Source: Geobacter sp. DSM 9736 (lineage in GTDB: Bacteria > Desulfobacterota > Desulfuromonadia > Geobacterales > Geobacteraceae). From it: a DNA stretch of 64,000 nucleotides. Of the stretch, positions 1 to 64,000 are shown in pieces; position 1 is the first letter of the stretch, and the number at the start of each line of letters is the position of its first letter. Location of the stretch: positions 3,100,753 through 3,164,752 of the forward strand of contig NZ_LT896716.1 in assembly GCF_900187405.1 (NCBI RefSeq), in the 5' to 3' direction. The position numbers were made by a program, and so were the translations under genes. The notes under the pieces are model-generated. The model saw only the letters and a program-made list of their open reading frames with translations. It did no database searches and had not been told where the DNA came from.

Positions 1-3000
1 GGTTTCTTCCCGCAGCTCCGTTGATAGTCCCGTTATCGGATGCGGTGCCCGCGTGACAGGCATTGCAGGTGAGGTTCGGGTTGGTGCTGTACGTGTTTAT
101 GTGTATGGTATGCGCCGCTGACCACGTCGGTACGGCATCTCCGGCTTTGCTGTGGCAAACGCCGCAGTTGCCGGCGGTCTTCAAGCCGTTCCATGTGGCA
201 GCCGCGTTGGCCGAGCCTTCTGTCGCGCCGTCCCTGGAATGGCAGAGCGTCAGGCAGGTGCCGTTGGTGTAGGTGAATCCGCGCGGGTCGGTCAACGATC
301 CTCCTCCCGCGGTGTATTGTGCCGGGGTCAGTCTCGTTCCGTTGATCTCCGCGGTTCTGGAGGCGCTTACGGGACCGCTCGCATGGGATGCGGTAGGATG
401 GCATGTGCGGCAGCCGAAGACATACGCTGTTGCGGTATGGGCATTCCCTCCGGTAATAACCGTAGGGGCGGTTGCGCTGTCGAAGTGGAGCGCATGTCCC
501 GACGGAAAACCTCCGGTGGCGCCGGACAATTCACCTCCGTTGCTTGCGTCGTGGCATGACTCACAGGTCGCATTGCCCCCCCAGGCGGGTGATGTCTGTG
601 TGCTGCCATGGCAGTAAGTTGCGGAGCATTTTTGGGTAGCGCTGTCGTATACACCTGAAAAGGTCGTGAAGGCTGAGATGGCTGCCAGGTTGACGTCATG
701 AGTCTGATTCGTATGCTTTGCGGACCCGGCGACGATTGCTGTGCCGGTGATGGTGGTAGTCCGATGGCAGCGGGCACAGTCGGCTGCGGAGGCGACGTGG
801 ACGGCGTGGCTGTCGGGGGCGGAATTGTCCGGCGTGCCGAACGCGTTGCCGGTACCGTGGCAACCGTTGCAGCCTAACGTCGTGACGCTGCTCCACGCTG
901 GCGGGTTTACGAATATTCCTTTCCCGTTGCTGTGGCAGTAGACATTGGTGCAGTTCTCCCCGCCGGAGTTCCAGGTGCCTGATGGAAGCATATCTACGTC
1001 TTTGACTCCGTCCACATGCGCGACTCCCGATATCGTGCGGTCGTTGCCTGAGGCCACCGTCGCGGCGTGGCAGGTGCCGCAATCATAGTTTTTTCCTAAA
1101 ACGGCTGCATTGTTGACATGGGCCTGGTGCCGCCCCTGGACGATCGGAACGGTAGAAGATGCGTTGTTGCCATGACACCAGGTACAGTCTGCTTTCGGGT
1201 TGGCGGCACCCCATGCAGGGGTCGCCGAACCATGACAGTAAACGCTGCATGTGCCGTATGATGAGCTGGGAGCCAGGTTGCCGGTTGCGCCGGTCCGGGC
1301 GCCACGGTATCGTGCGGAGCTGCCGAATCGCGGGTCGGTGGAGTCGAGAGACCAGGTCACGCTGCCGTTTACATGGGCATTGTCGGTAATGTTCGTGTGA
1401 CACGCGGCACAGGCAAGGCCGAGGTTGCCGCCTCCCGTCCCGGCATGATGCACATGGCTTCCGCCGGGGGGCGGGCTTGCGCCGGTTGCGCCGTGACAGG
1501 CTCCGCAGGCTGCCTGGGAGGCTCCTCCGAGCCAGGAGGGCGCCGGCACTGACCCTCCCGCAAGGGTGGTCCCATGGCAATAGACGCTGCAGGTAGCCGC
1601 GCCCGGCGCGGTGGCTATGATCGTTCCCGGTGAAGAAGCACGCCAGGTGTAGCCTGTGAGGGAGTCGGTGCCGGTGAAAGTGCCTGCAGAGACACTACCC
1701 CCGAAACCCGGAAACGTCTGGCTGTTGATGGCGAAGCCGATTTCGATGCGGGTGTCACCCATCTGGGTGGCGGTGAATCCGCTGTGGCAGGCCTCACAGT
1801 TCATGGTCCGGATGTTTACATGGGCCGGATGCGCGCCGGGGCCGGCCGGCACGCCCCCCAGCGCACCCGTGGATGGCTGGGCAAGTCCGGCACCCCCGCC
1901 GATTGCCGCGGTGGCCGGCGGGTAGCCGTGGCACAGGGCGCATCCGCCGCCGGAGAAGGAGCCCTCTTCATTGTCATGGGTATGGCACTCGTTGCATACC
2001 TGCGGATTCCCGGTGGTGTCATTGTGCTGCGGCGGGTAGTATTTTCCTTTGCCGGCGTGGAAGCCCGCAGGTGGCACCGGATGGCACCCCTGGCACACGC
2101 CGCTGCCGTCGGCGCTCTTGTAGTTTCGCCCGGCACCAGTCATCTGGAAGAAGGTCCTCCCGGCGCTGTTCCGGTTGTCGATTTTCCCGAACTGGGTGGA
2201 GATGTTCATGAAGCGCCTGATAAGGAAGACGTTGGGAACCCGCTCCTGTGCGCCGGCTGCGAAAGGATCGTGTTCCACATGGGCGCCGTGGCAGTCGATG
2301 CATTGAATGTTCTGCCCGTTGCCGTCATGGGCAAACCTTCCGGCATGACAGTTCGTACAGATGTTGACGTTGCCTGACGTCTTGCCGCGCCTGTCGGTCC
2401 TCAGAAGAAATCCATCCGCCGGTTTAAGGGAAAGATAGCTGGAATATCCGTCGTAGGTGGCGCTGTTGGAATCGGTGTAATGGACTCCGTGACAGGTGGT
2501 GCATTGCACCCTTCCGTTCTTGAGTTTCAATGCCGAGGTCGGGTTGGCCGGATTGGCGTTCACGGGAGTCGCATGCTTGGGCTTGGCGCTGGAATACCTG
2601 ACATTGACAGGGTGGGTGCCGGCGACGTGAGTCGATCTGTCCCTTGAGCGGTGACAGTCGAGGCACATCTGGTCGCCGTCGTTGCCCATGCGGAGGAATG
2701 GTCTTGCGCTGTTGGAGTGAGGGCTGTGGCACCTTACGCATGCCATGGAGCCATTCGTCCTCCCCCGCAGATCCAGCCTCGTCATCGCCTCATGCTGGGG
2801 CGGCTGCGCACCCGCAGCCGGAACGGTGTCTGAGCCGTCCCACCTGTGCGAGATCTGGTAGCGGGTGCCCGGGAGGAATGCGGTGTAGACTCCGAACGGA
2901 TCGGCGGCGTCGGAGGGGACATGCGGCTTCGCCTTGCCCTTGGGCACTCCCGGTTTGTGGCAATCCAGGCATATGTTGTTATAGCCGGTGGTGCCGAGGG

Positions 3001-3139
3001 TGTTGTGGCTTACGTGGCAGTTGCTGCAGGAATAGCCATTACCTGGATCATGGACAGGATCGAGGACGACCGCCGATGCCGCTGCGGGAAGAAGCAGCAA
3101 CAGGGTGATGCCGAGTTTCTGAAAAAACGATCCGCGCAT
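1..3139 (-). CDS. Large multiheme c-type cytochrome, 3' end outside window
   Basis: Open in one frame from the ATG at 3139 to the left edge (1046 codons, no stop), so the C-terminus is missing. A signal peptide (MRGSFFQKLGITLLLLLPAAASA) precedes the first heme motif CSNCH. I counted 21 in-frame CXXCH motifs (for example CLDCH, CTTCH, CQGCH, CNECH, CGVCH) plus five wider motifs: CSVYCH twice, CLTLCH, CTNVYCH and CSATYCH. Mixed CX3-4CH and CXXCH spacing is typical of the Geobacter CxxxxCH/CXXCH repeat family of periplasmic or outer-surface cytochromes. Expected role is electron transfer at or beyond the outer membrane. It follows the lipoprotein gene by 18 bp, so it is probably the third gene of an operon. 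The Shine-Dalgarno is weak (GGGA). Shorter frames on both strands here are shadows. Confidence 0.93.
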   Translation of the reverse strand, partial: MRGSFFQKLGITLLLLLPAAASAVVLDPVHDPGNGYSCSNCHVSHNTLGTTGYNNICLDCHKPGVPKGKAKPHVPSDAADPFGVYTAFLPGTRYQISHRWDGSDTVPAAGAQPPQHEAMTRLDLRGRTNGSMACVRCHSPHSNSARPFLRMGNDGDQMCLDCHRSRDRSTHVAGTHPVNVRYSSAKPKHATPVNANPANPTSALKLKNGRVQCTTCHGVHYTDSNSATYDGYSSYLSLKPADGFLLRTDRRGKTSGNVNICTNCHAGRFAHDGNGQNIQCIDCHGAHVEHDPFAAGAQERVPNVFLIRRFMNISTQFGKIDNRNSAGRTFFQMTGAGRNYKSADGSGVCQGCHPVPPAGFHAGKGKYYPPQHNDTTGNPQVCNECHTHDNEEGSFSGGGCALCHGYPPATAAIGGGAGLAQPSTGALGGVPAGPGAHPAHVNIRTMNCEACHSGFTATQMGDTRIEIGFAINSQTFPGFGGSVSAGTFTGTDSLTGYTWRASSPGTIIATAPGAATCSVYCHGTTLAGGSVPAPSWLGGASQAACGACHGATGASPPPGGSHVHHAGTGGGNLGLACAACHTNITDNAHVNGSVTWSLDSTDPRFGSSARYRGARTGATGNLAPSSSYGTCSVYCHGSATPAWGAANPKADCTWCHGNNASSTVPIVQGRHQAHVNNAAVLGKNYDCGTCHAATVASGNDRTISGVAHVDGVKDVDMLPSGTWNSGGENCTNVYCHSNGKGIFVNPPAWSSVTTLGCNGCHGTGNAFGTPDNSAPDSHAVHVASAADCARCHRTTTITGTAIVAGSAKHTNQTHDVNLAAISAFTTFSGVYDSATQKCSATYCHGSTQTSPAWGGNATCESCHDASNGGELSGATGGFPSGHALHFDSATAPTVITGGNAHTATAYVFGCRTCHPTASHASGPVSASRTAEINGTRLTPAQYTAGGGSLTDPRGFTYTNGTCLTLCHSRDGATEGSANAAATWNGLKTAGNCGVCHSKAGDAVPTWSAAHTIHINTYSTNPNLTCNACHAGTASDNGTINGAAGRN

Positions 3140-3157
3140 GGTTTCCCGGTGTAATGA

Positions 3158-3658
3158 TCACAGGCCTGTTACTGTCAGGGTAGGTTTTGTGGCTGCCGTC
3201 AGGTCAACCGTATTGCCGTTATCGATACTGTTTGCTGTGAAGTCTGGAGGATCATAGCGCAGAACAAAATCGCCCGCTGAGAGAGACGCACCCGCAGCAA
3301 CCGTACAGGTGATCTGGGCAAAGTCGCCGAGACCGACTCCCTCGTCACTAACTTTGATCGCAAGTATCCTTAATCGCCTATCGGACTCAGAGTAGATGGC
3401 CTGGACGCCGTCCAGGGCCTTCAGTTGGGATGCTTCAGCGGGCACGGTTACCCCTGCAGGGATTATCACTGTTTCTACGACCCCATATATCGGCACAGAG
3501 TTCAAAGGCGCGGTGTTCGTTATTCCGAAGGTCAGCGTAACTGTTTTTGTGGCTGGTCCAGGGCCGCCACCACTTCCACCGCTTTCTCCACCGCCTCCAC
3601 AGCCGGCGAGCATAACCGTGATAGCGAAAAATAGCAGGTTGAGCTTGACAGATTTCAT
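3158..3658 (-). CDS. Small lipoprotein with cohesin-like domain
   Basis: A 166-residue protein with a lipoprotein signal (lipobox LAGC, Cys20) followed by a Gly/Ser linker (GGGGESGGSGGG). The rest is one beta-rich domain. Its second half (Gly-Asp-Phe-Ala followed by a strand, then FVLRYDPPDF, then a D-x-G-N-x-V-x-L strand) resembles the end of cohesin-type beta sandwiches. The cohesin reading is my inference from pattern and context, not a database match. It sits between an NHL protein with a dockerin-like C-terminus (25 bp upstream) and the multiheme cytochrome (18 bp downstream), so all three are probably co-transcribed. A surface anchor for the neighbouring dockerin-like protein is a reasonable hypothesis. 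AAGGAAG precedes the ATG at good spacing. Confidence 0.8.
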   Translation of the reverse strand: MKSVKLNLLFFAITVMLAGCGGGGESGGSGGGPGPATKTVTLTFGITNTAPLNSVPIYGVVETVIIPAGVTVPAEASQLKALDGVQAIYSESDRRLRILAIKVSDEGVGLGDFAQITCTVAAGASLSAGDFVLRYDPPDFTANSIDNGNTVDLTAATKPTLTVTGL

Positions 3659-3683
3659 AGCGTCTTCCTTTGCCGCTGCGGTT

Positions 3684-6335
3684 TTACCACGACAGGCCGA
3701 CCACCCTTCTCATGATGAGGATAGTGTCGTTGATATCGATCACCCCGTCTGGTTGAGGCACATGGTTTCGCAGCGGCGCCACATCGCCCCTGAGAATATC
3801 TCCAAAGGTTGCCGTATCTACTCCAGCCGCGAAGCGAAGTGCCTTTATGGCGTCAACGAGATTCACCGTCCCGTCCCCGTCCAGGTCCCCCCCCTGGGTC
3901 GTATTTCCCGCGGGGTCGGCCGGGGATATGCTGAGGGTGCCCCGGTCATAGGCTACGCCTGAAAGATCGACGCTCCACGTGCCGTCGTTTCCGATCGTCA
4001 CTATACCGATCGGGCCGCTTCGGTCCTTCACCACCAGGGTTGCGCCGGGCTCAAGCGTGCCGCTCATCCGCACCGGATTCGGAGAATCGACCGGGTCGAT
4101 GGTGAATCTGGGTGGTGTCACGTCGAGGTAAACCGTACGGCTGCTGGTGCTTACGGTGCCTACTGCATCGATGGCGGTAACGGTTATGAGATAGGTTCCC
4201 TCGGCAGCAAGGTCGGTGGTGAAGTTGTAGGTTCCGTTGCTGAAGGTAACGGGGACGGTGGTCCCATTGACCGTACTCACCAGAGTGACACCGTCAGCAG
4301 GCGCGGTCCCGCTGACAGCAAGCTTCCTGTTGTTGGTGGCTCCGTCCTCGGCAGGAGATGTCATTGCCAGTTGGAGGCCGGCGGGATTGAAGGTGGCCGT
4401 GCGCTTGGCCGTAGTTGTTTTTCCTCCGTAGGCCTCGGAAACAACGAAGGTGTTGATTCCGGGGGAGAGGCTAACTGTCGCGGCCCAGTTTCCGTCGGAG
4501 CTTACGGGAACAGAATTGCCGTTGATCAGGAGCGTGGATGTCTTTTCCGCAGTTCCGCTCAATGTTGTCGTGTTGGTTGTGGTAATGAAGCCGTCGGGAG
4601 AGGTCACCTTCAATCCTGCCTGACGCGTGGCGTCGAAATGCAGGGTCCTGGCTGCCGTGGTCGAGTTGCCGGCTGCATCCGTGGCTACCACAGTAATGAC
4701 ATTCGGCCCGTGCACAAGGGTGACGGGAGCGCTGAAGAAGCCGTTGGTTACCATGACTGGTTCGCCGTTAAGGGTTACCGACCGGAGCATCGGGCTGCCG
4801 ATGTTGCCTGTGACATTCTGTACCTGGTGTGCGGCCGTGCTTCCGTCGGGAAGCATCGATAGTGTCATCGAAGGGGCGACGGTTTGCAGTTCGATATTGA
4901 GAGTTATGGAGGAATCTCTTTTCCCTCCGACTCCGGCAGTTATGGTCAAGCTGTTGACACCCTCTGTCAGCGTTGCCGTATAGCTCCATGCGGTTCCGAC
5001 GACGGTTGCGGCTGTTCCGTTAACTTTGACGCTCCCCCCTGCATCAACCGTACCTGCAAGGACCTGGATGGCCTGATTCGTCGGTGTCGCTACCGGGTTC
5101 ACCGTAAGCTGTGTCGATGTCGCATCCCGAACCACGATGGCCGTTCTGGCCGTTGAGTTTCCTGCACCGTCGGCAGCGCTTATGGAGATCGCATTCACGC
5201 CGATTGCCAGGGGCACTGAAGTGCTCCATGCAGTGCCGGTAACGGTGGCGGGGACATTGTTCACTTTGACCGTTGCACCGGCTGTAACCGTTCCGCTCAC
5301 GGCAAGGACTGCCAGGTTGGTGTACGCCGGTATCGGGTTGACGGTGAGGGCGGGGCCGACAGAATTTGTGGGGGTAATGACCCCTCTGTCGATGGAATAA
5401 AATGCAAGGTTTCCCCTCCCGTTGAGAACCGCCAGACGTTTATTCTGAGGGTCGAACTGATCGAACAGGAGATCGGAAGGGTTGGCCAGTTTTCCGGTAC
5501 CTATGCCGTAGCTGCCGATGTAGCTGAGAAATGTGCCGTTATCCGCTGGATCTATGGCCTGGACAAGCCCCTGGAAAGAATCCAGGACATACGCCCTCGA
5601 CAGGGTGGATTTGCTGTACTCGAATGCGATGGCTTGGGGTGCCGTAAACCTGAGGGGGCCGGAACCGAAAGAGCCGATAGACTTTCTGAAATCGCCATTA
5701 GTAGTGAAAAACTGGATGCGGCCGTTCCTCGTGTCCACCACTGCCAGTTGGTTGGATGTTCTTTCGTATGTAATGCCTGTCGGCGTCACGAACTGTCCGT
5801 AGGCGCTTCCAAAGCTCCCGAAGCTGTTCGCGGGTTTCCCGGGGGATGAGAAGAAGACGGTAGCCGGAGAGCCGGCAGGGGTAAACACCTGCACGCAATT
5901 ATCGAGGCTATCCACTACGTAGATGTAGCCGGCATCGTCCACCGCGACGCCGTTCGCCATTCTGAACTGCCCTGCACCGATGCCCAGCCTGGTTACTTCC
6001 ACACCGGTGTTACCGTCGATGATTGCGGCAAAGTCTCCCTGAGTTACCACCAGCCTGGCATCTGCCGTCACTGCAATGCCTTGAGGAGGTTTTGGTGTAG
6101 GGACTATCTTGAGGAGACGCCCCGTATGGCTTATTTTCAGAATCCCCCCCTGCCGTGGATCGGTAACATAGAAATTTCCGGCAGAATCGGTGGCCATTCT
6201 TACAGGCGTACTCAGCCCTTCGCTGGTCGAAGCGAGTACGGCTACCTCCGGCGGCAAGGCCGCAAAGGCGACCGAAGCCGATGTAATCATGGCAGCAAGT
6301 ATGGAAAATACGAGCTTCAAGGCCCGTGTGCTCAT
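3684..6335 (-). CDS. Secreted NHL-repeat / Ig-like repeat protein with dockerin-like C-terminus
   Basis: An 883-residue protein. The open frame extends to 6497, but the start at 6335 (MSTRALKLVFSILAAM) is preferred because it has GAGG upstream and begins a clean signal peptide ending SVAFA. After it come NHL-type beta-propeller repeats (roughly residues 30-330; motifs such as YVVDSLDNCVQVF and AVVDTRNGRIQFF). About six Ig-like repeats of 75-90 residues follow, with recurring V-x-G-T-V-x-A-G and G-x-N-x-I-x-V motifs. The last 70 residues look like a dockerin type I module: a clear Ca loop (DLDGDGTVNLVDAIKAL) and a more degenerate second one (DGVIDINDTILIMRRVVGL). It probably acts outside the cell as a binding or scaffold protein. 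First gene of the lipoprotein-cytochrome operon. Confidence 0.87.
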   Translation of the reverse strand: MSTRALKLVFSILAAMITSASVAFAALPPEVAVLASTSEGLSTPVRMATDSAGNFYVTDPRQGGILKISHTGRLLKIVPTPKPPQGIAVTADARLVVTQGDFAAIIDGNTGVEVTRLGIGAGQFRMANGVAVDDAGYIYVVDSLDNCVQVFTPAGSPATVFFSSPGKPANSFGSFGSAYGQFVTPTGITYERTSNQLAVVDTRNGRIQFFTTNGDFRKSIGSFGSGPLRFTAPQAIAFEYSKSTLSRAYVLDSFQGLVQAIDPADNGTFLSYIGSYGIGTGKLANPSDLLFDQFDPQNKRLAVLNGRGNLAFYSIDRGVITPTNSVGPALTVNPIPAYTNLAVLAVSGTVTAGATVKVNNVPATVTGTAWSTSVPLAIGVNAISISAADGAGNSTARTAIVVRDATSTQLTVNPVATPTNQAIQVLAGTVDAGGSVKVNGTAATVVGTAWSYTATLTEGVNSLTITAGVGGKRDSSITLNIELQTVAPSMTLSMLPDGSTAAHQVQNVTGNIGSPMLRSVTLNGEPVMVTNGFFSAPVTLVHGPNVITVVATDAAGNSTTAARTLHFDATRQAGLKVTSPDGFITTTNTTTLSGTAEKTSTLLINGNSVPVSSDGNWAATVSLSPGINTFVVSEAYGGKTTTAKRTATFNPAGLQLAMTSPAEDGATNNRKLAVSGTAPADGVTLVSTVNGTTVPVTFSNGTYNFTTDLAAEGTYLITVTAIDAVGTVSTSSRTVYLDVTPPRFTIDPVDSPNPVRMSGTLEPGATLVVKDRSGPIGIVTIGNDGTWSVDLSGVAYDRGTLSISPADPAGNTTQGGDLDGDGTVNLVDAIKALRFAAGVDTATFGDILRGDVAPLRNHVPQPDGVIDINDTILIMRRVVGLSW

Positions 6336-6634
6336 AGCGTCCTCATTCATATTCGCCGTCTTCAAACGGCAACCCTGCATAATCAAGTATCGGCAGCGGA
6401 GGACCTGGATTAAGTAGCTGTTACCAATGATAAGTAAGCTAATTAAATTGACTGCATGCAGTTGGGTGATGCTGGTGATAAACTCGGATGGGAACAATGG
6501 AAGAATATTGTGAGACGGGATGTGGAATATTCTGCAGCCAGCTGGCCGGTCGGCTGCATCGGCTTGAAAACATTGATGATGATTTGTGGCACGGCTTGTG
6601 TAACTGTCGGCTCTTATCGTAAAAGGAGTTCAGT
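6336..6634. other. Divergent intergenic region between cytochrome cluster and metal efflux operon
   Basis: About 300 bp separate the two divergent start codons and must carry both promoters. A 16-bp hairpin-capable sequence (GCCGT, six-base loop, ACGGC) lies at 6356-6371, about 20 bases upstream of the NHL gene start. An ATGCAGTTGGGTGAT stretch and an AT-rich tract near 6430-6450 are present. I could not assign a confident sigma-70 or sigma-54 promoter. A 60-codon frame on the plus strand (6456-6638) overlaps the efflux gene start and looks spurious. Confidence 0.5.
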
Positions 6635-7918
6635 ATGAGACAGCTTTTGCTTGCCATTTTTATAACCCTGCTGGTGATCATTTCCGGCCGAAGCTCCTAT
6701 GCCGAAGAGGCAGGGGGCGAGGAGTTGCAGCGACTCGTGGCTGCCGCTCTTGCAAACAACCCCGAGATTACCGTTTCGGAGGCGCGATGGAAGATGTTCA
6801 CCAGCCGGGTCGCCCAGGCCAAGTCCCTGGAAGACCCGATGCTGATGCTAAAGATACAGAACGGCATCGTAAGGGACCCATTCAATTTCAGCAGGGATCC
6901 CATGACGCAGAAGGTCATCGGCATCTCGCAGCAGCTGCCGTTCTGGGGGAAGAGAGACCTGAAGGCGGAGGTGGCGGCTAAAGAGGCTGAATCGTACCGC
7001 TGGCAGGTTGAGGAAAGAAAGCTTGAACTCGCCAGGATGGTTAAGGAAACTTACTGGCAGATCTACTTCATCGACCGTTCGTTGCAGGTTACCGAGAAAA
7101 ATCTCCGGATCATGGATGACTTCATCGCGCTGGCAGAAACGAGATATTCCGTCGGCCAGGGAGGGCAGCAGGATGTGCTGAAGGCCCAGGTCGAAAAGTC
7201 CAAGATGCTCGACATGAAGATCAGCCAGGAGCAGCAGCGGAAAAGTCTTGTAGCCGCACTTAACACTCTTATCGCCAGGGCGGCGGATACCCCAGTGGGA
7301 AGGATCGCGGATCCCGCTTTGAACCCCGTGGAGCTAACAGCCGGTGACCTGAATCGGCTGGCTGCGGAAAAAAGGCCTCAGTTCAGAAGCCTGGCCGCAC
7401 AGATAGAGAAGGGGCGTGCGGTTCACCGTCTTGCGGAGAAGGAATCGTATCCCGACGTTAACCTGTCGCTGGAATACATGCAGCGAAATCCGAGCATGGA
7501 GGATGAAGGGCTCGACATGTATTCAGCGGGGATTACCATCAATCTTCCCGTGTTTCGCGAACGGCGGCAAGCCATGCGGGCAGAGTCGACCTCTGAAGTA
7601 TCGATGGCCGCCGCTGAATTGAGGACGCTGGAGAATTCGGTCGGTGGGGGCATTGCGGACCTTCTTGCCCAGTTGGAGCGGCGGCGGAAGCTCGCCGAGC
7701 TATACAGGGCGGGTATCATCCCGCAGGCTGAGCAGGCGCTTGAATCGTCGGTCATCGGTTACCGGGTGGGGAAAGCCGACGTACTCATGCTGCTCGACAG
7801 CAGGGTTACGCTGTTCAATTACGAGCGTGAATATTACGATTCGGTCGCCGATTACCAGATGAAGCTGGCGCAGCTTGAGGCCCTGGTGGGGCAGGAGCTT
7901 GACCCGGAGAAGCAGTAG
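6635..7918 (+). CDS. Outer membrane efflux protein, TolC/CusC family
   Basis: A 427-residue protein with a signal peptide (about residues 1-23) and the two long alpha-helical repeats of the outer membrane efflux protein family (rich in Ala/Glu/Lys/Arg, for example AAKEAESYRWQVEERKLELAR). A typical early motif is QQLPFWGKRDLKAEVA. No lipobox Cys is present, unlike E. coli CusC. It forms the outer membrane channel of the tripartite pump encoded with the two downstream genes. A strong AAGGAG lies before the ATG. The gap to the adaptor gene is about 40 bp. First gene of the efflux operon. Confidence 0.93.
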   Translation: MRQLLLAIFITLLVIISGRSSYAEEAGGEELQRLVAAALANNPEITVSEARWKMFTSRVAQAKSLEDPMLMLKIQNGIVRDPFNFSRDPMTQKVIGISQQLPFWGKRDLKAEVAAKEAESYRWQVEERKLELARMVKETYWQIYFIDRSLQVTEKNLRIMDDFIALAETRYSVGQGGQQDVLKAQVEKSKMLDMKISQEQQRKSLVAALNTLIARAADTPVGRIADPALNPVELTAGDLNRLAAEKRPQFRSLAAQIEKGRAVHRLAEKESYPDVNLSLEYMQRNPSMEDEGLDMYSAGITINLPVFRERRQAMRAESTSEVSMAAAELRTLENSVGGGIADLLAQLERRRKLAELYRAGIIPQAEQALESSVIGYRVGKADVLMLLDSRVTLFNYEREYYDSVADYQMKLAQLEALVGQELDPEKQ

Positions 7919-7957
7919 GTTCCAGAGATTTTCACCGAGAGGTTTAAAAGGATGAAC

Positions 7958-9310
7958 ATGAAACGAAAGATAGTCATTCCGGTCGTGCTGGTCACGCTTT
8001 TAGCCCTGGGCGGGGGAGGTTACTACCTGTGGCAGGAGCTGGGGCACGATCATGACGAGCAGAAAGAAAAAGGTGTGGCGGCATCGGCCCAGTACACATG
8101 TCCGATGCATCCTTTCATCGTCAAGGAGCAGCCGGGCGTCTGCCCCATTTGCAACATGTCTCTCGTAAAGAAGGTGGAGGGGGCGCAGGCAGATGAGAAG
8201 GCCTTGGCTGCGTTGGGACAGGTGGCGCTATCTCCGACCCAGATGGTGATGAGTAACGTAGCGATGGTCGAGGTCAAGGCGGTCCGTCTCGACAGGGAGA
8301 TGAATGCCGTCGGCATCGTACAGTACGACCAGCGCCGTCAGGCGAAGGTCACGGCTTGGGTGGCCGGAAGGATCGACAGGCTCCTGGTCAACGCGGTGGG
8401 AGATTACGTCACAAAGAACAAGCCCGTGGCGCAGCTTTACTCTCCTGACCTGGTGGCAGCGCAGCAGGAATACCTTCTGGCTTTGAGGAGCAGGGACAGG
8501 CTGAAGGATTCTCCTGTAGCATCCATCTCGCAGGGGGGGGCGGGGCTTGTCGCCTCTGCGCGGCAGCGGCTGCTGCTTCTTGGTGTGAAGGAGTGGCAGC
8601 TTGCCGCACTGGAGAAGGGTGGAGAGCCCAACCTGAAGCTGCCGGTCTACACCCCCCTCTCCGGCATCGTCATAGAGAAGATGGTCGTGGAGGGGCAGTA
8701 CGTGAATGTGGGAGATCCGCTCTTTTCCATAGCAGATCTGTCGACGGTGTGGGTAGAAGCAGAGGTTTACGAGAACGAGTTCGCTGCGGTCAGGATCGGA
8801 CAGCGGGTGGAGGTAATCTCCCAGTCGTATCCGGGAAAGACATTTTCAGGCCGGGTCTCGTTCATCTACCCTTTCCTTGATCCCAAGACGCGGACCGTGA
8901 AGGTGAGGGTGGAAATACCGAATCCGGGATTGAAGATGAAGCCGGACATGTTCGTTACCGCCAGGATAAAGGCCCCACTGGATTCCGTACTTGCGGTGCC
9001 GGTTGCAGCGGTGATCGATACGGGAAAACGGCAGGTCGCGTGGGTTGAGGCGAAGCCGGGGGTTTTCGAGCCCAGGGACGTCAAAGTGGGTGCAAAGAGC
9101 GGTGGGTTCGTGCAGATTCTCGACGGGCTGAGGCCGGGGGAGAAGGTGGCTGCAAGCGGCGGTTACCTGATCGATTCCGAAGCCCAGCTGCGCGGTGGTT
9201 CGACCCAGGACCACAGCCAGCACGGTGGTTCGGCACCGGCGGGACAGGGCTCGGCGCCGGCGCGCCCTGCCCGGGAGGATATGAACATGGATGATATGGA
9301 CATGAAGTGA
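7958..9310 (+). CDS. cusB: RND efflux periplasmic adaptor, CusB-type, with heavy-metal-binding domain
   Basis: A 450-residue membrane fusion protein. Two ATGs lie six bases apart (7952, 7958). The second is favoured because AAGG falls at useful spacing only for it. The N-terminus is a signal anchor (residues 3-23), then a short heavy-metal-binding module (YTCPMHPFIVKEQPG... then CPICNMSL) typical of CusB-like proteins. Barrel-sandwich and beta-barrel domains follow (VNVGDPLFSIADLSTVWVEA, PFLDPKTRTVKVR). The C-terminal tail is Met/His/Asp-rich (DHSQHGG ... MNMDDMDMK) and could bind Cu(I) or Ag(I). It links the inner-membrane pump to the outer channel. Confidence 0.94.
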   Translation: MKRKIVIPVVLVTLLALGGGGYYLWQELGHDHDEQKEKGVAASAQYTCPMHPFIVKEQPGVCPICNMSLVKKVEGAQADEKALAALGQVALSPTQMVMSNVAMVEVKAVRLDREMNAVGIVQYDQRRQAKVTAWVAGRIDRLLVNAVGDYVTKNKPVAQLYSPDLVAAQQEYLLALRSRDRLKDSPVASISQGGAGLVASARQRLLLLGVKEWQLAALEKGGEPNLKLPVYTPLSGIVIEKMVVEGQYVNVGDPLFSIADLSTVWVEAEVYENEFAAVRIGQRVEVISQSYPGKTFSGRVSFIYPFLDPKTRTVKVRVEIPNPGLKMKPDMFVTARIKAPLDSVLAVPVAAVIDTGKRQVAWVEAKPGVFEPRDVKVGAKSGGFVQILDGLRPGEKVAASGGYLIDSEAQLRGGSTQDHSQHGGSAPAGQGSAPARPAREDMNMDDMDMK

Positions 9311-9386
9311 AAGGATCAGGCTCCGCGTTGTTAGTGGAGGCAGCCGCCGTCGGCTAGCCGCGCCCCAACTCTCTCTCAGGTTATTT

Positions 9387-12300
9387 ATGATCGAAAAGAT
9401 AATCGAATACTCAGCACGAAACAGGGCCGTAATCCTGATGATCTACGGGCTCGTCATCGCCTGGGGGGTCTGGGCGGTCTACAGGACTCCTGTCGATGCC
9501 ATTCCGGACCTGTCGGACAACCAGGTCATAGTCTTCACCGAATACCCCGGCAGATCCCCCCAGATAGTGGAGGACCAGGTAACGTATCCGCTGGTCACCA
9601 ACCTTCAGGGGCTCCCGAAGGTGAAGGCGGTGCGGGCATCTTCGGCTTTCGGATTCTCGATGATCTACGTCATCTTCGAGGACTCCGCCGACATCTACTG
9701 GGCGCGGACCAGAGTCCTGGAGCGGCTTAACTACGCTTCGTCACTGCTCCCGCCGGGTGTTTCGCCAACCCTCGGCCCCGACGGCACCGGCGTGGGCCAC
9801 GTTTTCTGGTACACGGTGGAGGGGAAGGGATATGACCTGGAGCAGCTGCGGACTCTCCAGGACTGGTTCGTCCGCTACCAGCTCAGCACCGTCCCTGGTG
9901 TTGCGGAGGTCGCCTCCATCGGCGGTTTCGTGCGGGAGTACCAGATCGAGTTGGACCCGCACCGGCTTTTCTCTTACAACGTGACCACCACCCAGGTCGC
10001 TGAGGCGGTGAAGAAGGCGAACAACGATACCGGCGGGAGGCTCCTTGAGCAGGCTTCCGCAGAGTATCTCATCAGGGGCCGGGGATATGTACAGTCGCTG
10101 GCGGACCTGGAAAACATAGTCGTTACCTCCATGGGAGGCGTACCCATATACGTGAAGAACCTGGGGACGGTGCAGACCGGCGGCGCAATCCGGCGTGGCC
10201 TCCTGGACCTCAACGGCACGGGGGAGGCCGTGGGGGGTATCGTAGTCATGCGGTACGGCCAGAACGCCAAGGAAGTAATCGACCGGGTGAAGGAAAAGAT
10301 AGCAGCTCTGGAGAAGGGGCTGCCGCCGGGGGTCAGGATAGGTGTGGCCTACGACAGGAGTGACCTCATCGAGCGGGCCGTAGGAACGCTTCGGGGTGCC
10401 CTGACCGAGATGTCCATCGTAGTGACGCTTGTAGTGGTTGTATTCCTGCTCCACTTCCGTTCTTCCCTTGTGGTTGTTCTCACTCTTCCGGTGGCGATGC
10501 TCATTGCATTCATCACCATGAAGCATCTCGGCATCACGTCCAACATCATGTCCCTGGGGGGAATCGCCATCGCCATCGGAGAGCTGGTGGACGCCGGGGT
10601 CGTGATGGTCGAGAACTGCTACCGGCGGCTGTCGGAACTCTCCGACGAGGAGCGGGAGCGCCGGCGCCTGGATGTCATCATCGATGCTTCCAAGCAGGTG
10701 GGGCCGGCTATATTTTCATCGATGCTCGTGATCATCCTTTCCTTCGTCCCGATCTTCCTTCTGGAGGGGCGCGGCGGGAAGCTGTTCCATCCCCTTGCGT
10801 TCACCAAGACTTTCGCCATGGTTGCGGCGGCGGTAATTGCGGTGACCCTCGTACCGGTGCTTTCCTATTTCTTCCTGAGAGGAAAGATGCCATCCGAAGA
10901 GGCGAACCCTGTCTCCAGATTCTTCATCAGGCTCTACTCGCCGGTACTTACCTGGTGCCTTAACTGGAAAAAATCGGTAATAGCCATCAACATCGTTGCG
11001 CTCGCGATAGCGATCCCCATATTCGTCAAGATGGGGAGCGAGTTCATGCCACCCCTCGACGAGGGAAGTCTCCTGTATATGCCGGTCACACTCCCGAACA
11101 TCTCCATTACGGAGGCAAAGCGGCTGATCCAGGTGCAGGACGCCGTCATCAAGAGCCATCCGGAAGTGGAATCGGTCCTGGGGAAGGTTGGGCGCGCGGA
11201 GACATCTACCGACCCGGCTCCGGTCTCCATGTTCGAGTCGATCATCATCCTGAAGCCAAAGGAGCAGTGGCGGCCCGGGGTTACCAAGGACGACATCGTT
11301 TCGGAGCTTGACGCAAAGCTCCAGCAGATCGGCGTCCGCAACGGCTGGACCCAGCCGATCATCAACCGGATCGACATGCTTTCCACCGGCGTACGCACGA
11401 CGCTGGGACTCAAGATATTCGGCAGCGATCTTGAGGTTCTTCGCAAACTTTCCCTTCAGGCGGAAGAGATCATCAAGGGGGTCCCAGGTGCGGTGGACGT
11501 GGTCGCGGAAAGGGTCACCGGCGGGAATTACATCGACATCGAAGTAGACCGGGAAGCGGCTGCCCGCTACGGCGTATCGGTGGCGGACATCCAGGAAGTG
11601 ATCTCCACCGCCCTCGGCGGAGAGACTCTCAGTACAGCGGTGGAAGGGCGAAACCGCTTCCCCATCCGCATACGTTACCAGCGGGAGTACAGGGACTCTG
11701 TGGAGGACATCCGCCGCATCCTCGTCTCCGGCATGGGGGGGGCGCAGATCCCGCTCGCTCAGGTGACGAAGCTCAAGGTTTCCACCGGCGCCCCTGAGCT
11801 TGCCAGTGAGGGGGGGCTCCTGCGTTCGATTGTCTTTCTCAATGTGCGCGGCAGGGACATGGGAGCGGTCATGAAGGATGCGAAGGCAGTTCTCGAGCAG
11901 AACCTGAAGCTTCCTCCAGGGTACTACTATGCGTGGGCCGGCCAGTGGGAAGACCAGATCAAGGTAAAAAAACGCCTGCAGGTGCTTCTCCCGATCGGGC
12001 TGCTCGTCATATTCATCATCCTTTACTTCACCTTCCGCTCCGGGATAGAGGCCTTGATGGTCATGCTCTCGGTGCCTTTCGCCCTTGTGGGAGGGGTTTA
12101 CCTTGTGGCGGGCCTTGGTTACAACATGTCCGTTGCAGTCTGGGTGGGGTTCATAGCCTTGTATGGAGTTGCCGTTGAAACGGGGGTGGTGATGGTTGTC
12201 TACCTCCACGAGGCGCTCGACAAGCGGCTTCTGGCAGGGCCTGTAACGGAGAAGGACATTTATGAGGCCGCTTTCGAGGGGGCGGTGCTTCGCCTGCGCC

Positions 12301-12521
12301 CCAAACTGATGACGGTGGCGACATCGCTCATCGGTCTCATTCCCCTCATGTGGGCGACCGGTACCGGTTCCGACGTCATGAAGCCGATCGCTGCACCGAT
12401 GATCGGTGGAATGTTTTCCTCGACGGTCCATGTGCTGATCATGACGCCGGTTATATTCGTACTGATGAAGGTGCATGATTTGAGGAAAGGGAAGCTCAAG
12501 CACTCCGGCATGTCCGGATGA
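9387..12521 (+). CDS. cusA: Heavy-metal efflux RND transporter, CusA/CzcA family
   Basis: A 1044-residue inner-membrane proton antiporter of the HME-RND subfamily, about the usual length. It starts MIEKIIEYSARNR, a classic opening. TM4 carries the proton-relay motif AIGELVDAGVVMVEN (Asp about 402). The C-terminal half has GAVLRLRPKLMTVAT, the HME-RND signature. From memory of E. coli CusA, two of the three substrate-binding Met positions appear kept (in APVSMFES and NRIDMLST), while the third (LPGM in CusA) reads LPNI here. Cu(I)/Ag(I) is the likeliest substrate, also given the Met/His-rich neighbours, but Zn/Co/Ni cannot be excluded. It sits 76 bp after the adaptor gene. Confidence 0.95.
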   Translation: MIEKIIEYSARNRAVILMIYGLVIAWGVWAVYRTPVDAIPDLSDNQVIVFTEYPGRSPQIVEDQVTYPLVTNLQGLPKVKAVRASSAFGFSMIYVIFEDSADIYWARTRVLERLNYASSLLPPGVSPTLGPDGTGVGHVFWYTVEGKGYDLEQLRTLQDWFVRYQLSTVPGVAEVASIGGFVREYQIELDPHRLFSYNVTTTQVAEAVKKANNDTGGRLLEQASAEYLIRGRGYVQSLADLENIVVTSMGGVPIYVKNLGTVQTGGAIRRGLLDLNGTGEAVGGIVVMRYGQNAKEVIDRVKEKIAALEKGLPPGVRIGVAYDRSDLIERAVGTLRGALTEMSIVVTLVVVVFLLHFRSSLVVVLTLPVAMLIAFITMKHLGITSNIMSLGGIAIAIGELVDAGVVMVENCYRRLSELSDEERERRRLDVIIDASKQVGPAIFSSMLVIILSFVPIFLLEGRGGKLFHPLAFTKTFAMVAAAVIAVTLVPVLSYFFLRGKMPSEEANPVSRFFIRLYSPVLTWCLNWKKSVIAINIVALAIAIPIFVKMGSEFMPPLDEGSLLYMPVTLPNISITEAKRLIQVQDAVIKSHPEVESVLGKVGRAETSTDPAPVSMFESIIILKPKEQWRPGVTKDDIVSELDAKLQQIGVRNGWTQPIINRIDMLSTGVRTTLGLKIFGSDLEVLRKLSLQAEEIIKGVPGAVDVVAERVTGGNYIDIEVDREAAARYGVSVADIQEVISTALGGETLSTAVEGRNRFPIRIRYQREYRDSVEDIRRILVSGMGGAQIPLAQVTKLKVSTGAPELASEGGLLRSIVFLNVRGRDMGAVMKDAKAVLEQNLKLPPGYYYAWAGQWEDQIKVKKRLQVLLPIGLLVIFIILYFTFRSGIEALMVMLSVPFALVGGVYLVAGLGYNMSVAVWVGFIALYGVAVETGVVMVVYLHEALDKRLLAGPVTEKDIYEAAFEGAVLRLRPKLMTVATSLIGLIPLMWATGTGSDVMKPIAAPMIGGMFSSTVHVLIMTPVIFVLMKVHDLRKGKLKHSGMSG

Positions 12522-12582
12522 GGCGCAAAAACCTGAGAAGCCGTCCGATTAGCGGCATAATTAAGAGGAAAAGGAGAAGACG

Positions 12583-13032
12583 ATGAGAAGATTTGCAGCA
12601 GTTATCGCAGTCGCATCACTGGCCCTGGGGGTTCCCGCAGTTCACGCCGCCATGGATCATGGCAAGCATGGCCACGGCTCTGCAGCCCACGAGGAAGTTG
12701 TGGATGGCGTTAAGGTTACATTCAACGTAATGAGCATGGCGGAACATATGAAGGCTATGAAGATGGAGATGCCGAAGGGGATGAAGGAGACCCATCATAT
12801 CGCCGTTGAGTTCAAGGACGCAAAGACTGGAAAGGCGATCACTAAGGGGGATGTCAAGGTCAAGGTTCAGGGACCTGACAAGTCGGAGCAGACCAGAGAC
12901 CTGATGGCGATGGAGGGCCACTTCGGGGCGGATTTCGATTTCTCGAAAAAAGGGAAGTACGGCGTAATGTCGAAGTTCAAGTTGAAGGACGACAAAGTGC
13001 GGAGCGCCAAGTTCTGGTACACGGTAAAGTAA
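12583..13032 (+). CDS. Small periplasmic His/Met-rich protein (YtkA/FixH-like)
   Basis: A 149-residue protein with a signal peptide cleaved after VHA. It then has a His-rich segment (MDHGKHGHGSAAH) and a Met-rich stretch (MAEHMKAMKMEMPKGMKE). The remainder is a beta-sandwich-like domain (HHIAVEFKDAKTGKAITKGDVKVKV) resembling YtkA-like/FixH-like domains. It is the fourth gene of the efflux operon, 61 bp after the RND gene, with AAAGGAG before the ATG. Position and composition suggest a periplasmic metal-binding or chaperone role handing metal to the pump. That is inference; no catalytic motif is visible. A hairpin terminator follows. Confidence 0.85.
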   Translation: MRRFAAVIAVASLALGVPAVHAAMDHGKHGHGSAAHEEVVDGVKVTFNVMSMAEHMKAMKMEMPKGMKETHHIAVEFKDAKTGKAITKGDVKVKVQGPDKSEQTRDLMAMEGHFGADFDFSKKGKYGVMSKFKLKDDKVRSAKFWYTVK

Positions 13033-13045
13033 GCCGGGCCGAGTT

Positions 13046-13096
13046 CAGGGGAGGCGCCGCATCCCTCGGTTCGGCGCCCCCCTGTCAATCCACTTT
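13046..13096 (+). terminator. Hairpin terminator after efflux operon
   Basis: GC-rich stem CAGGGGAGGCGCCG (13046-13059) pairs with CGGCGCCCCCCTG (13072-13084), followed within a few bases by a T run (ACTTTTTTA). It lies between the convergent efflux operon and the flavin reductase gene and may serve both strands. Confidence 0.7.
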
Positions 13097-13104
13097 TTTA
13101 CCAT

Positions 13105-13671
13105 TCAGAGCTCTTTTCCAACCGAAAAAGCCGGGGCGAGGAACGGGCCAATGCTGTGGTATCCCCGGTGTCCGGTATCGTACAGCATGGGCTTGATCTT
13201 GAAGATATCGGGAAGCCCGTCATCCCCCAGCACATCACCTTCAGCCTTGACGTCCAGAATCTCCCCCACGAACTGGGTGTGGAGCCCGATTTCGAGAGTG
13301 TGCAGAAGGCGGCATTCGAGGACCACCGGGAACTCCGCGGCGTAAGGGGCATCCACAAGTTCGCTCCTGACGGGGGAAAGCCCGGTTGCGGCGAATTTGT
13401 CCACATCGCGCCCTGAAGCTATGCCCATGTAGTCCGCCTGCTTCACCTGCGATTCCGATGGAATACCGACGGTAAAGGCTTTCCTCTCTATTATCGCAGC
13501 GTAAGAATAGGTGGCCTTCCGTAGAGAAACTGCGACGCAGGGGGGCTGGGAGCAGCAGATGCCGCCCCACGCGGCGTTCATGATGTTCGGCTTTCCGTTG
13601 GCATCGTATGTCCCCACCATCAGGACGGGTGTAGGGAACAGCAGGGTCTTGGCGCCGAGAGAATGTTTCAT
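13105..13671 (-). CDS. Flavin reductase family protein
   Basis: A 188-residue protein of the flavin reductase-like, FMN-binding split-barrel family. The open frame extends upstream to 13839, but [20 protein letters not shown] at 13671 is the natural start, with AAGGAG at ideal spacing. Family features seen: [22 protein letters not shown] near the N-terminus, then [11 protein letters not shown] and FTVGIPSE, and a later [11 protein letters not shown] segment. Such proteins bind FMN and either reduce flavins with NAD(P)H or act as electron carriers; the substrate cannot be told here. It is monocistronic and convergent with the efflux operon. Confidence 0.9.
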
Positions 13672-13869
13672 CGTCTTCTCCTTATCAGTGGGATGACTCA
13701 TATTATTTGATAACCTTAGACAGGCGGACTGATATGTCAAGTTGTTTCGGAGGAGGAGTGCCGTCTGCGCCTGAGCTCTCCGCCCGGCATAGGAGGGGGT
13801 ACACGACAGGCAGAGGGAAGAAATGGCTTTACAAGGCAAGGCCTATAAACTATACTTCCTGCTTCTTGC

Positions 13870-13960
13870 GGAGAGATGTCCGAGCGGTTGAAGGAGCACG
13901 CCTGGAAAGCGTGTGTACGTTAACAGCGTACCGAGGGTTCGAATCCCTCTCTCTCCGCCA
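13870..13960 (+). tRNA. tRNA-Ser (anticodon GGA)
   Basis: Acceptor arm GGAGAGA (13870-13876) pairs with TCTCTCC near the 3' end, and CCA is encoded (13958-13960). The anticodon GGA is at 13904-13906 in loop CTGGAAA. A long variable arm (GTGTACGTTAACAGCGTACC region) and the T-loop GGTTCGAATCC are present. This is a class II tRNA of 91 nt reading UCC/UCU serine codons. Confidence 0.97.
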
Positions 13961-14036
13961 TACTTATAACTTCAAGAGAATCCGGCAGCAAGCGTCCGTT
14001 GCTGCCCGCCGATTCTTCCCGCTGTTCATGATTTGC

Positions 14037-14158
14037 GGATACAACTGATAGCTGGGTCCTGCGCAACGGAAGGTTATGAACCCCGTCAGGTCCGGAAGGA
14101 AGCAGCGGCAGTAACCGACTCCGTGTGCCGCGGGGGTGCCCAGCTATCAGTTGTATCC
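14037..14158 (+). ncRNA. ffs: Signal recognition particle RNA (4.5S, small bacterial type)
   Basis: The conserved SRP domain IV is present (GTCAGGTCCGGAAGGAAGCA, with the GGAA tetraloop and asymmetric internal loop), flanked by GGGTCCTGCGCAAC and the complementary 3' half. The ends form a perfect 20-bp stem: 14037-14056 pairs with 14139-14158. It lies between tRNA-Ser and dnaX, a common arrangement in Geobacter relatives. The mature RNA may be trimmed within this stem. Confidence 0.95.
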
Positions 14159-14233
14159 GTTAATTCCGCACTCCTCATCCCCCCTGTATTCCGGTTGCCC
14201 CAACATGCTGTTGAGCAGCGAGGTCATTGTCCC

Positions 14234-15955
14234 TTGTCATATCTCGTACTAGCCCGAAAATGGCGCCCGCAGACGTTCGCTGACCTGATCGGCCAGGAGC
14301 ACGTCAGTCAGACGCTTAAAAATGCGATCGACGGCGGCAGGGTCGCCCATGCCTTTCTTTTTACCGGTGCCCGAGGGGTCGGCAAAACCAGCTCAGCCCG
14401 CATACTCGCCAAGGCGCTTAACTGCGATGCAGGCCCGGCTGCAGAACCGTGCAACGCCTGCCCCACCTGTAAGGAAATAACGGATGGCAATTCCGTCGAT
14501 GTTTTCGAAATCGACGGCGCGTCTAATACCGGTGTGGACGACATACGGGAGCTGCGCGATACGATCAAGTACCTCCCGTCGCGAAGCCGCTTCAAGATAT
14601 TCATCATCGACGAAGTGCACATGCTTTCGACGAACGCCTTCAACGCCCTTCTGAAGACGCTGGAAGAGCCGCCGCCCCACGTCAAGTTCATCTTCGCTAC
14701 AACCGAACCTCACAAAGTTCCCGTTACCATACTGTCCCGATGCCAGCGGTTCGACTTCAAGCGCATATCGCTGCCCATGATAGTGGCGCGCCTTCGTTAC
14801 ATCGTTGACCGGGAAGAGATAACCATTTCCGATGCATCCCTCGCCGTGGTGGCCCGCAAAGGTGACGGCAGCATGAGGGATTCCCTCTCCACGCTCGACC
14901 AGGTTCTTGCTTTCTGTGGTGCGAATGTAGCCGATGATGATGTGGTGACCCTTCTGGGTGTGGTGGACCGCCGACTTCTACATGAGACCGTTTCGGCGGT
15001 ATTCGCCAGGGACACCGTCGCGGTCCTCGACATCGTAAAGCGGGTGGATGCTTATGGCGCAAATATGCGCAACTTCTGCCAGGAGCTGATCGAGTGCTTC
15101 CGCCATCTGTTGATCCTGCAGGCAGCGGGGGATGTTTCCGATCTGCTGGACGTTTCGGAGGGAGAGCTGGCCGAATTGCGGGCTCAGGCCAAGGCCGTAA
15201 CTCTCATCGATCTCCAGCGCCAGTTGACGCTCCTCCTCAAGGCGGAGAACGATATGGCCCACTCCTCGTTCCCTCGGCTCATCATGGAAATGGCTCTGAT
15301 AAAAATGGCGACACTTGTCCCGGTCGTGCCGGTCGATGATCTTATCGCGCGGTTAAAAGTGCTGGAGGGGAAAACGGGGGGTGTTGTGGCATCCTCTTCA
15401 CCCGTATGGGATTCCGGTCCTTCCCGTCAAGCCGGTCAGGCTCCGTCAGTGCCAAAGCCGCAGCAGCCGCAGCAGCCGCCTCCCAAGACGCCCGCTCCAA
15501 CGCCTCCAGGTGCTGCTGCCGACGCGGCGAGGCCCGCTCGGCCTGCGGGTGAGAAGGACTGGGAAGGGTTCGTAGATTTTGTAAAGGGGAAAAAACAGAG
15601 ACTTGCCTCGCAGCTCAATGATGCGCGGCCGCTCATGGTGTCATCGACTCGGCTGGAGATAGGATTTCCCAGCGGTGTGTACTGGGGAAACCTTTCCCAG
15701 GGGGAAGGGCTCGACGAGTTGAAAAACTTTGCAGCGGCTTTTTTCGGCGAGGGGATTTCGGTAAAAGTCACCGCCGCATCGGCTGGCGGGGGCGACGTTC
15801 CTCTCTCCCTGGCTGAAAAAAAAAGCCTTGATATCACCACAAGACAGAAACAGATGAGGGAAGAGGCGGAAACGCACCCGGTTGTCAGTGCCGCTCTTGA
15901 AATCTTCGGAGGTCGCCTTGAGGAGGTCGAAGAGCTGAAGGGTTCGGATTCATAG
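14234..15955 (+). CDS. dnaX: DNA polymerase III subunit gamma/tau
   Basis: A 573-residue clamp-loader ATPase. The open frame reaches back through the SRP RNA, so the start is taken as TTG at 14234 (SYLVLARKWRPQTFADLIGQ), with GAGG ten bases upstream. Visible motifs: Walker A GARGVGKTSSA, zinc ligands C-N-A-C-P-T-C, Walker B with IIDEVHMLS, sensor 1 FIFATTEPHKVP. A Pro/Gln-rich linker (about residues 400-440) leads to a C-terminal domain. It loads the beta clamp during replication. At 15816-15824 a run of nine A residues spans codons 528-531, and a slip to the -1 frame hits TGA almost at once, giving a possible shortened form. It is followed by ybaB and recR, a standard order. Confidence 0.96.
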   Translation: MSYLVLARKWRPQTFADLIGQEHVSQTLKNAIDGGRVAHAFLFTGARGVGKTSSARILAKALNCDAGPAAEPCNACPTCKEITDGNSVDVFEIDGASNTGVDDIRELRDTIKYLPSRSRFKIFIIDEVHMLSTNAFNALLKTLEEPPPHVKFIFATTEPHKVPVTILSRCQRFDFKRISLPMIVARLRYIVDREEITISDASLAVVARKGDGSMRDSLSTLDQVLAFCGANVADDDVVTLLGVVDRRLLHETVSAVFARDTVAVLDIVKRVDAYGANMRNFCQELIECFRHLLILQAAGDVSDLLDVSEGELAELRAQAKAVTLIDLQRQLTLLLKAENDMAHSSFPRLIMEMALIKMATLVPVVPVDDLIARLKVLEGKTGGVVASSSPVWDSGPSRQAGQAPSVPKPQQPQQPPPKTPAPTPPGAAADAARPARPAGEKDWEGFVDFVKGKKQRLASQLNDARPLMVSSTRLEIGFPSGVYWGNLSQGEGLDELKNFAAAFFGEGISVKVTAASAGGGDVPLSLAEKKSLDITTRQKQMREEAETHPVVSAALEIFGGRLEEVEELKGSDS

Positions 15956-16027
15956 AACCCTGTTTTAGTATAAAGAAATTTGTTTCATCATAGTAAAATA
16001 TCTTTTACCGCAAGGAGGAAGCAGGAG

Positions 16028-16342
16028 ATGTCAAAAGGATTAGCCCAGATCATGAAGCAGGCGCAGATGATGCAGCAAAAAATGGCGAAGTTACAGGAAG
16101 ATGCCGCGCAGCGGACTGCCGAAGCCACGGTTGGCGGCGGTGCTGTCTCTGCTGTAGTCAGTGGCAAGAACCGCCTGGTTTCCCTTACTATCAAGAAGGA
16201 AGCTGTAGATCCGGAAGATGTTGATATGCTTCAGGATCTGGTCGTCGCTGCGGTGAATGAAGCCCTTGGAAAAGTGCAGTCTGAGATGGCTGAAGAGATG
16301 AGCAGGGTAACTGGGGGGCTTAATATCCCCGGTCTATTTTAA
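16028..16342 (+). CDS. YbaB/EbfC family nucleoid-associated protein
   Basis: A 104-residue protein opening MSKGLAQIMKQAQMMQQKMA, the typical Met/Gln-rich first helix of YbaB/EbfC. The central GGGAVSAVVSGKNRLVSLTIKKEAVDPEDVDML strand-turn region, DLVVAAVNEAL, and the C-terminal GGLNIPGLF are all family hallmarks. It binds DNA as a dimer. Start taken at 16028, with AAGGAGG nine bases upstream, rather than the earlier ATG at 15980. It lies between dnaX and recR as in many bacteria. Confidence 0.95.
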   Translation: MSKGLAQIMKQAQMMQQKMAKLQEDAAQRTAEATVGGGAVSAVVSGKNRLVSLTIKKEAVDPEDVDMLQDLVVAAVNEALGKVQSEMAEEMSRVTGGLNIPGLF

Positions 16343-16443
16343 AAACGATTCTGATTCTTTTTAACGGTAGTTAGGAAAAGGGTTGATGCGACACCCTCCT
16401 CTTTTTTGGGTTCACTAAAAATTGTCCAAATAATTCACAGCGA

Positions 16444-16460
16444 TACTAAATTATTTAGTA
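16444..16460. promoter_or_regulatory. Perfect 17-bp palindrome upstream of recR
   Basis: TACTAAAT-T-ATTTAGTA, a perfect inverted repeat with 8-bp arms, in the AT-rich 175-bp gap between ybaB and recR, about 58 bases before the recR start. It could be an operator or part of a promoter region; no protein is implied by the sequence alone. Confidence 0.4.
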
Positions 16461-16517
16461 AGAATAAAAAAGTTTATTCGAACTATAATAAAAAATTGTT
16501 TTGTACAAGATAAAAAT

Positions 16518-17111
16518 ATGCTATATGCTTCGAGCTCGCTTAACAGATTGCTTGGCGAATTGAAAAAACTGCCGGGAGTAGGCGAAAAAACGGCGCTGCG
16601 GCTTGCCTTTCATCTACTTAAATCGCCTGGCCAGGTGATGGCTCTTGCGGACAGTCTTCACGAAGTCCATGGCAGAATCAGGTCATGCTCCATTTGCCAT
16701 GGAATTACCGAAGAGGACCCCTGCTGCATTTGCACCGGTACCCGTGACCCCAGTACGATTTGCGTGGTGGAAGAACCGCAGGATCTTCTGGCGATTGAAA
16801 GAAGCCATGCATTCCGTGGACATTATCACGTGCTCCAGGGGGCGCTGTCCCCGCTCAACGGGGTTACTCCGGCGCAGCTTAAAATTCCGGAGCTGCTGGC
16901 GCGCTTGGAGGAGAGCCGGGTTGCAGAGGTAATTATCGCAACCAGCTTCACCGTGGAAGGGGAAGCGACGGCGCTTTACCTTGCCAAGGTGATAAAGCCG
17001 CTGGGGAAAAAAATCACGAGGCTTGCTCACGGGATCCCTTTGGGGAGTGATCTGGAATATGTCGACGCAACAACCATGCAGCGAGCGGTGCAAGGCCGCG
17101 CGGAGCTGTAA
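16518..17111 (+). CDS. recR: Recombination mediator protein RecR
   Basis: A 197-residue protein of normal length. It has the N-terminal helix-hairpin-helix (LPGVGEKTALRLAFHLL, residues 18-34), the C4 zinc finger (C57, C60, C69 or C70, C72 in CSICHGITEEDPCCIC) and the Toprim domain (ICVVEEPQDLLAIERS, then VIIATSFTVEGEATALYL). With RecF/RecO it loads RecA on gapped DNA. There is no clear Shine-Dalgarno before the ATG. The 175-bp upstream gap is unusually AT-rich and holds a palindrome, suggesting a separate promoter from dnaX-ybaB. Confidence 0.96.
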   Translation: MLYASSSLNRLLGELKKLPGVGEKTALRLAFHLLKSPGQVMALADSLHEVHGRIRSCSICHGITEEDPCCICTGTRDPSTICVVEEPQDLLAIERSHAFRGHYHVLQGALSPLNGVTPAQLKIPELLARLEESRVAEVIIATSFTVEGEATALYLAKVIKPLGKKITRLAHGIPLGSDLEYVDATTMQRAVQGRAEL

Positions 17112-17168
17112 TTTTTATCGGCGCCACCACAAGTATCCGCTTGTAAAGAACCCACCAGGAGGAAGTTT

Positions 17169-20100
17169 ATGAGTCGCAAAATGGTAACGATTGATGGCAA
17201 TACCGCGGCTGCCCATGTGGCGCACGCTACCAACGAGGTAATTGCCATCTATCCCATCACCCCGTCCTCGGTAATGGGAGAAATCTCAGACATCAAGACG
17301 GCGATGGGGGAGAAGAACATCTGGGGCACCGTCCCGAGCGTCGTAGAGATGCAGTCGGAAGGTGGTGCGGCAGGTGCCGTACACGGAGCACTCCAGGCCG
17401 GCGCGCTGACGACGACGTTCACGGCGAGCCAGGGTCTGCTCCTGATGATCCCGAACATGTTCAAGATTGCGGGTGAGCTCACCTCGACGGTCTTTCACGT
17501 TTCCGCCCGGGCCATTGCGGCGCAGGCCCTCTCGATCTTCGGCGACCATTCAGACGTCATGGCATGCCGCTCAACCGGCTGGGCAATGCTCTGTTCCAAT
17601 AACTCCCAGGAGGTAATGGATTTCGCCCTCATCTCACAGGCCGCCACCCTCCGGTCGCGGGTTCCCTTCCTTCACTTCTTCGACGGCTTCAGGACCTCCC
17701 ACGAGGTGCTCAAGGTAGAGGAGCTCACCTTCGACGACATGAAGGCGATGCTCGATGACGACCTCATCGCCGAGCACAAGCTCCGCGGCCTTTCACCTGA
17801 CCACCCCGTGATGCGCGGAACGGCGCAGAACCCGGATGTTTACTTCCAGGGACGCGAGACCGTCAACCCGTACTACCCGAAGTGCATCGATATCGTCAAA
17901 GATGAGATGAAGAAGTTCGCGAAGATAACCGGCCGTGAATACTCCCTGGTGGATTACGTCGGGGCGCCCGATGCGGACAAGGTCATCGTAATCATGGGAT
18001 CCGGCGCCGATACCGCACAGGAAACGGTCGAGTACCTGACGAGCAAGGGGGAGAAGGTGGGTGTGCTCAAGATCCACCTCTACCGTCCGTTCCCCATTGA
18101 TGACTTCGTTGCGGCACTGCCGAAGACTGTAAAGAAGATTGCCGTCCTCGATCGCACGAAGGAGCCCGGTTCCCTCGGCGAGCCCCTCTACCTCGACGTC
18201 CGCACCGCTATCGGCGAAGCCATGGCAGACGGCAAGTTCCAGTTCCAGGGGTACCCGGTGATCGTCGGCGGGCGCTACGGCCTCGGCTCCAAGGAGTTCA
18301 CTCCTGCACAGGTGAAGGCGGTCTTCGAGAACCTCGATGCGGCTAAGCCGAAGAGGAATTTCGTCGTCGGCATCACCGAAGATGTTACCGATTCCAGCCT
18401 CAAGCTCGACCCGACATTTTTCAACCCGATGGAAGGCGTTTACCAGGCGATGTTCTACGGCCTCGGTTCCGACGGCACCGTCGGCGCCAACAAGAACTCC
18501 ATCAAGATCATCGGCGAGATGACCGACAACAACGCCCAGGCCTACTTCGTCTACGACTCGAAGAAGGCCGGCTCGATGACCACGTCGCACCTGCGTTTCG
18601 GCAAGAAGTACATCCGCGCTCCGTACCTCGTGCAGGAAGCGGACTTCGTTGCCTGCCACAACTTCGTCTTCGTGGAGAAGTACGATATGCTTGGGAAAGC
18701 CAAGCAGGGGGCGACCTTCCTCCTGAACGCTCCGTTTTCTGCGGACGAAGTATGGGATCAGCTTCCGGCGGACGTGCAGCAGCAGATCATCGACAAGAAG
18801 CTCAAGTTCTACGTGATCGACGGCGTGCGCCTTGGCAACGAGATCGGCCTTGGACCCCGGATCAACGTCATCATGCAGACCGCCTTCTTCAAGATCTCCA
18901 ACATCATCCCGCTCGATCAGGCGATCGACGAGATCAAGGACGCCATCAAGAAGACCTATGGCAAGAGCGGCGAGAAGGTCGTCGAGATGAACTACAAGGC
19001 CGTCGATGCCGGCCTGAACAACTATTACGAGGTGAAGGTGCCGGAGAAAGCTACCAGCACCATCGCGAAGCCGCCGGTCGTCCCGGCAGGCGCGCCGAAA
19101 TTCGTCCACGAGACCACCGCACCGATCATCGCGGGACTTGGCGACGACCTTCCCGTGTCTAAAATGCCGGCGGACGGCACCTTCCCCACCGCGACCTCGC
19201 AGTTCGAAAAGCGGAACATCGCCGTCGAGATCCCCGTCTGGGACGAGTCCCTCTGCATCCAGTGCGGCATCTGTTCCTTCGTGTGCCCCCATGCGACGAT
19301 CAGGATGAAGGCGTACGACGCGAAGCACCTCGAAGGGGCTCCGGCCGCCTTCAAGTCCACCGAATGCAAAATTCCGGAGTTCAAGGGGCAGAAGCTCACC
19401 CTCCAGGTCGCTCCGGAAGACTGTACCGGCTGCGGTGCGTGCGTCTACAACTGCCCCGCCAAGAGCAAGACCGACCCGAACCACAAGGCCATCAACATGG
19501 CGTTCCAGCCCCCCCTGCGCGCGCAGGAGGCGAAGAACTGGGAATTCTTCCTCACCATCCCCGACGTCGATGCGGCGGTCGCCAAAATTGACACCGTTCG
19601 CGGGTCGCAGCTGATCCGTCCGCTCTTCGAGTTCTCCGGCGCCTGCGTCGGCTGCGGCGAGACCCCGTTCCTGAAGCTTCTCACGCAGCTCTTCGGGGAC
19701 CGCACAGTAATCGCCAACGCGACCGGCTGTTCATCCATCTACGGCGGCAACCTTCCGACCACTCCCTACGCCCAGAGGGCCGACGGATGCGGCCCGGCAT
19801 GGTCCAACTCCCTCTTCGAGGACAACGCCGAATTTGGTTTCGGTATGCGCCTCGCCATCGACAAGTTCAACACGATGGCGCTGGAACTTCTCGACAAGCT
19901 CGCTGGCTGTTCCTGCTCCTCCTGCAAATCGGCAGCAGGTCTGATGGCGGAGATCAAGAACGCCGACCAGAGCAGCCAGGCCGGCATCGAGGCACAGCGC
20001 AAGCGGGTTGCCGACCTGAAGAAGGTGCTGGCGGCTTGCCCGGAGGCGGATGCCAAGCGGCTCCTCACCGTTGCCGATTACCTCGTGAAGAAATCGGTCT

Positions 20101-20744
20101 GGTGCATCGGCGGCGATGGCTGGGCATACGACATCGGATACGGCGGACTCGACCATGTCATTGCCAGCGGCAAGAACGTCAACCTGTTGGTCCTCGACAC
20201 TGAAGTCTACTCCAACACCGGCGGGCAGGCGTCCAAGGCGACTCCGCTCGGCGCGGTTGCCCAGTTTGCCGCAGGCGGCAAGCCGGTTTCCAAGAAAGAC
20301 CTCGGCATGATGGCGATGTCCTACGGCACTGTCTATGTTGCCACGGTTTCTCTCGCAAATCCGGCACAGTGCATCAAGGCTTTCCTTGAGGCGGAAGCGT
20401 ATGACGGCCCGTCGCTCATCATAGCGTACTCCCACTGCATCGCACACGGGATCGACATGATGAAGGGCGTGGATGAGAACAAAAAGGCGGTCAACTCCGG
20501 ATACTGGCCGCTCTACCGGTACAACCCGCTGCTTGCAGCCCAGCGGAAGAACCCGCTGCAGCTCGACAGCAAGGCGCCGACCATCGACTTCAGCGAGTAC
20601 GCCAACGGCGAGAACCGCTACCGCGTCCTCAAGAAGAACAACCCGGATGGGTACGACGAGCTCATGAAGAAAGCCGGCGAGTGGACCAAAGCCCACTTCA
20701 GTTACTACGAGAAGCTTGCGGCGCTTACTTTCGACGAGAAATAA
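17169..20744 (+). CDS. nifJ: Pyruvate:ferredoxin (flavodoxin) oxidoreductase, single-chain type
   Basis: A 1191-residue fused-domain PFOR, the usual length. It interconverts pyruvate and CoA with acetyl-CoA and CO2, using thiamine diphosphate and reducing ferredoxin. N-terminal domain I opens with DGNTAAAHVAHATNEVIAIYPITPSS. A two-cluster ferredoxin domain starts near residue 696 (CIQCGICSFVCPH, then CTGCGACVYNCP). The proximal cluster region has CVGCGETPFLK, and the TPP site has GGDGWAYDIGYGGLDHV followed by the VYSNTGGQASKATP loop. Start ATG with GGAGGA at good spacing. Transcribed alone, with a strong terminator just after. It connects acetate and pyruvate metabolism to low-potential electron carriers in an anaerobe. 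Confidence 0.97.
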   Translation: MSRKMVTIDGNTAAAHVAHATNEVIAIYPITPSSVMGEISDIKTAMGEKNIWGTVPSVVEMQSEGGAAGAVHGALQAGALTTTFTASQGLLLMIPNMFKIAGELTSTVFHVSARAIAAQALSIFGDHSDVMACRSTGWAMLCSNNSQEVMDFALISQAATLRSRVPFLHFFDGFRTSHEVLKVEELTFDDMKAMLDDDLIAEHKLRGLSPDHPVMRGTAQNPDVYFQGRETVNPYYPKCIDIVKDEMKKFAKITGREYSLVDYVGAPDADKVIVIMGSGADTAQETVEYLTSKGEKVGVLKIHLYRPFPIDDFVAALPKTVKKIAVLDRTKEPGSLGEPLYLDVRTAIGEAMADGKFQFQGYPVIVGGRYGLGSKEFTPAQVKAVFENLDAAKPKRNFVVGITEDVTDSSLKLDPTFFNPMEGVYQAMFYGLGSDGTVGANKNSIKIIGEMTDNNAQAYFVYDSKKAGSMTTSHLRFGKKYIRAPYLVQEADFVACHNFVFVEKYDMLGKAKQGATFLLNAPFSADEVWDQLPADVQQQIIDKKLKFYVIDGVRLGNEIGLGPRINVIMQTAFFKISNIIPLDQAIDEIKDAIKKTYGKSGEKVVEMNYKAVDAGLNNYYEVKVPEKATSTIAKPPVVPAGAPKFVHETTAPIIAGLGDDLPVSKMPADGTFPTATSQFEKRNIAVEIPVWDESLCIQCGICSFVCPHATIRMKAYDAKHLEGAPAAFKSTECKIPEFKGQKLTLQVAPEDCTGCGACVYNCPAKSKTDPNHKAINMAFQPPLRAQEAKNWEFFLTIPDVDAAVAKIDTVRGSQLIRPLFEFSGACVGCGETPFLKLLTQLFGDRTVIANATGCSSIYGGNLPTTPYAQRADGCGPAWSNSLFEDNAEFGFGMRLAIDKFNTMALELLDKLAGCSCSSCKSAAGLMAEIKNADQSSQAGIEAQRKRVADLKKVLAACPEADAKRLLTVADYLVKKSVWCIGGDGWAYDIGYGGLDHVIASGKNVNLLVLDTEVYSNTGGQASKATPLGAVAQFAAGGKPVSKKDLGMMAMSYGTVYVATVSLANPAQCIKAFLEAEAYDGPSLIIAYSHCIAHGIDMMKGVDENKKAVNSGYWPLYRYNPLLAAQRKNPLQLDSKAPTIDFSEYANGENRYRVLKKNNPDGYDELMKKAGEWTKAHFSYYEKLAALTFDEK

Positions 20745-20770
20745 GTCGAACAGACACCTACGCGGTAGGG

Positions 20771-20806
20771 AAAAAGCTCCAGCCTCCGGCTGGGGCTTTT
20801 TCTTTT
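20771..20806 (+). terminator. Rho-independent terminator after PFOR
   Basis: AAAAAGCTCCAGCC (20771-20784), loop TCC, then GGCTGGGGCTTTTT followed by CTTTT. Strong stem with U tract. Confidence 0.9.
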
Positions 20807-20818
20807 AAATTTGACCGC

Positions 20819-20847
20819 TTGATGAACAAAGCTGTTTCTGCTATACA
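20819..20847 (+). promoter_or_regulatory. Sigma-70-like promoter for mglBA
   Basis: TTGATG (20819-20824), 17-bp spacer, TATACA (20842-20847), about 40 bp before the mglB ATG and directly after the PFOR terminator. Confidence 0.6.
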
Positions 20848-20886
20848 GGGGCCTGTCACTAACTTTCACCTCCTCAAGGAGGGAAC

Positions 20887-21363
20887 ATGTCGGATCAGAT
20901 GGTCATGCATGACGAGGATTTTTCCCGGGTTAACGGGATCATCGAGCGGCTCCTTTACGAGACGAACTCAAGGGTGATCTTCCTCGTGGACAAGAACGGC
21001 CAGCTCATTTCCGGCGTAGGCGAGACCGACCAGTTCGACACCACCTCGCTTGCCTCACTTACCGCAGGCAACATAGCTGCTACAGGAGGTCTGGCAAAAC
21101 TGATCGGGGAGAAGGAGTTTTCGATCCTTTTCCATGAAGGAGAGCGGGACAACCTCCACATTTCCATCGTCGGCGGCAGGGTCATTCTCGTCGTGATATT
21201 CGATACACGTTCGTCCCTCGGTCTCGTCAGGCTGCGAGTCAAGAAGGCGTCTGAAGAGCTGTCCACCACCTTCGAGTCGCTTTTCTCCAAAGCAGAGGCA
21301 GGTCGCGGGGACCATCCGCTGGCCGAGATTACCGACGACGACATCGATAATCTTTTCAGGTAG
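20887..21363 (+). CDS. mglB: MglB-like roadblock/LC7 domain protein (GAP for MglA)
   Basis: A 158-residue protein with a roadblock/LC7 fold (about residues 10-120). Characteristic strands are [41 protein letters not shown] and [17 protein letters not shown]. It has an acidic C-terminal tail ([10 protein letters not shown]). In Myxococcus, MglB is the GTPase-activating partner of MglA and sets polarity of motility systems. GGAG precedes the ATG, and the mglA start follows the stop by 7 bases. The function in a Geobacter-like cell is inferred from homology. Confidence 0.93.
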
Positions 21364-21370
21364 GTGCTCC

Positions 21371-21958
21371 TTGTCATTCATCAACTACGCCTCCCGTGAA
21401 ATAAACTGCAAGATCGTCTATTATGGCCCAGGCCTGTGCGGCAAGACCACGAACCTGCAGTACGTCTATCAGCAAACACCCACCGAATCGAAGGGGAAGA
21501 TGATAAGTCTGGCCACGGAAAGCGAGCGTACGCTTTTCTTCGACTTCCTTCCTCTGGCGCTCGGGGAGATCCGAGGCTTCAAGACCCGTTTTCACCTCTA
21601 CACCGTACCCGGCCAGGTCTTTTACGATGCATCCAGAAAACTCATTCTGAAAGGAGTGGACGGAGTCGTTTTCGTCGCCGATTCTCAGGAGGAGAGAATG
21701 GATGCTAATATCGAATCCCTGGAGAACCTTCGCTACAACCTGAAGGAGCAGGGGTACGACCTTGACAAGCTCCCTTACGTGATTCAATACAACAAGCGTG
21801 ACCTTCCGAACATCCTGTCCGTCGAGGAACTACGTAAGGAGTTGAACCCGACGAATGTTCCGGACTTCGAAGCATGTGCCATGACGGGCCAGGGGGTTTT
21901 CGAAACGCTCAAGGCTGTGGCCAAGCTGGTCCTTATGGACCTGAAGAAGGGGAAGTAG
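21371..21958 (+). CDS. mglA: MglA-type small Ras-like GTPase
   Basis: A 195-residue cytoplasmic GTPase beginning at a TTG codon ([20 protein letters not shown]). The P-loop is [11 protein letters not shown] (about residues 19-29). Switch and G3 regions are in [26 protein letters not shown], which has the bacterial MglA Thr-Val-Pro-Gly-Gln in place of the eukaryotic DTAGQ. The G4 motif is QYNKRDL. It cycles between GTP and GDP to control polar localisation of motility or pilus machinery. It follows mglB with weak AGG spacing, so translational coupling is likely. Confidence 0.95.
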
Positions 21959-22053
21959 GAGTCGGCCTGCGGGAGTGATTGCAAATCCCTTAGTTTTTCC
22001 CTAGAATGGGGCAGCCCGGCAAAAGTCAGGAAGTCACGGGTGGGGGGGAACTG

Positions 22054-22986
22054 ATGGTGGATTCGACTTCTGCAGGAGGATGGGCAAGACTGCGCCGGAC
22101 GATACTCTTGCTAGCTGTCCTGCTCCTTATCACAATTGGCGGGTGTGATCGGCAGGAGGGGGGCCGGAAGGTCCGCATCGGCTACATGAACTGTAACAGC
22201 GAGCAGGAGACTATGGCTCGCTTCCTTCCGCTGACGCGATATCTATCGGAAAAGACCGGGGTAGAATTCGTTGCGGTACCCGTCGATACCCACGACTACG
22301 AGAAGCGTTTCAAGGCAGGCGAATTTACCTTTACCCACACTAACTCCCTTCTCTACATCATTCTCCAACACCACTATCAGCTTGGCCTTCTGGCCACCGA
22401 GAAAAGAGGCCGTTTCGGGGCAAGAACTGCCGGTTCCATAATTGCGCGCAAGGGGAGTGGAATCAACAAGCTGGCCGACATTAAGGGCAAAAGTATGATC
22501 TTCGGTCCCATGATGGCTCCCACCGGCTATCTCGCGGAATACGACCTCATGCTGCGCTCGGGAATCGACCCTGAGAAAGACCTTTCATATTACGCAATCC
22601 CCTCAGGCTCCTTCAAACATGAGAAGGTAATCTACGGAGTACTTTTCGACAAATTCGACGTCGCTGCCGCGCCGGCCCTCGACCTAGAGGTGATGGCAAA
22701 GGAGGGAAAGATCTCTCCCGACGACTTCGTCATCCTTGGTCAGACACCCATAATACCCTACTGTACGTTCGGAGTTGCCAAGGGAGCGGACCCCAAACTT
22801 GCCGAGAAGGTCCGCAAGGCGCTCCTTGAACTGAAGCCTTCCGACACGGTGGAAGTCGATGGTGAAAAGGTCAAGGTACTTAAGGCAGCATGGATCGACG
22901 GTTATGAAGAACTACCCGACAAGGAGTACGACCCGATCCGGGAAATGGCCAAGCGTGTCAACATGCCCCCCTATCAGAAGTTCTGA
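22054..22986 (+). CDS. PhnD/transferrin-like periplasmic substrate-binding lipoprotein
   Basis: About 310 residues from the preferred ATG at 22054 (G-rich Shine-Dalgarno upstream; an in-frame ATG at 22006 is also possible). A lipoprotein signal ends at LLLITIGGC. The mature part is a PhnD-family periplasmic binding protein: VRIGYMNCNSEQETMARFLPL, FTHTNSLLYIILQHHYQ, GSIIARKGSGINKLADIKGK, then FGPMMAPTGYLAEYDL. The family binds oxyanions such as phosphonates or phosphite, but this subset is also found with other transport genes. It is first in an operon with a TPR protein and a YedE/FdhT transporter. No ABC ATPase or permease is adjacent, so the ligand is unknown. Confidence 0.87.
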   Translation: MVDSTSAGGWARLRRTILLLAVLLLITIGGCDRQEGGRKVRIGYMNCNSEQETMARFLPLTRYLSEKTGVEFVAVPVDTHDYEKRFKAGEFTFTHTNSLLYIILQHHYQLGLLATEKRGRFGARTAGSIIARKGSGINKLADIKGKSMIFGPMMAPTGYLAEYDLMLRSGIDPEKDLSYYAIPSGSFKHEKVIYGVLFDKFDVAAAPALDLEVMAKEGKISPDDFVILGQTPIIPYCTFGVAKGADPKLAEKVRKALLELKPSDTVEVDGEKVKVLKAAWIDGYEELPDKEYDPIREMAKRVNMPPYQKF

Positions 22987-22987
22987 G

Positions 22988-23521
22988 ATGTTCAGCGATT
23001 CCACCGACAAGCTTATTGCAGCGTTCCTTCTTGCCACAGCGGCGGGGCTTGTCGGCGTGCTTCTTTTTGACACCGGCGACCGCGCGGGCTCCAGAGCCTC
23101 GCGTACAGATAAGGCAATGGAGCGGCAGATCGCAAGCCGGGCACGGGCAGCACTTCTGCAGCAGCTGTATGCCCCGGTGGACGAACTCCGAGCAGCCGGG
23201 CAGTTCCAGGCAGCACTCCTCAAACTGGACGAAGTAGGACGCTCATATCCGGGCGAAGCTCACGGGAGCATCCTGCAGGGTGAGATCCTTTTGCATATGG
23301 GTGCTGTGAACGAGGCTGCAGCCAGTTTCGTCAGAGGGGTGAAGCTGAATGGCGAGTACGTTGACAGGAAGAGCCCCCTCTCCCGCCGCCAGCAGATAGA
23401 AAAGCTTGTGCAGGAAGGATTGAAACCCGCGAGCGGGAGCGTGACTTCAGCCTCATCCCGCGCGGCCCTGCAGAAAGACCTGTTTTATCTTCAGAGCCGG
23501 CTGGCTGGAGGGTGTGAATGA
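22988..23521 (+). CDS. Membrane-anchored TPR-like protein
   Basis: A 177-residue protein starting at the ATG one base after the PhnD-like stop. Residues 8-28 form a single membrane span (LIAAFLLATAAGLVGVLLF). The rest is helical with at least one tetratricopeptide-like pair (AGQFQAALLKLDEVGRSYPG, then GEILLHMGAVNEAAASFVRG). Its stop overlaps the next start (ATGA). Probably periplasmic and a partner of the binding protein or transporter; this is inferred from the tight operon. I do not recognise a named family. Confidence 0.8.
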   Translation: MFSDSTDKLIAAFLLATAAGLVGVLLFDTGDRAGSRASRTDKAMERQIASRARAALLQQLYAPVDELRAAGQFQAALLKLDEVGRSYPGEAHGSILQGEILLHMGAVNEAAASFVRGVKLNGEYVDRKSPLSRRQQIEKLVQEGLKPASGSVTSASSRAALQKDLFYLQSRLAGGCE

Positions 23522-24624
23522 GGTTTCCGGACCGGCACCTATGGCTTATTCTGGCATCAGGAGCCCTTCTGGGTCTCTTCGGCATACTCTTGAGCCTGTG
23601 GGGGAACCCCGAAAATTCGGGAATTTGTGTCTCCTGTTTCATCGAGAACAGCGCCGGAGCTCTCGGTTTCCACTCCAATCCGAGGATGCAGTACCTCCGT
23701 CCGGAACTGATAGGCTTCGTGCTCGGTTCCCTTGCCTGCGCCAGCATCTTTAGTGAATTTCGTCCGCGGGGAGGAAGCGCCTCGCTCACCAGACTCATTT
23801 CCGGTATTTTTCTCATAGTGGGCTGCGCCATCTTTATAGGATGCCCTATCAAGCTGTTCCTGCGCCTTGCGGCAGGGGACCTGACTGCTCTCGCTGGAGT
23901 GGCAGGCCTCGCTGCAGGGGTATGGGGGGGGATTCGTCTCTCTGCTGCCGGCGTAGTCGTTGGCTCCCACAGCCGCGAGGGGGGGGCGGCCGGAGGACTG
24001 ATGGTGCCGGCGGCTTTTATGCTCCTTCTCCTTTTCTTGTTTGTCCGCCCGTCGTTTATTCTTTCTTCCGAAACGGGGAGCGGAGCGCAGTACGCCCCGC
24101 AGCTCCTTTCCCTGGCCGCAGGATTGCTTCTTGGGGCACTGGCGCAGCGAAGCCGATTCTGCATCACCGGAAGCCTCCGGGATGTGTTGCTCATGGGGGT
24201 GCGGGCACCGCTCCTGTGGGGGATGTTGACCTTTGCCGGAACGGCGCTGGCCGCAGCTGTCGTCACCGGAAGTTTTAATCTCGGGTTCTACGGCCAGCCG
24301 GGGGCTCATTCCGACCATTTATGGAGCTTTCTCGGGATGGGGCTGGTGGGGGCGATTTCGGTCGTTATCGGCGGATGTCCGTTCCGGCAGCTGGTGAAAG
24401 CCGGGGAAGGGGACGCAGACGCGGGAATGACGGTGGTGGGCATGTTCGTAGGGGGAGCCTTGGTGCAGTCGTGGGAGATAGCCGCGACAGCCGCCGGGGT
24501 GCCACTCTATGGAAAGGTCGCCGTCCTCGCTGGTATTTTCTTCCTGCTGGGTATCTCTCTTCTGGTGCGGGTACGTCCCGGCCTGGGTCCGGCCAGGATG
24601 GCCGGCAGCATTAAATCAGAATAA
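23518..24624 (+). CDS. YedE/FdhT-type selenium-metabolism membrane protein
   Basis: A 368-residue polytopic membrane protein of the YeeE/YedE superfamily. The N-terminal half matches the pattern of the putative selenium-metabolism YedE/FdhT family as I recall it: GNPENSGICVSCFIENSAGA, then QYLRPELIGFVLGS, FRPRGGSASLTR and GCPIKLFLRLAAGD. The second half has the repeat counterpart AQRSRFCITGSLRDVLLMG and GGCPFRQLVKAGEGD. Conserved Cys pairs suggest transport of a thiosulfate-like or selenium species. It starts by ATGA overlap with the TPR gene. Selenium is an inference from family naming; sulfur is an alternative. Confidence 0.88.
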   Translation: MRFPDRHLWLILASGALLGLFGILLSLWGNPENSGICVSCFIENSAGALGFHSNPRMQYLRPELIGFVLGSLACASIFSEFRPRGGSASLTRLISGIFLIVGCAIFIGCPIKLFLRLAAGDLTALAGVAGLAAGVWGGIRLSAAGVVVGSHSREGGAAGGLMVPAAFMLLLLFLFVRPSFILSSETGSGAQYAPQLLSLAAGLLLGALAQRSRFCITGSLRDVLLMGVRAPLLWGMLTFAGTALAAAVVTGSFNLGFYGQPGAHSDHLWSFLGMGLVGAISVVIGGCPFRQLVKAGEGDADAGMTVVGMFVGGALVQSWEIAATAAGVPLYGKVAVLAGIFFLLGISLLVRVRPGLGPARMAGSIKSE

Positions 24625-24656
24625 GTTGTGTATTTCCCGTAAAGCCGTTACTCTGG

Positions 24657-24695
24657 TGGCGGCGAAAAGCCGCCGGTGGCGGCACCACTGCAAAA
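24657..24695 (+). promoter_or_regulatory. GC-rich hairpin in leader of OB-fold protein gene
   Basis: GGCGGC-GAAA-AGCCGCC forms a tight stem with a GAAA tetraloop (about 24658-24674), and a second GGTGGCGGCACCAC stretch follows before the Shine-Dalgarno AAAAGGAG. It may terminate the YedE operon or shape the leader of the next gene; no T run follows it. Confidence 0.4.
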
Positions 24696-24707
24696 GGAGT
24701 TTTTGAC

Positions 24708-25514
24708 ATGAAATGGCAATCCCAATGGCTTACCCTCGCTTCGATGCTCCTGCTCCCCGCGGCAGGTTACTGTTTTGCCGGTTACTCAGCGAAACCACCC
24801 AGGGAAGCGGCTCCAGCTGTGTCTCCTGAAGCGGCTGCAGCATCGGAAGCGCAACCTAAGGCGGATAACGAGGAAAAACGTCCCACGCATGTGGGGAAAG
24901 TACTCGAAACCATGCATGGTGGTGAGTATACCTACATCAAGCTCGAAAAAGCCAATGGGGAAACAAAATGGTTTGCGGTTCCTGTGGCCGAGGTGAAGGT
25001 GGGGGATCAGGTGGAGCTCATGCAGGGAATGGAGATGGGCCAGTTCAAAAGCAAGGCCCTCAACCGTACATTTGAAAGCATCAACTTTTCTGGTGGCGTA
25101 ATTGTCAAGGAGGACGACGAAACCATCAAGAAGAAAGCTCATAAAGGCATAGTGGCCGATGCAGCGAAAGATGGCGCGTCTGCCGAGCCTATTAAAGTTG
25201 AGCGGGCCACCGGTGCCGATTCCTACACCATTGCCGAGGTCTTTCAGAAGAAGGGGGAACTCGCCGGCAGGAAGGTCGTGGTAAGAGGAAAGGTGGTCAA
25301 GGTCTCCGAGGGGATCATGGGCAAGAACTGGGTCCACCTCCGTGACGGAAGCGGCGATGCGGCCAAGGGAACCCATAACCTCATCGCCACTACCCAGGAA
25401 GTTCCCGCTGTCGGGGATACCATAACCCTGAAAGGGGACTTCTTCCGGGACAAGGATTTCGGAAGCGGTTACCTCTACGACGTCATAGTTGAAAACGCTA
25501 CGTTCACCAAATAA
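24708..25514 (+). CDS. Periplasmic protein with two OB-fold-like domains (NrfJ-like)
   Basis: A 268-residue protein with a signal peptide ending near CFAGYSA. The first domain (about residues 60-130: THVGKVLETMHGGEYTYIKLE ... WFAVPVAEVKVGDQVEL) resembles the NrfJ-like OB-fold seen beside cytochromes and in periplasmic proteins. The second (about residues 170-268: AGRKVVVRGKVVKVSEGIMGKNWVHLRDGSG) is an OB-fold of the nucleic-acid-binding anticodon type, here in a secreted protein, so DNA binding is not implied. AAAAGGAG lies before the ATG. Single gene with a terminator after it. Function unknown. Confidence 0.85.
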   Translation: MKWQSQWLTLASMLLLPAAGYCFAGYSAKPPREAAPAVSPEAAAASEAQPKADNEEKRPTHVGKVLETMHGGEYTYIKLEKANGETKWFAVPVAEVKVGDQVELMQGMEMGQFKSKALNRTFESINFSGGVIVKEDDETIKKKAHKGIVADAAKDGASAEPIKVERATGADSYTIAEVFQKKGELAGRKVVVRGKVVKVSEGIMGKNWVHLRDGSGDAAKGTHNLIATTQEVPAVGDTITLKGDFFRDKDFGSGYLYDVIVENATFTK

Positions 25515-25539
25515 GTTGTTCCACCCACCTTTGACGCAT

Positions 25540-25570
25540 ACAGCCCCCTGCAACCCAGGGGGCTGTTTCG
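25540..25570 (+). terminator. Rho-independent terminator
   Basis: ACAGCCCCCTG (25540-25550), loop CAACC, CAGGGGGCTGT (25556-25566), then TTCGTT. Clear hairpin after the OB-fold gene and before the M48 protease. Confidence 0.85.
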
Positions 25571-25597
25571 TTATACAATGAGCCCTAGGGAGATCTA

Positions 25598-26857
25598 GTG
25601 TCATCACCACAGTACATTCTTGTCGCTTTCTATCTGACGGCATTCGGGTTGCGGGCCTGGCTCCGTTTTCTGAATCTGCGCCACCTGAAGAAGAATGGAC
25701 ATGTCGTTCCCCATGCCTTCGTTGGTGCAGTTGATGCGGATAAACTCAGGCAAACAGCCGCCTACACGGTCGAACAGAGCCGGCTCGGTCTCGTCACCTC
25801 GTTGTTCGACAGCACTCTGCTGCTCATCTTTATTTTCGGAGGATTGCTTCCTCTGTACGATTCCTGGATATCGACCCTCAGCCATTCTTTTGTCGGCAGG
25901 GGGCTCCTCTTTTTTCTATTCCTTTCATGGGCGGCGGCCATCCTCGAAGCCCCCTTCAGTTTCTACGGTACGTTCCGGATCGAAAGCCGCTACGGCTTCA
26001 ATACGATGACGCTCAAATTGTGGCTGTCTGATCTGGTAAAGTCCATGCTCCTCGGCGCGGTGCTGCTCGGTGTTCTCGGAGGCGGAGCACTCGCCCTCGT
26101 AGCGGCCAGCCCGGAACGTTGGTGGCTATGGGTCTGGTGCTTCTTCGCCGGGGCGAGCCTGTTTCTAATGTACATCTCCCCTTATCTGATCGAGCCGCTT
26201 TTCAACAAGTTCGAGCCGATCAGGGACAGGGAACTAGAGGGAAAGGTTGTCGAGCTTATGGAGCGTGCCGGAATAAAGGTGAGCAGTGTGATGCAGGTGG
26301 ATGCATCGCGCCGCAGCCGGCACTCCAACGCCTATTTCACCGGGATAGGGAAAGTGAAGCGGATCGTACTGTACGACACGCTGCTGGAACAGATGAACCA
26401 TGACGAGGTCCTGGCCGTGCTTGCTCACGAAGTGGGTCACTGGAAGAAGGGGCACATCCGCAAGCGCCTGCTGTTTACCCAGGTCGGAGCGTTTTCTGTC
26501 TGCGCTGCCGCCCACGCCATTCTGTCATGGGGAGGGCTTCCCTTGGTATTCGGGCTTCCCCCGCTTTCATTCGCTCCCCAGCTCGTCCTGCTGTCATTTC
26601 TCGGCACGCTCCTCTCCTTCCCGCTGACACCGCTCATGAGCTGGATGTCGAGGCGCCACGAGTGGGAGTCCGACAGGTACGCCGCGGAGCTGTCGGGTAG
26701 GCCCGCAGCACTTGCCTCAGCACTCGTCAAACTGAGTTCCGAAAACCTGGCAAATCTGCACCCGCACCCGCTCTATGCATGGTTCTACTACTCCCATCCA
26801 CCGGTGGTGGAGCGGGTGGACCGGTTGCAGGAAATGGGGGGAAGGAGTGCGGATTGA
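25598..26857 (+). CDS. M48 family zinc metalloprotease (Ste24-like)
   Basis: A 419-residue integral membrane endopeptidase of Ste24/CAAX-protease-1 type. It starts at GTG with AGGGAG eight bases upstream. Several membrane spans precede the catalytic motif HEVGH (about residue 277, in VLAHEVGHWKKGH). The third zinc ligand Glu is in EWESDRYAAELSG. The upstream PFSFYGTFRIESRYGFN segment is typical of the family. In bacteria these proteases act in membrane protein quality control. The gene converges on gspN. Confidence 0.93.
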   Translation: MSSPQYILVAFYLTAFGLRAWLRFLNLRHLKKNGHVVPHAFVGAVDADKLRQTAAYTVEQSRLGLVTSLFDSTLLLIFIFGGLLPLYDSWISTLSHSFVGRGLLFFLFLSWAAAILEAPFSFYGTFRIESRYGFNTMTLKLWLSDLVKSMLLGAVLLGVLGGGALALVAASPERWWLWVWCFFAGASLFLMYISPYLIEPLFNKFEPIRDRELEGKVVELMERAGIKVSSVMQVDASRRSRHSNAYFTGIGKVKRIVLYDTLLEQMNHDEVLAVLAHEVGHWKKGHIRKRLLFTQVGAFSVCAAAHAILSWGGLPLVFGLPPLSFAPQLVLLSFLGTLLSFPLTPLMSWMSRRHEWESDRYAAELSGRPAALASALVKLSSENLANLHPHPLYAWFYYSHPPVVERVDRLQEMGGRSAD

Positions 26858-26885
26858 TTTTTTAGGTGGGGTCGAACCGTCTTCT

Positions 26886-27722
26886 TCAGAAAACGGAGGG
26901 GTGACTGAGAGTGCCGCGGATGGGGATCTGGTAGTGACCGGGGGTGTCCAGATACTTGGCAAGGAGGAGAAAGACGAATTTCTGCCGTTCCATGAACTCC
27001 GGTTTAGGCATCAGTTCGAGGATCAGATTGAGCGGCGCAGAGGGGAGGGATGCAACAAGGGGCACATCTCCCTTAAGCCGCACATAGAGCCCCTCTCCCT
27101 GCATTGTGGCACTCTGAAGTAGAATTCTTCCGCCAGTGACTCGGAGCTTGATCTGGGCCAGTGAGTAGGCGGCGTCCGGAAGGGGCATGACGCCTATCTT
27201 GACCCCCGCCAGCTCCACGGCCTTTGCTTCGACCTGTATATCCCCGCCAGGCGTGCTCCTCAGCTTCCTGATTTCCGCATGCCCGCGGAGATCACCCTTT
27301 ACCTGGGCCGACGCCTTGGTGGAGAAGAAAGGAATATCTTCGAGCCGGACCGCCCGAGCCGTGAGTACAATGCTGCCTCCCCCGGTGGCGGTGTAGCTGC
27401 CGATAACGCCGCCGCCTCCGATTCTGGCATCGAGGCCTACGCGGACTCGGCCGATCAGCAGCGGGAGGACATGCAACCTGACTGCGGCGTCGTCTGCCTT
27501 GATGAGAGCTCCCTGGTCGTTGCCGATGGTCAGGTTACGGACCCTGATTCCCAGCGGAAAAGCCTTGGTAACCTTCCCCGACTGCAGGAGGAAACCCCTG
27601 CTTTCGAGCCCGCGCGACAACACGCCTCGCAATGCTTCGTTAGGGATGAAGGCCACCGTCAGCATGAGTAACAGCAGGAGTGCGGCAGCTACTGCCGCTA
27701 CAATCAGGAGCCGCTGTCTCAT
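26886..27722 (-). CDS. gspN: Type II secretion system protein GspN
   Basis: A 278-residue protein with one N-terminal membrane segment (LLIVAAVAAALLLLLMLTVAF) and a long beta-rich periplasmic part with AsmA/GspN character (GIRVRNLTIGN, GDLRGHAEIRKLRSTPGGDIQV, ISLIKLRV-like strands, IPIRGTLSHPSVF at the C-terminus). It is the last gene of the T2SS operon. ATG at 27722 is used; a TTG at 27728, overlapping the gspM stop and better placed for AAGGG, is an equal alternative. Confidence 0.88.
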   Translation of the reverse strand: MRQRLLIVAAVAAALLLLLMLTVAFIPNEALRGVLSRGLESRGFLLQSGKVTKAFPLGIRVRNLTIGNDQGALIKADDAAVRLHVLPLLIGRVRVGLDARIGGGGVIGSYTATGGGSIVLTARAVRLEDIPFFSTKASAQVKGDLRGHAEIRKLRSTPGGDIQVEAKAVELAGVKIGVMPLPDAAYSLAQIKLRVTGGRILLQSATMQGEGLYVRLKGDVPLVASLPSAPLNLILELMPKPEFMERQKFVFLLLAKYLDTPGHYQIPIRGTLSHPSVF

Positions 27723-27724
27723 GG

Positions 27725-28273
27725 TCAACGCTGCCCTTGGGGAGCAGGTTTCAGAAGGGCTACCGTCAACGTTACGTCGAACAGGGCCGGGTTGTCGAAA
27801 CGGGTTTTTAGAAGGGCCCTTTTGATCACTACCGGCTTTGCCCCCTTTTCCAGCTTGAAGAGGAGGTTCACCGTTTCATTTGCACTCAGGCCGTCCATCT
27901 TCACTTCTGCAGCATCCTCGACGAAGCCGCTACCCTGTTCCCCTCGGAGCGGCCGGATCTGCAGGTTCTTACCCTTGATTCCAGTTTCCTCCACCACTTT
28001 CGCGGGGGAATCTTCCGGTCTGACAGACGCCATGCGGTTGGCGAGCTTTTGAGCACCCATGCTCGCTTCCCGGTATCGCGCCTTGAGCTGTAGCATTTCC
28101 ACCACTGCCGCTTCCCTGGAGGCCCTTTTCCGTTTCAGGGTAGTGATGCCTGCGTTTATCGAAGAAAGAAGAAGAGCGGCTATCAGAACGATGGCTATGC
28201 CGATGCCGATCCGCAGGCGGGTTTGCGGGTCCATGTTCCGGTACTGTTCCTGGAGATAGGCTGCATACTTCAT
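27725..28273 (-). CDS. gspM: Type II secretion system protein GspM
   Basis: A 182-residue bitopic inner-membrane protein. A short cytoplasmic N-terminus leads to one membrane helix (IGIAIVLIAALLLSSINAG), a coiled-coil-like stretch, and a ferredoxin-like C-terminal domain (VKMDGLSANETVNLLFKLEKG, VVIKRALLKTRFDNPALFDVTLTV). It pairs with GspL in the assembly platform. Its start overlaps the gspL stop by four bases, indicating translational coupling. Confidence 0.9.
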   Translation of the reverse strand: MKYAAYLQEQYRNMDPQTRLRIGIGIAIVLIAALLLSSINAGITTLKRKRASREAAVVEMLQLKARYREASMGAQKLANRMASVRPEDSPAKVVEETGIKGKNLQIRPLRGEQGSGFVEDAAEVKMDGLSANETVNLLFKLEKGAKPVVIKRALLKTRFDNPALFDVTLTVALLKPAPQGQR

Positions 28274-29580
28274 TTGCGCTCCCCCTTTAACGTGCCGCGG
28301 AAGAGAAAGGTGACGCTTCCATCGGGGCGCGACTTGATTTCACCCACCTCTGCTCCTGCGAACTGGGCGGCCGCTCTTGCCCTGAAGTCATTTACCGCCT
28401 GGACCGATCGTGCCTCCCCCTTCAACCGAACCTGCCCACCTGTGATTTCAGCCTCATAGATTCCGGTAACGTCCTCCCCCTTCAGGTCGGCCAGCAACCT
28501 CAGGGCATTCAGGGTTCCGGATGCGGCGCCGCCCCCCCCCAGCCGCCTGATCTCCGAGCGAAGCTCCGCAACTTCGTCCACCGGCTTCTTGCGTCCGGGG
28601 AATACCTCCTTGTAGATGCTCATTATGGATGCATTGAGGGAGGCCAGGTCACGCTTTACGAGATAGTGCCGGAGCCCTGCCTCAGCAAGAAAGACTATTA
28701 TGGCGGCGACGGCCAATAAAAGCGTCAGGCGAAGCTTGCGGCGAAGCTTTTCCCGTCCCGTCGTGTACGCCAGCTCTCCCGTGCGGAAATTGACCGCTTC
28801 CCCTGTCATGCAGGCCCGTACGGCGGCATAGGCTCCGGCAAGATCGCGCGCAGCCTCCTCATCTCCGGTGAAGGCTTCATACATTTCGGAGTGGATGGGG
28901 AGCGGAGACGCAGTAACACCTTCTACCTTCTGCCATCCTTTCGCAGCGGCACCATGAAGCAGCAGGCGCTCCACGGTAACTTCCCTGCCGAGTTCAACGG
29001 CGGCAAGGGTACGTGTAAGCCCACCTTCATCGTCGGAATGAAGGGGACGGAAGTAGAATGGTGCAGCATTGCGATAGACGGTGAGTGCTTCACCGTCCGT
29101 AATCGCAGTCACTCCGGCGCTTGCGGGTATGAGATTTCCCCAGTGGCAGAGGGGGGCGGTCACGAATTCCGGCTCGACACCAGCCTCGGCATGAAGGCGG
29201 ATCTGCTCAGCCACATCCCGGCGTCGTGCCCATATTGCCAGAGCTTTGCCTTCCGAAAGAGGTATCCCATCGAAGATGAGCTCGTCGGTGTCGAGGGCGG
29301 TCTCACCCTTGAGTTCCAGTGGGAGCACGTCGCGCAGCTTTCGCCGGTCGGCGATGGGGAGTTCCACCTCCCGCAGGAAGAGCGAGTCCGGTTTCAGGCA
29401 GAGGATGACCCGATCCTGCTCCCGGTTTACCGGGCCGATTTTGGCGAGCAGCTCGGGGAGCGGCGTCGGCTCGTCGTTGGAGCAGCGGGCTCCTCCGGTG
29501 AAGAGGAGCGAGCCCCGGCGCTGCTGGAACCGCGCTACGACCGTTGCCGATCGCGTCTGTTGTATAACGAGATAATTCAT
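28270..29580 (-). CDS. gspL: Type II secretion system protein GspL
   Basis: A 436-residue protein. The N-terminal cytoplasmic actin-like/PilM-like domain (DRVILCLKPDSLFLREVELP, KLRDVLPLELKGE) is followed by one membrane helix (LTLLLAVAAIIVFLAEAGL) and a periplasmic ferredoxin-like domain ending LKGERK. It recruits the ATPase GspE to the membrane. The preferred ATG at 29580 has GGAGAG eight bases before it; an upstream TTG at 29595 is less likely. The start adjoins the gspK stop. Confidence 0.92.
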   Translation of the reverse strand: MNYLVIQQTRSATVVARFQQRRGSLLFTGGARCSNDEPTPLPELLAKIGPVNREQDRVILCLKPDSLFLREVELPIADRRKLRDVLPLELKGETALDTDELIFDGIPLSEGKALAIWARRRDVAEQIRLHAEAGVEPEFVTAPLCHWGNLIPASAGVTAITDGEALTVYRNAAPFYFRPLHSDDEGGLTRTLAAVELGREVTVERLLLHGAAAKGWQKVEGVTASPLPIHSEMYEAFTGDEEAARDLAGAYAAVRACMTGEAVNFRTGELAYTTGREKLRRKLRLTLLLAVAAIIVFLAEAGLRHYLVKRDLASLNASIMSIYKEVFPGRKKPVDEVAELRSEIRRLGGGGAASGTLNALRLLADLKGEDVTGIYEAEITGGQVRLKGEARSVQAVNDFRARAAAQFAGAEVGEIKSRPDGSVTFLFRGTLKGERK

Positions 29581-30503
29581 CAGAATTCTCTCCAATAGAG
29601 GTACTGACCAAGATTCGAGGATGGAACCACCGCCTCTACCGTTCTGGTAGTTTCGCGCACCGTTGCTTCGGAGACGATGCGGTATAAGCTCGGTGTTACA
29701 CTGGCGCCGCTTTGTAATTCAGGAGGCACTTCAACTCCGGGTACAAGACCTAGCTCCGAAATATTCTTAAAAGGGGATTTCTCCCGGTACTCATCCACCT
29801 GCTTTGCAAGTTCAAGATTCATCCGGTCAGTTAGAGCAGCCAAAACTGCTATCGGAGCGGTATTGATGTTTATTTTGGATGCTGCGATCCCGGATCTCTC
29901 TACCGGGTATACCGTGATTAAAGGTTTAAGCGCTTCAACAGTTGCGTGGCTGAAACCTTTTACGAGCGCCAGCTCTTCAACACTCTCCAGAACCGAGTTC
30001 TTTGCAATGTAGGGCTGTTTCAGTGCCATGTAAAAGGAAGACTCCGCGCCACCTGGGGCTGGAGTGTCATTATCATCCCGCCAGTCTGAAAGGGCATCAA
30101 GAAGGTCGAGGGGCAGATTTGCATTCTTGAGCAGCCGTGTCGCAACACCATGGTAAAATGAGTTCTCGGACCCCGCAGGTGTGAACACGTCATTCAGGTT
30201 CAGCTTTCCACTCTCATCGATGATCGTTACAACGAGCCGCCCCTTTTCATCCTCAAGCTGGATCGGATTCTTCAGCGGATCGGGGAGCAGCAGCCCCGCG
30301 CTGGAGGTCGAAAGCTGCAGGAGCTTGATCCCGGCCTCCACCCCCGAATTAGCCATCAGGCTCGCCTGCTGGGCGTCGACGAAATTCTGCCTGGAACTTG
30401 TCCCCACATACACATCGTCGATGAATTCCACCGAGAGCGCCACGAGGAGCGCCGTCACGAGCAGGGTGATGATCAGGGCGAAGCCCTTCTCGTTCCGCAT
30501 CAT
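29580..30503 (-). CDS. gspK: Type II secretion minor pseudopilin GspK
   Basis: A 307-residue large minor pseudopilin. The leader MMRNEKG precedes FALIITLLVTALLVALSVEF, with the class III leader but the usual Glu5 replaced, as is common in GspK. The large globular domain includes DESGKLNLNDVF and KININTAPIAVLAALTDRMN, the GspK helix-hairpin-helix-like insert. With GspI and GspJ it caps the pseudopilus tip. The start at 30503 overlaps the gspJ stop in an ATGATG context (30500 also possible); the longer frame to 30617 lies inside gspJ. Confidence 0.93.
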   Translation of the reverse strand: MMRNEKGFALIITLLVTALLVALSVEFIDDVYVGTSSRQNFVDAQQASLMANSGVEAGIKLLQLSTSSAGLLLPDPLKNPIQLEDEKGRLVVTIIDESGKLNLNDVFTPAGSENSFYHGVATRLLKNANLPLDLLDALSDWRDDNDTPAPGGAESSFYMALKQPYIAKNSVLESVEELALVKGFSHATVEALKPLITVYPVERSGIAASKININTAPIAVLAALTDRMNLELAKQVDEYREKSPFKNISELGLVPGVEVPPELQSGASVTPSLYRIVSEATVRETTRTVEAVVPSSNLGQYLYWREF

Positions 30504-31114
30504 TGGAATCGCCGGGGAGAAGCTATGGTGCTGAAGTTGACGGTGCCTTCCCCTTCTTTTATGGTGATGGTTACCCGTATCGCCTTCGGAAGATTCGAAT
30601 TCTGGGCGGTGTCCCACACCCTAACCCATTTACTCCCGTCAGGAGAGCATTCCACCAGAAAGCCTTCAAGCTCCTCCATCTGCGGGTACAGGAGAGGGTC
30701 CTCTTCGTGGTACAGGTCCTTCACCTGCCGTGCCAGCGTAATTTTCCCATCCCGTTCAATGGGCCGGTATCGCACTTCAGCCTGATCCGAGACCTGCTCC
30801 GCCCCCTCCTTGGGCGGGATGATCGTCGTGAAATTCAGGATCGACGCCGGTTTCCCGAAGAAATCCCGATCCTCCACCACGAAATGGAGCCGAGGGTTCG
30901 CTTTGGCTTTGTCATATACCGCTGCGGAAAGCTCCCGGCGCAGCTGATCGAGGGTGGCCCGCAGCTCCCGGTCGGCTTCCATCCTCGCAGTGGCCGATTC
31001 CTTCCCGCGCATGACGGAGAACCAAGTCCCGTATAGGGCGGTGCTGAGGATGGCCAGGAGCCCAAGAGCCAGGAGCACTTCCAGTAGGGTGAAGCCGCGG
31101 TCACTTCGCCACAT
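30500..31114 (-). CDS. gspJ: Type II secretion minor pseudopilin GspJ
   Basis: A 204-residue minor pseudopilin with leader MWRSDRG and mature start FTLLEVLLALGLLAILSTAL, including Glu5. The C-terminal part (EVRYRPIERDGKITLARQV, FLVECSPDGSKWVRVWDT) matches the GspJ beta domain. It forms the tip complex with GspI and GspK. Its start overlaps the end of gspI by 14 bases and its stop overlaps gspK. Confidence 0.93.
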   Translation of the reverse strand: MWRSDRGFTLLEVLLALGLLAILSTALYGTWFSVMRGKESATARMEADRELRATLDQLRRELSAAVYDKAKANPRLHFVVEDRDFFGKPASILNFTTIIPPKEGAEQVSDQAEVRYRPIERDGKITLARQVKDLYHEEDPLLYPQMEELEGFLVECSPDGSKWVRVWDTAQNSNLPKAIRVTITIKEGEGTVNFSTIASPRRFQ

Positions 31115-31436
31115 ACTGCACCAGGGAGAGATTTCTTCGTGCGTTGTCCCACGAAACGGTGAGGGTCATTTTGTCCAGGAGGGGGAGCTGGGTCGGTGCG
31201 ACATCCAATACCCATCCGTACCCCGGCCACTCTGGGGCGAAAGTTCCATTTTTAGTTTCCTGCTCGCGCAAGCGCGGATCGTCGAGTTTCGCGCGCGCAA
31301 GCAGCATGGCCACCGTCTCTTCCCGGTCCCGGGTGGCAACGGAGAGATTGTAGTTGAAGGATGTGATCACCGTGAGAACCACGCCCGCCATGATGGCGAG
31401 GGCTATCATCACTTCGAGCAGGGTGAACCCCTTCAC
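31101..31436 (-). CDS. gspI: Type II secretion minor pseudopilin GspI
   Basis: A 111-residue pseudopilin starting at GTG, with GGAGG upstream, giving MKG and mature FTLLEVMIALAIMAGVVLT (Glu5 present). A central ARAKLDDPRLRE helix is followed by a small beta domain ending TLTVSWDNARRNLSLVQYV, the typical GspI ending. The start overlaps the gspH stop (GTGA). Confidence 0.92.
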   Translation of the reverse strand: MKGFTLLEVMIALAIMAGVVLTVITSFNYNLSVATRDREETVAMLLARAKLDDPRLREQETKNGTFAPEWPGYGWVLDVAPTQLPLLDKMTLTVSWDNARRNLSLVQYVAK

Positions 31437-32128
31437 GGCCTAACCTCCTGGTACCCCTCCGCGACCTTCACCTTTCCGGAATCGGGGAACGCCATGATGG
31501 TCATCTGTGCGCCCTTCTCCCCCTTCAGATGTACGGTAACGAACTCGGCCAGACCGCGGCTTCCGAAATCGATGACCGCTTCGCCGTCAATGATGGTTCC
31601 CAGACGCGGGATCTGAACGTCCTCGATGGAAATGTCTTCTGCAAGGCTGCGCTTCGCCAGGAAATTGTCTGTTACGGCAGTCTCCTTCCGATTTTCAAAC
31701 CTTGTGACGGTGATGCTGCCGTCGTCTATCCCCAGACGCATCCGGTAGTGAGTCTTCGTCGCCACAGCCTGGTCCCCCAGGTAACGGAAGGTGGCGGCAA
31801 GGGAGCGCGCGGAGCTGCGAAGCTCTCCAGCGGCGGTGGAAGGAAGGCGCGGCAGCACGAGCATCATCGCCATTGATATGATGACGATGACCACCACCAT
31901 CTCAATGAGCGTGAAGCCGTTGGGAGGTCGCTGAAAAAGAGCCGTCTCGCTGCCGTCCTCGAAAGCCGCCGTGTGCGGCGTAGCAGTGTTTATGCCCCAG
32001 AGGGTACTACGCCTCCGTGGGGCTTTCTGCGGGTGCGACGATCCGGCTGCTTTTGAGCGAACTGGGTGTTTCCCGAACCGAGCAGGCTCTCCTCCGCATG
32101 CTATGATTGCCGCCAATCGCGCCGGCAT
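31433..32128 (-). CDS. gspH: Type II secretion minor pseudopilin GspH with abnormal N-terminal extension
   Basis: The pseudopilin core begins at residue 71-72 (G then FTLIEMVVVIVIISMAMML) and continues as a normal GspH (ARSLAATFRYLGDQAVATKTHYRM). Minor pseudopilins usually have a leader of about 5-10 residues. Here the only in-frame starts are ATG 32128 and TTG 32116, giving a leader of about 70. Residues about 23-68 are encoded by a dispersed repeat (31924-32062), also found at 50884-51066. The native start was probably lost when the repeat arrived. Whether the product is made and processed by the prepilin peptidase is uncertain. GspH is otherwise required for pseudopilus assembly in most systems. 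Confidence 0.75.
   Translation of the reverse strand: MPARLAAIIACGGEPARFGKHPVRSKAAGSSHPQKAPRRRSTLWGINTATPHTAAFEDGSETALFQRPPNGFTLIEMVVVIVIISMAMMLVLPRLPSTAAGELRSSARSLAATFRYLGDQAVATKTHYRMRLGIDDGSITVTRFENRKETAVTDNFLAKRSLAEDISIEDVQIPRLGTIIDGEAVIDFGSRGLAEFVTVHLKGEKGAQMTIMAFPDSGKVKVAEGYQEVRP
31924..32062. repeat. Dispersed MITE-like repeat, copy A (inside gspH 5' end)
   Basis: Starts GAGGTCGCTGAAAAAGAGCC and ends near CTGCTTTTGAGCGAA. It is similar along most of its length to 50884-51066, but lacks an internal segment of about 65 bp and has about 20 bp of its own. The ends are imperfect inverted repeats of each other (TCGCT-AAAA-AGCCG type). Confidence 0.75.
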
Positions 32129-32138
32129 CGCTTTTCCG

Positions 32139-32579
32139 TTACCTCAGGTTCCAGCTCTCGATGTCGGCGTTCTTCCCTTCGCCTCCCTTCACCCCATCGG
32201 CTCCGAGAGAGTAGAGGTCGTAATCGCCATGCTCACCGGGCGAAAGGTAGATGTAGTCGTTGCCCCACGGGTCTTTGGGAGCATTCTTGCTTTCGAGGTA
32301 GCCTTCGGGCTTGTAGTTCTTCGGGATAATCCCGGTTGTCGGCTTGGAGATCAGAGCGGCCAGACCCTGCTCTGTAGCCGGATAGACGCCGTTGTCGAGC
32401 TTGTAGAGCTTGAGGCCGGTTTCCAGGTTCCTGATCTGAACTTTGGCGTCGGCAATCTTGGCGTCATCGGAACGCCCCATGATCCGCGGACCTACAAGGG
32501 CGGCAAGGGCGGCAAGAATGACGATAACCACCATGATTTCGATGAGAGTGAAGCCTTTCTCGTTGTTGCGTATGCGCAT
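32139..32579 (-). CDS. gspG: Type II secretion major pseudopilin GspG
   Basis: A 146-residue major pseudopilin: leader MRIRNNEKG, mature [20 protein letters not shown] with Glu5. The globular domain has the family Asp-rich calcium loop and signature ([45 protein letters not shown]). It polymerises into the pseudopilus. GGAGG precedes the ATG. The gap to gspF is 46 bp, the longest inside gspD-N. Confidence 0.96.
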
Positions 32580-32625
32580 GTGAAACCTCCGATAAAGCGT
32601 TGTGGTGCGGCTGTACAGCCTTATT

Positions 32626-33837
32626 CTACTTGATGAGCTGGTTCAACTGGAAGATGGGGAGCAATACCGCGAGGACGACGACTCCGACGGCCAGTCCCAT
32701 GCCGAGGACGAGGAGCGGCTCCAGGAGCGCCATGAATCTGCTGATTGCGGTATCGAACTCTTTCTCGAAGGCAGAGCCGGCCTTAAGGAGCATGGTTTCT
32801 AGTTCCCCACCCCTCTCTCCCACAGCGATCATGTGAACGAGGAGCGGCGGGAAAAGGCTGCTTCTGCCGAGGGCTGCGGAGAGACTCCCCCCTTCGGTAA
32901 GTTCTGCGCGCGCCTGGGCGAGGACCGACCTGTACTGACGGTTAACCACAACATCGCCGCTGATCTCCATAGCCCTGATCATGGGCACACCGCTCTGGAG
33001 CAAAAGGCCGAGCACTTTGGCGAACCGCGACAGGATAAGCCGCTGCCAGAGTGGCCCGACGAGGGGAAGCCGGAGAATCAGGCGGTCCTGGGCAGCACGG
33101 AAAGATTCCTTGCGGCGTCCACGGTCGTAAGCTATCGCTACGACGCAGCCGACGAGAACCAGGAGCCACCACCAGTGCTGGAGTAGCGTGCTTACCTTGA
33201 TGAGCACCACCGTGATGAGAGGAAGCGCTGCCTTGCTCTCCTGGAAAACGGTGATGATGCGCGGCACAACGAAGGCGAGGAGGAAGAGCATCACGCCGGT
33301 TCCGACGACCATCATGAGCACCGGGTAGGCAAGGGAGGTTACCACCTTACTCCGCACCTGCTCCTGGTCTTCAAGGAACTCCGCCAGCCGTTCGAGAACA
33401 ACTTCGAGAGCGCCGCTCGCCTCGCCGGCGGCAACCATGTTGATGTAGCTTTCGCTGAAAATACGGGGCTCTGCACCCATTGCTTTCGCAAGGTTTGAGC
33501 CTTCAGCCAGCCGGTCGCGGATGCGTCCGAGGACATTCCTGAGCTCCCCCGCCCGCTCCTGCTGCTGAAGCGTGGTGACCGCTTCATAAACCGGGACCGC
33601 AGAGCCGAGGAGTGTCGCGAGGCGGCGGGTCATGAGGGAGAGGTCGGCCAGGGAGACCCGTCGGCGAAGCGGAGCGAACAGCCCCTTTGCCGCTACTTCC
33701 TCCGCCGGTATGATCTCCCGGGGATAGAGTCCCTTTTTTTTCAGGCGCTCCCGCGCATCCCGCGGGTTCTCCGCGTCGATGGTACCCGCCGTTTCGGCTC
33801 CTCCCGGCTTATAGGCACTATAGCGGAAGGTCGGCAT
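32626..33837 (-). CDS. gspF: Type II secretion inner membrane protein GspF
   Basis: A 403-residue polytopic platform protein, usual length. It starts [20 protein letters not shown], with two T2SF domains (first [21 protein letters not shown], second [19 protein letters not shown]), each followed by membrane helices. It connects ATPase GspE to the pseudopilus. Its start overlaps the last 20 bases of gspE. Confidence 0.95.
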
Positions 33838-35374
33838 AGTCTTCCTGGGTTACCCGCAGAACTTCCTCGATGGTTGTGATGCCGGCGGCGGCTTTGGCAA
33901 GGCCGTCTTCACGCAGCGTCCGCATTCCCCGGGAAATGGCGTACTCCTTGATCGTGCCGGCAGGAGCGTGCTTGATTACCATTGAACAGACCTCCGCGTC
34001 CACCAGCAGGAGCTCATAGATGCCGATCCGCCCGACACTCCCGAGTCCGAAGCAGCGGTCGCAGCCGCGGCCCCGGTAGAGGAGGGGAGGAAGCTCGATC
34101 CCCGCGTATTCGCGTTCGGGGCGGTACTCCTCCTTGCAGTGGGGGCAGATCACCCGCACGAGGCGCTGTGCGAGGACTGCCGAAAGCGTGGAGGCAACCA
34201 TGAAGGGCTCGATCCCCATGTCGATCAGACGGGTCACGGCGGTAGCGGAGTCGTTTGTGTGGAGGGTGGAGAGGACGAGATGACCTGTGAGGCTCGCCTG
34301 CATGGCTATTTCGGCGGTTTCAACGTCGCGAATCTCACCGACCATTATGATATCCGGGTCCTGCCGCAGAATCGACCGGAGCCCGCTGGCGAAGGTGAGA
34401 TCTATCTTCGCATTCACCTGGATCTGCCCGACCCCCTTCAGCTGGTACTCTATCGGGTCCTCGATGGTGATTATGTTCTTGTCGGGGGAGTTGAGCTTGG
34501 TGAGCGCAGCGTAGAGGGTGGTCGTCTTTCCGCTGCCGGTGGGGCCTGTGACGAGAATGATCCCGTTGCTGCGGGCCAGGAGGCGGTCCATAACCGTTAC
34601 GTCACGCTCGGAAAGGCCGATGTCCGAAAGGGAAATGACCCCTTTCTGCTTGTCAAGCAGACGGAGCACCACCCTCTCACCGAAGAAAGTCGGGATGATG
34701 GAAACGCGGATGTCCACGTCCCGTCCCGCCACTATCACCCGGAACCTGCCATCCTGGGGGAGGCGCTTTTCCGCTATGTTGAGCCCGGACATGATCTTTA
34801 CGCGTGAAATGAGCGCTTCCTGTACCACCTTCGGCGGGGCGAGCATCTTGTAGAGGATGCCGTCGATGCGGAAACGCACCTCCAGCTCCCGCTCGAAAGG
34901 CTCGATGTGAATATCGCTGGCCCGCTCCTTCACTGCCTGGAAGAGGATCGAGTTTAGGAGGCGTATGACGGGGGCCTCGTCGGTCAGGTCGAGGAGGTCC
35001 CGAGGGTGGGTGAGCTCCGTGGCAATGGTGGAGAGATCTTCTCCCTGCAGCTCCTCCACCACTTCCTGGGCCGAGCCTGAAATGCGGGCATAGAGCCGGT
35101 TGATGGCGTCGAGGACCTCCTGCCGCGGCACGAGGACCGGCGCCACCGGCATCTCGAACACCCCCTTCACCTCGTCGAGGGCCAGGAGGTTAGCCGGGTC
35201 ACCAAGCGCCACTACCAGCCGGCCCTCCTCCTCCGCGAGGGGCAGGATGAGGTTGTTGCGGGCAAAGGCGAGGGGGAGCCGGCTCAGGAGTGCGGAGTCG
35301 ACCTGCCTGTCCTCGATCTCCTCCTGGAAGGGGAGGCCGAACCGTGCTGCTATTTCAGGAGTGGTTTCTGTCAT
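33818..35374 (-). CDS. gspE: Type II secretion ATPase GspE
   Basis: A 518-residue hexameric secretion ATPase. The N-terminal domain (FGLPFQEEIEDRQVDSALLS) binds GspL. Catalytic core: Walker A GPTGSGKTTTLYAAL, Asp box TIEDPIEYQLKGVGQIQVN, Walker B DIIMVGEIRDVETAEIA, His box TGHLVLSTLHTNDSA. The C-terminal four-Cys zinc site is CPHC and CDRC. It powers pseudopilus assembly. The ATG at 35374 lies two bases after the gspD stop. Confidence 0.96.
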   Translation of the reverse strand: MTETTPEIAARFGLPFQEEIEDRQVDSALLSRLPLAFARNNLILPLAEEEGRLVVALGDPANLLALDEVKGVFEMPVAPVLVPRQEVLDAINRLYARISGSAQEVVEELQGEDLSTIATELTHPRDLLDLTDEAPVIRLLNSILFQAVKERASDIHIEPFERELEVRFRIDGILYKMLAPPKVVQEALISRVKIMSGLNIAEKRLPQDGRFRVIVAGRDVDIRVSIIPTFFGERVVLRLLDKQKGVISLSDIGLSERDVTVMDRLLARSNGIILVTGPTGSGKTTTLYAALTKLNSPDKNIITIEDPIEYQLKGVGQIQVNAKIDLTFASGLRSILRQDPDIIMVGEIRDVETAEIAMQASLTGHLVLSTLHTNDSATAVTRLIDMGIEPFMVASTLSAVLAQRLVRVICPHCKEEYRPEREYAGIELPPLLYRGRGCDRCFGLGSVGRIGIYELLLVDAEVCSMVIKHAPAGTIKEYAISRGMRTLREDGLAKAAAGITTIEEVLRVTQEDYADLPL

Positions 35375-35376
35375 GG

Positions 35377-37305
35377 TTATCGGGCTGGCGGCGCGCTTAT
35401 GTTCTGCAGTTCCGTACCGAGGCTGAAAGGAGCATCGGTGGCAATGGCGGCCTTATTGAACTTTTCCCTCTGAATGTTCGAAACCTCTGCCATCTCCGCG
35501 GCACTCCTTATGATCCGGGGAGTCAGGACTATCATCAGGTTCGTTTTGTCGCGGGTGAAGTTTTTGTACTTGAAAAGATACCCTAGAAGCGGAATGTCCC
35601 CGAGGAGCGGAACCTTACTGATCGATTCCCGTTCTCTGTCCTGAATGAGACCTCCGATTACAACCATCTCATTGTCTTTCACGACTACAGAGGTCTTGGC
35701 CGATCTTTTGGTGGTGATGAGATCCGCTGCGCCCGTCGTAGTAGTGGGATTTACTGCCGAGATTTCCTGGTAGAGATCAAGCTTGACGTACTCCCCCTCG
35801 CTGATCTGAGGAGTGAGCTTGAGGCTGATCCCCGTGTCTTTCCGTTCAATCGACTGGAGAGTCGAGGTGGTCGAGACGGTGACGTTACCGCGGAAAGGGA
35901 CGTTTTCTCCTACGAATATTTCAGCCTCTTTATTGTCGGATGTGAGAATGTTTGGTGTCGAGAGGACGTTTACGGCACCGTTTGTTTCAAGTGCCCGCAA
36001 AATAGCGGCAAAATTGGCAGGAGTTTCGACCTGGGGGAAACTTACGACACTATTTGCGCTCGCTATTGTTTGAAGCACTGAGGTGAGCACACCCTGAGGA
36101 TCGTACTGGCCGAAGACACTGGCGTATTCCCCATCGGTTGCCGCACCGACCATTCCCCACTGCAGGCCCAGGTCTTTCAGCTTGTTCAAGGAGATCTCCG
36201 CGATCATAGCCTGAACGAACACCTGCCTCCGCCGCTTGTCCAGCTTCTGGATCACCTGCGACAGGTTCTGGTAATCGTTGGGTGAAGCCATGATGACGAG
36301 GGAGTTGGTCGCCTTGTCGGGGGTGATGGTGATCTTCCCCCCTTCGAAGGGTGACTGCTGTGGTGGCGCGGCTTGCCCCGGTTGCCCCTGCTGGGCTTGG
36401 GCAGCGGAGCCTTTGACCACTCCGTCGAGGACTTTGGCTACTTCGGTGGCGTCTGCATTTTCGAGATAGTAGACATTGACCTTGCTGCTGGTGGTGGGAG
36501 GGACGACATCGAGCATTGAGATGAGCTGTTTGATGTCCCCCTTGTCCCGGTCGCTGCCGAAGATGATGAGCGCGTTGAGCCTTGTATCGGGGACGACGAG
36601 GACGCCGGTTCCGGCTGATGCGGCTGCCCCTCCTGCCTGTCCTTGTCCTTTTCCTACAGCCTTCCCGCCGATCCAGTCGCGCACCACGTTCGCCACGGTT
36701 TCAGCTGTGGCGTTCTTCAGGAAGACCAATTCGGGTCCCTGGCGCGGCTGGTCTCCGTCGATCAGGTTCAGGATGCTGAGCACCTTGTTGGTGTTGAGGG
36801 CGGAGTCCACCAGGAGGATCATGTTGCCCGGCCCGAACGCGGAGATGTAACCATCCTTGGACACGACCGGCTGGAGGAAGGTTACGGCATCCGCTGCGGA
36901 TATGTTGTCGAGGGTAATTACCCGCGCAACATACGAATCGTTCACCGGCCCCCGTTCACGGTCGGTCAGGATCTTCGTCCCCGATTGCCGCGCTGCGGCG
37001 GTGGGGACGATCTTGTAGACGCGACCCGCCTGGATTACTGTGAATCCTTTCAGCTCCAGCACCGAGGTGAAAACGTTGAAGGCATCGTCAAGGGAGAGCT
37101 TTGCGGGGGAGAAAACGGATATCTTGCCTTTGACCCGGTCGTCCATGATGAAATTTCGCCCGGTGAGGTCGCTGATGAATTTCACCATTGTGGAGATGTC
37201 GACTTCGTTGAAGTTGAGCACCACCCCCTTCGATACTGCATGAGCTGGAGCGGACGTGATGCACACCAGGAGGGAAAGGACTATAGCTGCTACTCGAATA
37301 TTCAA
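35377..37305 (-). CDS. gspD: Type II secretion secretin GspD
   Basis: A 642-residue secretin. The TTG at 37305 is preferred (GGAGG five bases upstream, opening NIRVAAIVLSLLVCITSAPAHA as signal peptide); the frame also allows GTG at 37317. N0 domain: VVLNFNEVDISTMVKFISD. N1-N3 repeats follow, with a Gln/Pro-rich loop in N3 (QAQQGQPGQAAPPQQ). The secretin domain has VPFRGNVTVSTTSTLQSIE, then GLIQDRERESISKVPLLGDIP. It forms the outer membrane channel. No pilotin gene was recognised nearby. Confidence 0.95.
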   Translation of the reverse strand: MNIRVAAIVLSLLVCITSAPAHAVSKGVVLNFNEVDISTMVKFISDLTGRNFIMDDRVKGKISVFSPAKLSLDDAFNVFTSVLELKGFTVIQAGRVYKIVPTAAARQSGTKILTDRERGPVNDSYVARVITLDNISAADAVTFLQPVVSKDGYISAFGPGNMILLVDSALNTNKVLSILNLIDGDQPRQGPELVFLKNATAETVANVVRDWIGGKAVGKGQGQAGGAAASAGTGVLVVPDTRLNALIIFGSDRDKGDIKQLISMLDVVPPTTSSKVNVYYLENADATEVAKVLDGVVKGSAAQAQQGQPGQAAPPQQSPFEGGKITITPDKATNSLVIMASPNDYQNLSQVIQKLDKRRRQVFVQAMIAEISLNKLKDLGLQWGMVGAATDGEYASVFGQYDPQGVLTSVLQTIASANSVVSFPQVETPANFAAILRALETNGAVNVLSTPNILTSDNKEAEIFVGENVPFRGNVTVSTTSTLQSIERKDTGISLKLTPQISEGEYVKLDLYQEISAVNPTTTTGAADLITTKRSAKTSVVVKDNEMVVIGGLIQDRERESISKVPLLGDIPLLGYLFKYKNFTRDKTNLMIVLTPRIIRSAAEMAEVSNIQREKFNKAAIATDAPFSLGTELQNISAPPAR

Positions 37306-37317
37306 TTTAGCCTCCAC

Positions 37318-37413
37318 TGAGGTTTTCGTTCGCTTCGCTCAGGGTTCGAAAACACCGGTTGAACTGGTTGCTCCAGCCAGGGAGTACCTGGCTCCAGCCT
37401 CGCCAGTGACCTG
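37318..37413 (-). promoter_or_regulatory. Two hairpins between gspC and gspD
   Basis: Inverted repeat GTTTTCG (37322-37328) with CGAAAAC (37347-37353), and AGCCAGG (37375-37381) with CCTGGCT (37387-37393). They lie in the 108-bp gap within an otherwise near-contiguous operon. They may protect or attenuate the transcript and so alter gspC:gspD ratio; there is no U tract typical of a terminator. Confidence 0.45.
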
Positions 37414-38301
37414 TCAACGGATGTCATACGTGAAAGTTGCAGGCTGCCCGTCCCTTATCAGGTCGAGCTTGATCCGGCTCAAACCCTTAAGCGCCGCGAA
37501 AGACTGGATCGCCTTCTCCGGGGAGTCGATGGGGAAATCGTTTATGCGCAGAAGAACGTCGCCATTCTTGATGCCGATGGTTCCGAAGATGCCCTGAGGC
37601 TTTACCTCGGAGACACGGAAGCCCTCTACTTTGCCCTCTTTCACGCTAGGCAGAAGGCGCGCATCAGTCATTGCCTGGCCGATATTGTCGAGGGCGGCAT
37701 TGAGAGCCCGCTGGTCGATGACGTAACTGCCTGCCCCGATCTGTGAGGCCAGTCCTCCACCTGAACCTTGCGGCGGCGGGGGGGCGGAGGGCAATGCAGC
37801 TGCCTCTCCTGCTGCGGTGGGAGAATAGATCTTGACGCGCCTTCCGCCCGTTTCGATCTCCGCAGTTTCCTTCTGTACCGATGCCAGCGCCCCCATGTCG
37901 AAGACGGTGTCACCGAGGCGGAACACGCGCTCTTCCTTTGTTGATCTGCGCTGTATGAGCGCGAACGACTGCCGATAGGACCCGAGCACCGTTCCGAGGA
38001 GAAGCAGGTCGGATTCGATGGCACCGGCGGCCGGGGCCGCAGTGGCGGTCGCTGCTGCTGCCACTACAGGACTCAGCTTTCCCTGGGTGGCCTTGCCGAA
38101 CAGTCCCTTTTCGAGAATAGGGGAGTAGCTCGCGAGATCTTCCGGCGCTGAGGGTGCAGATACAGGCGCAGCGGCTTTTTTGCCAGTTTGGGGAAAGACT
38201 TTCCCCAGCCTGAAGGCGATCAGGTCGGAGGATATCTTGGCGACGCCGGCGGTGATGAGAAGCGCGAGGCCGATGTTGACTGGAACGATCCATCTCAGCA
38301 T
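37414..38301 (-). CDS. gspC: Type II secretion inner membrane protein GspC
   Basis: A 295-residue bitopic protein. Membrane helix near the N-terminus (VPVNIGLALLITAGVAKI), then the homology region (DLLLLGTVLGSYRQSFALIQ, EERVFRLGDTVFDMGAL) that contacts the secretin, and a C-terminal PDZ domain (GFRVSEVKPQGIFGTIGIKNGDVLLRINDFPI). First gene of the T2SS operon, divergent from mqnB. Confidence 0.94.
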   Translation of the reverse strand: MLRWIVPVNIGLALLITAGVAKISSDLIAFRLGKVFPQTGKKAAAPVSAPSAPEDLASYSPILEKGLFGKATQGKLSPVVAAAATATAAPAAGAIESDLLLLGTVLGSYRQSFALIQRRSTKEERVFRLGDTVFDMGALASVQKETAEIETGGRRVKIYSPTAAGEAAALPSAPPPPQGSGGGLASQIGAGSYVIDQRALNAALDNIGQAMTDARLLPSVKEGKVEGFRVSEVKPQGIFGTIGIKNGDVLLRINDFPIDSPEKAIQSFAALKGLSRIKLDLIRDGQPATFTYDIR

Positions 38302-38432
38302 GGAAGATCCTGATAAGAATTGGAAAACTGCCAGAATATATTAGATGCACCGGCGTTATGCAAGGGAAAATCGGGCCTTTAATGCTAGGTTACAGGCGCA
38401 CGTGCATTAGGTTTGTTTCGAATGCAGAAAGA

Positions 38433-38461
38433 TTGTTGCGACAGTTTCTGTGTGGTATTAT
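38433..38461 (+). promoter_or_regulatory. Sigma-70-like promoter for mqnB-mqnD
   Basis: TTGTTG (38433-38438), 17-bp spacer, TATTAT (38456-38461). Transcription would start near 38468, downstream of the longest frame's GTG at 38450, which supports the mqnB start at 38492. Confidence 0.5.
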
Positions 38462-38491
38462 TCCATTCCAATTTTCCTGAAAGGCACCCCT

Positions 38492-39214
38492 GTGGAACCT
38501 GTAATCATTACTGCCGCAACTGCCCGCGAGCTCGGGTTGCTCCTGCAAGCGGCCGAGGGCCGGACGGAGCGGCTTCCCGGAGGGTGGGAGTGCCGCGTCG
38601 GCACGATCCGAGGGAGGGATGTCGTTATTGCGGAAACGGGTCTGGGGAAGGTTAACACCGCCGGATGCATCGCGCAACTGCTCTCCCGGCATCCCTCAGC
38701 TCTCCTTGTCAACACGGGGTGCGGTGGCGCCTATCGGGGCAGTGGCCTCAGTGTCGGGGACATCGCGGTTGCCGATAGCGAAATTTACGCCGATGAAGGG
38801 GTACTTTCCAGGGAGGGCTGGCAGCCGCTTGATTGCATAGGAATACCGCTCTGGGCGGGGGAAGCCGAGCGCTGCTTCAACAGCTTCAGGCTCTCGTCCC
38901 GATCGGCTGAGGCTGCTGCCGATGCGGCAGCGGCGCTGGGATTTACCGTCAGGCGCGGACCCTTCGCGACTGTATCGGCATGCAGCGGAACCGATGAGCG
39001 AGGGGATGAACTCGAACGCCGCTTCGGAGTCATCTGTGAAAATATGGAAGGGGCTGCCGCTGCCCATCTCGCCGCCCGACATGGAGTCGCCTGCCTGGAG
39101 TTGCGCGGCATAAGCAACATGGTGGAAAATCGTGATCTTTCCCGCTGGGATATAGACATCGCCGTTGCCAACGTTCAAAAGGTGCTGCTGCGTTTGCTCG
39201 AAATGCCGGCGTGA
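38492..39214 (+). CDS. mqnB: Futalosine hydrolase
   Basis: A 240-residue nucleosidase of the phosphorylase/MTA-nucleosidase superfamily. It cleaves hypoxanthine from futalosine in the alternative menaquinone pathway. Motifs: ITAATAREL, AETGLGKVNTAGCIAQLL, LLVNTGCGGAYRGSGLSVGDI, then VSACSGTDERGDELE and CENMEGAAAAHLAARHGV (catalytic Glu in ENMEGA), and ELRGISNMVENRD. Start GTG at 38492, with AAAGG at good spacing. Next to mqnD, confirming the pathway. Confidence 0.93.
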   Translation: MEPVIITAATARELGLLLQAAEGRTERLPGGWECRVGTIRGRDVVIAETGLGKVNTAGCIAQLLSRHPSALLVNTGCGGAYRGSGLSVGDIAVADSEIYADEGVLSREGWQPLDCIGIPLWAGEAERCFNSFRLSSRSAEAAADAAAALGFTVRRGPFATVSACSGTDERGDELERRFGVICENMEGAAAAHLAARHGVACLELRGISNMVENRDLSRWDIDIAVANVQKVLLRLLEMPA

Positions 39215-39242
39215 TGCCGGTCGCACCATTACGGAGTAATGC

Positions 39243-40073
39243 ATGAATCCATTGACACTCGGGTATTCTCCCTGCCCCAATGATACGTTCATTTTTTACG
39301 CACTGGTGCACGGACTTGTGGAGGGGAAACTCAGTTTCAAAGAGCGACTTGAGGACGTGGAGACCCTGAACCGGCTGGTTTTGGCAGGAGAACTGGACGT
39401 GAGCAAGATATCGTACCATCTGCTCGGTTTTGTCCGGGAGGAGTACTGCCTCCTTCGGTCGGGAGGCGCTCTCGGCCGGGGCTGCGGTCCTCTCGTCATC
39501 GCGCGGGAACCGGGCTCGCCTTCCGCCCTTCGTGGCAGGAAAATCGCCGTTCCGGGACGATACACGACCGCCCTTCTTCTTCTGCGCCTCTTCGACCCGT
39601 GCCTGGACAACTTCATCGTGATGCCGTTCGACCGGATCATGGGGGCTGTCGCCGGGGGGGAGGCCGACGCCGGGCTCATCATACACGAATCCCGCTTCAC
39701 CTTTCAGGAACAGGGCCTTGTTCAGCTTCTCGACCTCGGGGAGTGGTGGGAGCGCGAGACGGGACAGCCGATACCTTTGGGAGGTATCGTCGCAAAGCGC
39801 TCACTGGGTAGTCCCACAGTCGATTCCATCGAAAGAGCGCTCGCTTTGAGCGTTGCCTACGCATCTGCCCATCCGGCCGCCGCCATAAGCTATATCCGCG
39901 CACACTCCCAGGAGATGAGCGATGAGGTCTGCGCGGCCCACATCGGACTTTACGTAAACAATTACTCCCATGATCTGGGGAGGGAAGGGGAGGCAGCCGT
40001 CTCTGCTCTCCTTTCTCGGGGTGAGAAGGCGGGACTTATCCCTCCAAGCGGGAAAAACCTGTTTGTTGCCTAG
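39243..40073 (+). CDS. mqnD: 1,4-dihydroxy-6-naphthoate synthase
   Basis: A 276-residue protein of the MqnA/MqnD periplasmic-binding-like fold. It converts cyclic de-hypoxanthine futalosine to 1,4-dihydroxy-6-naphthoate. Opening LTLGYSPCPNDTFIFYALVHG is the MqnD signature, followed by VSKISYHLLGFV, GCGPLVIAR, and ADAGLIIHESRFTFQEQGL with the His of the active site. GGAG is six bases before the ATG. It lies 28 bp after mqnB, one operon. Menaquinone is the quinone of Geobacter-type respiration. Confidence 0.95.
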   Translation: MNPLTLGYSPCPNDTFIFYALVHGLVEGKLSFKERLEDVETLNRLVLAGELDVSKISYHLLGFVREEYCLLRSGGALGRGCGPLVIAREPGSPSALRGRKIAVPGRYTTALLLLRLFDPCLDNFIVMPFDRIMGAVAGGEADAGLIIHESRFTFQEQGLVQLLDLGEWWERETGQPIPLGGIVAKRSLGSPTVDSIERALALSVAYASAHPAAAISYIRAHSQEMSDEVCAAHIGLYVNNYSHDLGREGEAAVSALLSRGEKAGLIPPSGKNLFVA

Positions 40074-40184
40074 TAGCAAATCAGGCAGCTCCTTTCGCCG
40101 GTCAGAATCCTCAAGCAGGTCTATCCGTTTCCGATAAGGAGCCATTGAACCCTCGACTATCGCTGCTGCCGCAAAGGAGCGCAT

Positions 40185-41822
40185 GTGACGGAAGGATGTC
40201 TGCGCATTCTGCTCGTCAGCCGGGATGAAGATGTCTACCGGCTGATAAGCGGGCTGCTTTTACAACTCGGCGACCACCTCTCCCTTGAATGGGAAGGGGA
40301 TTACCGGTCGGGGCTGCAGACCATTTCTGCTAAGGGGCACGACGTCTACCTGCTCGATTACCGTCTCGGGGATCAGACGGGACTTCAGTTGCTCAGGGAA
40401 GCTGTTTCGGCGGGGATCAGTGCGCCCTTCATAATAATGACCGAGACCCACGCGCGGGATGTGGATGAAGCCGCTATCAAGGCGGGGGCGGCGGATTACC
40501 TTATCAAGACGGAGCTGAACGCGTTTCTCCTGGATCGCTCGATCCGGTACGCCTTCGAGCGCAAGCGGGTCGAGGAGGCACTGCGGAGAAGCGAAGAGAG
40601 CCTCGCCAGGGCACAGCGGATCGCACGACTCGGAAACTGGGACTGGAACGTACAGACCAACGAGATGTTCTGGTCCGACGAGACCTACCGCATTCTCGGG
40701 CTCTACCCACGGGAAACTCCCGCCGCTTACGAGACCTTTCTGCGGGCGGTGCACCCGGAGGACCGAGGGCTCGTGAACCGCTCGGTTAACGAAGCGATCT
40801 ACATGCAGAAGGAATTGAGCATCGAACACCGCATTCTTCTTCCCTATGGTGGGGAGCGTATCGTGCATCAGCAGGGGGAGGTGACGCTGGATGCAGAGGG
40901 GGCGCCACTCAGGATGGTGGGAACTCTTCAAGACGTTACCGAAAGGCGACGTGTCGAGGATGCCCTGCACCAGATGGAAGAGAAATTCTCGAAGGCTTTT
41001 CAGGCGAGCCCCGACTGGATTGCCATGAGTAGCGCTTCGGACGGCAGATATCTGGAAGTGAACGATGCCTTTCTGAGTCTCACGGGCTATACCCGTGAAG
41101 AAGTCATCGGGAAGACTTCCATCGAGTTGGGAATATGGGCCGACCCGCCGGAACGCCTCCGGATGCTTAAGCTGCTGGACGAGCACGGCCTGGTGCGGAA
41201 TCTTGAGGTCCGCTTCAGAATGAGGTCCGGTGATATCAGGTGCATGCTCTGGTCGGCGGACGTAATCGATTTCAAGGGTGAGGCATGTCTCATCGCCGTT
41301 GCTCGGGATGTTACCGAACAGCGGGAGATGGAGGACGAGCTGGTGCGGAGCCAGGCGGCGCTCTTCAAAAAGCATGAGGAGTTGACGAAGCTCTTTCGGC
41401 TTGTGGAAGCAGGGAAGAAGGAGTGGGAGATGACCATGGACCATATGGGAAACATGGTCATCCTTGCTGACAGGGAGGGCAGGATCAGAAGGTGCAACAA
41501 GACGTTCAGGGACTTTGCCGGCCTTTCTTACAATCAGATAATAGGGAAGAACTGGGTGGAGTTGCTCCACGATTGCCATCTGATGACCGGCACGATCTAC
41601 CTGGAAAGTATGGAACTTTACCACGAGCCGACGGAAAGATGGTTCGTGCTTAACACGTATCCCTTCAGCGACAAGGAGATGCCGGAAGTCCAGGGTACCG
41701 TTATCACGGTTCACGATGCCACGGAGCTGAAAAGGTACAGCATTCAGCTTCAGAGGCTTAATCAGGAGGAACCCGGCATTGCTTCGAGCGAAGCGGGAAA
41801 CAGGATTTTTACTGGTGAATAG
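40185..41822 (+). CDS. Receiver-PAS-PAS-PAS signalling protein without visible output domain
   Basis: A 545-residue cytoplasmic protein starting at GTG with AAGGAG. Residues 1-125 form a CheY-like receiver with phosphoacceptor Asp in DVYLLDYRLGDQTG and KTELNAF near the switch Lys. Three PAS/PAC units follow: about 140-265 (WDWNVQTNEMFWSDETYRILG ... GTLQDVTERRR), 275-395 (YLEVNDAFLSLTGYTREEVIGKT) and 410-520 (MVILADREGRIRRCNKTFRDFAGL). The protein then ends with no kinase, GGDEF, EAL or DNA-binding domain. It could act by protein-protein contact, or its partner may lie elsewhere. No frameshift was evident near the end. Confidence 0.88.
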   Translation: MTEGCLRILLVSRDEDVYRLISGLLLQLGDHLSLEWEGDYRSGLQTISAKGHDVYLLDYRLGDQTGLQLLREAVSAGISAPFIIMTETHARDVDEAAIKAGAADYLIKTELNAFLLDRSIRYAFERKRVEEALRRSEESLARAQRIARLGNWDWNVQTNEMFWSDETYRILGLYPRETPAAYETFLRAVHPEDRGLVNRSVNEAIYMQKELSIEHRILLPYGGERIVHQQGEVTLDAEGAPLRMVGTLQDVTERRRVEDALHQMEEKFSKAFQASPDWIAMSSASDGRYLEVNDAFLSLTGYTREEVIGKTSIELGIWADPPERLRMLKLLDEHGLVRNLEVRFRMRSGDIRCMLWSADVIDFKGEACLIAVARDVTEQREMEDELVRSQAALFKKHEELTKLFRLVEAGKKEWEMTMDHMGNMVILADREGRIRRCNKTFRDFAGLSYNQIIGKNWVELLHDCHLMTGTIYLESMELYHEPTERWFVLNTYPFSDKEMPEVQGTVITVHDATELKRYSIQLQRLNQEEPGIASSEAGNRIFTGE

Positions 41823-41936
41823 CCGCCGGCATCGCTGAAACGGCTCGGGAAACGTGCACTACCTTTCTCCGCTGGTATGCTTTCATGGAGTGGGCGACCA
41901 TGTGATGGCTGGAGCTTTAATTAGGGGTCATTGTTC

Positions 41937-41965
41937 TTGACCGTGTCTATCTCGTGTGCTATATA
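41937..41965 (+). promoter_or_regulatory. Sigma-70-like promoter for rlpA-like gene
   Basis: TTGACC (41937-41942), 17-bp spacer, TATATA (41960-41965). The promoter overlaps the upstream ATG (41954) of the longest frame, so translation begins at 41993. Confidence 0.65.
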
Positions 41966-41992
41966 GCACCCTCGCCCAACAAGGAGGTGCGC

Positions 41993-42442
41993 ATGGCATC
42001 ACTGAGCCTGAGGGGCGCACTGGCGGTGACTTTCCTGGTCTGCCAGATGACCCTCCCGTTCAACACACTTCCCCTGCAGGCAGAAGAAATTCCCGCCGGA
42101 ACCGTTTCTAAAAGTTCCATAGCTGTTTCCGAAGGTCCCGAGGGGGTAGAGGGGATTGCCTCCTACTACGCCACGTACTACAACGGCAGAAGGACCAATT
42201 CGGGGGCACGCTACAACCCTGAGAAGATGACCGCCGCTCACCCCAGTCTCCCTCACGGGACGAAGGTAAAGGTCGTCAACATCGTCAACAAGAAGGAAGT
42301 CATCGTGACGATCAATGACCGGTGCAAGAAGAAAAAGAAGCCGTTCATAGATCTGTCCCGGGCAGCGGCGCGCCAGCTCGGCTTCTTGGGCAAAGGCATC
42401 GCGAAGGTGAGGATCATCCCTCTCGCAGGCGAGTCCTCCTGA
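41993..42442 (+). CDS. RlpA-like septal ring / rare lipoprotein A family protein
   Basis: A 149-residue secreted protein: signal peptide (about residues 1-30) followed by a double-psi beta-barrel (GIASYYATYYNGRRTNSGARYNPEKMTAAHPSLPHGTKVKVV ... VTINDRCKKKKKPFIDLSRAAARQLGF). The barrel keeps the Asp-Arg of the lytic-transglycosylase type. No SPOR domain and no lipobox Cys, so it is a short RlpA form acting on peptidoglycan in the periplasm. AAGGAGG precedes the ATG. Own promoter and terminator, so monocistronic. Confidence 0.9.
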   Translation: MASLSLRGALAVTFLVCQMTLPFNTLPLQAEEIPAGTVSKSSIAVSEGPEGVEGIASYYATYYNGRRTNSGARYNPEKMTAAHPSLPHGTKVKVVNIVNKKEVIVTINDRCKKKKKPFIDLSRAAARQLGFLGKGIAKVRIIPLAGESS

Positions 42443-42511
42443 CGTAGAAGGAGCAGCGATACACACTGCGACTGAACAGATTCTGCATTACAATTCAATG
42501 ATGGGCGAAAA

Positions 42512-42545
42512 GGAAAAGGCCGGATACCCGGCCTTTTCCTTTTTC
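42512..42545 (+). terminator. Rho-independent terminator after rlpA-like gene
   Basis: GGAAAAGGCCGG (42512-42523), loop ATAC, CCGGCCTTTTCC (42528-42539), TTTTT. The stem has A/T flanks on both sides, so it may also serve the convergent TPR gene. Confidence 0.9.
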
Positions 42546-42588
42546 GTCTTTGTGAGCGGCGTGGAAAATCTTCCGACTGCCGGGTTCA

Positions 42589-44463
42589 TTATTTCTTCTT
42601 CTTGCTTTTCTTGCTTGTTTTGCTTTTCACTTTTTTCGATTTCTTTTTGATCTTTTTCTTTGATTTTTTGTATTTCTTCGGTTCAGGAGTGAGTTCGTCA
42701 CGGATATTGTTCAGCAGAAGTGAGGTTTCCTCCAGTGTCGGATCCGCCTTTTTAGCGGATTCGAGAGCTTCTTTGGCTTCATTGATGCGGCCCATTTTCA
42801 TGTAGAGCCTTCCAAGGGCATTGAGCGCCTTGGCATGGCCCCCGTCCAACTCTACTGCCTGTTTGTATGATGTGGTGGCTTCTTCATAATTTTTCTGGAA
42901 CTCATGGACTAGCCCCAGCTTATAGTGGCTGTTAGGATCATTCGGATTCAGCTCGACATTTTCCTTGAGAAGGGCAACAAGGTCGTTGTAGTTCTTGTTC
43001 TTTACAAAGATGGCCGTCAGGGCGTTGCGTGCTTCGGCGTCATCCTTCTTCAGCCGGAGCACCTCGCGGTACTGCTTTTCGGCCTCTTCCATCTGATTTT
43101 CTTTCCGGTAGATCGAAGCGAGCTCCCGGTGCGCTTCAACGTTTTCGCCGTCGATCTTCAGTGTCTGCTCGTACTCCTCAATCGCCTTCTTGTTGTTTTT
43201 TGTCGTTACAAGAACCCTGGCCAGCTTCAGGCGGCTGGGCGCATCGTCCCCCTTGAGCTTTAGCAGCTCCTGGTAGTGCTCGATAGCCTGCGGAAAGCTC
43301 CCCCGTGCGGCGTAGATGTCGGCAAGCCGACGGCGGGCTTCGGCGTTGCCTGAGTTGGCGGCGAGGGTTTTTCGATACTCCACAACAGCCTCATCGAGCA
43401 GTCCCTTTTTCTCGTAAAGTGTCCCAGTCTTGAACCTCAACTCAGCCGTGCTTCCGCCAAGCCGGGCGGCATCAAGGTAAGACTCTATGGCTTTGTCATC
43501 ATTGCCTGCAGCGGCATGGGCGTCACCCAGTTTATGCAGTGCATCCTGCCATTTCGGCTTTGCACCCAGGGCCGACTGATATGCAGCCACAGCCCTGGCG
43601 AAATCCCCGGCAGCCATAGCCTCGTCACCCAACTTGAGTTGTTCCTGGGGGTCGACGACGGGTACCAACTCCCGTCCGGCGAGCTTGCTCTGTTCGGCCG
43701 CCGCCTTCATGTCTCCCTTTTTAACAAAGAGCTCTGCGAGGAGAAGGTGAGCTTCCTTACCGGATGGAGCGGCGTCTGCCGCTTTCTTTGTTTCCGTGAT
43801 CGCCGCGTCTATCTTGCCGGCGGCCTTCAAGGTCTCTCCGAGACCCAGGAGAGCGGGGACATTGTCAGGGGAGAGAGCGAGTGCACGGCGGTAATCCTGC
43901 TCAGCGTTGTCGAGCTGTCCGAGGCTGCGGTAGGCCTCGGCGATGCCGAGGATTATGCCGGTGTCGTCCGATATTGATTTTTCGGCCTCGCCGTAATGAT
44001 AAAGGGCAAGAGAGGGGAGCTTCTTCTGGCGGTAAATGTCGCCGAGAATCTTGTGGTAGGAGGGATCGGCTTTGGAGGAGAGTGCGCGGGTGAGCTCCAC
44101 TGCCGCTTCGTCCAGGTTACCCATCTGCAGCTGGATTCTACCTAGGCGTGCATTCGCTTCGGAGAAGGTAGGATCAAGTGCGAGGCTCTCCCGGTACTCG
44201 GACAGGGCTTTATCCCTGTTGCCGAGCCTTTCGAACCTGCTTCCCGCAACGAAATGCCCCGCAGCTCCTTCGGGACACAGAGCAAGTATCTCCGTCTCCT
44301 TTTCTGTTATTGCCTCGCTGCTTTCGCCAGCGATGGCAGCGGCCATCTCCTTCGCTTGGTCGCACTTGTCCCGTGACGCAAATCCCCAGTCGAAACCGCA
44401 TGTCAACAGCGGTGTGCCCAGCAAGAGCATCCGCAATATAGCTCGTTTTATCGGTGTTCCCAT
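42589..44463 (-). CDS. TPR-rich periplasmic protein with poly-lysine tail
   Basis: A 624-residue protein. N-terminal signal sequence (about residues 1-28, possible atypical lipobox LLTC), then about 13-15 tetratricopeptide repeats (for example EAHRELASIYRKENQMEEAEKQYREVLRLKKDDAEAR and ALNALGRLYMKMGRINEAKEAL). After residue 594 the chain becomes almost all lysine: 20 of the last 29 residues are Lys, interrupted by Ser/Thr/Tyr/Ile/Val. TPR arrays are protein scaffolds. The basic tail could bind acidic partners such as nucleic acid, lipid or anionic glycan. I know no named family for the whole. Confidence 0.88.
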   Translation of the reverse strand: MGTPIKRAILRMLLLGTPLLTCGFDWGFASRDKCDQAKEMAAAIAGESSEAITEKETEILALCPEGAAGHFVAGSRFERLGNRDKALSEYRESLALDPTFSEANARLGRIQLQMGNLDEAAVELTRALSSKADPSYHKILGDIYRQKKLPSLALYHYGEAEKSISDDTGIILGIAEAYRSLGQLDNAEQDYRRALALSPDNVPALLGLGETLKAAGKIDAAITETKKAADAAPSGKEAHLLLAELFVKKGDMKAAAEQSKLAGRELVPVVDPQEQLKLGDEAMAAGDFARAVAAYQSALGAKPKWQDALHKLGDAHAAAGNDDKAIESYLDAARLGGSTAELRFKTGTLYEKKGLLDEAVVEYRKTLAANSGNAEARRRLADIYAARGSFPQAIEHYQELLKLKGDDAPSRLKLARVLVTTKNNKKAIEEYEQTLKIDGENVEAHRELASIYRKENQMEEAEKQYREVLRLKKDDAEARNALTAIFVKNKNYNDLVALLKENVELNPNDPNSHYKLGLVHEFQKNYEEATTSYKQAVELDGGHAKALNALGRLYMKMGRINEAKEALESAKKADPTLEETSLLLNNIRDELTPEPKKYKKSKKKIKKKSKKVKSKTSKKSKKKK

Positions 44464-44614
44464 TCAGGCCCCCCCTTCGTAATGAGGCGGGATTATACAC
44501 ACCGGTCCTGCAAAATTCAACGTTGACGGTATCGGCTTCCCTCAACTATTTCGCGGAAATGCCGAAGCTAAACGGGTAGGTATGGGCGCAAGTGCCCACT
44601 GGACGGGGATTACC

Positions 44615-44643
44615 TTGACTTTCGCGGCAAAGATGGTTAAATC
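44615..44643 (+). promoter_or_regulatory. Possible promoter of hsp20-lon operon
   Basis: TTGACT (44615-44620), 17-bp spacer, TAAATC (44638-44643). It lies 64 bp before the hsp20 start. A heat-shock sigma factor could also use the region, but I cannot distinguish them. Confidence 0.4.
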
Positions 44644-44706
44644 AATGCAGATTTTGAACCGTTAATGCAGGACGGTCGGGTCGCAGGTCAGCCCGCAGGG
44701 AGAGCC

Positions 44707-45150
44707 ATGCCCCCCATACCGAAAGATCCGGTCGACTGGCTGACCCTTTTCCGGCAGCAGATAAACGAGATCTTCACGTACCTCTCTGAATTCGAGAGGC
44801 GCGACACTTCCGGCGAACGAGCTTATGTACCGCCGGTCGATGTTTTTGAAACGGCGGACCACCTGATTGTTGAAATGGACCTTCCGGGATTCGATCGTTC
44901 GGATCTGTCGTTGAGCATGTGCTGCAACACCCTGGTAGTCGAAGGAGCAAAACGGGAAGAACCCCGCCCGGACGATGTCAGCTACATATGTCTGGAACGC
45001 TCTTTCGGCCGCTTCTGCAAGACCCTTGAGATACCCCCTGCGGTGGACGTCGCGGGGGTTGAAGCCACATATCAGAACGGCGTCCTTGTAGTTTCCTTTC
45101 CGCGAGTCAAGGACAAGGCCGGCCTGATCAGGGAGATACCGATTGGATAA
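44707..45150 (+). CDS. Hsp20/alpha-crystallin family small heat shock protein
   Basis: A 147-residue small heat shock protein. The alpha-crystallin domain spans about residues 40-140: [32 protein letters not shown], then [13 protein letters not shown] and the conserved [14 protein letters not shown] (A-x-x-x-n-G-V-L). It holds unfolding proteins for refolding or degradation. Start taken as ATG 44707 with GGGAGAG; 44665 has no Shine-Dalgarno. The strand normally reading GNxLxIxGE is [13 protein letters not shown] here, with two adjacent cysteines. Lon begins 10 bases after the stop. Confidence 0.9.
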
Positions 45151-45160
45151 GGAGATGGAG

Positions 45161-47614
45161 ATGGAAACCAAACCGGATACCGAAGAACTCAAGATACCGG
45201 AAATCCTGCCGTTGCTCCCGGTACGGGATGTGGTGGTGTACCCGTACATGATTCTCCCTCTCTTCGTCGGGCGGGAGATATCCATCGCCGCCGTGGATCA
45301 CGCGCTTTCGCGCGACCGTCTTATATTCCTCGCGACCCAGAAGGACGTTAGCGATGAGGACCCCGCGCCCGAAGCGATCTACGATGTGGGCACCGTCGCA
45401 ATGATCATGCGGATGCTCAAACTCCCGGACGGACGGGTGAAGATTCTTGTGCAGGGCCTCACCAAAGGGCACATCAGCGAGTATATTTCCTCCAAGCCGT
45501 TTTACTCAGTCCGTGTGGACAGGGTCTCGGAGCCGGCGACGACCGAGCAGTCCATCGAAACGGAAGCGCTCATCCGCACGGTGAAGGAGCAGCTGACTAA
45601 GATTATCTCCCTCGGCAAGGTGATTTCTCCGGAAGTGATGGTGATAGTCGAAAACATGCAGGAGCCGGGAAGCCTTGCGGATCTTATAGCCAGCAATATC
45701 GGACTCAAGGTGGAGGAAGCACAGCGCCTTCTTGAAATCATAGACCCGTTGGAGCGCCTCAAGCGTGTCAACGAGTTTCTCAACAAGGAGTATGAACTCC
45801 TCAACATGCAGGCTCGCATCCAGTCCGCAGCGAAGGAGGAGATGGGCAAGAGCCAGCGTGAGTATTTCCTGCGCGAGCAGTTGCGTGCAATCCAGCAGGA
45901 ACTCGGAGAAACTGACGCACGGGCGGAGGAGATGGCCGAGCTTCGCAAGGCCATCGACAACGCGAAGATGCCCCCCAACATAGAGAAGGAGGCCCTCAAG
46001 CAGCTGGGCCGGCTTGAGCAGATGCATCCCGATTCGGCCGAATCCGGGATGCTGCGGACCTTCATGGACTGGATGGTCGATCTCCCATGGAGCAAGTCGA
46101 CCAAGGACATTCTCGACATCCCCCGAGCCAAGGAGATCCTCGACGAGGACCACTACTACCTGGAAAAGATCAAGGAGAGGATCCTCGAGTTCCTGGCGGT
46201 CCGCAAGCTTAAGAAGAAGATGAAGGGTCCCATTCTCTGCTTCGTCGGTCCTCCGGGGGTTGGAAAAACTTCCCTAGGGAAGTCCATCGCCAGGGCAATG
46301 GGACGGAAGTTCGTCCGCATCTCCCTCGGCGGCGTGCGGGACGAGGCTGAAATCAGGGGGCACCGCCGCACGTATGTCGGGGCATTGCCGGGACGCATCC
46401 TCCAGGGACTAAAGCAGGCAGGAGCCAACAATCCGGTTTTCATGCTCGACGAGCTCGACAAGATCGGCGCCGATTTCCGTGGCGATCCCTCGTCGGCGCT
46501 CCTGGAGGTGCTCGATCCGGAGCAGAACCATTCCTTCTCGGATCACTACATCAACCTCCCCTTCAACCTGTCCAATGTGATGTTCATTGCTACCGCGAAC
46601 CAGATCGACCCGGTACCGGGGCCGCTCCGTGACAGGATGGAAGTGATCACTCTCTCCGGGTATACCGAAGAGGAGAAGCTTGAGATTTCAAAGCGGTATA
46701 TCGTGCCCCGCCAGATAAAGGAGAACGGGATCACCGACGAAATCTTCAGCATAACCGATGATGCAATAAAGACTGTCATCGGCAAATATACCCGTGAAGC
46801 GGGGCTGAGAAACCTGGAACGGGAGATTGGCAGCATATGCCGCAAGGTGGCGCGCAGGGTAGCCGAAGGGGAGAAACGGCACTTCAAGATCAACTCCGCC
46901 GCTGTTCCGCGTTACCTCGGCCCGCCGCGATACCTGCGGGAAGAGGAGATGAAGCAGAACGAGGTCGGTGTAGCCACCGGCCTTGCCTGGACTCCGGTCG
47001 GCGGCGAGGTGCTTTTCGTCGAATCCACGATCATGAAGGGGAAAGGCGGTCTTACCCTGACAGGTCAGCTCGGCGATGTGATGAAGGAGTCGGTCCAGGC
47101 CGCTCTCTCATACATCCGGTCGAAAGAGACGGAGTTGGGGCTTACCGAGGATTTTTTCCATGAGATCGAGATCCACGTGCATGTCCCTGCTGGTGCGATC
47201 CCGAAAGACGGCCCCTCTGCCGGTATCACCATGGCGACCGCGCTCATTTCGGCTTTGACCAAGACGCCTGTTCGCAAAGAGGTGGCGATGACCGGCGAGA
47301 TCACCCTTCGAGGAAAGGTCCTCCCCATAGGCGGCCTGAAGGAAAAGATTCTCGCCGCAATCAGGGCTGGGGTCACAACGGTGATCATTCCGGAGCAGAA
47401 CAGGAAGGATCTGGAGGATATTCCGCGCCATATCCTCAAGAAGATCAAGGTTGTCACTGCCAAGACCATCGACGATGTGCTCGCGGTGGCGCTGGAAAAA
47501 TTTCCGCCGGCCCCTACGTCGCCAGGTAAAACCAATGCTACGAAAGGAAAACCGACGCCGCGCCGGGTGGTGGTAACGCCCCGGAAAGGGGTGGTGGTCG
47601 GCGCCAAGCAGTGA
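45161..47614 (+). CDS. lon: ATP-dependent protease Lon
   Basis: An 817-residue LonA protease. The third in-frame candidate (ATG 45161) is preferred because AAGGAG sits six bases upstream; TTG 45143 and ATG 45155 crowd it. N-terminal substrate domain ([24 protein letters not shown]), AAA+ module with Walker [14 protein letters not shown] (about residue 363) and Walker [11 protein letters not shown]. The C-terminal peptidase has the Ser-Lys dyad in [15 protein letters not shown] (Ser about 685) and [14 protein letters not shown] (Lys about 727). A basic Pro/Lys-rich tail follows. It degrades damaged and regulatory proteins. Coupled with hsp20 and thiL. Confidence 0.97.
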
Positions 47615-48603
47615 AAATCAATTCCCTTGGCGAATTCGGCCTAATCGACCGGATCGCCGCCGGTGTAAAGCAAAGCCCCGGAGTAGCGATCGGCATCGGT
47701 GACGATGCCGCTGCAACTACAGCTACTCCGGGCACCGTCACCCTGGTTACCTCCGACATGCTCGTTGAGCGGGTACACTTCGATTTCGATTTCTGCGATC
47801 CAGTTGTCCTCGGGCGAAAAGCACTTTCCGTAAACCTGTCGGATGTAGCTGCCATGGGGGGGCGGCCCCGCTTCTTCCTTCTTTCACTTGCAATCCCTCC
47901 GCATTTTCCCGTGGAGGCGATCGACGGCTTTACACGTGGGCTCCTTCAGCGGGCTGAAGAGTTCGGAGTCACCCTCGTCGGTGGCGATACCTGCGCTTCG
48001 CGTGGCGACCTCGTCATCTCCATCACCCTCCTCGGCGAACAGCTCCCGGAACTGGTAATTCGCCGCAGCGGGGCTCGTCCGGGTGATCTCGTCTGCCTGA
48101 CCGGAGAAGTCGGCGAGTCGGCCCTGGGCCTTGAGCTGCTGCGCCGTGGAGAGCGGAGCGGGTGGGCGATCGACCGGCACCTTGACCCGTTTCCCAGGGT
48201 ACGTGAAGGGTTGCTCCTGGCAAATGCCAAAATCGTCTCAGCCATGATCGACGTAAGCGACGGTCTCCTCGCCGACCTCGGGCACATCCTAAAGCAGTCC
48301 GGAGTGGGAGCGCGTCTCGGCGCCGGCAGCATCCCCTGTTCCGACCGCTTCCGGGATGCATGCCGTCACGCGGGGGAGGACCCGCTGCAACTATCTCTCG
48401 CGGGTGGAGAGGATTACGAGCTACTCTTTACCATACCCCCTGAAGCTCACCAGGCGGCCGTAGAGATGCTGTCGGAAACGGGGGCGCCCCTCTCGGTAAT
48501 TGGCGAGGTAACCACGGAGGAGGGCCTTTCGGTATTCGATCGCAACGGGCTTCCTTATCCTGTAAGGTTTCGCGGATTCGATCATTTTTCTCCCCAGGAA
48601 TAG
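47611..48603 (+). CDS. thiL: Thiamine-monophosphate kinase
   Basis: A 330-residue kinase of the PurM/SelD-like superfamily. It phosphorylates thiamine monophosphate to thiamine diphosphate, the cofactor of PFOR. Start GTG overlaps the lon stop (GTGA). Motifs: [76 protein letters not shown] and [11 protein letters not shown]. Lacks the Cys/Sec-containing N-terminus of SelD, so it is ThiL. Confidence 0.95.
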
Positions 48604-48702
48604 CTGTCGGGCATGGCCTTAAATGAGTGCGGCTCACCTCAAAGTGGTTGCATGCCCAGGGGAGTTATGGCAGAATTTTCGACCATTTGAGGGGAGGGAA
48701 TC

Positions 48703-49491
48703 ATGTTAGAGGTGCGGAGGATCGCCCTGAGTCTGCTGGCATTGTTTCTTGTGGTGCCTGCCCATGCGGCCGTGCAGACCCCTGTGGGACTGCGTGATGT
48801 AGTAGCTACGGTGGAGAATGCATTCAAGCCGGACAGCCCGAACAGGGTTCGGGATGTCACGGCTGATTTCATGCAGAGCTCGACGTTGGTGGAAAAAGGG
48901 CGGGATATGCGGGAAATGCGGGGAGACGGGCAGATGTTTCTTCGCACTGCCACGGAGCGGGAGCCGTTGATGTTCCGGTTCGACTACTTCCGGCCCACTA
49001 CCCAGCAGATCGTGAGCGACGGCCGGACCATGTGGATGTATCTGCCGGCTAACCGCCAGGTGATACAGAGTGACGTCAGCTTCGTCTTCAATCCCTTCAA
49101 TTTCAATCCTGAACGAACGAGAGCCACAAATTTTCTTCAGGGCCTCGGGCGGATATCGAAGGACTTCCTGATTACCTTTTCATCCGAGATGCAGGACATC
49201 GAGGGGAACTACATTCTCGAACTACAGCCGCGCCGAGTCATGGCGACCATAGACAGGCTGCTCATCGTAGTGAGCAGGGAGGCTGTGCTGAGCCACGTGG
49301 ACCCGAGCCGGTTCCCGCCTCGGCAGGAACTTTTGTTCCCGATCCGCTCGACCACAATGACGGATCGCGAGGGGAACAGCACTATCATGGAATTCAGTAA
49401 CATCCGCACAAATTCGCGGCTTTCGGAGAGCATCTTCTTTTTTGTCGTGCCGCCTGACGTGCAGGTGGTGAGGCCGCCGACGACCCGTTAG
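48703..49491 (+). CDS. LolA-like outer membrane lipoprotein carrier family protein (paralogue 1)
   Basis: A 262-residue secreted protein with a signal peptide (LALFLVVPAHAAVQ). The half-barrel LolA fold is seen in VTADFMQSSTLVEKGR, FDYFRPTTQQIVSDGRTMWMYLPANRQVI and FLQGLGRISKDFLITF. Ends with FFFVVPPDVQVV. LolA proteins ferry lipoproteins across the periplasm. Compared with the next gene it has an insert around FVFNPFNFNPERTR, so it may have a specialised cargo. GGAGGG is positioned before the ATG. Confidence 0.85.
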   Translation: MLEVRRIALSLLALFLVVPAHAAVQTPVGLRDVVATVENAFKPDSPNRVRDVTADFMQSSTLVEKGRDMREMRGDGQMFLRTATEREPLMFRFDYFRPTTQQIVSDGRTMWMYLPANRQVIQSDVSFVFNPFNFNPERTRATNFLQGLGRISKDFLITFSSEMQDIEGNYILELQPRRVMATIDRLLIVVSREAVLSHVDPSRFPPRQELLFPIRSTTMTDREGNSTIMEFSNIRTNSRLSESIFFFVVPPDVQVVRPPTTR

Positions 49492-49588
49492 ACGTGAAGC
49501 CGCCGCTGCAGCCTTAGCTGCCGTACAAGTCGCTGAATCAGGGCGACACAGTCCGTCGCCTTTTCACCTACGTGCTGGGAGGATGATC

Positions 49589-50320
49589 ATGAAAATAAGA
49601 AGAGGCATGCGTTTCGTTGTCATTCTCATGGCAGCTTTCGCTCTTCTTTCCGGAAACCTCGTTGCTGCCGCTTCGGCCGACGCGGATCTCCAGACGGTGG
49701 TCGCCACCCTGGAGCAGAGCTACAACGCCCTAGACGACATGCAGGCAAGCTTCTCCCAGGATACTTTCATCTCCTCCCTTAAGAGGAAAGAGCGGGGGGC
49801 CGGTGAGGTGTTTCTGAAAAAGCGTCCATCGGGGGCGACAATGTTCCGTTTCAACTACGACAAGCCGCGCCAGCAGATCGTCTCTAACGGGAAGACAATA
49901 TGGTACTACGTGGCGGAGAACAACCAGGTGTTGGTGAGCGACATGGCGGCCCTCCTTGAGGGGGGTAAGGGGATGCCGCTCAATTACCTGACGGGAATGG
50001 GGCGGATATCGAAGGACTTCACCGTTGCGTTCGCCTCCCCCCAACGGGACAAGAAGGGGAACTACCTTCTTCAGCTTTCCCCGAAACGGCAGAGCCAGAG
50101 CATTCTGAAGCTCGAGCTGGTTATAGACTCCAAAGCTGTTGACAATTTCCGTTCGGCGGGGAAAGCGGAAGCGGCGTTTCCGGTGGTATCATCCATAGTC
50201 CACGATCCCATCGGCAACCGCACCACCATCGACTTCAGCAGGGTAAAGGTCAACCGCGGAATAAGCGGAGACCGCTTCACTTTCAAGATTCCGTCAGGGG
50301 CGGAAGTTATAAAACAGTAA
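49589..50320 (+). CDS. lolA: Outer membrane lipoprotein carrier protein LolA (paralogue 2)
   Basis: A 243-residue periplasmic chaperone with signal peptide (residues 1-30). Typical LolA motifs: LEQSYNALDDMQASFSQDTF, GEVFLKKRP, FRFNYDKPRQQIVSNGKTIWYYV and LNYLTGMGRISKDFTVAF, with C-terminal FTFKIPSGAEVIK. The second ATG (49589) has GGAGG six bases upstream and is preferred over 49583. It is 97 bp after the first paralogue and shares the GRISKDF and QQIVS(D/N)G segments with it. A hairpin terminator follows. Confidence 0.9.
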   Translation: MKIRRGMRFVVILMAAFALLSGNLVAAASADADLQTVVATLEQSYNALDDMQASFSQDTFISSLKRKERGAGEVFLKKRPSGATMFRFNYDKPRQQIVSNGKTIWYYVAENNQVLVSDMAALLEGGKGMPLNYLTGMGRISKDFTVAFASPQRDKKGNYLLQLSPKRQSQSILKLELVIDSKAVDNFRSAGKAEAAFPVVSSIVHDPIGNRTTIDFSRVKVNRGISGDRFTFKIPSGAEVIKQ

Positions 50321-50323
50321 AGG

Positions 50324-50384
50324 CAGGTTAAGGTTGAGGTTAAGGGTTTTCCTCAACCTTGACCTCACCTTAACCTGAATTTTT
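50324..50384 (+). terminator. Long hairpin terminator after lolA
   Basis: CAGGTTAAGGTTGAGGTTAAGG pairs, with one bulge, with the complement at about 50356-50377, followed by AATTTTTG. The arms are themselves made of repeats of the unit AGGTTAAGG, so several stem registers are possible. Confidence 0.75.
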
Positions 50385-50397
50385 GCCAGGAGGTTTC

Positions 50398-50883
50398 ATG
50401 CCGTCGTTTGACATCGTTTCGAAGGTCGATATGCAGGAAGTAGACAACGCCGTTAACCAGACGGTTAAAGAGATCACCCAGCGTTACGATTTCAAGGGAT
50501 CGAAGAGCGAGGTGACCCTTGAGAAGGATGCCATAAAAATACTTGCTGATGGTGATTTCCGCCTCAAGGCGATCGTCGACATCCTCCAGTCGAAATTCGT
50601 GAAGCGGAACCTCTCCCTGAAGTCGATGCAGCAAGAGAAGGCGGAACCTGCTTCGGGGGGGATGGTGCGGCAACTTATAACTATCCAGCAAGGAATATCC
50701 AAGGAGAAGGGGAAGGATATCAACGCTGTCGTCAAGGAGACGAAGCTGAAAGTCCAGAGCCAGATCCAGGATGACCAGGTGCGGGTCACGGGAAAGAATA
50801 TAGACGACCTCCAGGAGGTCATCAGGATACTAAAGGGGAAAGATCTGGGGGTCGAGCTGCAGTTCGTGAACTTCAGGTCTTAG
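50398..50883 (+). CDS. YajQ family nucleotide-binding protein
   Basis: A 161-residue protein starting [20 protein letters not shown], the YajQ signature, with AGGAGG upstream (the frame opens earlier at a TTG). [21 protein letters not shown] and the C-terminal [18 protein letters not shown] ... [12 protein letters not shown] define the two ferredoxin-like folds. Family members bind nucleotides, including cyclic di-GMP in Xanthomonas, but the role here is unknown. Confidence 0.94.
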
Positions 50884-51066
50884 AGGTCGCTGCAAAACAG
50901 CCATCTCGCCGCCGTCCTCGGAAGCCGCCTTGTGACTTCGGCCTGCGGCCTCACCCTTCGGGCGCATAAGCGGTCCACTTTTACAAGTGAAAGTGTGCGG
51001 CGTAGCGCTGCTAGGCCTCCGCGGGGCTTCCTGCGGGTGCGCCGATCTGACAGTTTTTGAGCAAAT
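50884..51066. repeat. Dispersed MITE-like repeat, copy B (between yajQ and rimO)
   Basis: Begins GAGGTCGCTGCAAAACAGCC directly at the yajQ stop and ends near CAGTTTTTGAGCAAA. It matches copy A at 31924-32062 in order (CCGTCCTCG-AAGCCGCC, GTGTGCGGCGTAGC, GCCTCCG-GGGGCTT-CTGCGGGTGCG). It has an internal extra segment (about 50931-50993) containing CGGCCTGCGGCC and ACTTTTACAAGTGAAAGT palindromes. Imperfect terminal inverted repeats. It supplies most of the rimO leader. Confidence 0.75.
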
Positions 51067-51104
51067 TCATTTCAGGAACCTGAAATTACTTGGCAGAGGG
51101 ACAT

Positions 51105-52454
51105 TTGACTACACAAAAAGAAAAAGTAAGCCTGGTCAGCCTCGGCTGCCCCAAAAATCTAGTCGATGCGGAGGTGATGCTCGGATACCTGTCAAACGAG
51201 GGATTCGAGGTTACAACCGACGAGCGGGAAGCCGACATCATCATCGTCAATACCTGCTCCTTCATCAAAGAGGCTAAGCAGGAAAGTATCGACACCATTC
51301 TCGACCTTGCTGACAGGAAGGAGGATGGCTGCTGCCGTCTCCTCGTCGTAACCGGGTGTCTTCCTCAGCGGTATCAGGAAGAACTGGCCAAAGAGCTTCC
51401 CGAGGTGGACATTTTCGTCGGCACCGGCGACTACCCGAGGATCGCTGAAATTATTGCCGAGAAGAGCGGCACTTCCGGGCAGCTCCGGTATACGGGGGAT
51501 CCGAACTTCACCTACGACGCGGACCTACCGAGGCTCAAGTCGTCGCCCCATTACACGGCATACCTGAAGATAGCCGAAGGGTGTTCAAACTGCTGCTCTT
51601 ATTGCGTTATTCCATCCCTTCGCGGATCGTTCAGGTCTCGTCCGACGGACAAACTGATGGAGGAAGCGTCGAATCTTGTTGCCGGTGGTGTGAAGGAAAT
51701 CAACTTGATTGCCCAGGACATCACCGGGTATGGCAAGGACCTCGGCACCGGCGCCTCGCTGGAGTACCTGATCCGTAAGCTGGCCCGCCTTGAGGGGCTT
51801 CAGTGGATACGGCTTCTCTACGCTTATCCGGATGGGATAACCGACGGACTGATCGAGCTGATAAAGACTGAGCCCAAGGTCTGCAAGTATCTGGACATAC
51901 CGCTACAGCACATAAGCGATCCCATACTGTCGAAGATGAACCGCCGAAGCGACGAGGGTATGATCAGGAATCTTATTGGCAAGATCAGAACCGAAATCCC
52001 AGACATAGCTTTGCGAACTTCCTTCATTGTAGGGTTTCCCGGCGAAACCGAAGAGGACTTCAAAAAGCTTCTTAGTTTCGTGGAGGAAATTCAGTTCGAC
52101 CGGCTCGGAGTTTTCTGCTATTCGCAGGAAGAAGGGACCCCTGCCGCGTCCATGCCCGAACAGGTTTCCGAGCGGACCAAGCGCGAGCGGTACAAGAAGC
52201 TGATGCGTGTCCAGGCAAGGGTTTCTTTCAAGCGTAACCGCCGGCTCATCGATATGGTGGAGCAGGTGATGGTCGAGGGTTACAGCGAGGAGACGGAACT
52301 GCTTCTGAAAGGGCGCTCCTCCCGCCAGGCACCAGACATAGACGGCCAGGTCTACATCACCGCAGGAGAAGCCAAGATCGGCGACATCGTGAACCTGCGC
52401 ATAACCGATTCGTCCGATTACGACCTCATCGGAGAGATCGTCGGAGCCGCCTGA
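51105..52454 (+). CDS. rimO: Ribosomal protein S12 methylthiotransferase RimO
   Basis: A 449-residue radical SAM enzyme that methylthiolates Asp88 of ribosomal protein S12. N-terminal UPF0004 domain with three cluster Cys ([26 protein letters not shown]). Radical SAM core Cys x3 Cys x2 Cys in [17 protein letters not shown], then QDITGYG and [13 protein letters not shown]-terminal TRAM domain ([16 protein letters not shown]). Both possible starts are TTG (51090, 51105); AGAGGG favours 51105. The preceding leader is mainly the dispersed repeat. Confidence 0.94.
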
Positions 52455-52463
52455 CCCAACGCC

Positions 52464-52491
52464 TTGACAAAAGGGCAATTTGCTGTATTAT
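52464..52491 (+). promoter_or_regulatory. Strong sigma-70-like promoter for DksA-like gene
   Basis: TTGACA (52464-52469), 16-bp spacer, TATTAT (52486-52491). About 48 bp before the start codon. Confidence 0.75.
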
Positions 52492-52538
52492 TGCGACGCC
52501 TTCGCGGCGGAAAACCTTATTGAACGGAGTGAAACTGG

Positions 52539-52958
52539 ATGGTTGAAAAAATGGACGAAATGAAGGAGTTGCTCCTGAAGATGAAGGAGGACACCCTCAA
52601 AGAGATAAGCAAAGCGGTCAGGACCGGCTCCGACGTAAAGAGCGGCGAACCGAGCGGAGATATCTACGACCAGGCTTCATCGGAGCGGGACCGGGAGCTG
52701 GGGCTCCTGCTGAGCGACCGTGAACGGGAGAAGCTGCGCAATATCGATGAAGCCCTGATGAAAATCGAAGAGGGTGAGTTCGGCATCTGCGAGGAGTGCG
52801 AAGAGGAGATTCCTCTCGGAAGACTGAAGGTCGTCCCCTTCGCGCGGTTCTGCGTCAAGTGCAAGTCGGACATCGAGAAGCAGCAGGCACAGACGAAGCG
52901 GTTCGAAGAGGAGCGTGTCTACCGGGACATCGCCCTCGGCGAGGAAGAAGAGGCGTAA
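52539..52958 (+). CDS. DksA/TraR family C4 zinc-finger protein
   Basis: A 139-residue protein with an N-terminal coiled coil (MDEMKELLLKMKEDTLKEI; later RDRELGLLLSDREREKLRNIDEAL), and the C4 zinc finger C84/C87 and C105/C108 (FGICEECEEEIP, RFCVKCKSD). The family binds RNA polymerase through the secondary channel and works with ppGpp. The short length fits the delta-proteobacterial DksA-like group. The coiled-coil tip DxxDxA is not obvious, so DksA itself is not certain. Own promoter and terminator. Confidence 0.9.
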   Translation: MVEKMDEMKELLLKMKEDTLKEISKAVRTGSDVKSGEPSGDIYDQASSERDRELGLLLSDREREKLRNIDEALMKIEEGEFGICEECEEEIPLGRLKVVPFARFCVKCKSDIEKQQAQTKRFEEERVYRDIALGEEEEA

Positions 52959-52971
52959 GCCAGGCTACAAA

Positions 52972-53003
52972 AAGGCCGCTATCGCTAGCGGCCTTCATTT
53001 TTT
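52972..53003 (+). terminator. Rho-independent terminator after DksA-like gene
   Basis: AAGGCCGCTA (52972-52981), loop TCGC, TAGCGGCCTT (52986-52995), then CATTTTTT. Confidence 0.9.
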
Positions 53004-53125
53004 CTTAATCCCAATTCAAATCAATCCCACCTGCCCGACCATCCCAAGGTATGCTGCGCTTTTCATCGCCTCCTGACCCTGCCGCTGATGATTTTATACA
53101 TCTCAAAACAAAGTTAGCTCAGGCA

Positions 53126-54604
53126 CTATTTCCGTGCCGACGCAAGCTTCGCCCCGTAATGCCCGAGCAGGACTACAACGGGAAACGAGGCGAAGACGCA
53201 GCCGGCATAGATCCACCTGGAAAATGCCGATTGTCCGAAGCTTAAACGGGCCATTGCGGCGCTACCAACCAGGAGGAACAGGGATACCGTAAGCCATATC
53301 TTTCTGAAGAAGACAGGCGCACGCGCTCCGTGAAATTTGCGACGCCAATCAAGAATGCCTGAAAAGAAGGAAACGGGGATCATGCATAAGGCAATGAGCA
53401 GCAGATGCAGCACGGTGCGTTCCAGGTAGACATCTCCGGTAGCGATGGAAAGTAGAAGGAGGAATGCTGCTGCCGGAATGAGCCCGTTGTTTACATGGGC
53501 CACTACCGCGTGGAGCAGGAAGACATTCCAGATATCGACAAGCAAGCCGCGCAGTCCGTTCAATGTAAACGCTCCCTGTGCATCTGCAGTACTGGCAATG
53601 CCGGCGGACGTGAAGCCGACCATGCCCCCGTTTTCCTCATCTATCAGTTTCAATGAAAGCGAGCTTAAGCTCTTACGGATCGTAAGCGGCGGGACATGGA
53701 CCTGAGGGGTGGCCTCGAAGCACTCCTGCAGACGATAGTTCGGTATTCCGGGGCGGATGTGGTGGAGGTGATGGAAGCCGATGTTCGCAGTGAACCATTG
53801 CAGCAGCCTCGGCAGCTTGTAGTATGACGCCCCCTCCAGCGCCACCCTGATCGGATCGACCTTTTCATGCCGCGCCCAATAGATCCCCCGGAAATTGTGC
53901 TGGATGTAGAACAGCCAGATGCCGACAGTGGCCGCTATCAGCAGCACCGGCAGCTGTACCGCCGCGTATGCCCTTAAACCCACGGTTGCAGAGGCGGCGC
54001 TGATTATTGTAAGGAGGGCTATGTTGGTGAACAGGACGCTGTAGAGGTCGCGCCTCTTCCACCCTCTGAAGGGGAACCTGTTTCTCAGCAGAAACACCCA
54101 CCCGGGGCCGAGGCCGAACATGACGAGCGGGCTGCGGTACAGCCGGTAACCCAACCGCTTGAAGAATGAAGCTTCCCGGTACTCCTCCACCGTCAGGGTC
54201 CGGATATCACCTGTTCCGCGCCTGTCCAGATCACCTGCAGTGACGTGATGCACTGCATGGGTACGCCGCCAGTCGTCGAAAGGCGTGAAGGTGAGGATGC
54301 CGGTGATATATCCGATGATTCTGTTCGCGCGGGGTGACGGAAGGAAGGAGCCATGCGTGCAGTCATGGAAGATGATGAAGATCCGGACTAGATACGCCGC
54401 ACCTATCACCGCAAGACCGAGCGTGATCGCATACGGGACGTGAAGATGTATGGATAGAAACATCAGGTTTAGAACAAGAACGTAAGGGAGCAGGGTGTTA
54501 AGGAGTTGCAATTTCGCCTTTCCGGGATCGGGTCTAGCGAACCGAGCGGTCTGCGCGTACCAATCCGGTTTCGCAGCATGACGAAAGGGGGATTCCGTAG
54601 TCAT
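53126..54604 (-). CDS. Fatty acid desaturase family protein with C-terminal membrane extension
   Basis: A 492-residue membrane protein. Three histidine boxes of the diiron desaturase family are present: HDCTHGS, HAVHH (in WRRTHAVHHVTAGD) and HHLHH (in NIGFHHLHHIRPGIP). They introduce double bonds in acyl chains using oxygen. Beyond residue about 345 an extra region of about 150 residues adds several membrane spans (VVAHVNNGLIPAAAFLLLLS, LLLIALCMIPVSFFSG), larger than usual. Start ATG at 54604 is favoured by AAGGAGG spacing (54607 also possible). The Shine-Dalgarno lies in a perfect palindrome. Confidence 0.92.
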   Translation of the reverse strand: MTTESPFRHAAKPDWYAQTARFARPDPGKAKLQLLNTLLPYVLVLNLMFLSIHLHVPYAITLGLAVIGAAYLVRIFIIFHDCTHGSFLPSPRANRIIGYITGILTFTPFDDWRRTHAVHHVTAGDLDRRGTGDIRTLTVEEYREASFFKRLGYRLYRSPLVMFGLGPGWVFLLRNRFPFRGWKRRDLYSVLFTNIALLTIISAASATVGLRAYAAVQLPVLLIAATVGIWLFYIQHNFRGIYWARHEKVDPIRVALEGASYYKLPRLLQWFTANIGFHHLHHIRPGIPNYRLQECFEATPQVHVPPLTIRKSLSSLSLKLIDEENGGMVGFTSAGIASTADAQGAFTLNGLRGLLVDIWNVFLLHAVVAHVNNGLIPAAAFLLLLSIATGDVYLERTVLHLLLIALCMIPVSFFSGILDWRRKFHGARAPVFFRKIWLTVSLFLLVGSAAMARLSFGQSAFSRWIYAGCVFASFPVVVLLGHYGAKLASARK

Positions 54605-54610
54605 CATTGC

Positions 54611-54627
54611 CTCCTTTCGGAAAGGAG
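54611..54627 (-). promoter_or_regulatory. Palindrome masking the desaturase Shine-Dalgarno
   Basis: On the minus strand CTCCTTTC-C-GAAAGGAG, immediately before GCAATGATG. The right arm contains the AAGGAG of the ribosome binding site; the left arm can pair with it (about 6 bp plus loop). Such a hairpin could limit translation initiation. Confidence 0.5.
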
Positions 54628-54714
54628 ACTACAGGACTTTCTCTAAATATACCATCTGAAAGCCGACCCCGCGGCGTGAGGAGTGCCTGCGTCCCGGATA
54701 GTCCACAGGCGTGC

Positions 54715-54751
54715 ATGGCGGATTAGGTCAATATTGATACAATCATTGTAT
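54715..54751 (+). promoter_or_regulatory. Conserved upstream element, copy 1 (DUF2147 gene)
   Basis: ATGGC, 11 bases, ATATTG, then the perfect palindrome ATACAAT-C-ATTGTAT (54737-54751). The same layout recurs before the KaiC-like gene. TACAAT could serve as a -10 hexamer. Located 54 bp before the DUF2147 start. Confidence 0.55.
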
Positions 54752-54804
54752 TCGGTATGCCGCCTATCGAAAGCGTCAGTCAAAACCTGTTTGGGGGAGG
54801 ATGT

Positions 54805-55251
54805 ATGAAACTGTGGGCAACCTTCGTCATAATTCTGCTGGCGGCGCTGCCCGTCTACGGTGCCGGGCCGGACGACATACTCGGCTATTGGACGACGGAA
54901 AAAGGAGACGTGAAACTGGAATTTTTCAGATGTGGCAAAAAAATCTGCGGAAAGATCGTCGGCCTCGATGAGCCGGTCTACCTCGACAGCAAAGACGGGC
55001 CGGTCGGGGAAACCAAGACCGACAGGAAAAATCCCGATCCCGCCCTGAGGAAACGTCCGATTCTCGGGCTCCAGGTCATGAAAGGGGTGGCTGCAACGGG
55101 CAGAAGCACTTGGGGGGGCGGAGCCTGCTACGATCCGCAGAGTGGCAAGAATTACAAATGCAAAATGAAGCTCGTTTCCCCTGATAAATTGGAAATGCGC
55201 GGCTTTATCGGAATGTCTCTTTTTGGACGCAACTATGTACTGGTCCGTTAG
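54805..55251 (+). CDS. DUF2147 family secreted protein
   Basis: A 148-residue protein with a signal peptide (MKLWATFVIILLAALPVYG). The mature domain is DUF2147: DDILGYWTTEKGDVKLEFFRCGKKICGKIVGL, later GGGACYDPQSGKNYKCKMKL and LEMRGFIGMSLFGRNYVL. It is a small beta-barrel envelope protein of unknown function. GGGGGAGG precedes the ATG at 54805 (earlier ATG at 54757 rejected). It is followed by the KaiC-like gene with its own upstream element. Confidence 0.92.
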   Translation: MKLWATFVIILLAALPVYGAGPDDILGYWTTEKGDVKLEFFRCGKKICGKIVGLDEPVYLDSKDGPVGETKTDRKNPDPALRKRPILGLQVMKGVAATGRSTWGGGACYDPQSGKNYKCKMKLVSPDKLEMRGFIGMSLFGRNYVLVR

Positions 55252-55270
55252 GTCGTCCCCAGCGGTGTGA

Positions 55271-55307
55271 ATGGCAGAGCCGGCGAATATTGATACAATC
55301 ATTCTAT
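55271..55307 (+). promoter_or_regulatory. Conserved upstream element, copy 2 (KaiC-like operon)
   Basis: ATGGC, 11 bases, ATATTG, then ATACAATCATTCTAT, with one mismatch from the palindrome in copy 1. The order and distances equal copy 1 over 37 bp. Located 128 bp before the KaiC-like start. Confidence 0.55.
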
Positions 55308-55435
55308 CCGTCATGCGTGCATCTCCGCGTATGGCTGAATATTCATGTGATCCCGCGCCCGGTTTGTTGTCCAGAGGGTATGACATCCGAGGTTTGTCGG
55401 GGGGGTGGAACCAAGCTGCAGCCCGAGGGGGGCGA

Positions 55436-56851
55436 ATGCATTCCGTAACGGCTAAATCTTCCACAGGCATAAAAGGGCTTGACGACATAACGGGAGGTGG
55501 CTATCCGCAAGGGCGGTCGACCCTCATCGCCGGGAATGCCGGCTGCGGAAAAACAACCTTTGGAATGAGCTTCCTCATCAAGGGAATAACGGAGGATGAG
55601 CCGGGAGTATACGTAACCCTGGAAGAGACGGCGGAAGATATTGTCGCTGACATGAAGTCGGTCGGGATGGATCTTCGGCCGCTGGTGGAAAAGGGCCTGC
55701 TGTTCATCCTCCGCGTTGATCTCAGTAAGGTTACCTTGACGGAGGGAGGAGGATACGACATCGGCACCCTCTTCATACACCTTGCCGATGCCATCTCCTC
55801 CGTCGGCGCAAAAAGAGTGGTTGTGGACACACTCGATACACTTTTTTCCGGAGTATCGGATTCGGGAAAGCTGCGGCTCCAGTTGCGCGGTCTTCTCAAC
55901 TGGCTGAAGGAAAGAGGCATGACGGTCGTGGTGACTGGAGAGGCGGGATCTGAAAACATAACGCGCCGCGGGTTCGAAGAGTATATGGCCGATTGTGTGG
56001 TAGCCCTCGATTACCGCGTGACCGAAGAAATATCGACCCGACGGCTTAGGGTTGTCAAGTACCGTGGATCGGTCCATCCCTCCGATGAATTCCCTTTTCT
56101 GATCGACGACGAGGGAATAACCCTTATTCCCATCACGTCGCTGCGCCTTGAATACGAGCCATCAGGTGCCTTCCTTTCGACAGGTGTTCAGCAGTTCGAC
56201 GAAATGATGCAGGGGAAGGGATACGCACAGGGAAGCAGCGTCCTCATCTCCGGAACCCCCGGCACCGGAAAGACAACCCTCTCCATGACCTGTATTGATG
56301 CCGCCTGCCGTCGTGGGGAACGCTGTGTCTACTTCGGGTTCGAGGAGTCGGCAGCGCAGACCATGCACAATATGAAATCTGTTGGGCTTGACGTGGAACA
56401 GTGGGTGAAGAAGGGCCTGCTGCAGGTTCATGCCGCACGTGTAACCATGTACGGTCTCGAAAGGCACCTGCTTACCATGCATCGGATTGTGGACAAGTTC
56501 AGCCCGGCGATCGTGGTTCTCGACCCGATGACGGCTTTGACGGATGTCGGTACCGTGCTTCAGGCGAGGTCCATGGTGATGCGTCTGATCGACTTTCTGA
56601 AGATGCGGAAGGTGACAACGATCTTTACCGATCTCATCCATCAGGAATCGCTTGCCGTATCCACTGAAGTTCAGGTCTCTTCCCTCATAGATACCTGGAT
56701 CCTCCTTCGTGATATGGAGGAGCGGTATCGAAGGAGGCGGACGCTGTTGATTCTCAAGTCACGCGGAATAAGGCACTCGAACCGTTTATGCGAGTTAGCG
56801 ATGTCGGAAAGCGGAATAACGCTCAACCCTATCGAGGGGAAGGAGGCATAG
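55436..56851 (+). CDS. KaiC-like double-domain ATPase
   Basis: A 471-residue protein with two RecA-like KaiC domains. Domain I: GIKGLDDITGGGYPQGRSTLIAG, Walker A GNAGCGKTTFG, catalytic TLEET, Walker B RVVVDTLDTLF. Domain II: Walker A GTPGTGKTTLSM, GFEES, Walker B IVVLDPMTALTD. Outside cyanobacteria such proteins have no clock; they act in signalling or stress responses. Start at ATG 55436, with GAGGGG, leaving a 184-bp gap that holds the conserved element. Followed by the radical SAM gene after 6 bp, suggesting one operon. No KaiA or KaiB was seen. Confidence 0.93.
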   Translation: MHSVTAKSSTGIKGLDDITGGGYPQGRSTLIAGNAGCGKTTFGMSFLIKGITEDEPGVYVTLEETAEDIVADMKSVGMDLRPLVEKGLLFILRVDLSKVTLTEGGGYDIGTLFIHLADAISSVGAKRVVVDTLDTLFSGVSDSGKLRLQLRGLLNWLKERGMTVVVTGEAGSENITRRGFEEYMADCVVALDYRVTEEISTRRLRVVKYRGSVHPSDEFPFLIDDEGITLIPITSLRLEYEPSGAFLSTGVQQFDEMMQGKGYAQGSSVLISGTPGTGKTTLSMTCIDAACRRGERCVYFGFEESAAQTMHNMKSVGLDVEQWVKKGLLQVHAARVTMYGLERHLLTMHRIVDKFSPAIVVLDPMTALTDVGTVLQARSMVMRLIDFLKMRKVTTIFTDLIHQESLAVSTEVQVSSLIDTWILLRDMEERYRRRRTLLILKSRGIRHSNRLCELAMSESGITLNPIEGKEA

Positions 56852-56857
56852 CCGGAC

Positions 56858-58393
56858 ATGAAGATTCTTCTCGTCTATCCCCGATACCCCGACACGTACT
56901 GGAGTTTCCGGCATGCGTTGCCCTTCATAGGGAAGAAGGCGGTTTTTCCGCCGCTCGGTCTTCTGACGGTCGCGGCAATGCTGCCGACGAACTGGGAGAT
57001 GAGGCTGGTCGACCTGAACGTGGACCGGCTGTCGGACCGTGACCTGATGTGGGCGGACTATGCGTTCATCAGCGCAATGACGGTGCAGAGGGAGTCGGCG
57101 AAGGAGGTTCTTGACCGGTGCCGTACTCTGGGGGTCAAAACGGTCGGGGGAGGGCCGCTTTTTACCACCTGCCATGACGAGTTCCCCGACGTTACCCACC
57201 TGGTTCTCGGAGAGGCGGAGGTGACGTTGCCCCGGTTCCTGGAAGACCTTGAAAAGCAGACGCCGCAGCGCCTTTATCTCCCTGCGGGACGTCCCGATAT
57301 TTCTTTCACCCCCCTCCCCCGGTGGGAACTCATCGACCGCCGGCAGTACGCTTCCATGAACATACAGTATTCACGGGGATGCCCCTTTGATTGTGAGTTC
57401 TGCGACATCACGCAACTCTTCGGCCGAGAGCCGAGGACAAAAGCAGCGGATCAGGTAATTGCCGAACTAGAAGCGCTTTATAACGTGGGATGGAGGGGAG
57501 GGGTCTTCTTCGTTGACGACAATTTCATTGGAGACAGACAGAAGCTGAAAAGTGACGTACTTCCGGCAATGATTTCATGGATGAAGGAGCGCGGATACCC
57601 GTTCTTCTTCTATACCGAGGTATCGATCAACCTTGCGGACGACCACATCCTGATGGAGCTGATGGTCGCTGCCGGTTTCCGGGAGGTTTTCGTCGGCATC
57701 GAGAGCCCTGAAGAGGAGTCGCACCGGGAGACGGGAAAAATCCAGAATTGCAACCGCGATCTCGTCGAGTCGGTAAAGCGCATCCACCGGGCGGGGCTCC
57801 AGGTGCAGGGAGGCTTCATCGTAGGATTCGACACCGACACCCCGGCCATCTTTGAAAAGCAGCTCCGGTTCATACAGGAGAGTGGCATCGTCACCGCGAT
57901 GGTGGGGATACTGATGGTCCTGCGAGGGACAAAGCTCCATCACCGCCTCTCCCGCGAGGGAAGACTCCTCAGCGGATCTAGCGGAAACAACACGGACATA
58001 TTTCTGAATTACATTCCGCTGATGAACCCTCGTGTACTGGTTTCCGGATATCAGCGTCTGGTCAGGACAATCTATTCCCCGGATTACTTCTACGCGCGGC
58101 TGATGACCTTTCTGAAGGAGTACCGGCCATCGGGTCCGTCTCAGTGGGGAATGCTGCATCAGAGGGACATCAGGGCGTTCTTCCGGTCGATATGGTTCCT
58201 TGGTTTCATGGGGAAAGAGCGGCTGCACTACTGGAAGGTATTCCTCTGGTCGCTCCTGAGGAAGCCACAACTGCTTCCACTTGCCATAACAATGGCGATC
58301 TATGGCTTTCACTTTCGCACCGTCGCCGACCGGATATGCTCCTCGCCCGATGGCGGAGTGGACGCTGAGGGTGCTGCGGCAATGCAGAACTGA
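56858..58393 (+). CDS. B12-binding-domain radical SAM protein (DUF4070/HpnP-like)
   Basis: A 511-residue protein. The N-terminal Rossmann-like B12-type domain (about 1-150) begins MKILLVYPRYPDTYWSFRHA and includes FPPLGLLTVAAMLP and VKTVGGGPLFTT. The radical SAM core has Cys-x3-Cys-x2-Cys in SRGCPFDCEFCDITQLFGREPRTK, with FFVDDNFIGDR and FVGIESPEEE. The C-terminal part resembles DUF4070. Hopanoid C-2 methylase HpnP is a close pattern relative, but HpnP itself cannot be claimed. It probably modifies a lipid or other hydrophobic substrate by a B12/SAM radical mechanism. Confidence 0.9.
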   Translation: MKILLVYPRYPDTYWSFRHALPFIGKKAVFPPLGLLTVAAMLPTNWEMRLVDLNVDRLSDRDLMWADYAFISAMTVQRESAKEVLDRCRTLGVKTVGGGPLFTTCHDEFPDVTHLVLGEAEVTLPRFLEDLEKQTPQRLYLPAGRPDISFTPLPRWELIDRRQYASMNIQYSRGCPFDCEFCDITQLFGREPRTKAADQVIAELEALYNVGWRGGVFFVDDNFIGDRQKLKSDVLPAMISWMKERGYPFFFYTEVSINLADDHILMELMVAAGFREVFVGIESPEEESHRETGKIQNCNRDLVESVKRIHRAGLQVQGGFIVGFDTDTPAIFEKQLRFIQESGIVTAMVGILMVLRGTKLHHRLSREGRLLSGSSGNNTDIFLNYIPLMNPRVLVSGYQRLVRTIYSPDYFYARLMTFLKEYRPSGPSQWGMLHQRDIRAFFRSIWFLGFMGKERLHYWKVFLWSLLRKPQLLPLAITMAIYGFHFRTVADRICSSPDGGVDAEGAAAMQN

Positions 58394-58454
58394 AAACAGA
58401 TCCATTATGGCGCCGCGTGAGGAGTAGCATTGCGGAAACAGGAGGAGGTGCTGG

Positions 58455-58655
58455 ATGAAGTTCGAATACAAATTTACGAAGGCCGCAGCCCCCTTGATGA
58501 CCGTAGACCATCGGATCAACATCTCGACGCTGGTTGAAGCAACGTGGAACGGGATTGTTGACGATGCGAACACTGAAGGCGATGCCGGATGGGAGCTGAT
58601 AGCCGTTACTCCACTGGAGGGCAAGCTGCTTCTTTCCTGGAAACGGCCAAAGTAA
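58455..58655 (+). CDS. Small DUF4177-like protein
   Basis: A 66-residue protein: MKFEYKFTKA start, ASTL-type middle, and GDAGWELIAVTP followed by LLLSWKRPK. The pattern of a short beta-alpha-beta domain with GWEL-V matches the DUF4177 family of tiny conserved proteins. AGGAGG precedes the ATG. Downstream of the radical SAM gene (61 bp), perhaps same transcript. Function unknown. Confidence 0.78.
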   Translation: MKFEYKFTKAAAPLMTVDHRINISTLVEATWNGIVDDANTEGDAGWELIAVTPLEGKLLLSWKRPK

Positions 58656-58720
58656 AGGCATCTGTTTCCCGGTTGCCCGGTTGTGCATGCTCGCTTGTCG
58701 GCATTTTCGTCATGAGCGGG

Positions 58721-59704
58721 TCAGTCTGGTGAAGGGCCCAGAAGGCGCCGGTATTCCTCGATTCCGGTGCCGGTCCGCCAGTGGCCTGTTGCCTTACCGG
58801 CGAAGGTCCCACCAAGGAATATCCCCACGACCAGCAGTGCGAATAGAATTCCAGGAATAACGATCCGTCTTCCCGTCAGCTTCATCTCAAGGGCACCCTG
58901 TACTCTGCAGTGGCTTATACAGCGCCAGCAGCCGATACACTCCTCCGAATGCACCCTCTTCTTTTCCATCACGCGAATTCCCGAAGGGCATGCCGAGTTG
59001 CAGGCGCCGCATGAGACGCACATTTCCCTGTTGCGGGTCACCTTTGTCGGGGACAGGAGCGATACGAGGCCAAGCAGAGCGCCGTACGGGCATAGAAAGC
59101 GACAGAAGGGGTTGCGCAGGGGAACCGATAGCAGGAGCAGGACGAGGACGACTATGAGGGCCGTACCCGACAGATTGAGAAAGAATTCCAGGAGCCGCAC
59201 GTCGGCGATCTTGTTGTAGTCGGAATTGATGAAGGATTCCACTGCAGCGGTCGGCATCGCTATAAGGATGGAGTAGAGGAAGAACGCCAGTAGCAGGTAT
59301 TTTATCCCACGCAGTGCCAGGTCGAGCCAGCGCGGCAGGCGACTGTTTCTCCGGAGCAGCGAAAACCCGCTCTTCCATAGCAGTTCCGACACGGTCCCGA
59401 CCGGGCAGATCCAGGAGCAGAAGGAGCGTTTGAGGAGAAGCGATACCGCTATGACTGTCAGAAGAATCACCAGTGCTGCCGGATGTACAGGGTTAATTGT
59501 GCCGCTGACGATCCACTGCTTCAGCGAGAGCAATGCAGAGATGGGGAGGAAGCCCTCAACACCGTCGGGACGGGGCACGTAAGGGAGGACGCCGCCGCTG
59601 CGGATGTGTGCGACAAAGCGATAGAGCTGTACCCCCAGGTAGAGCATGAAGAAAAGAAAGAGCCACTGGATGGATATTCTGAGCGGCTGCATGAAACGGT
59701 TCAT
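58721..59704 (-). CDS. NapH/polyferredoxin-type membrane iron-sulfur protein
   Basis: A 327-residue membrane protein with about five spans. Cys motifs in order: CSWICPVGTVSE, CRFLCPYGALLG (NapH-type CX3CP on the cytoplasmic side), then two 4Fe-4S ferredoxin motifs CVSCGACNSACPSG and CIGCWRCISHC. Proteins of this type pass electrons between quinol and periplasmic or cytoplasmic partners. Only the first part resembles NapH strictly. GAGG lies before the ATG. No cytochrome gene is adjacent, so the partner is unknown. Confidence 0.91.
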   Translation of the reverse strand: MNRFMQPLRISIQWLFLFFMLYLGVQLYRFVAHIRSGGVLPYVPRPDGVEGFLPISALLSLKQWIVSGTINPVHPAALVILLTVIAVSLLLKRSFCSWICPVGTVSELLWKSGFSLLRRNSRLPRWLDLALRGIKYLLLAFFLYSILIAMPTAAVESFINSDYNKIADVRLLEFFLNLSGTALIVVLVLLLLSVPLRNPFCRFLCPYGALLGLVSLLSPTKVTRNREMCVSCGACNSACPSGIRVMEKKRVHSEECIGCWRCISHCRVQGALEMKLTGRRIVIPGILFALLVVGIFLGGTFAGKATGHWRTGTGIEEYRRLLGPSPD

Positions 59705-59788
59705 TGTGGACCTCGCGTCGTAGGTGCGACATAACCTGTCGCATGTTGGTGATATCTCCTAACCATAAAGCAGGGGGAGGAGAGACAG

Positions 59789-60007
59789 ATGGAACCAATA
59801 GTGATATTCGGAGCGTGCATCGTGATTTACTGCAGCTGGCTGTCGGTGTCCGATGCCTTGGCCGGCATCAGGTGGAAAGCGTTGAAGGGACGAGCCAGGG
59901 CTTCGGCGAGGAGGGCAGCTACTCCACGCAACCGTCCTTCCGTAGCTGCCGGTCGAGGAGATGGCGCGGCTGTACGTTGGCGAGCGCCTTTAGCAGACTC
60001 CGTTTGA
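59789..60007 (+). CDS. Possible small membrane protein overlapping ttcA antisense
   Basis: A 72-codon frame with a strong Shine-Dalgarno (GGAGGAG). The N-terminal half (MEPIVIFGACIVIYCSWLSV) could be a membrane helix. The C-terminal half is Arg/Ala-rich and runs over the 3' end of ttcA on the other strand (from 59919), which looks non-coding in this sense. Either a real short protein with a random tail or spurious. Confidence 0.3.
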   Translation: MEPIVIFGACIVIYCSWLSVSDALAGIRWKALKGRARASARRAATPRNRPSVAAGRGDGAAVRWRAPLADSV

Positions 60008-60692
60008 TGAACGGGTTTTCCTTTTCAAGCTCCGTAAGCAGTTGCTTCATCCGCTTGCGCTGGTGGTCGGCCTTTCCGCAGACAGGGCAGCAGCAGCAGA
60101 CGACGGGAAAGCGGTTGGCGCGCGAAAAATTGATGATGTCCCGTTCCTCCACATAGACCAGGGGGCGTATGACAGTCGTCACACCGTTGTCGGCCATCAT
60201 TGAGGGGGCCATAGCCTTCAGGGAGCCGACGAAGAACTGGTTTAGGAGCAGAGTTTCGATGAAATCGTCCAGGTGGTGGCCCAGGGCCAGTTTGTTGCAG
60301 CCGAGACGCTGTGCCAGGGTGTAGAGGACGCCACGCTTGAGGCGGGCGCAGATGGAGCAGTAGGATGACCCTGGGCGCCTCTTTTCCTTTATGATGTCAT
60401 AGTGATCGGTTTTCTCCATGTGGAAAGAGAAGGCGTGGGCCCGCAGGTGCTCCTCGATGATGTCCGTCCGGAAGCCCGGGTAGCCGGAGTCGATGTTGAC
60501 GGCGATCAGCTCGTATTTTACGGGTGCCCGACGGCGTAGCGTTTCCAGTATGTGAAGGAGAGAGTAGGAGTCCTTTCCTCCCGAAACGGCGACTGCAATG
60601 CGATCTCCATCAGCGATCAGCCCGTAATCTGCGACAGCCCGTCCTACTGCATTCTTGATCCGCTTGTACAGCTTGTCTTGAACCAGATCCAT
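59919..60692 (-). CDS. ttcA: tRNA 2-thiocytidine biosynthesis protein TtcA
   Basis: A 257-residue PP-loop ATPase that thiolates C32 of certain tRNAs using an iron-sulfur cluster. The PP-loop SGGKDS is at residues 37-42. Cluster Cys pair CSIC (C112, C115); later CCCCPVCGK. Other motifs: AVNIDSGYPGF, LALGHHLDDFIETLLLNQFFVGSLKAMAP, IRPLVYVEERDI. Normal TtcA is about 300 residues; this shorter type is common in deltaproteobacteria. Strand opposite to its neighbours. Confidence 0.93.
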   Translation of the reverse strand: MDLVQDKLYKRIKNAVGRAVADYGLIADGDRIAVAVSGGKDSYSLLHILETLRRRAPVKYELIAVNIDSGYPGFRTDIIEEHLRAHAFSFHMEKTDHYDIIKEKRRPGSSYCSICARLKRGVLYTLAQRLGCNKLALGHHLDDFIETLLLNQFFVGSLKAMAPSMMADNGVTTVIRPLVYVEERDIINFSRANRFPVVCCCCPVCGKADHQRKRMKQLLTELEKENPFIKRSLLKALANVQPRHLLDRQLRKDGCVE

Positions 60693-60868
60693 GTACGGCT
60701 ACCTTTCCATCCCTGAGATTAAAGAAAGGCGCAGGTGAAGTCAAGGCCGGTATCCGGAGCTGTTTTTAATGGTCACCGGGTGCCGTTTCTGTTACAAGTG
60801 CAGGTGGATAGGGTGCCGCGGCATGAGCTTGCGGCGGAATAGGGGGGAAACTTCATGGGGAGCAACGA

Positions 60869-61351
60869 ATGAGGAAGGCCTACCTCGCTTCTCCTCTCGG
60901 TTTCAGTCACGAGCTTTCTGGATATCTGGAGCGGGTTAAGGCGAGACTGCGGGAGGTTGGGCTGGAGGTTACCGATCCCTGGGAGCAGTCGTATGCAGCG
61001 GAGCTGGAGGCGGCCCGCCACGTCACCGGCCACGACGCGCGGCACAGGATGCTGCGCGACCTGGCCGGCGTCATCGGTTCAGCCAACGAGCGCCTCATCA
61101 GGGAGGCCGACATACTGTTCGCGGTGCTGGACGGCGCCGAGGTCGATTCCGGTACTGCCAGTGAGGTCGGATTCGCTGCGGGCCTCGGGAAGGTATGCTA
61201 TGGGCTGCGTACCGACTGGCGCAACAGCGGCGACCTCCCCGGGCTGCCGCTCAACCTGCAGGTGCTACATTTCATCGAGTGGAGCGGCGGCAGCCTCTTC
61301 CGCCGCATTGAGGATATCATGATTGAACAAACTTCAGGAGACTCGCTGTGA
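60869..61351 (+). CDS. Nucleoside 2-deoxyribosyltransferase-like protein
   Basis: A 160-residue protein. Motifs KAYLASPLGFSHELSGYLERV, EADILFAVLDGAEVDSGTASEVGFAAGLGK and VCYGLRTDWRNSGD match the nucleoside 2-deoxyribosyltransferase fold (Glu in SEVGFA as nucleophile). Such enzymes exchange or hydrolyse bases on deoxynucleosides, usually in nucleotide salvage or detoxification. GGGAG precedes the ATG. The stop overlaps the start of a small membrane protein gene. Confidence 0.88.
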   Translation: MRKAYLASPLGFSHELSGYLERVKARLREVGLEVTDPWEQSYAAELEAARHVTGHDARHRMLRDLAGVIGSANERLIREADILFAVLDGAEVDSGTASEVGFAAGLGKVCYGLRTDWRNSGDLPGLPLNLQVLHFIEWSGGSLFRRIEDIMIEQTSGDSL

Positions 61352-61512
61352 TGAGACGGGTCTGGGCGCTCATCCAGATTTGCATAGTCATCGGCATCGT
61401 CGGCTTCGCCACGTTCCAGCTTTTCAAGGGTAACTTCGCCGCCGGGATGTCGGTGATGCCGCTGCTCCTTATCTACTACCTCTTTCTCGCCTCAAGGAAC
61501 AGGCGTGATTGA
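61351..61512 (+). CDS. 53-residue single-pass or hairpin membrane protein
   Basis: A short gene whose ATG overlaps the preceding stop by one base (TGATG), with AGGAG upstream. The product is MRRVWALIQICIVIGIVGFA followed by TFQLFKGNFAAGMS and a second hydrophobic stretch (VMPLLLIYYLFLAS) ending RNRRD. Two likely membrane helices. Its stop abuts the slp stop on the other strand. No family recognised; translational coupling with the deoxyribosyltransferase gene supports it being real. Confidence 0.7.
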   Translation: MRRVWALIQICIVIGIVGFATFQLFKGNFAAGMSVMPLLLIYYLFLASRNRRD

Positions 61513-62049
61513 CTACCACCACCGATACGGGCCGGGTCTGTTGTACCAGTAGGGCCACCAGGGATCGTACCGGTAGTACGGGTAACCGTAGCCGTACGGT
61601 GCGTATCGCTCGGGCTCCGGCTGCCACAGGTGAAGTTCCCTGACCCCCAGCACCGGGTATGCATAATCGACCTGGTCGAGGCGACGCACCTGTTGCCCCC
61701 TCACCTCGCCGACAATCGTCACCTGCCTCCCCTGCTTGAAAATGAGGGGGTCCAGGAACTTGTCCATTACGGCAATGAACCGCCCACGGGTTTCATAACT
61801 CTCCTCAGGGCGTCCGCTGCTGTCGAGGGGTAGCTGTACCACTTCAAGCTGGCTTTCTCCGGTTCTGTTCCTAATGCCGGCGATGGTGCCTCCTGTGAGT
61901 ATGTACTTCCCCTTATACGCTTCAGGGTCCGTCCGCACCATTTCGAAAGATACCGACTTGTCCACCAGTTGCATCGACTGTTTGCTCATTACGTTTGCGC
62001 ATCCGGAAAGAGCTATGCAGAGAACCGCGAAGGAAACGATTCTGGTCAT
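61513..62049 (-). CDS. Slp family outer membrane lipoprotein
   Basis: A 178-residue protein, with start at ATG 62049 (MTRIVSFAVLCIALSGC), lipobox LSGC, and GGAGGTG upstream. The Slp domain has AYKGKYILTGGTIAGIRN, VVQLPLDSSGRP, RFIAVMDKFLDPLIFKQGRQVTIVGEV and YPVLGVRELHLW. The last 30 residues are Tyr/Trp/Pro-rich (YGYGYPYYRYDPWWPYWY). Slp proteins are starvation- or acid-induced outer-membrane lipoproteins in enterics. Tail-to-tail with the 53-residue gene. Confidence 0.92.
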   Translation of the reverse strand: MTRIVSFAVLCIALSGCANVMSKQSMQLVDKSVSFEMVRTDPEAYKGKYILTGGTIAGIRNRTGESQLEVVQLPLDSSGRPEESYETRGRFIAVMDKFLDPLIFKQGRQVTIVGEVRGQQVRRLDQVDYAYPVLGVRELHLWQPEPERYAPYGYGYPYYRYDPWWPYWYNRPGPYRWW

Positions 62050-62207
62050 ATCAACACCTCCCTGAACCTGCTTCACAACCCCTTCTACAAAGAGAATACC
62101 GCCGGCTCCGTCCATGTCAAAGTTTCGGCGCAGCTTCCGTCCCGTACATCTGGCTCCGGACCTTTTTCCCTGTATAATCATGAAAGAACCATACGAAGGA
62201 GAGAGCG

Positions 62208-62882
62208 ATGAAAATCCATGATATTTCCGTACCGGTGCGAAATGGCATGCAGGTGTATCCAGGAGACCCGCAGGTAACCGTAGAGCAGGTGGCGTCCATA
62301 GCCAGCGGCGACCGGCTCAACCTGTCGCGTCTGGTGATGGGAAGCCATGCAGGAACGCACATGGACGCTCCAAGCCATTTTATCGATTCCGGAGCCTCTG
62401 TTGATCTGCTGCCGCCGGAGCTGATGATAGGCCCGGCTGTCGTGGTGGAGGTGAAGGGAGTGACGGAGGTAAGCGCCAGGATCATCTCCAGGTTGCCGTT
62501 GCACGGTACGAGCCGGCTGCTCCTGAAGACCGACAACGGAGCGTTCTGGCCCGAGGGAGAATTCAACGAGGACTATGCCCACCTGTCGGAAGATGCAGCA
62601 CGCTACCTGGTGGAACGGAAGATGTGCCTTGTCGGGATCGACGGGCCCTCCATCGAACGGTTCGAGGGGAGCGGCGATGTTCACCGGCAACTCCTCGGAG
62701 GAGGCGTTCTCATTCTGGAAGGCCTGGACCTCCGATCCGTGCAGCCGGGGGAGTACGACCTCCTGTGTCTTCCCTTGAAAGTCGCCGGAGGGGAGGGCGC
62801 TCCCGCAAGGGCTCTTCTGATGGAGCGGCATGGCTCCTCCTCCGGCACGTTCGATGCGCATACTACACGCTGGCCGCTGTGA
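62208..62882 (+). CDS. Cyclase family protein (kynurenine formamidase-like)
   Basis: A 224-residue metal-dependent hydrolase of the cyclase/KynB superfamily. Metal motif HAGTHMDAPSHF (H47, H51, D53, H57), with an N-terminal DISVPVRNGMQVYPGDPQ and later VGIDGPSIERFEGSGDVHRQLL and ILEGLDL. KynB cleaves N-formylkynurenine, but many members have other substrates and there is no tryptophan-degradation gene nearby. GGAGAG precedes the ATG. The stop overlaps the next gene's ATG. Confidence 0.9.
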   Translation: MKIHDISVPVRNGMQVYPGDPQVTVEQVASIASGDRLNLSRLVMGSHAGTHMDAPSHFIDSGASVDLLPPELMIGPAVVVEVKGVTEVSARIISRLPLHGTSRLLLKTDNGAFWPEGEFNEDYAHLSEDAARYLVERKMCLVGIDGPSIERFEGSGDVHRQLLGGGVLILEGLDLRSVQPGEYDLLCLPLKVAGGEGAPARALLMERHGSSSGTFDAHTTRWPL

Positions 62883-64000
62883 TGGTGCGCAGGACCAGGG
62901 AAAGCCTCCGGGACGGGGAAGGGTCCCTTGAGCGGGCAGTACGGGAGCTCACCGAAGAGCTGCAGCAGGTTAACGACCGTCTTCTAGCCGCTACCCGCGC
63001 CAGAGCGGAGTTTCTCTCTTACATGTCGCGTGAGTTGAGAACCCCCATCAACTACATCCTCGATCTAGCTGCAGCGCTGGATGATGGATCATACGGGCAG
63101 GTGAACGACCGTCAGCGGCAATGCGTACGGTATATTGCTGAGCATGGGGCTCGGCTCCGTTCGCTGGTGGACCGTATCCTGGATCTCAGCGGCATGGACA
63201 TCGGATTGACCAGATTCGTGCCGCAGCACTTTCCGGTGACTTCGGCGTTCGAGGAGGTGATCGGGCGCCTGCGGCCCCTTGCCGATCGCAGGGGGATACG
63301 CATTGCCGCTCGCAGTGCGGTGGGAGCAGGATCCATATATGCGGACAGGCAGAAGTTTACCTTTATCGTCGAGGAGCTGCTCACGAATGCCCTAAAGTTC
63401 TCAGGGGCAGGATCGATGGTGGTCGCGGAGATCATTGAGACGCAATCGGCTGGACACCGGTATTTCGAGGTTACCGTATCGGATCAGGGGCCGGGAATTC
63501 CACAGGAAGATGCTGAGTGGATCTTTTTCGGCTTCGAACGCGGGATGGGTGCGCCGGGAGGAAATGGCGGCGTCGGCCTGGGGCTGGCTCTGGTCAGGCG
63601 CTTCGTAGAGCTGCACGGGGGCAGGATCTGGGTTGACAGCCACCCTGGGCGAGGAAGCACCTTCACCCTCCTGATCCCGGGAGAGGAGGCGCTCCCACGG
63701 GATCATCCGGCTCCGCGGATACTTTTCGGGGGTGCGCATCCCCTCCGGGTCCAGCGCTTTGCCCACCTCCTCAGGGAGGAAGGCTACGAGGTCGTTGTAG
63801 CGGAGGAGGGGGGGGCACTCCTCGATACGGCGTTTTCATCTTCCCCCGACCTGGTGCTGCTAGATCCTGAGATGCCGGGAATGGAGTGCCTGGAAGTCTG
63901 CCGTCGCCTGAAGTCCGACTCGGTGACTGCCCATCTGCCGGTCCTGATGATCTCCGATCTTACGGGGAAAGAGATCCGTGCTGCAGCTGCGCGGGCCGGA
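62882..64000 (+). CDS. Hybrid histidine kinase-like protein with Arg at the phosphoacceptor site, 3' end outside window
   Basis: Open from the ATG (overlapping the cyclase stop) to the right edge, 373 codons so far. A short coiled coil (about 10-40) is followed by a HisKA-like region reading FLSYMSRELRTPINYIL, where family members have SHELRTP: residue 50 is Arg (CGT), not His. The HATPase domain is intact: EELLTNALKFS (N box), VSDQGPGIP (G1) and GGVGLGLALVRRF (G2). A receiver begins near residue 275 with phosphoacceptor Asp328 (LVLLDPEMPG). There is no N-terminal sensor domain. It cannot autophosphorylate in the usual way; a regulatory pseudokinase or ATP-binding role is likely. Confidence 0.85.
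   Translation, partial: MVRRTRESLRDGEGSLERAVRELTEELQQVNDRLLAATRARAEFLSYMSRELRTPINYILDLAAALDDGSYGQVNDRQRQCVRYIAEHGARLRSLVDRILDLSGMDIGLTRFVPQHFPVTSAFEEVIGRLRPLADRRGIRIAARSAVGAGSIYADRQKFTFIVEELLTNALKFSGAGSMVVAEIIETQSAGHRYFEVTVSDQGPGIPQEDAEWIFFGFERGMGAPGGNGGVGLGLALVRRFVELHGGRIWVDSHPGRGSTFTLLIPGEEALPRDHPAPRILFGGAHPLRVQRFAHLLREEGYEVVVAEEGGALLDTAFSSSPDLVLLDPEMPGMECLEVCRRLKSDSVTAHLPVLMISDLTGKEIRAAAARAG

Follow-up and report, generated by a model that had tools for sequence, protein, structure and literature searches.

A predicted cohesin lipoprotein encoded beside dockerin-bearing secreted proteins in Geobacter and its relatives

What unites a secreted propeller protein, a small lipoprotein and a giant multiheme cytochrome in one tight row of genes? 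The question arises at one end of the 64,000-nucleotide stretch of the Geobacter sp. DSM 9736 genome that we analysed (hereafter the window; contig NZ_LT896716.1, positions 3,100,753 to 3,164,752). An earlier sequence-only reading had described three co-directional genes here and proposed that a cohesin-like lipoprotein (P0001) could anchor an NHL/Ig protein with a dockerin-like end (P0002) at the outer surface and hold the cytochrome (P0004) in a complex for extracellular electron transfer. The positions (Table 1) and the intergenic gaps are exactly as it gave them, i.e. 25 bp between the NHL and lipoprotein genes (3659-3683) and 18 bp between the lipoprotein and cytochrome genes (3140-3157).

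Table 1. Positions of the genes and domains discussed, numbered within the window
Feature	Position	Strand	Basis
Secreted NHL-propeller/Ig-like protein with C-terminal dockerin (P0002, 883 aa)	3684..6335	-	ORF, Pfam
NHL-type propeller region, P0002 residues 26-340 (boundaries chosen by us)	5316..6260	-	NHL repeats
Dockerin-like module, last 72 residues of P0002	3687..3902	-	AF2 model, VIA, profile
Lipoprotein P0001, 166 aa, lipobox LAG|CGGGG	3158..3658	-	ORF
Cohesin-fold domain of P0001, residues 37-166	3161..3550	-	AF2 model, VIA
Giant multiheme cytochrome P0004, first 1046 of 1578 aa (rest beyond the window)	1..3139	-	ORF, Pfam

Beyond the window, the strand that encodes P0004 continues with another giant cytochrome (2519 aa), then with ResB and a CcsB-like protein. 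Because 17 bp separate the second cytochrome gene from the ResB gene and the ResB and CcsB-like genes overlap by 4 bp, the six genes from NHL to CcsB-like likely form one operon, as predicted from gene order. The recognised genes are those for the NHL protein, the lipoprotein, two cytochromes, ResB and the CcsB-like protein; a 444-aa protein further on has no family match. The ResB and CcsB-like heme-attachment pair (L277:10439-12621, in the window's genome) adjoins the second cytochrome on the same strand, and its place behind the giant cytochromes suggests a dedicated maturation system. On the other side, a divergent gene set begins ~300 bp from the NHL gene; from their translations we take its ORFs (window 6635-12521) to be TolC-type, membrane-fusion and RND pump genes, by their look for metal efflux.

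We modelled P0001 with AlphaFold2 (AF2), using 22 homologues from named records. The model has a mean pLDDT of 83.1 and a pTM of 0.73, with 93 of 166 residues at pLDDT >=90; its low-confidence part, residues 1-30, comprises the signal peptide and a linker, and ten-residue block means lie between 76 and 96 from residue 31 onward. Foldseek placed a cohesin first (4uyp_A, probability 0.99, E 6e-3), another cohesin second and YcnI copper proteins third and fourth, with no match at E<=1e-3. VIA-align re-scored Foldseek's candidates, and all 50 rows shown are cohesin modules (Z 10.0-6.9, 101-123 residues, 2.3-4.0 A, 8-17% identity), among them 2o4e, whose title does not say so. The best row is 2jh2_C (Z 10.0, 2.3 A, 106 aligned residues), and the alignments span P0001 from residues 33-37 to 160-166. 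By this comparison the modelled domain has the beta-sandwich of the cohesin fold superfamily, and the model holds one cohesin only.

Sequence searches were silent or misleading on this point: phmmer and profile searches with the lipoprotein sequence matched no cohesin among solved structures, and the sub-threshold PF00963 alignment of P0001 (17.9 vs 24.1 bits, residues 111-158 on model positions 13-60) is in a register that differs from that of the fold comparison. A case for a cohesin from sequence alone was dropped, and the structure model decided. Since P0001 falls below the PF00963 cut-off and one of 19 lipoprotein family members matches PF00963 at E<=1, we do not file it under that family; as modelled, it is a cohesin by fold, in agreement with the earlier description of its beta domain. 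It might instead be that the fold reflects a general beta-sandwich resemblance and that the lipoprotein has another role, e.g. metal binding. The low identity to cohesins in the VIA rows, the lack of any Pfam call above cut-off and the third rank of YcnI in Foldseek would fit this, but we hold it very improbable, for the VIA rows contain nothing other than cohesins, up to the best Z, and the lipoprotein genes lie beside dockerins far above chance, as counted below.

P0002 contains NHL repeats (PF01436, E 3.3e-12), five Glucodextran_B stretches, which we take to be Ig-like modules, and Big_6 and Big_13 domains, and its propeller region matches NHL structures such as TRIM71. Its last 72 residues are modelled by AF2 at a pLDDT of 93.6, with helices at 15-25, 33-39 and 57-67, and all 33 VIA rows are dockerin or cohesin-dockerin structures, the best being 2ccl_B (Z 10.0, 1.5 A over 62 residues, 31% identity). 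The module has the two loop-helix repeats and the length of about 60-70 residues that define the type I dockerin fold. The dockerin family profile (A2) matches the solved dockerins 5m2o_B (E 7e-4) and 1ohz_B (E 3e-3), and its alignment to the latter shows a short insertion in the second loop of the P0002 dockerin. Three Asp residues are invariant in 32 dockerin-module sequences; if they occupy loop positions 12, 1 and 12, as we presume, the pattern fits predicted calcium loops of a type I dockerin. The P0002 module itself is below the Dockerin_1 cut-off (PF00404; E 0.24, 12.1 vs 22.9 bits), and 17 of 32 family members match PF00404 at E<=1 (best 1.7e-6). The dockerin match ends <=8 residues from the host's C-terminus in 90/90 paired hosts. 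Model, fold comparison and profile thus bear out the double loop reported at the end of P0002, which is a type I dockerin by predicted fold.

We then compared the occurrence of the two modules across genomes. A profile of 19 lipoprotein domains, run over 141 genomes of the order Geobacterales, finds the lipoprotein family in 87 of them, with up to 15 matches per genome. In a phylum sample of 395 genomes, with scoring limited to ten candidates in each, eight match, five inside the order and three outside (best E 4.2e-8). A lipoprotein gene was counted as paired if it lies <1.5 kb behind a dockerin-like C-terminus on the same strand. In ten genomes picked among lipoprotein carriers, 45 of 58 lipoprotein genes are paired, where random placement would give 0.095; three genes farther from a dockerin (two at 1.7 kb, one at 2.1 kb) are scored as unpaired here. 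The dockerin profile was built from neighbours of lipoprotein matches, which bears on the co-occurrence counts too, and all ten genomes were chosen from lipoprotein carriers, so that the pairing count is not fully independent. The window's genome has all five of its lipoproteins paired and five of its ten dockerins; over the ten genomes, 33 of 78 dockerins are without a profile-matched lipoprotein.

A larger survey covered 121 loci, i.e. the 120 top-ranked among the lipoprotein matches listed plus the window's own, with one contig-edge row skipped and a 50-aa edge fragment (L117_13) dropped. In it, 90 of 126 lipoprotein ORFs are paired, 35 are unpaired and one lies at an edge, with loci of close relatives counted separately; none of the unpaired ORFs has a dockerin <=1.5 kb downstream instead. 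One unpaired case, L072, is paired as the same gene in the ten-genome count, and we suspect a spurious first domain match. Each of L146, L148, L149 and L155 has two cohesin-like lipoprotein ORFs close together. At the genome level, a dockerin is present in 87/87 lipoprotein carriers, the lipoprotein is present in 0/39 dockerin-free genomes and 15 genomes have a dockerin only (Fisher 9e-23 over 141 genomes, kinship ignored). The two folds, the gene pairing and this co-occurrence across the order are all computed results.

Among the exceptions, one genus (g6) accounts for 16 of the 35 unpaired lipoproteins, at loci that also hold what we take to be a methionine adenosyltransferase motif; in 12 genomes of this genus a dockerin lies ~40-45 kb from the lipoprotein among the matches listed, and no cohesin-profile lipoprotein stands behind either of the two such dockerins inspected (L253 and L254). 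Genus g6 therefore looks like a split cohesin-dockerin pair and, as the split is confined to one genus, perhaps reflects one event. Inspection of 24 of the 33 unpaired dockerins found three that precede lipoproteins matching the cohesin profile weakly and three that precede large cytochromes. At six loci (L249, L263, L264, L219, L223 and L232) a giant cytochrome comes directly after the dockerin host and no cohesin lipoprotein was found in between, and a dockerin subtype (GDIGPL..PNG.ID) is common to L219, L223, L232 and L264.

The proteins that carry the dockerin are varied. Among ten hosts scanned with Pfam, no family occurs in more than three; their domains include a DUF5122 propeller, Lcl_C, several Ig-like families and Cu-oxidase_2, and one host has no match. 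The Cu-oxidase_2 domain is above cut-off (E 6e-8) in the host at L062:5534-10162, which from its sequence is a possible surface-anchored multicopper oxidase. For the multicopper protein of G. sulfurreducens, an atypical type II system is said to be the route of secretion (Mehta 2006).

We also asked how the pair relates to the giant cytochromes. The whole P0004 gene encodes 31 CXXCH, 3 CX3CH and 5 CX4CH motifs; its part in the window has 21 CXXCH, 3 CX3CH and 2 CX4CH, i.e. precisely the 26 heme motifs given as a minimum by the sequence-only reading, with more beyond the window. The second giant cytochrome has 34 CXXCH and 12 CX4CH motifs. P0004 matches Cytochrome_C7, GSu_C4xC__C2xCH and TIGR01904 and has no solved relative at E<=1e-3, and over its N-terminal 400-odd residues it shares 40-52% identity with 20 other loci. 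When named genomes were scanned, 104 cytochrome relatives came up, of which 80 were kept and 75, with >=1.5 kb of upstream sequence, were usable as loci; the hosts belong to Geobacter, Geomonas, Geomesophilobacter, Geomobilimonas, Pelotalea, Citrifermentans and others. Both dockerin and lipoprotein are present at 22 of these loci, a dockerin only at 13, neither at 40 and a lipoprotein alone at none, where L190 (lipoprotein missed by the profile) and L220 (lipoprotein truncated to 98 aa) are scored as without lipoprotein; 53 of the 75 thus have no full pair. Conversely, a multiheme ORF (>=4 CXXCH) starts <=1.5 kb downstream of only 21 of 127 lipoprotein ORFs; seven of the 127 have <1.5 kb of downstream sequence. 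A constant cytochrome partner was rejected on these two counts (21/127 ORFs; 40/75 loci with neither module). The recurrent unit is therefore the cohesin lipoprotein and dockerin pair rather than the trio: the synteny of all three genes holds at the 22 loci but fails as a constant arrangement, and the cytochrome link is real but optional.

At 58 of the 75 cytochrome loci there is an NHL propeller gene <=4.5 kb upstream, so that propeller and cytochrome tend to stay together. Of these 58 loci, 21 have both modules, 13 a dockerin only, 24 neither and none a lipoprotein only (Fisher 2.8e-7). On the propeller tree the lipoprotein trait requires six changes and the dockerin trait five; a two-trait test on this tree has too few independent events (2 and 1 pairs on starred branches, not significant), so that few independent events stand behind the joint presence of the two modules inside the cytochrome operon. 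In 11 both-module loci examined, an 8- or 9-heme cytochrome ORF precedes the NHL gene in nine and a 5-heme one in six, and one or two further large cytochromes lie behind the first in seven. Propeller and cytochrome appear to form the core and the cohesin-dockerin pair to be an accessory; over the 75 loci the lipoprotein never occurs without a dockerin, and the dockerin does occur without it.

These counts bear on what the pair does for the cytochromes. It is possible, if somewhat unlikely, that the two modules bind each other and the cytochromes are unrelated, the NHL/Ig protein being a general adhesin or matrix protein that happens to share the operon. The rarity of a multiheme ORF just downstream of the lipoprotein and the many cytochrome loci with neither module agree with this, but the upstream propeller gene at most cytochrome loci and the ResB/CcsB-like genes that then follow in the window's genome argue against it. 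The earlier suggestion that the cytochrome itself is held gains no support from these data; the dockerin-bearing protein, whatever its kind, is the likelier cargo.

A further cohesin in the same genome raises the question of where the pair would act. A PilQ/GspD-like secretin (866 aa, L004:4278-6878) has a proline/alanine-rich linker followed by a C-terminal PF00963 cohesin (G000:C1:725473-725787, above cut-off at E 6.5e-9). Outer-membrane lipoproteins commonly face the periplasm, and P0001 could likewise be a cohesin seated in the inner leaflet of the outer membrane and facing the periplasm. There it would act as a dedicated sorting receptor, not a surface anchor, taking up its dockerin-tagged partner ahead of export and passing it to a secretion machine. 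This usual orientation, the cohesin-tipped secretin and the presence of PF00963 in 98 of 102 dockerin genomes, as against 21 of 39 dockerin-free ones, speak for such a role. We consider it decidedly unlikely nonetheless: PF00963 proteins in those 21 dockerin-free genomes cannot exist only for these dockerins, and a strict dependence of the secretin cohesin on them was rejected; only the match in the window's genome is confirmed as a secretin; and nothing puts either cohesin in an export path. Overall, 119 of the 141 genomes have a PF00963 match, among the matches listed mostly in ORFs of about 800-900 aa. A 148-aa protein (L005:5528-5974) has a sub-threshold PF00963 match and adjoins an ORF that looks to us like a diheme peroxidase.

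In the surface-anchor reading, which we favour as probable, a lipid-anchored cohesin holds a dockerin-tagged scaffold at the cell surface; its main rivals are the unrelated cytochrome role and the periplasmic sorting role. The following steps are proposed: (i) P0001 would be a single-module cohesin tethered by lipid to the outer membrane, with a lipobox, identified by eye, whose Gly at +2 we take to be compatible with outer-membrane sorting; (ii) its cohesin would bind the C-terminal dockerin of the protein encoded next to it; (iii) this binding would keep the secreted scaffold (i.e. NHL propeller and Ig array) at the cell surface; and (iv) the propeller and Ig array would organise the giant cytochromes of the same operon. 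The binding, the outer-leaflet location and the cytochrome contact are what we infer. As the scaffold is made with two giant cytochromes and a ResB/CcsB pair, it probably positions extracellular cytochromes in this operon.

Both folds and the C-terminal position of the dockerin are shared with the type I cohesin-dockerin system of the Clostridium thermocellum cellulosome (1ohz/2ccl; OlpA, 3ul4), in which the surface protein OlpA has just one cohesin. By contrast, the Geobacter cohesin has a lipid anchor in a Gram-negative cell and its gene lies directly behind that of its partner, the dockerin has its loop 2 insertion and the modules fall below Pfam cut-offs. The Pfam matches of P0001, P0002, the first 1046 aa of P0004 and ten dockerin hosts name no CBM or catalytic glycoside-hydrolase domain; with a single cohesin in P0001 besides, identity with a cellulosome was rejected. 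The best VIA match, 2jh2_C, belongs to the cohesin-like modules of Clostridium perfringens (2jh2, 2w1n, 2vo8; NagJ/NagH 2ozn), which are not from a cellulosome; by their entry titles the 2w1n and 2vo8 modules are on glycoside hydrolases, whereas the cohesin here is a free lipoprotein. Peer et al. (2009) are said to have described non-cellulosomal cohesins and dockerins.

Closer in physiology, cohesin/dockerin modules, adjacent in one case, are reported in syntrophic sulfate-reducing partners of ANME archaea (PMC10553843), cohesin and dockerin proteins are reported in ANME archaea themselves (PMC9012536), and a role in the syntrophic partnership is proposed there. These are likewise organisms that exchange electrons between cells; their modules were found with standard domain libraries, and the available portions of the two papers describe no lipoprotein cohesin in a giant-cytochrome operon. 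The Geobacter conduits OmbB-OmaB-OmcB and ExtABCD likewise combine multiheme cytochromes with accessory outer-membrane proteins, as far as the available part of their description goes (PMC12307469); compared with them, the present operon has no porin recognised among its genes, a cohesin-dockerin pair and cytochromes of 1578 and 2519 aa. The claim that no such system had been described therefore needs narrowing: cohesin and dockerin modules as such were already on record in sulfate reducers and ANME archaea, at least in the portions available, and the pairing of a lipoprotein cohesin with dockerin hosts in this order is in no paper found among the matches listed, which include few subscription journals and were assessed from titles, term frequencies and the first lines of abstracts.

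In brief, a plug-and-socket pair of this kind offers a concrete and testable way in which electron-exporting bacteria may keep large secreted proteins on the cell surface. For many lipoprotein genes without a Pfam name, of which a single genome has up to 15 by profile, the pairing points to likely partners, and Gram-negative cohesin-dockerin pairs are a supply for surface display or electrode work. We also put forward, tentatively and as a rather doubtful extension, that the dockerin is an address tag used throughout the order, that the tagged extracellular proteins are received by a set of lipid-anchored cohesins, each with its gene next to that of its client, and that the cohesin-tipped secretin perhaps aids their export. 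If so, a code overlooked by standard profiles would direct clients such as propeller scaffolds, a multicopper oxidase and Ig arrays, and Geobacter-type cells would assemble surface machines that are modular and addressable, including electron conduits of giant cytochromes.
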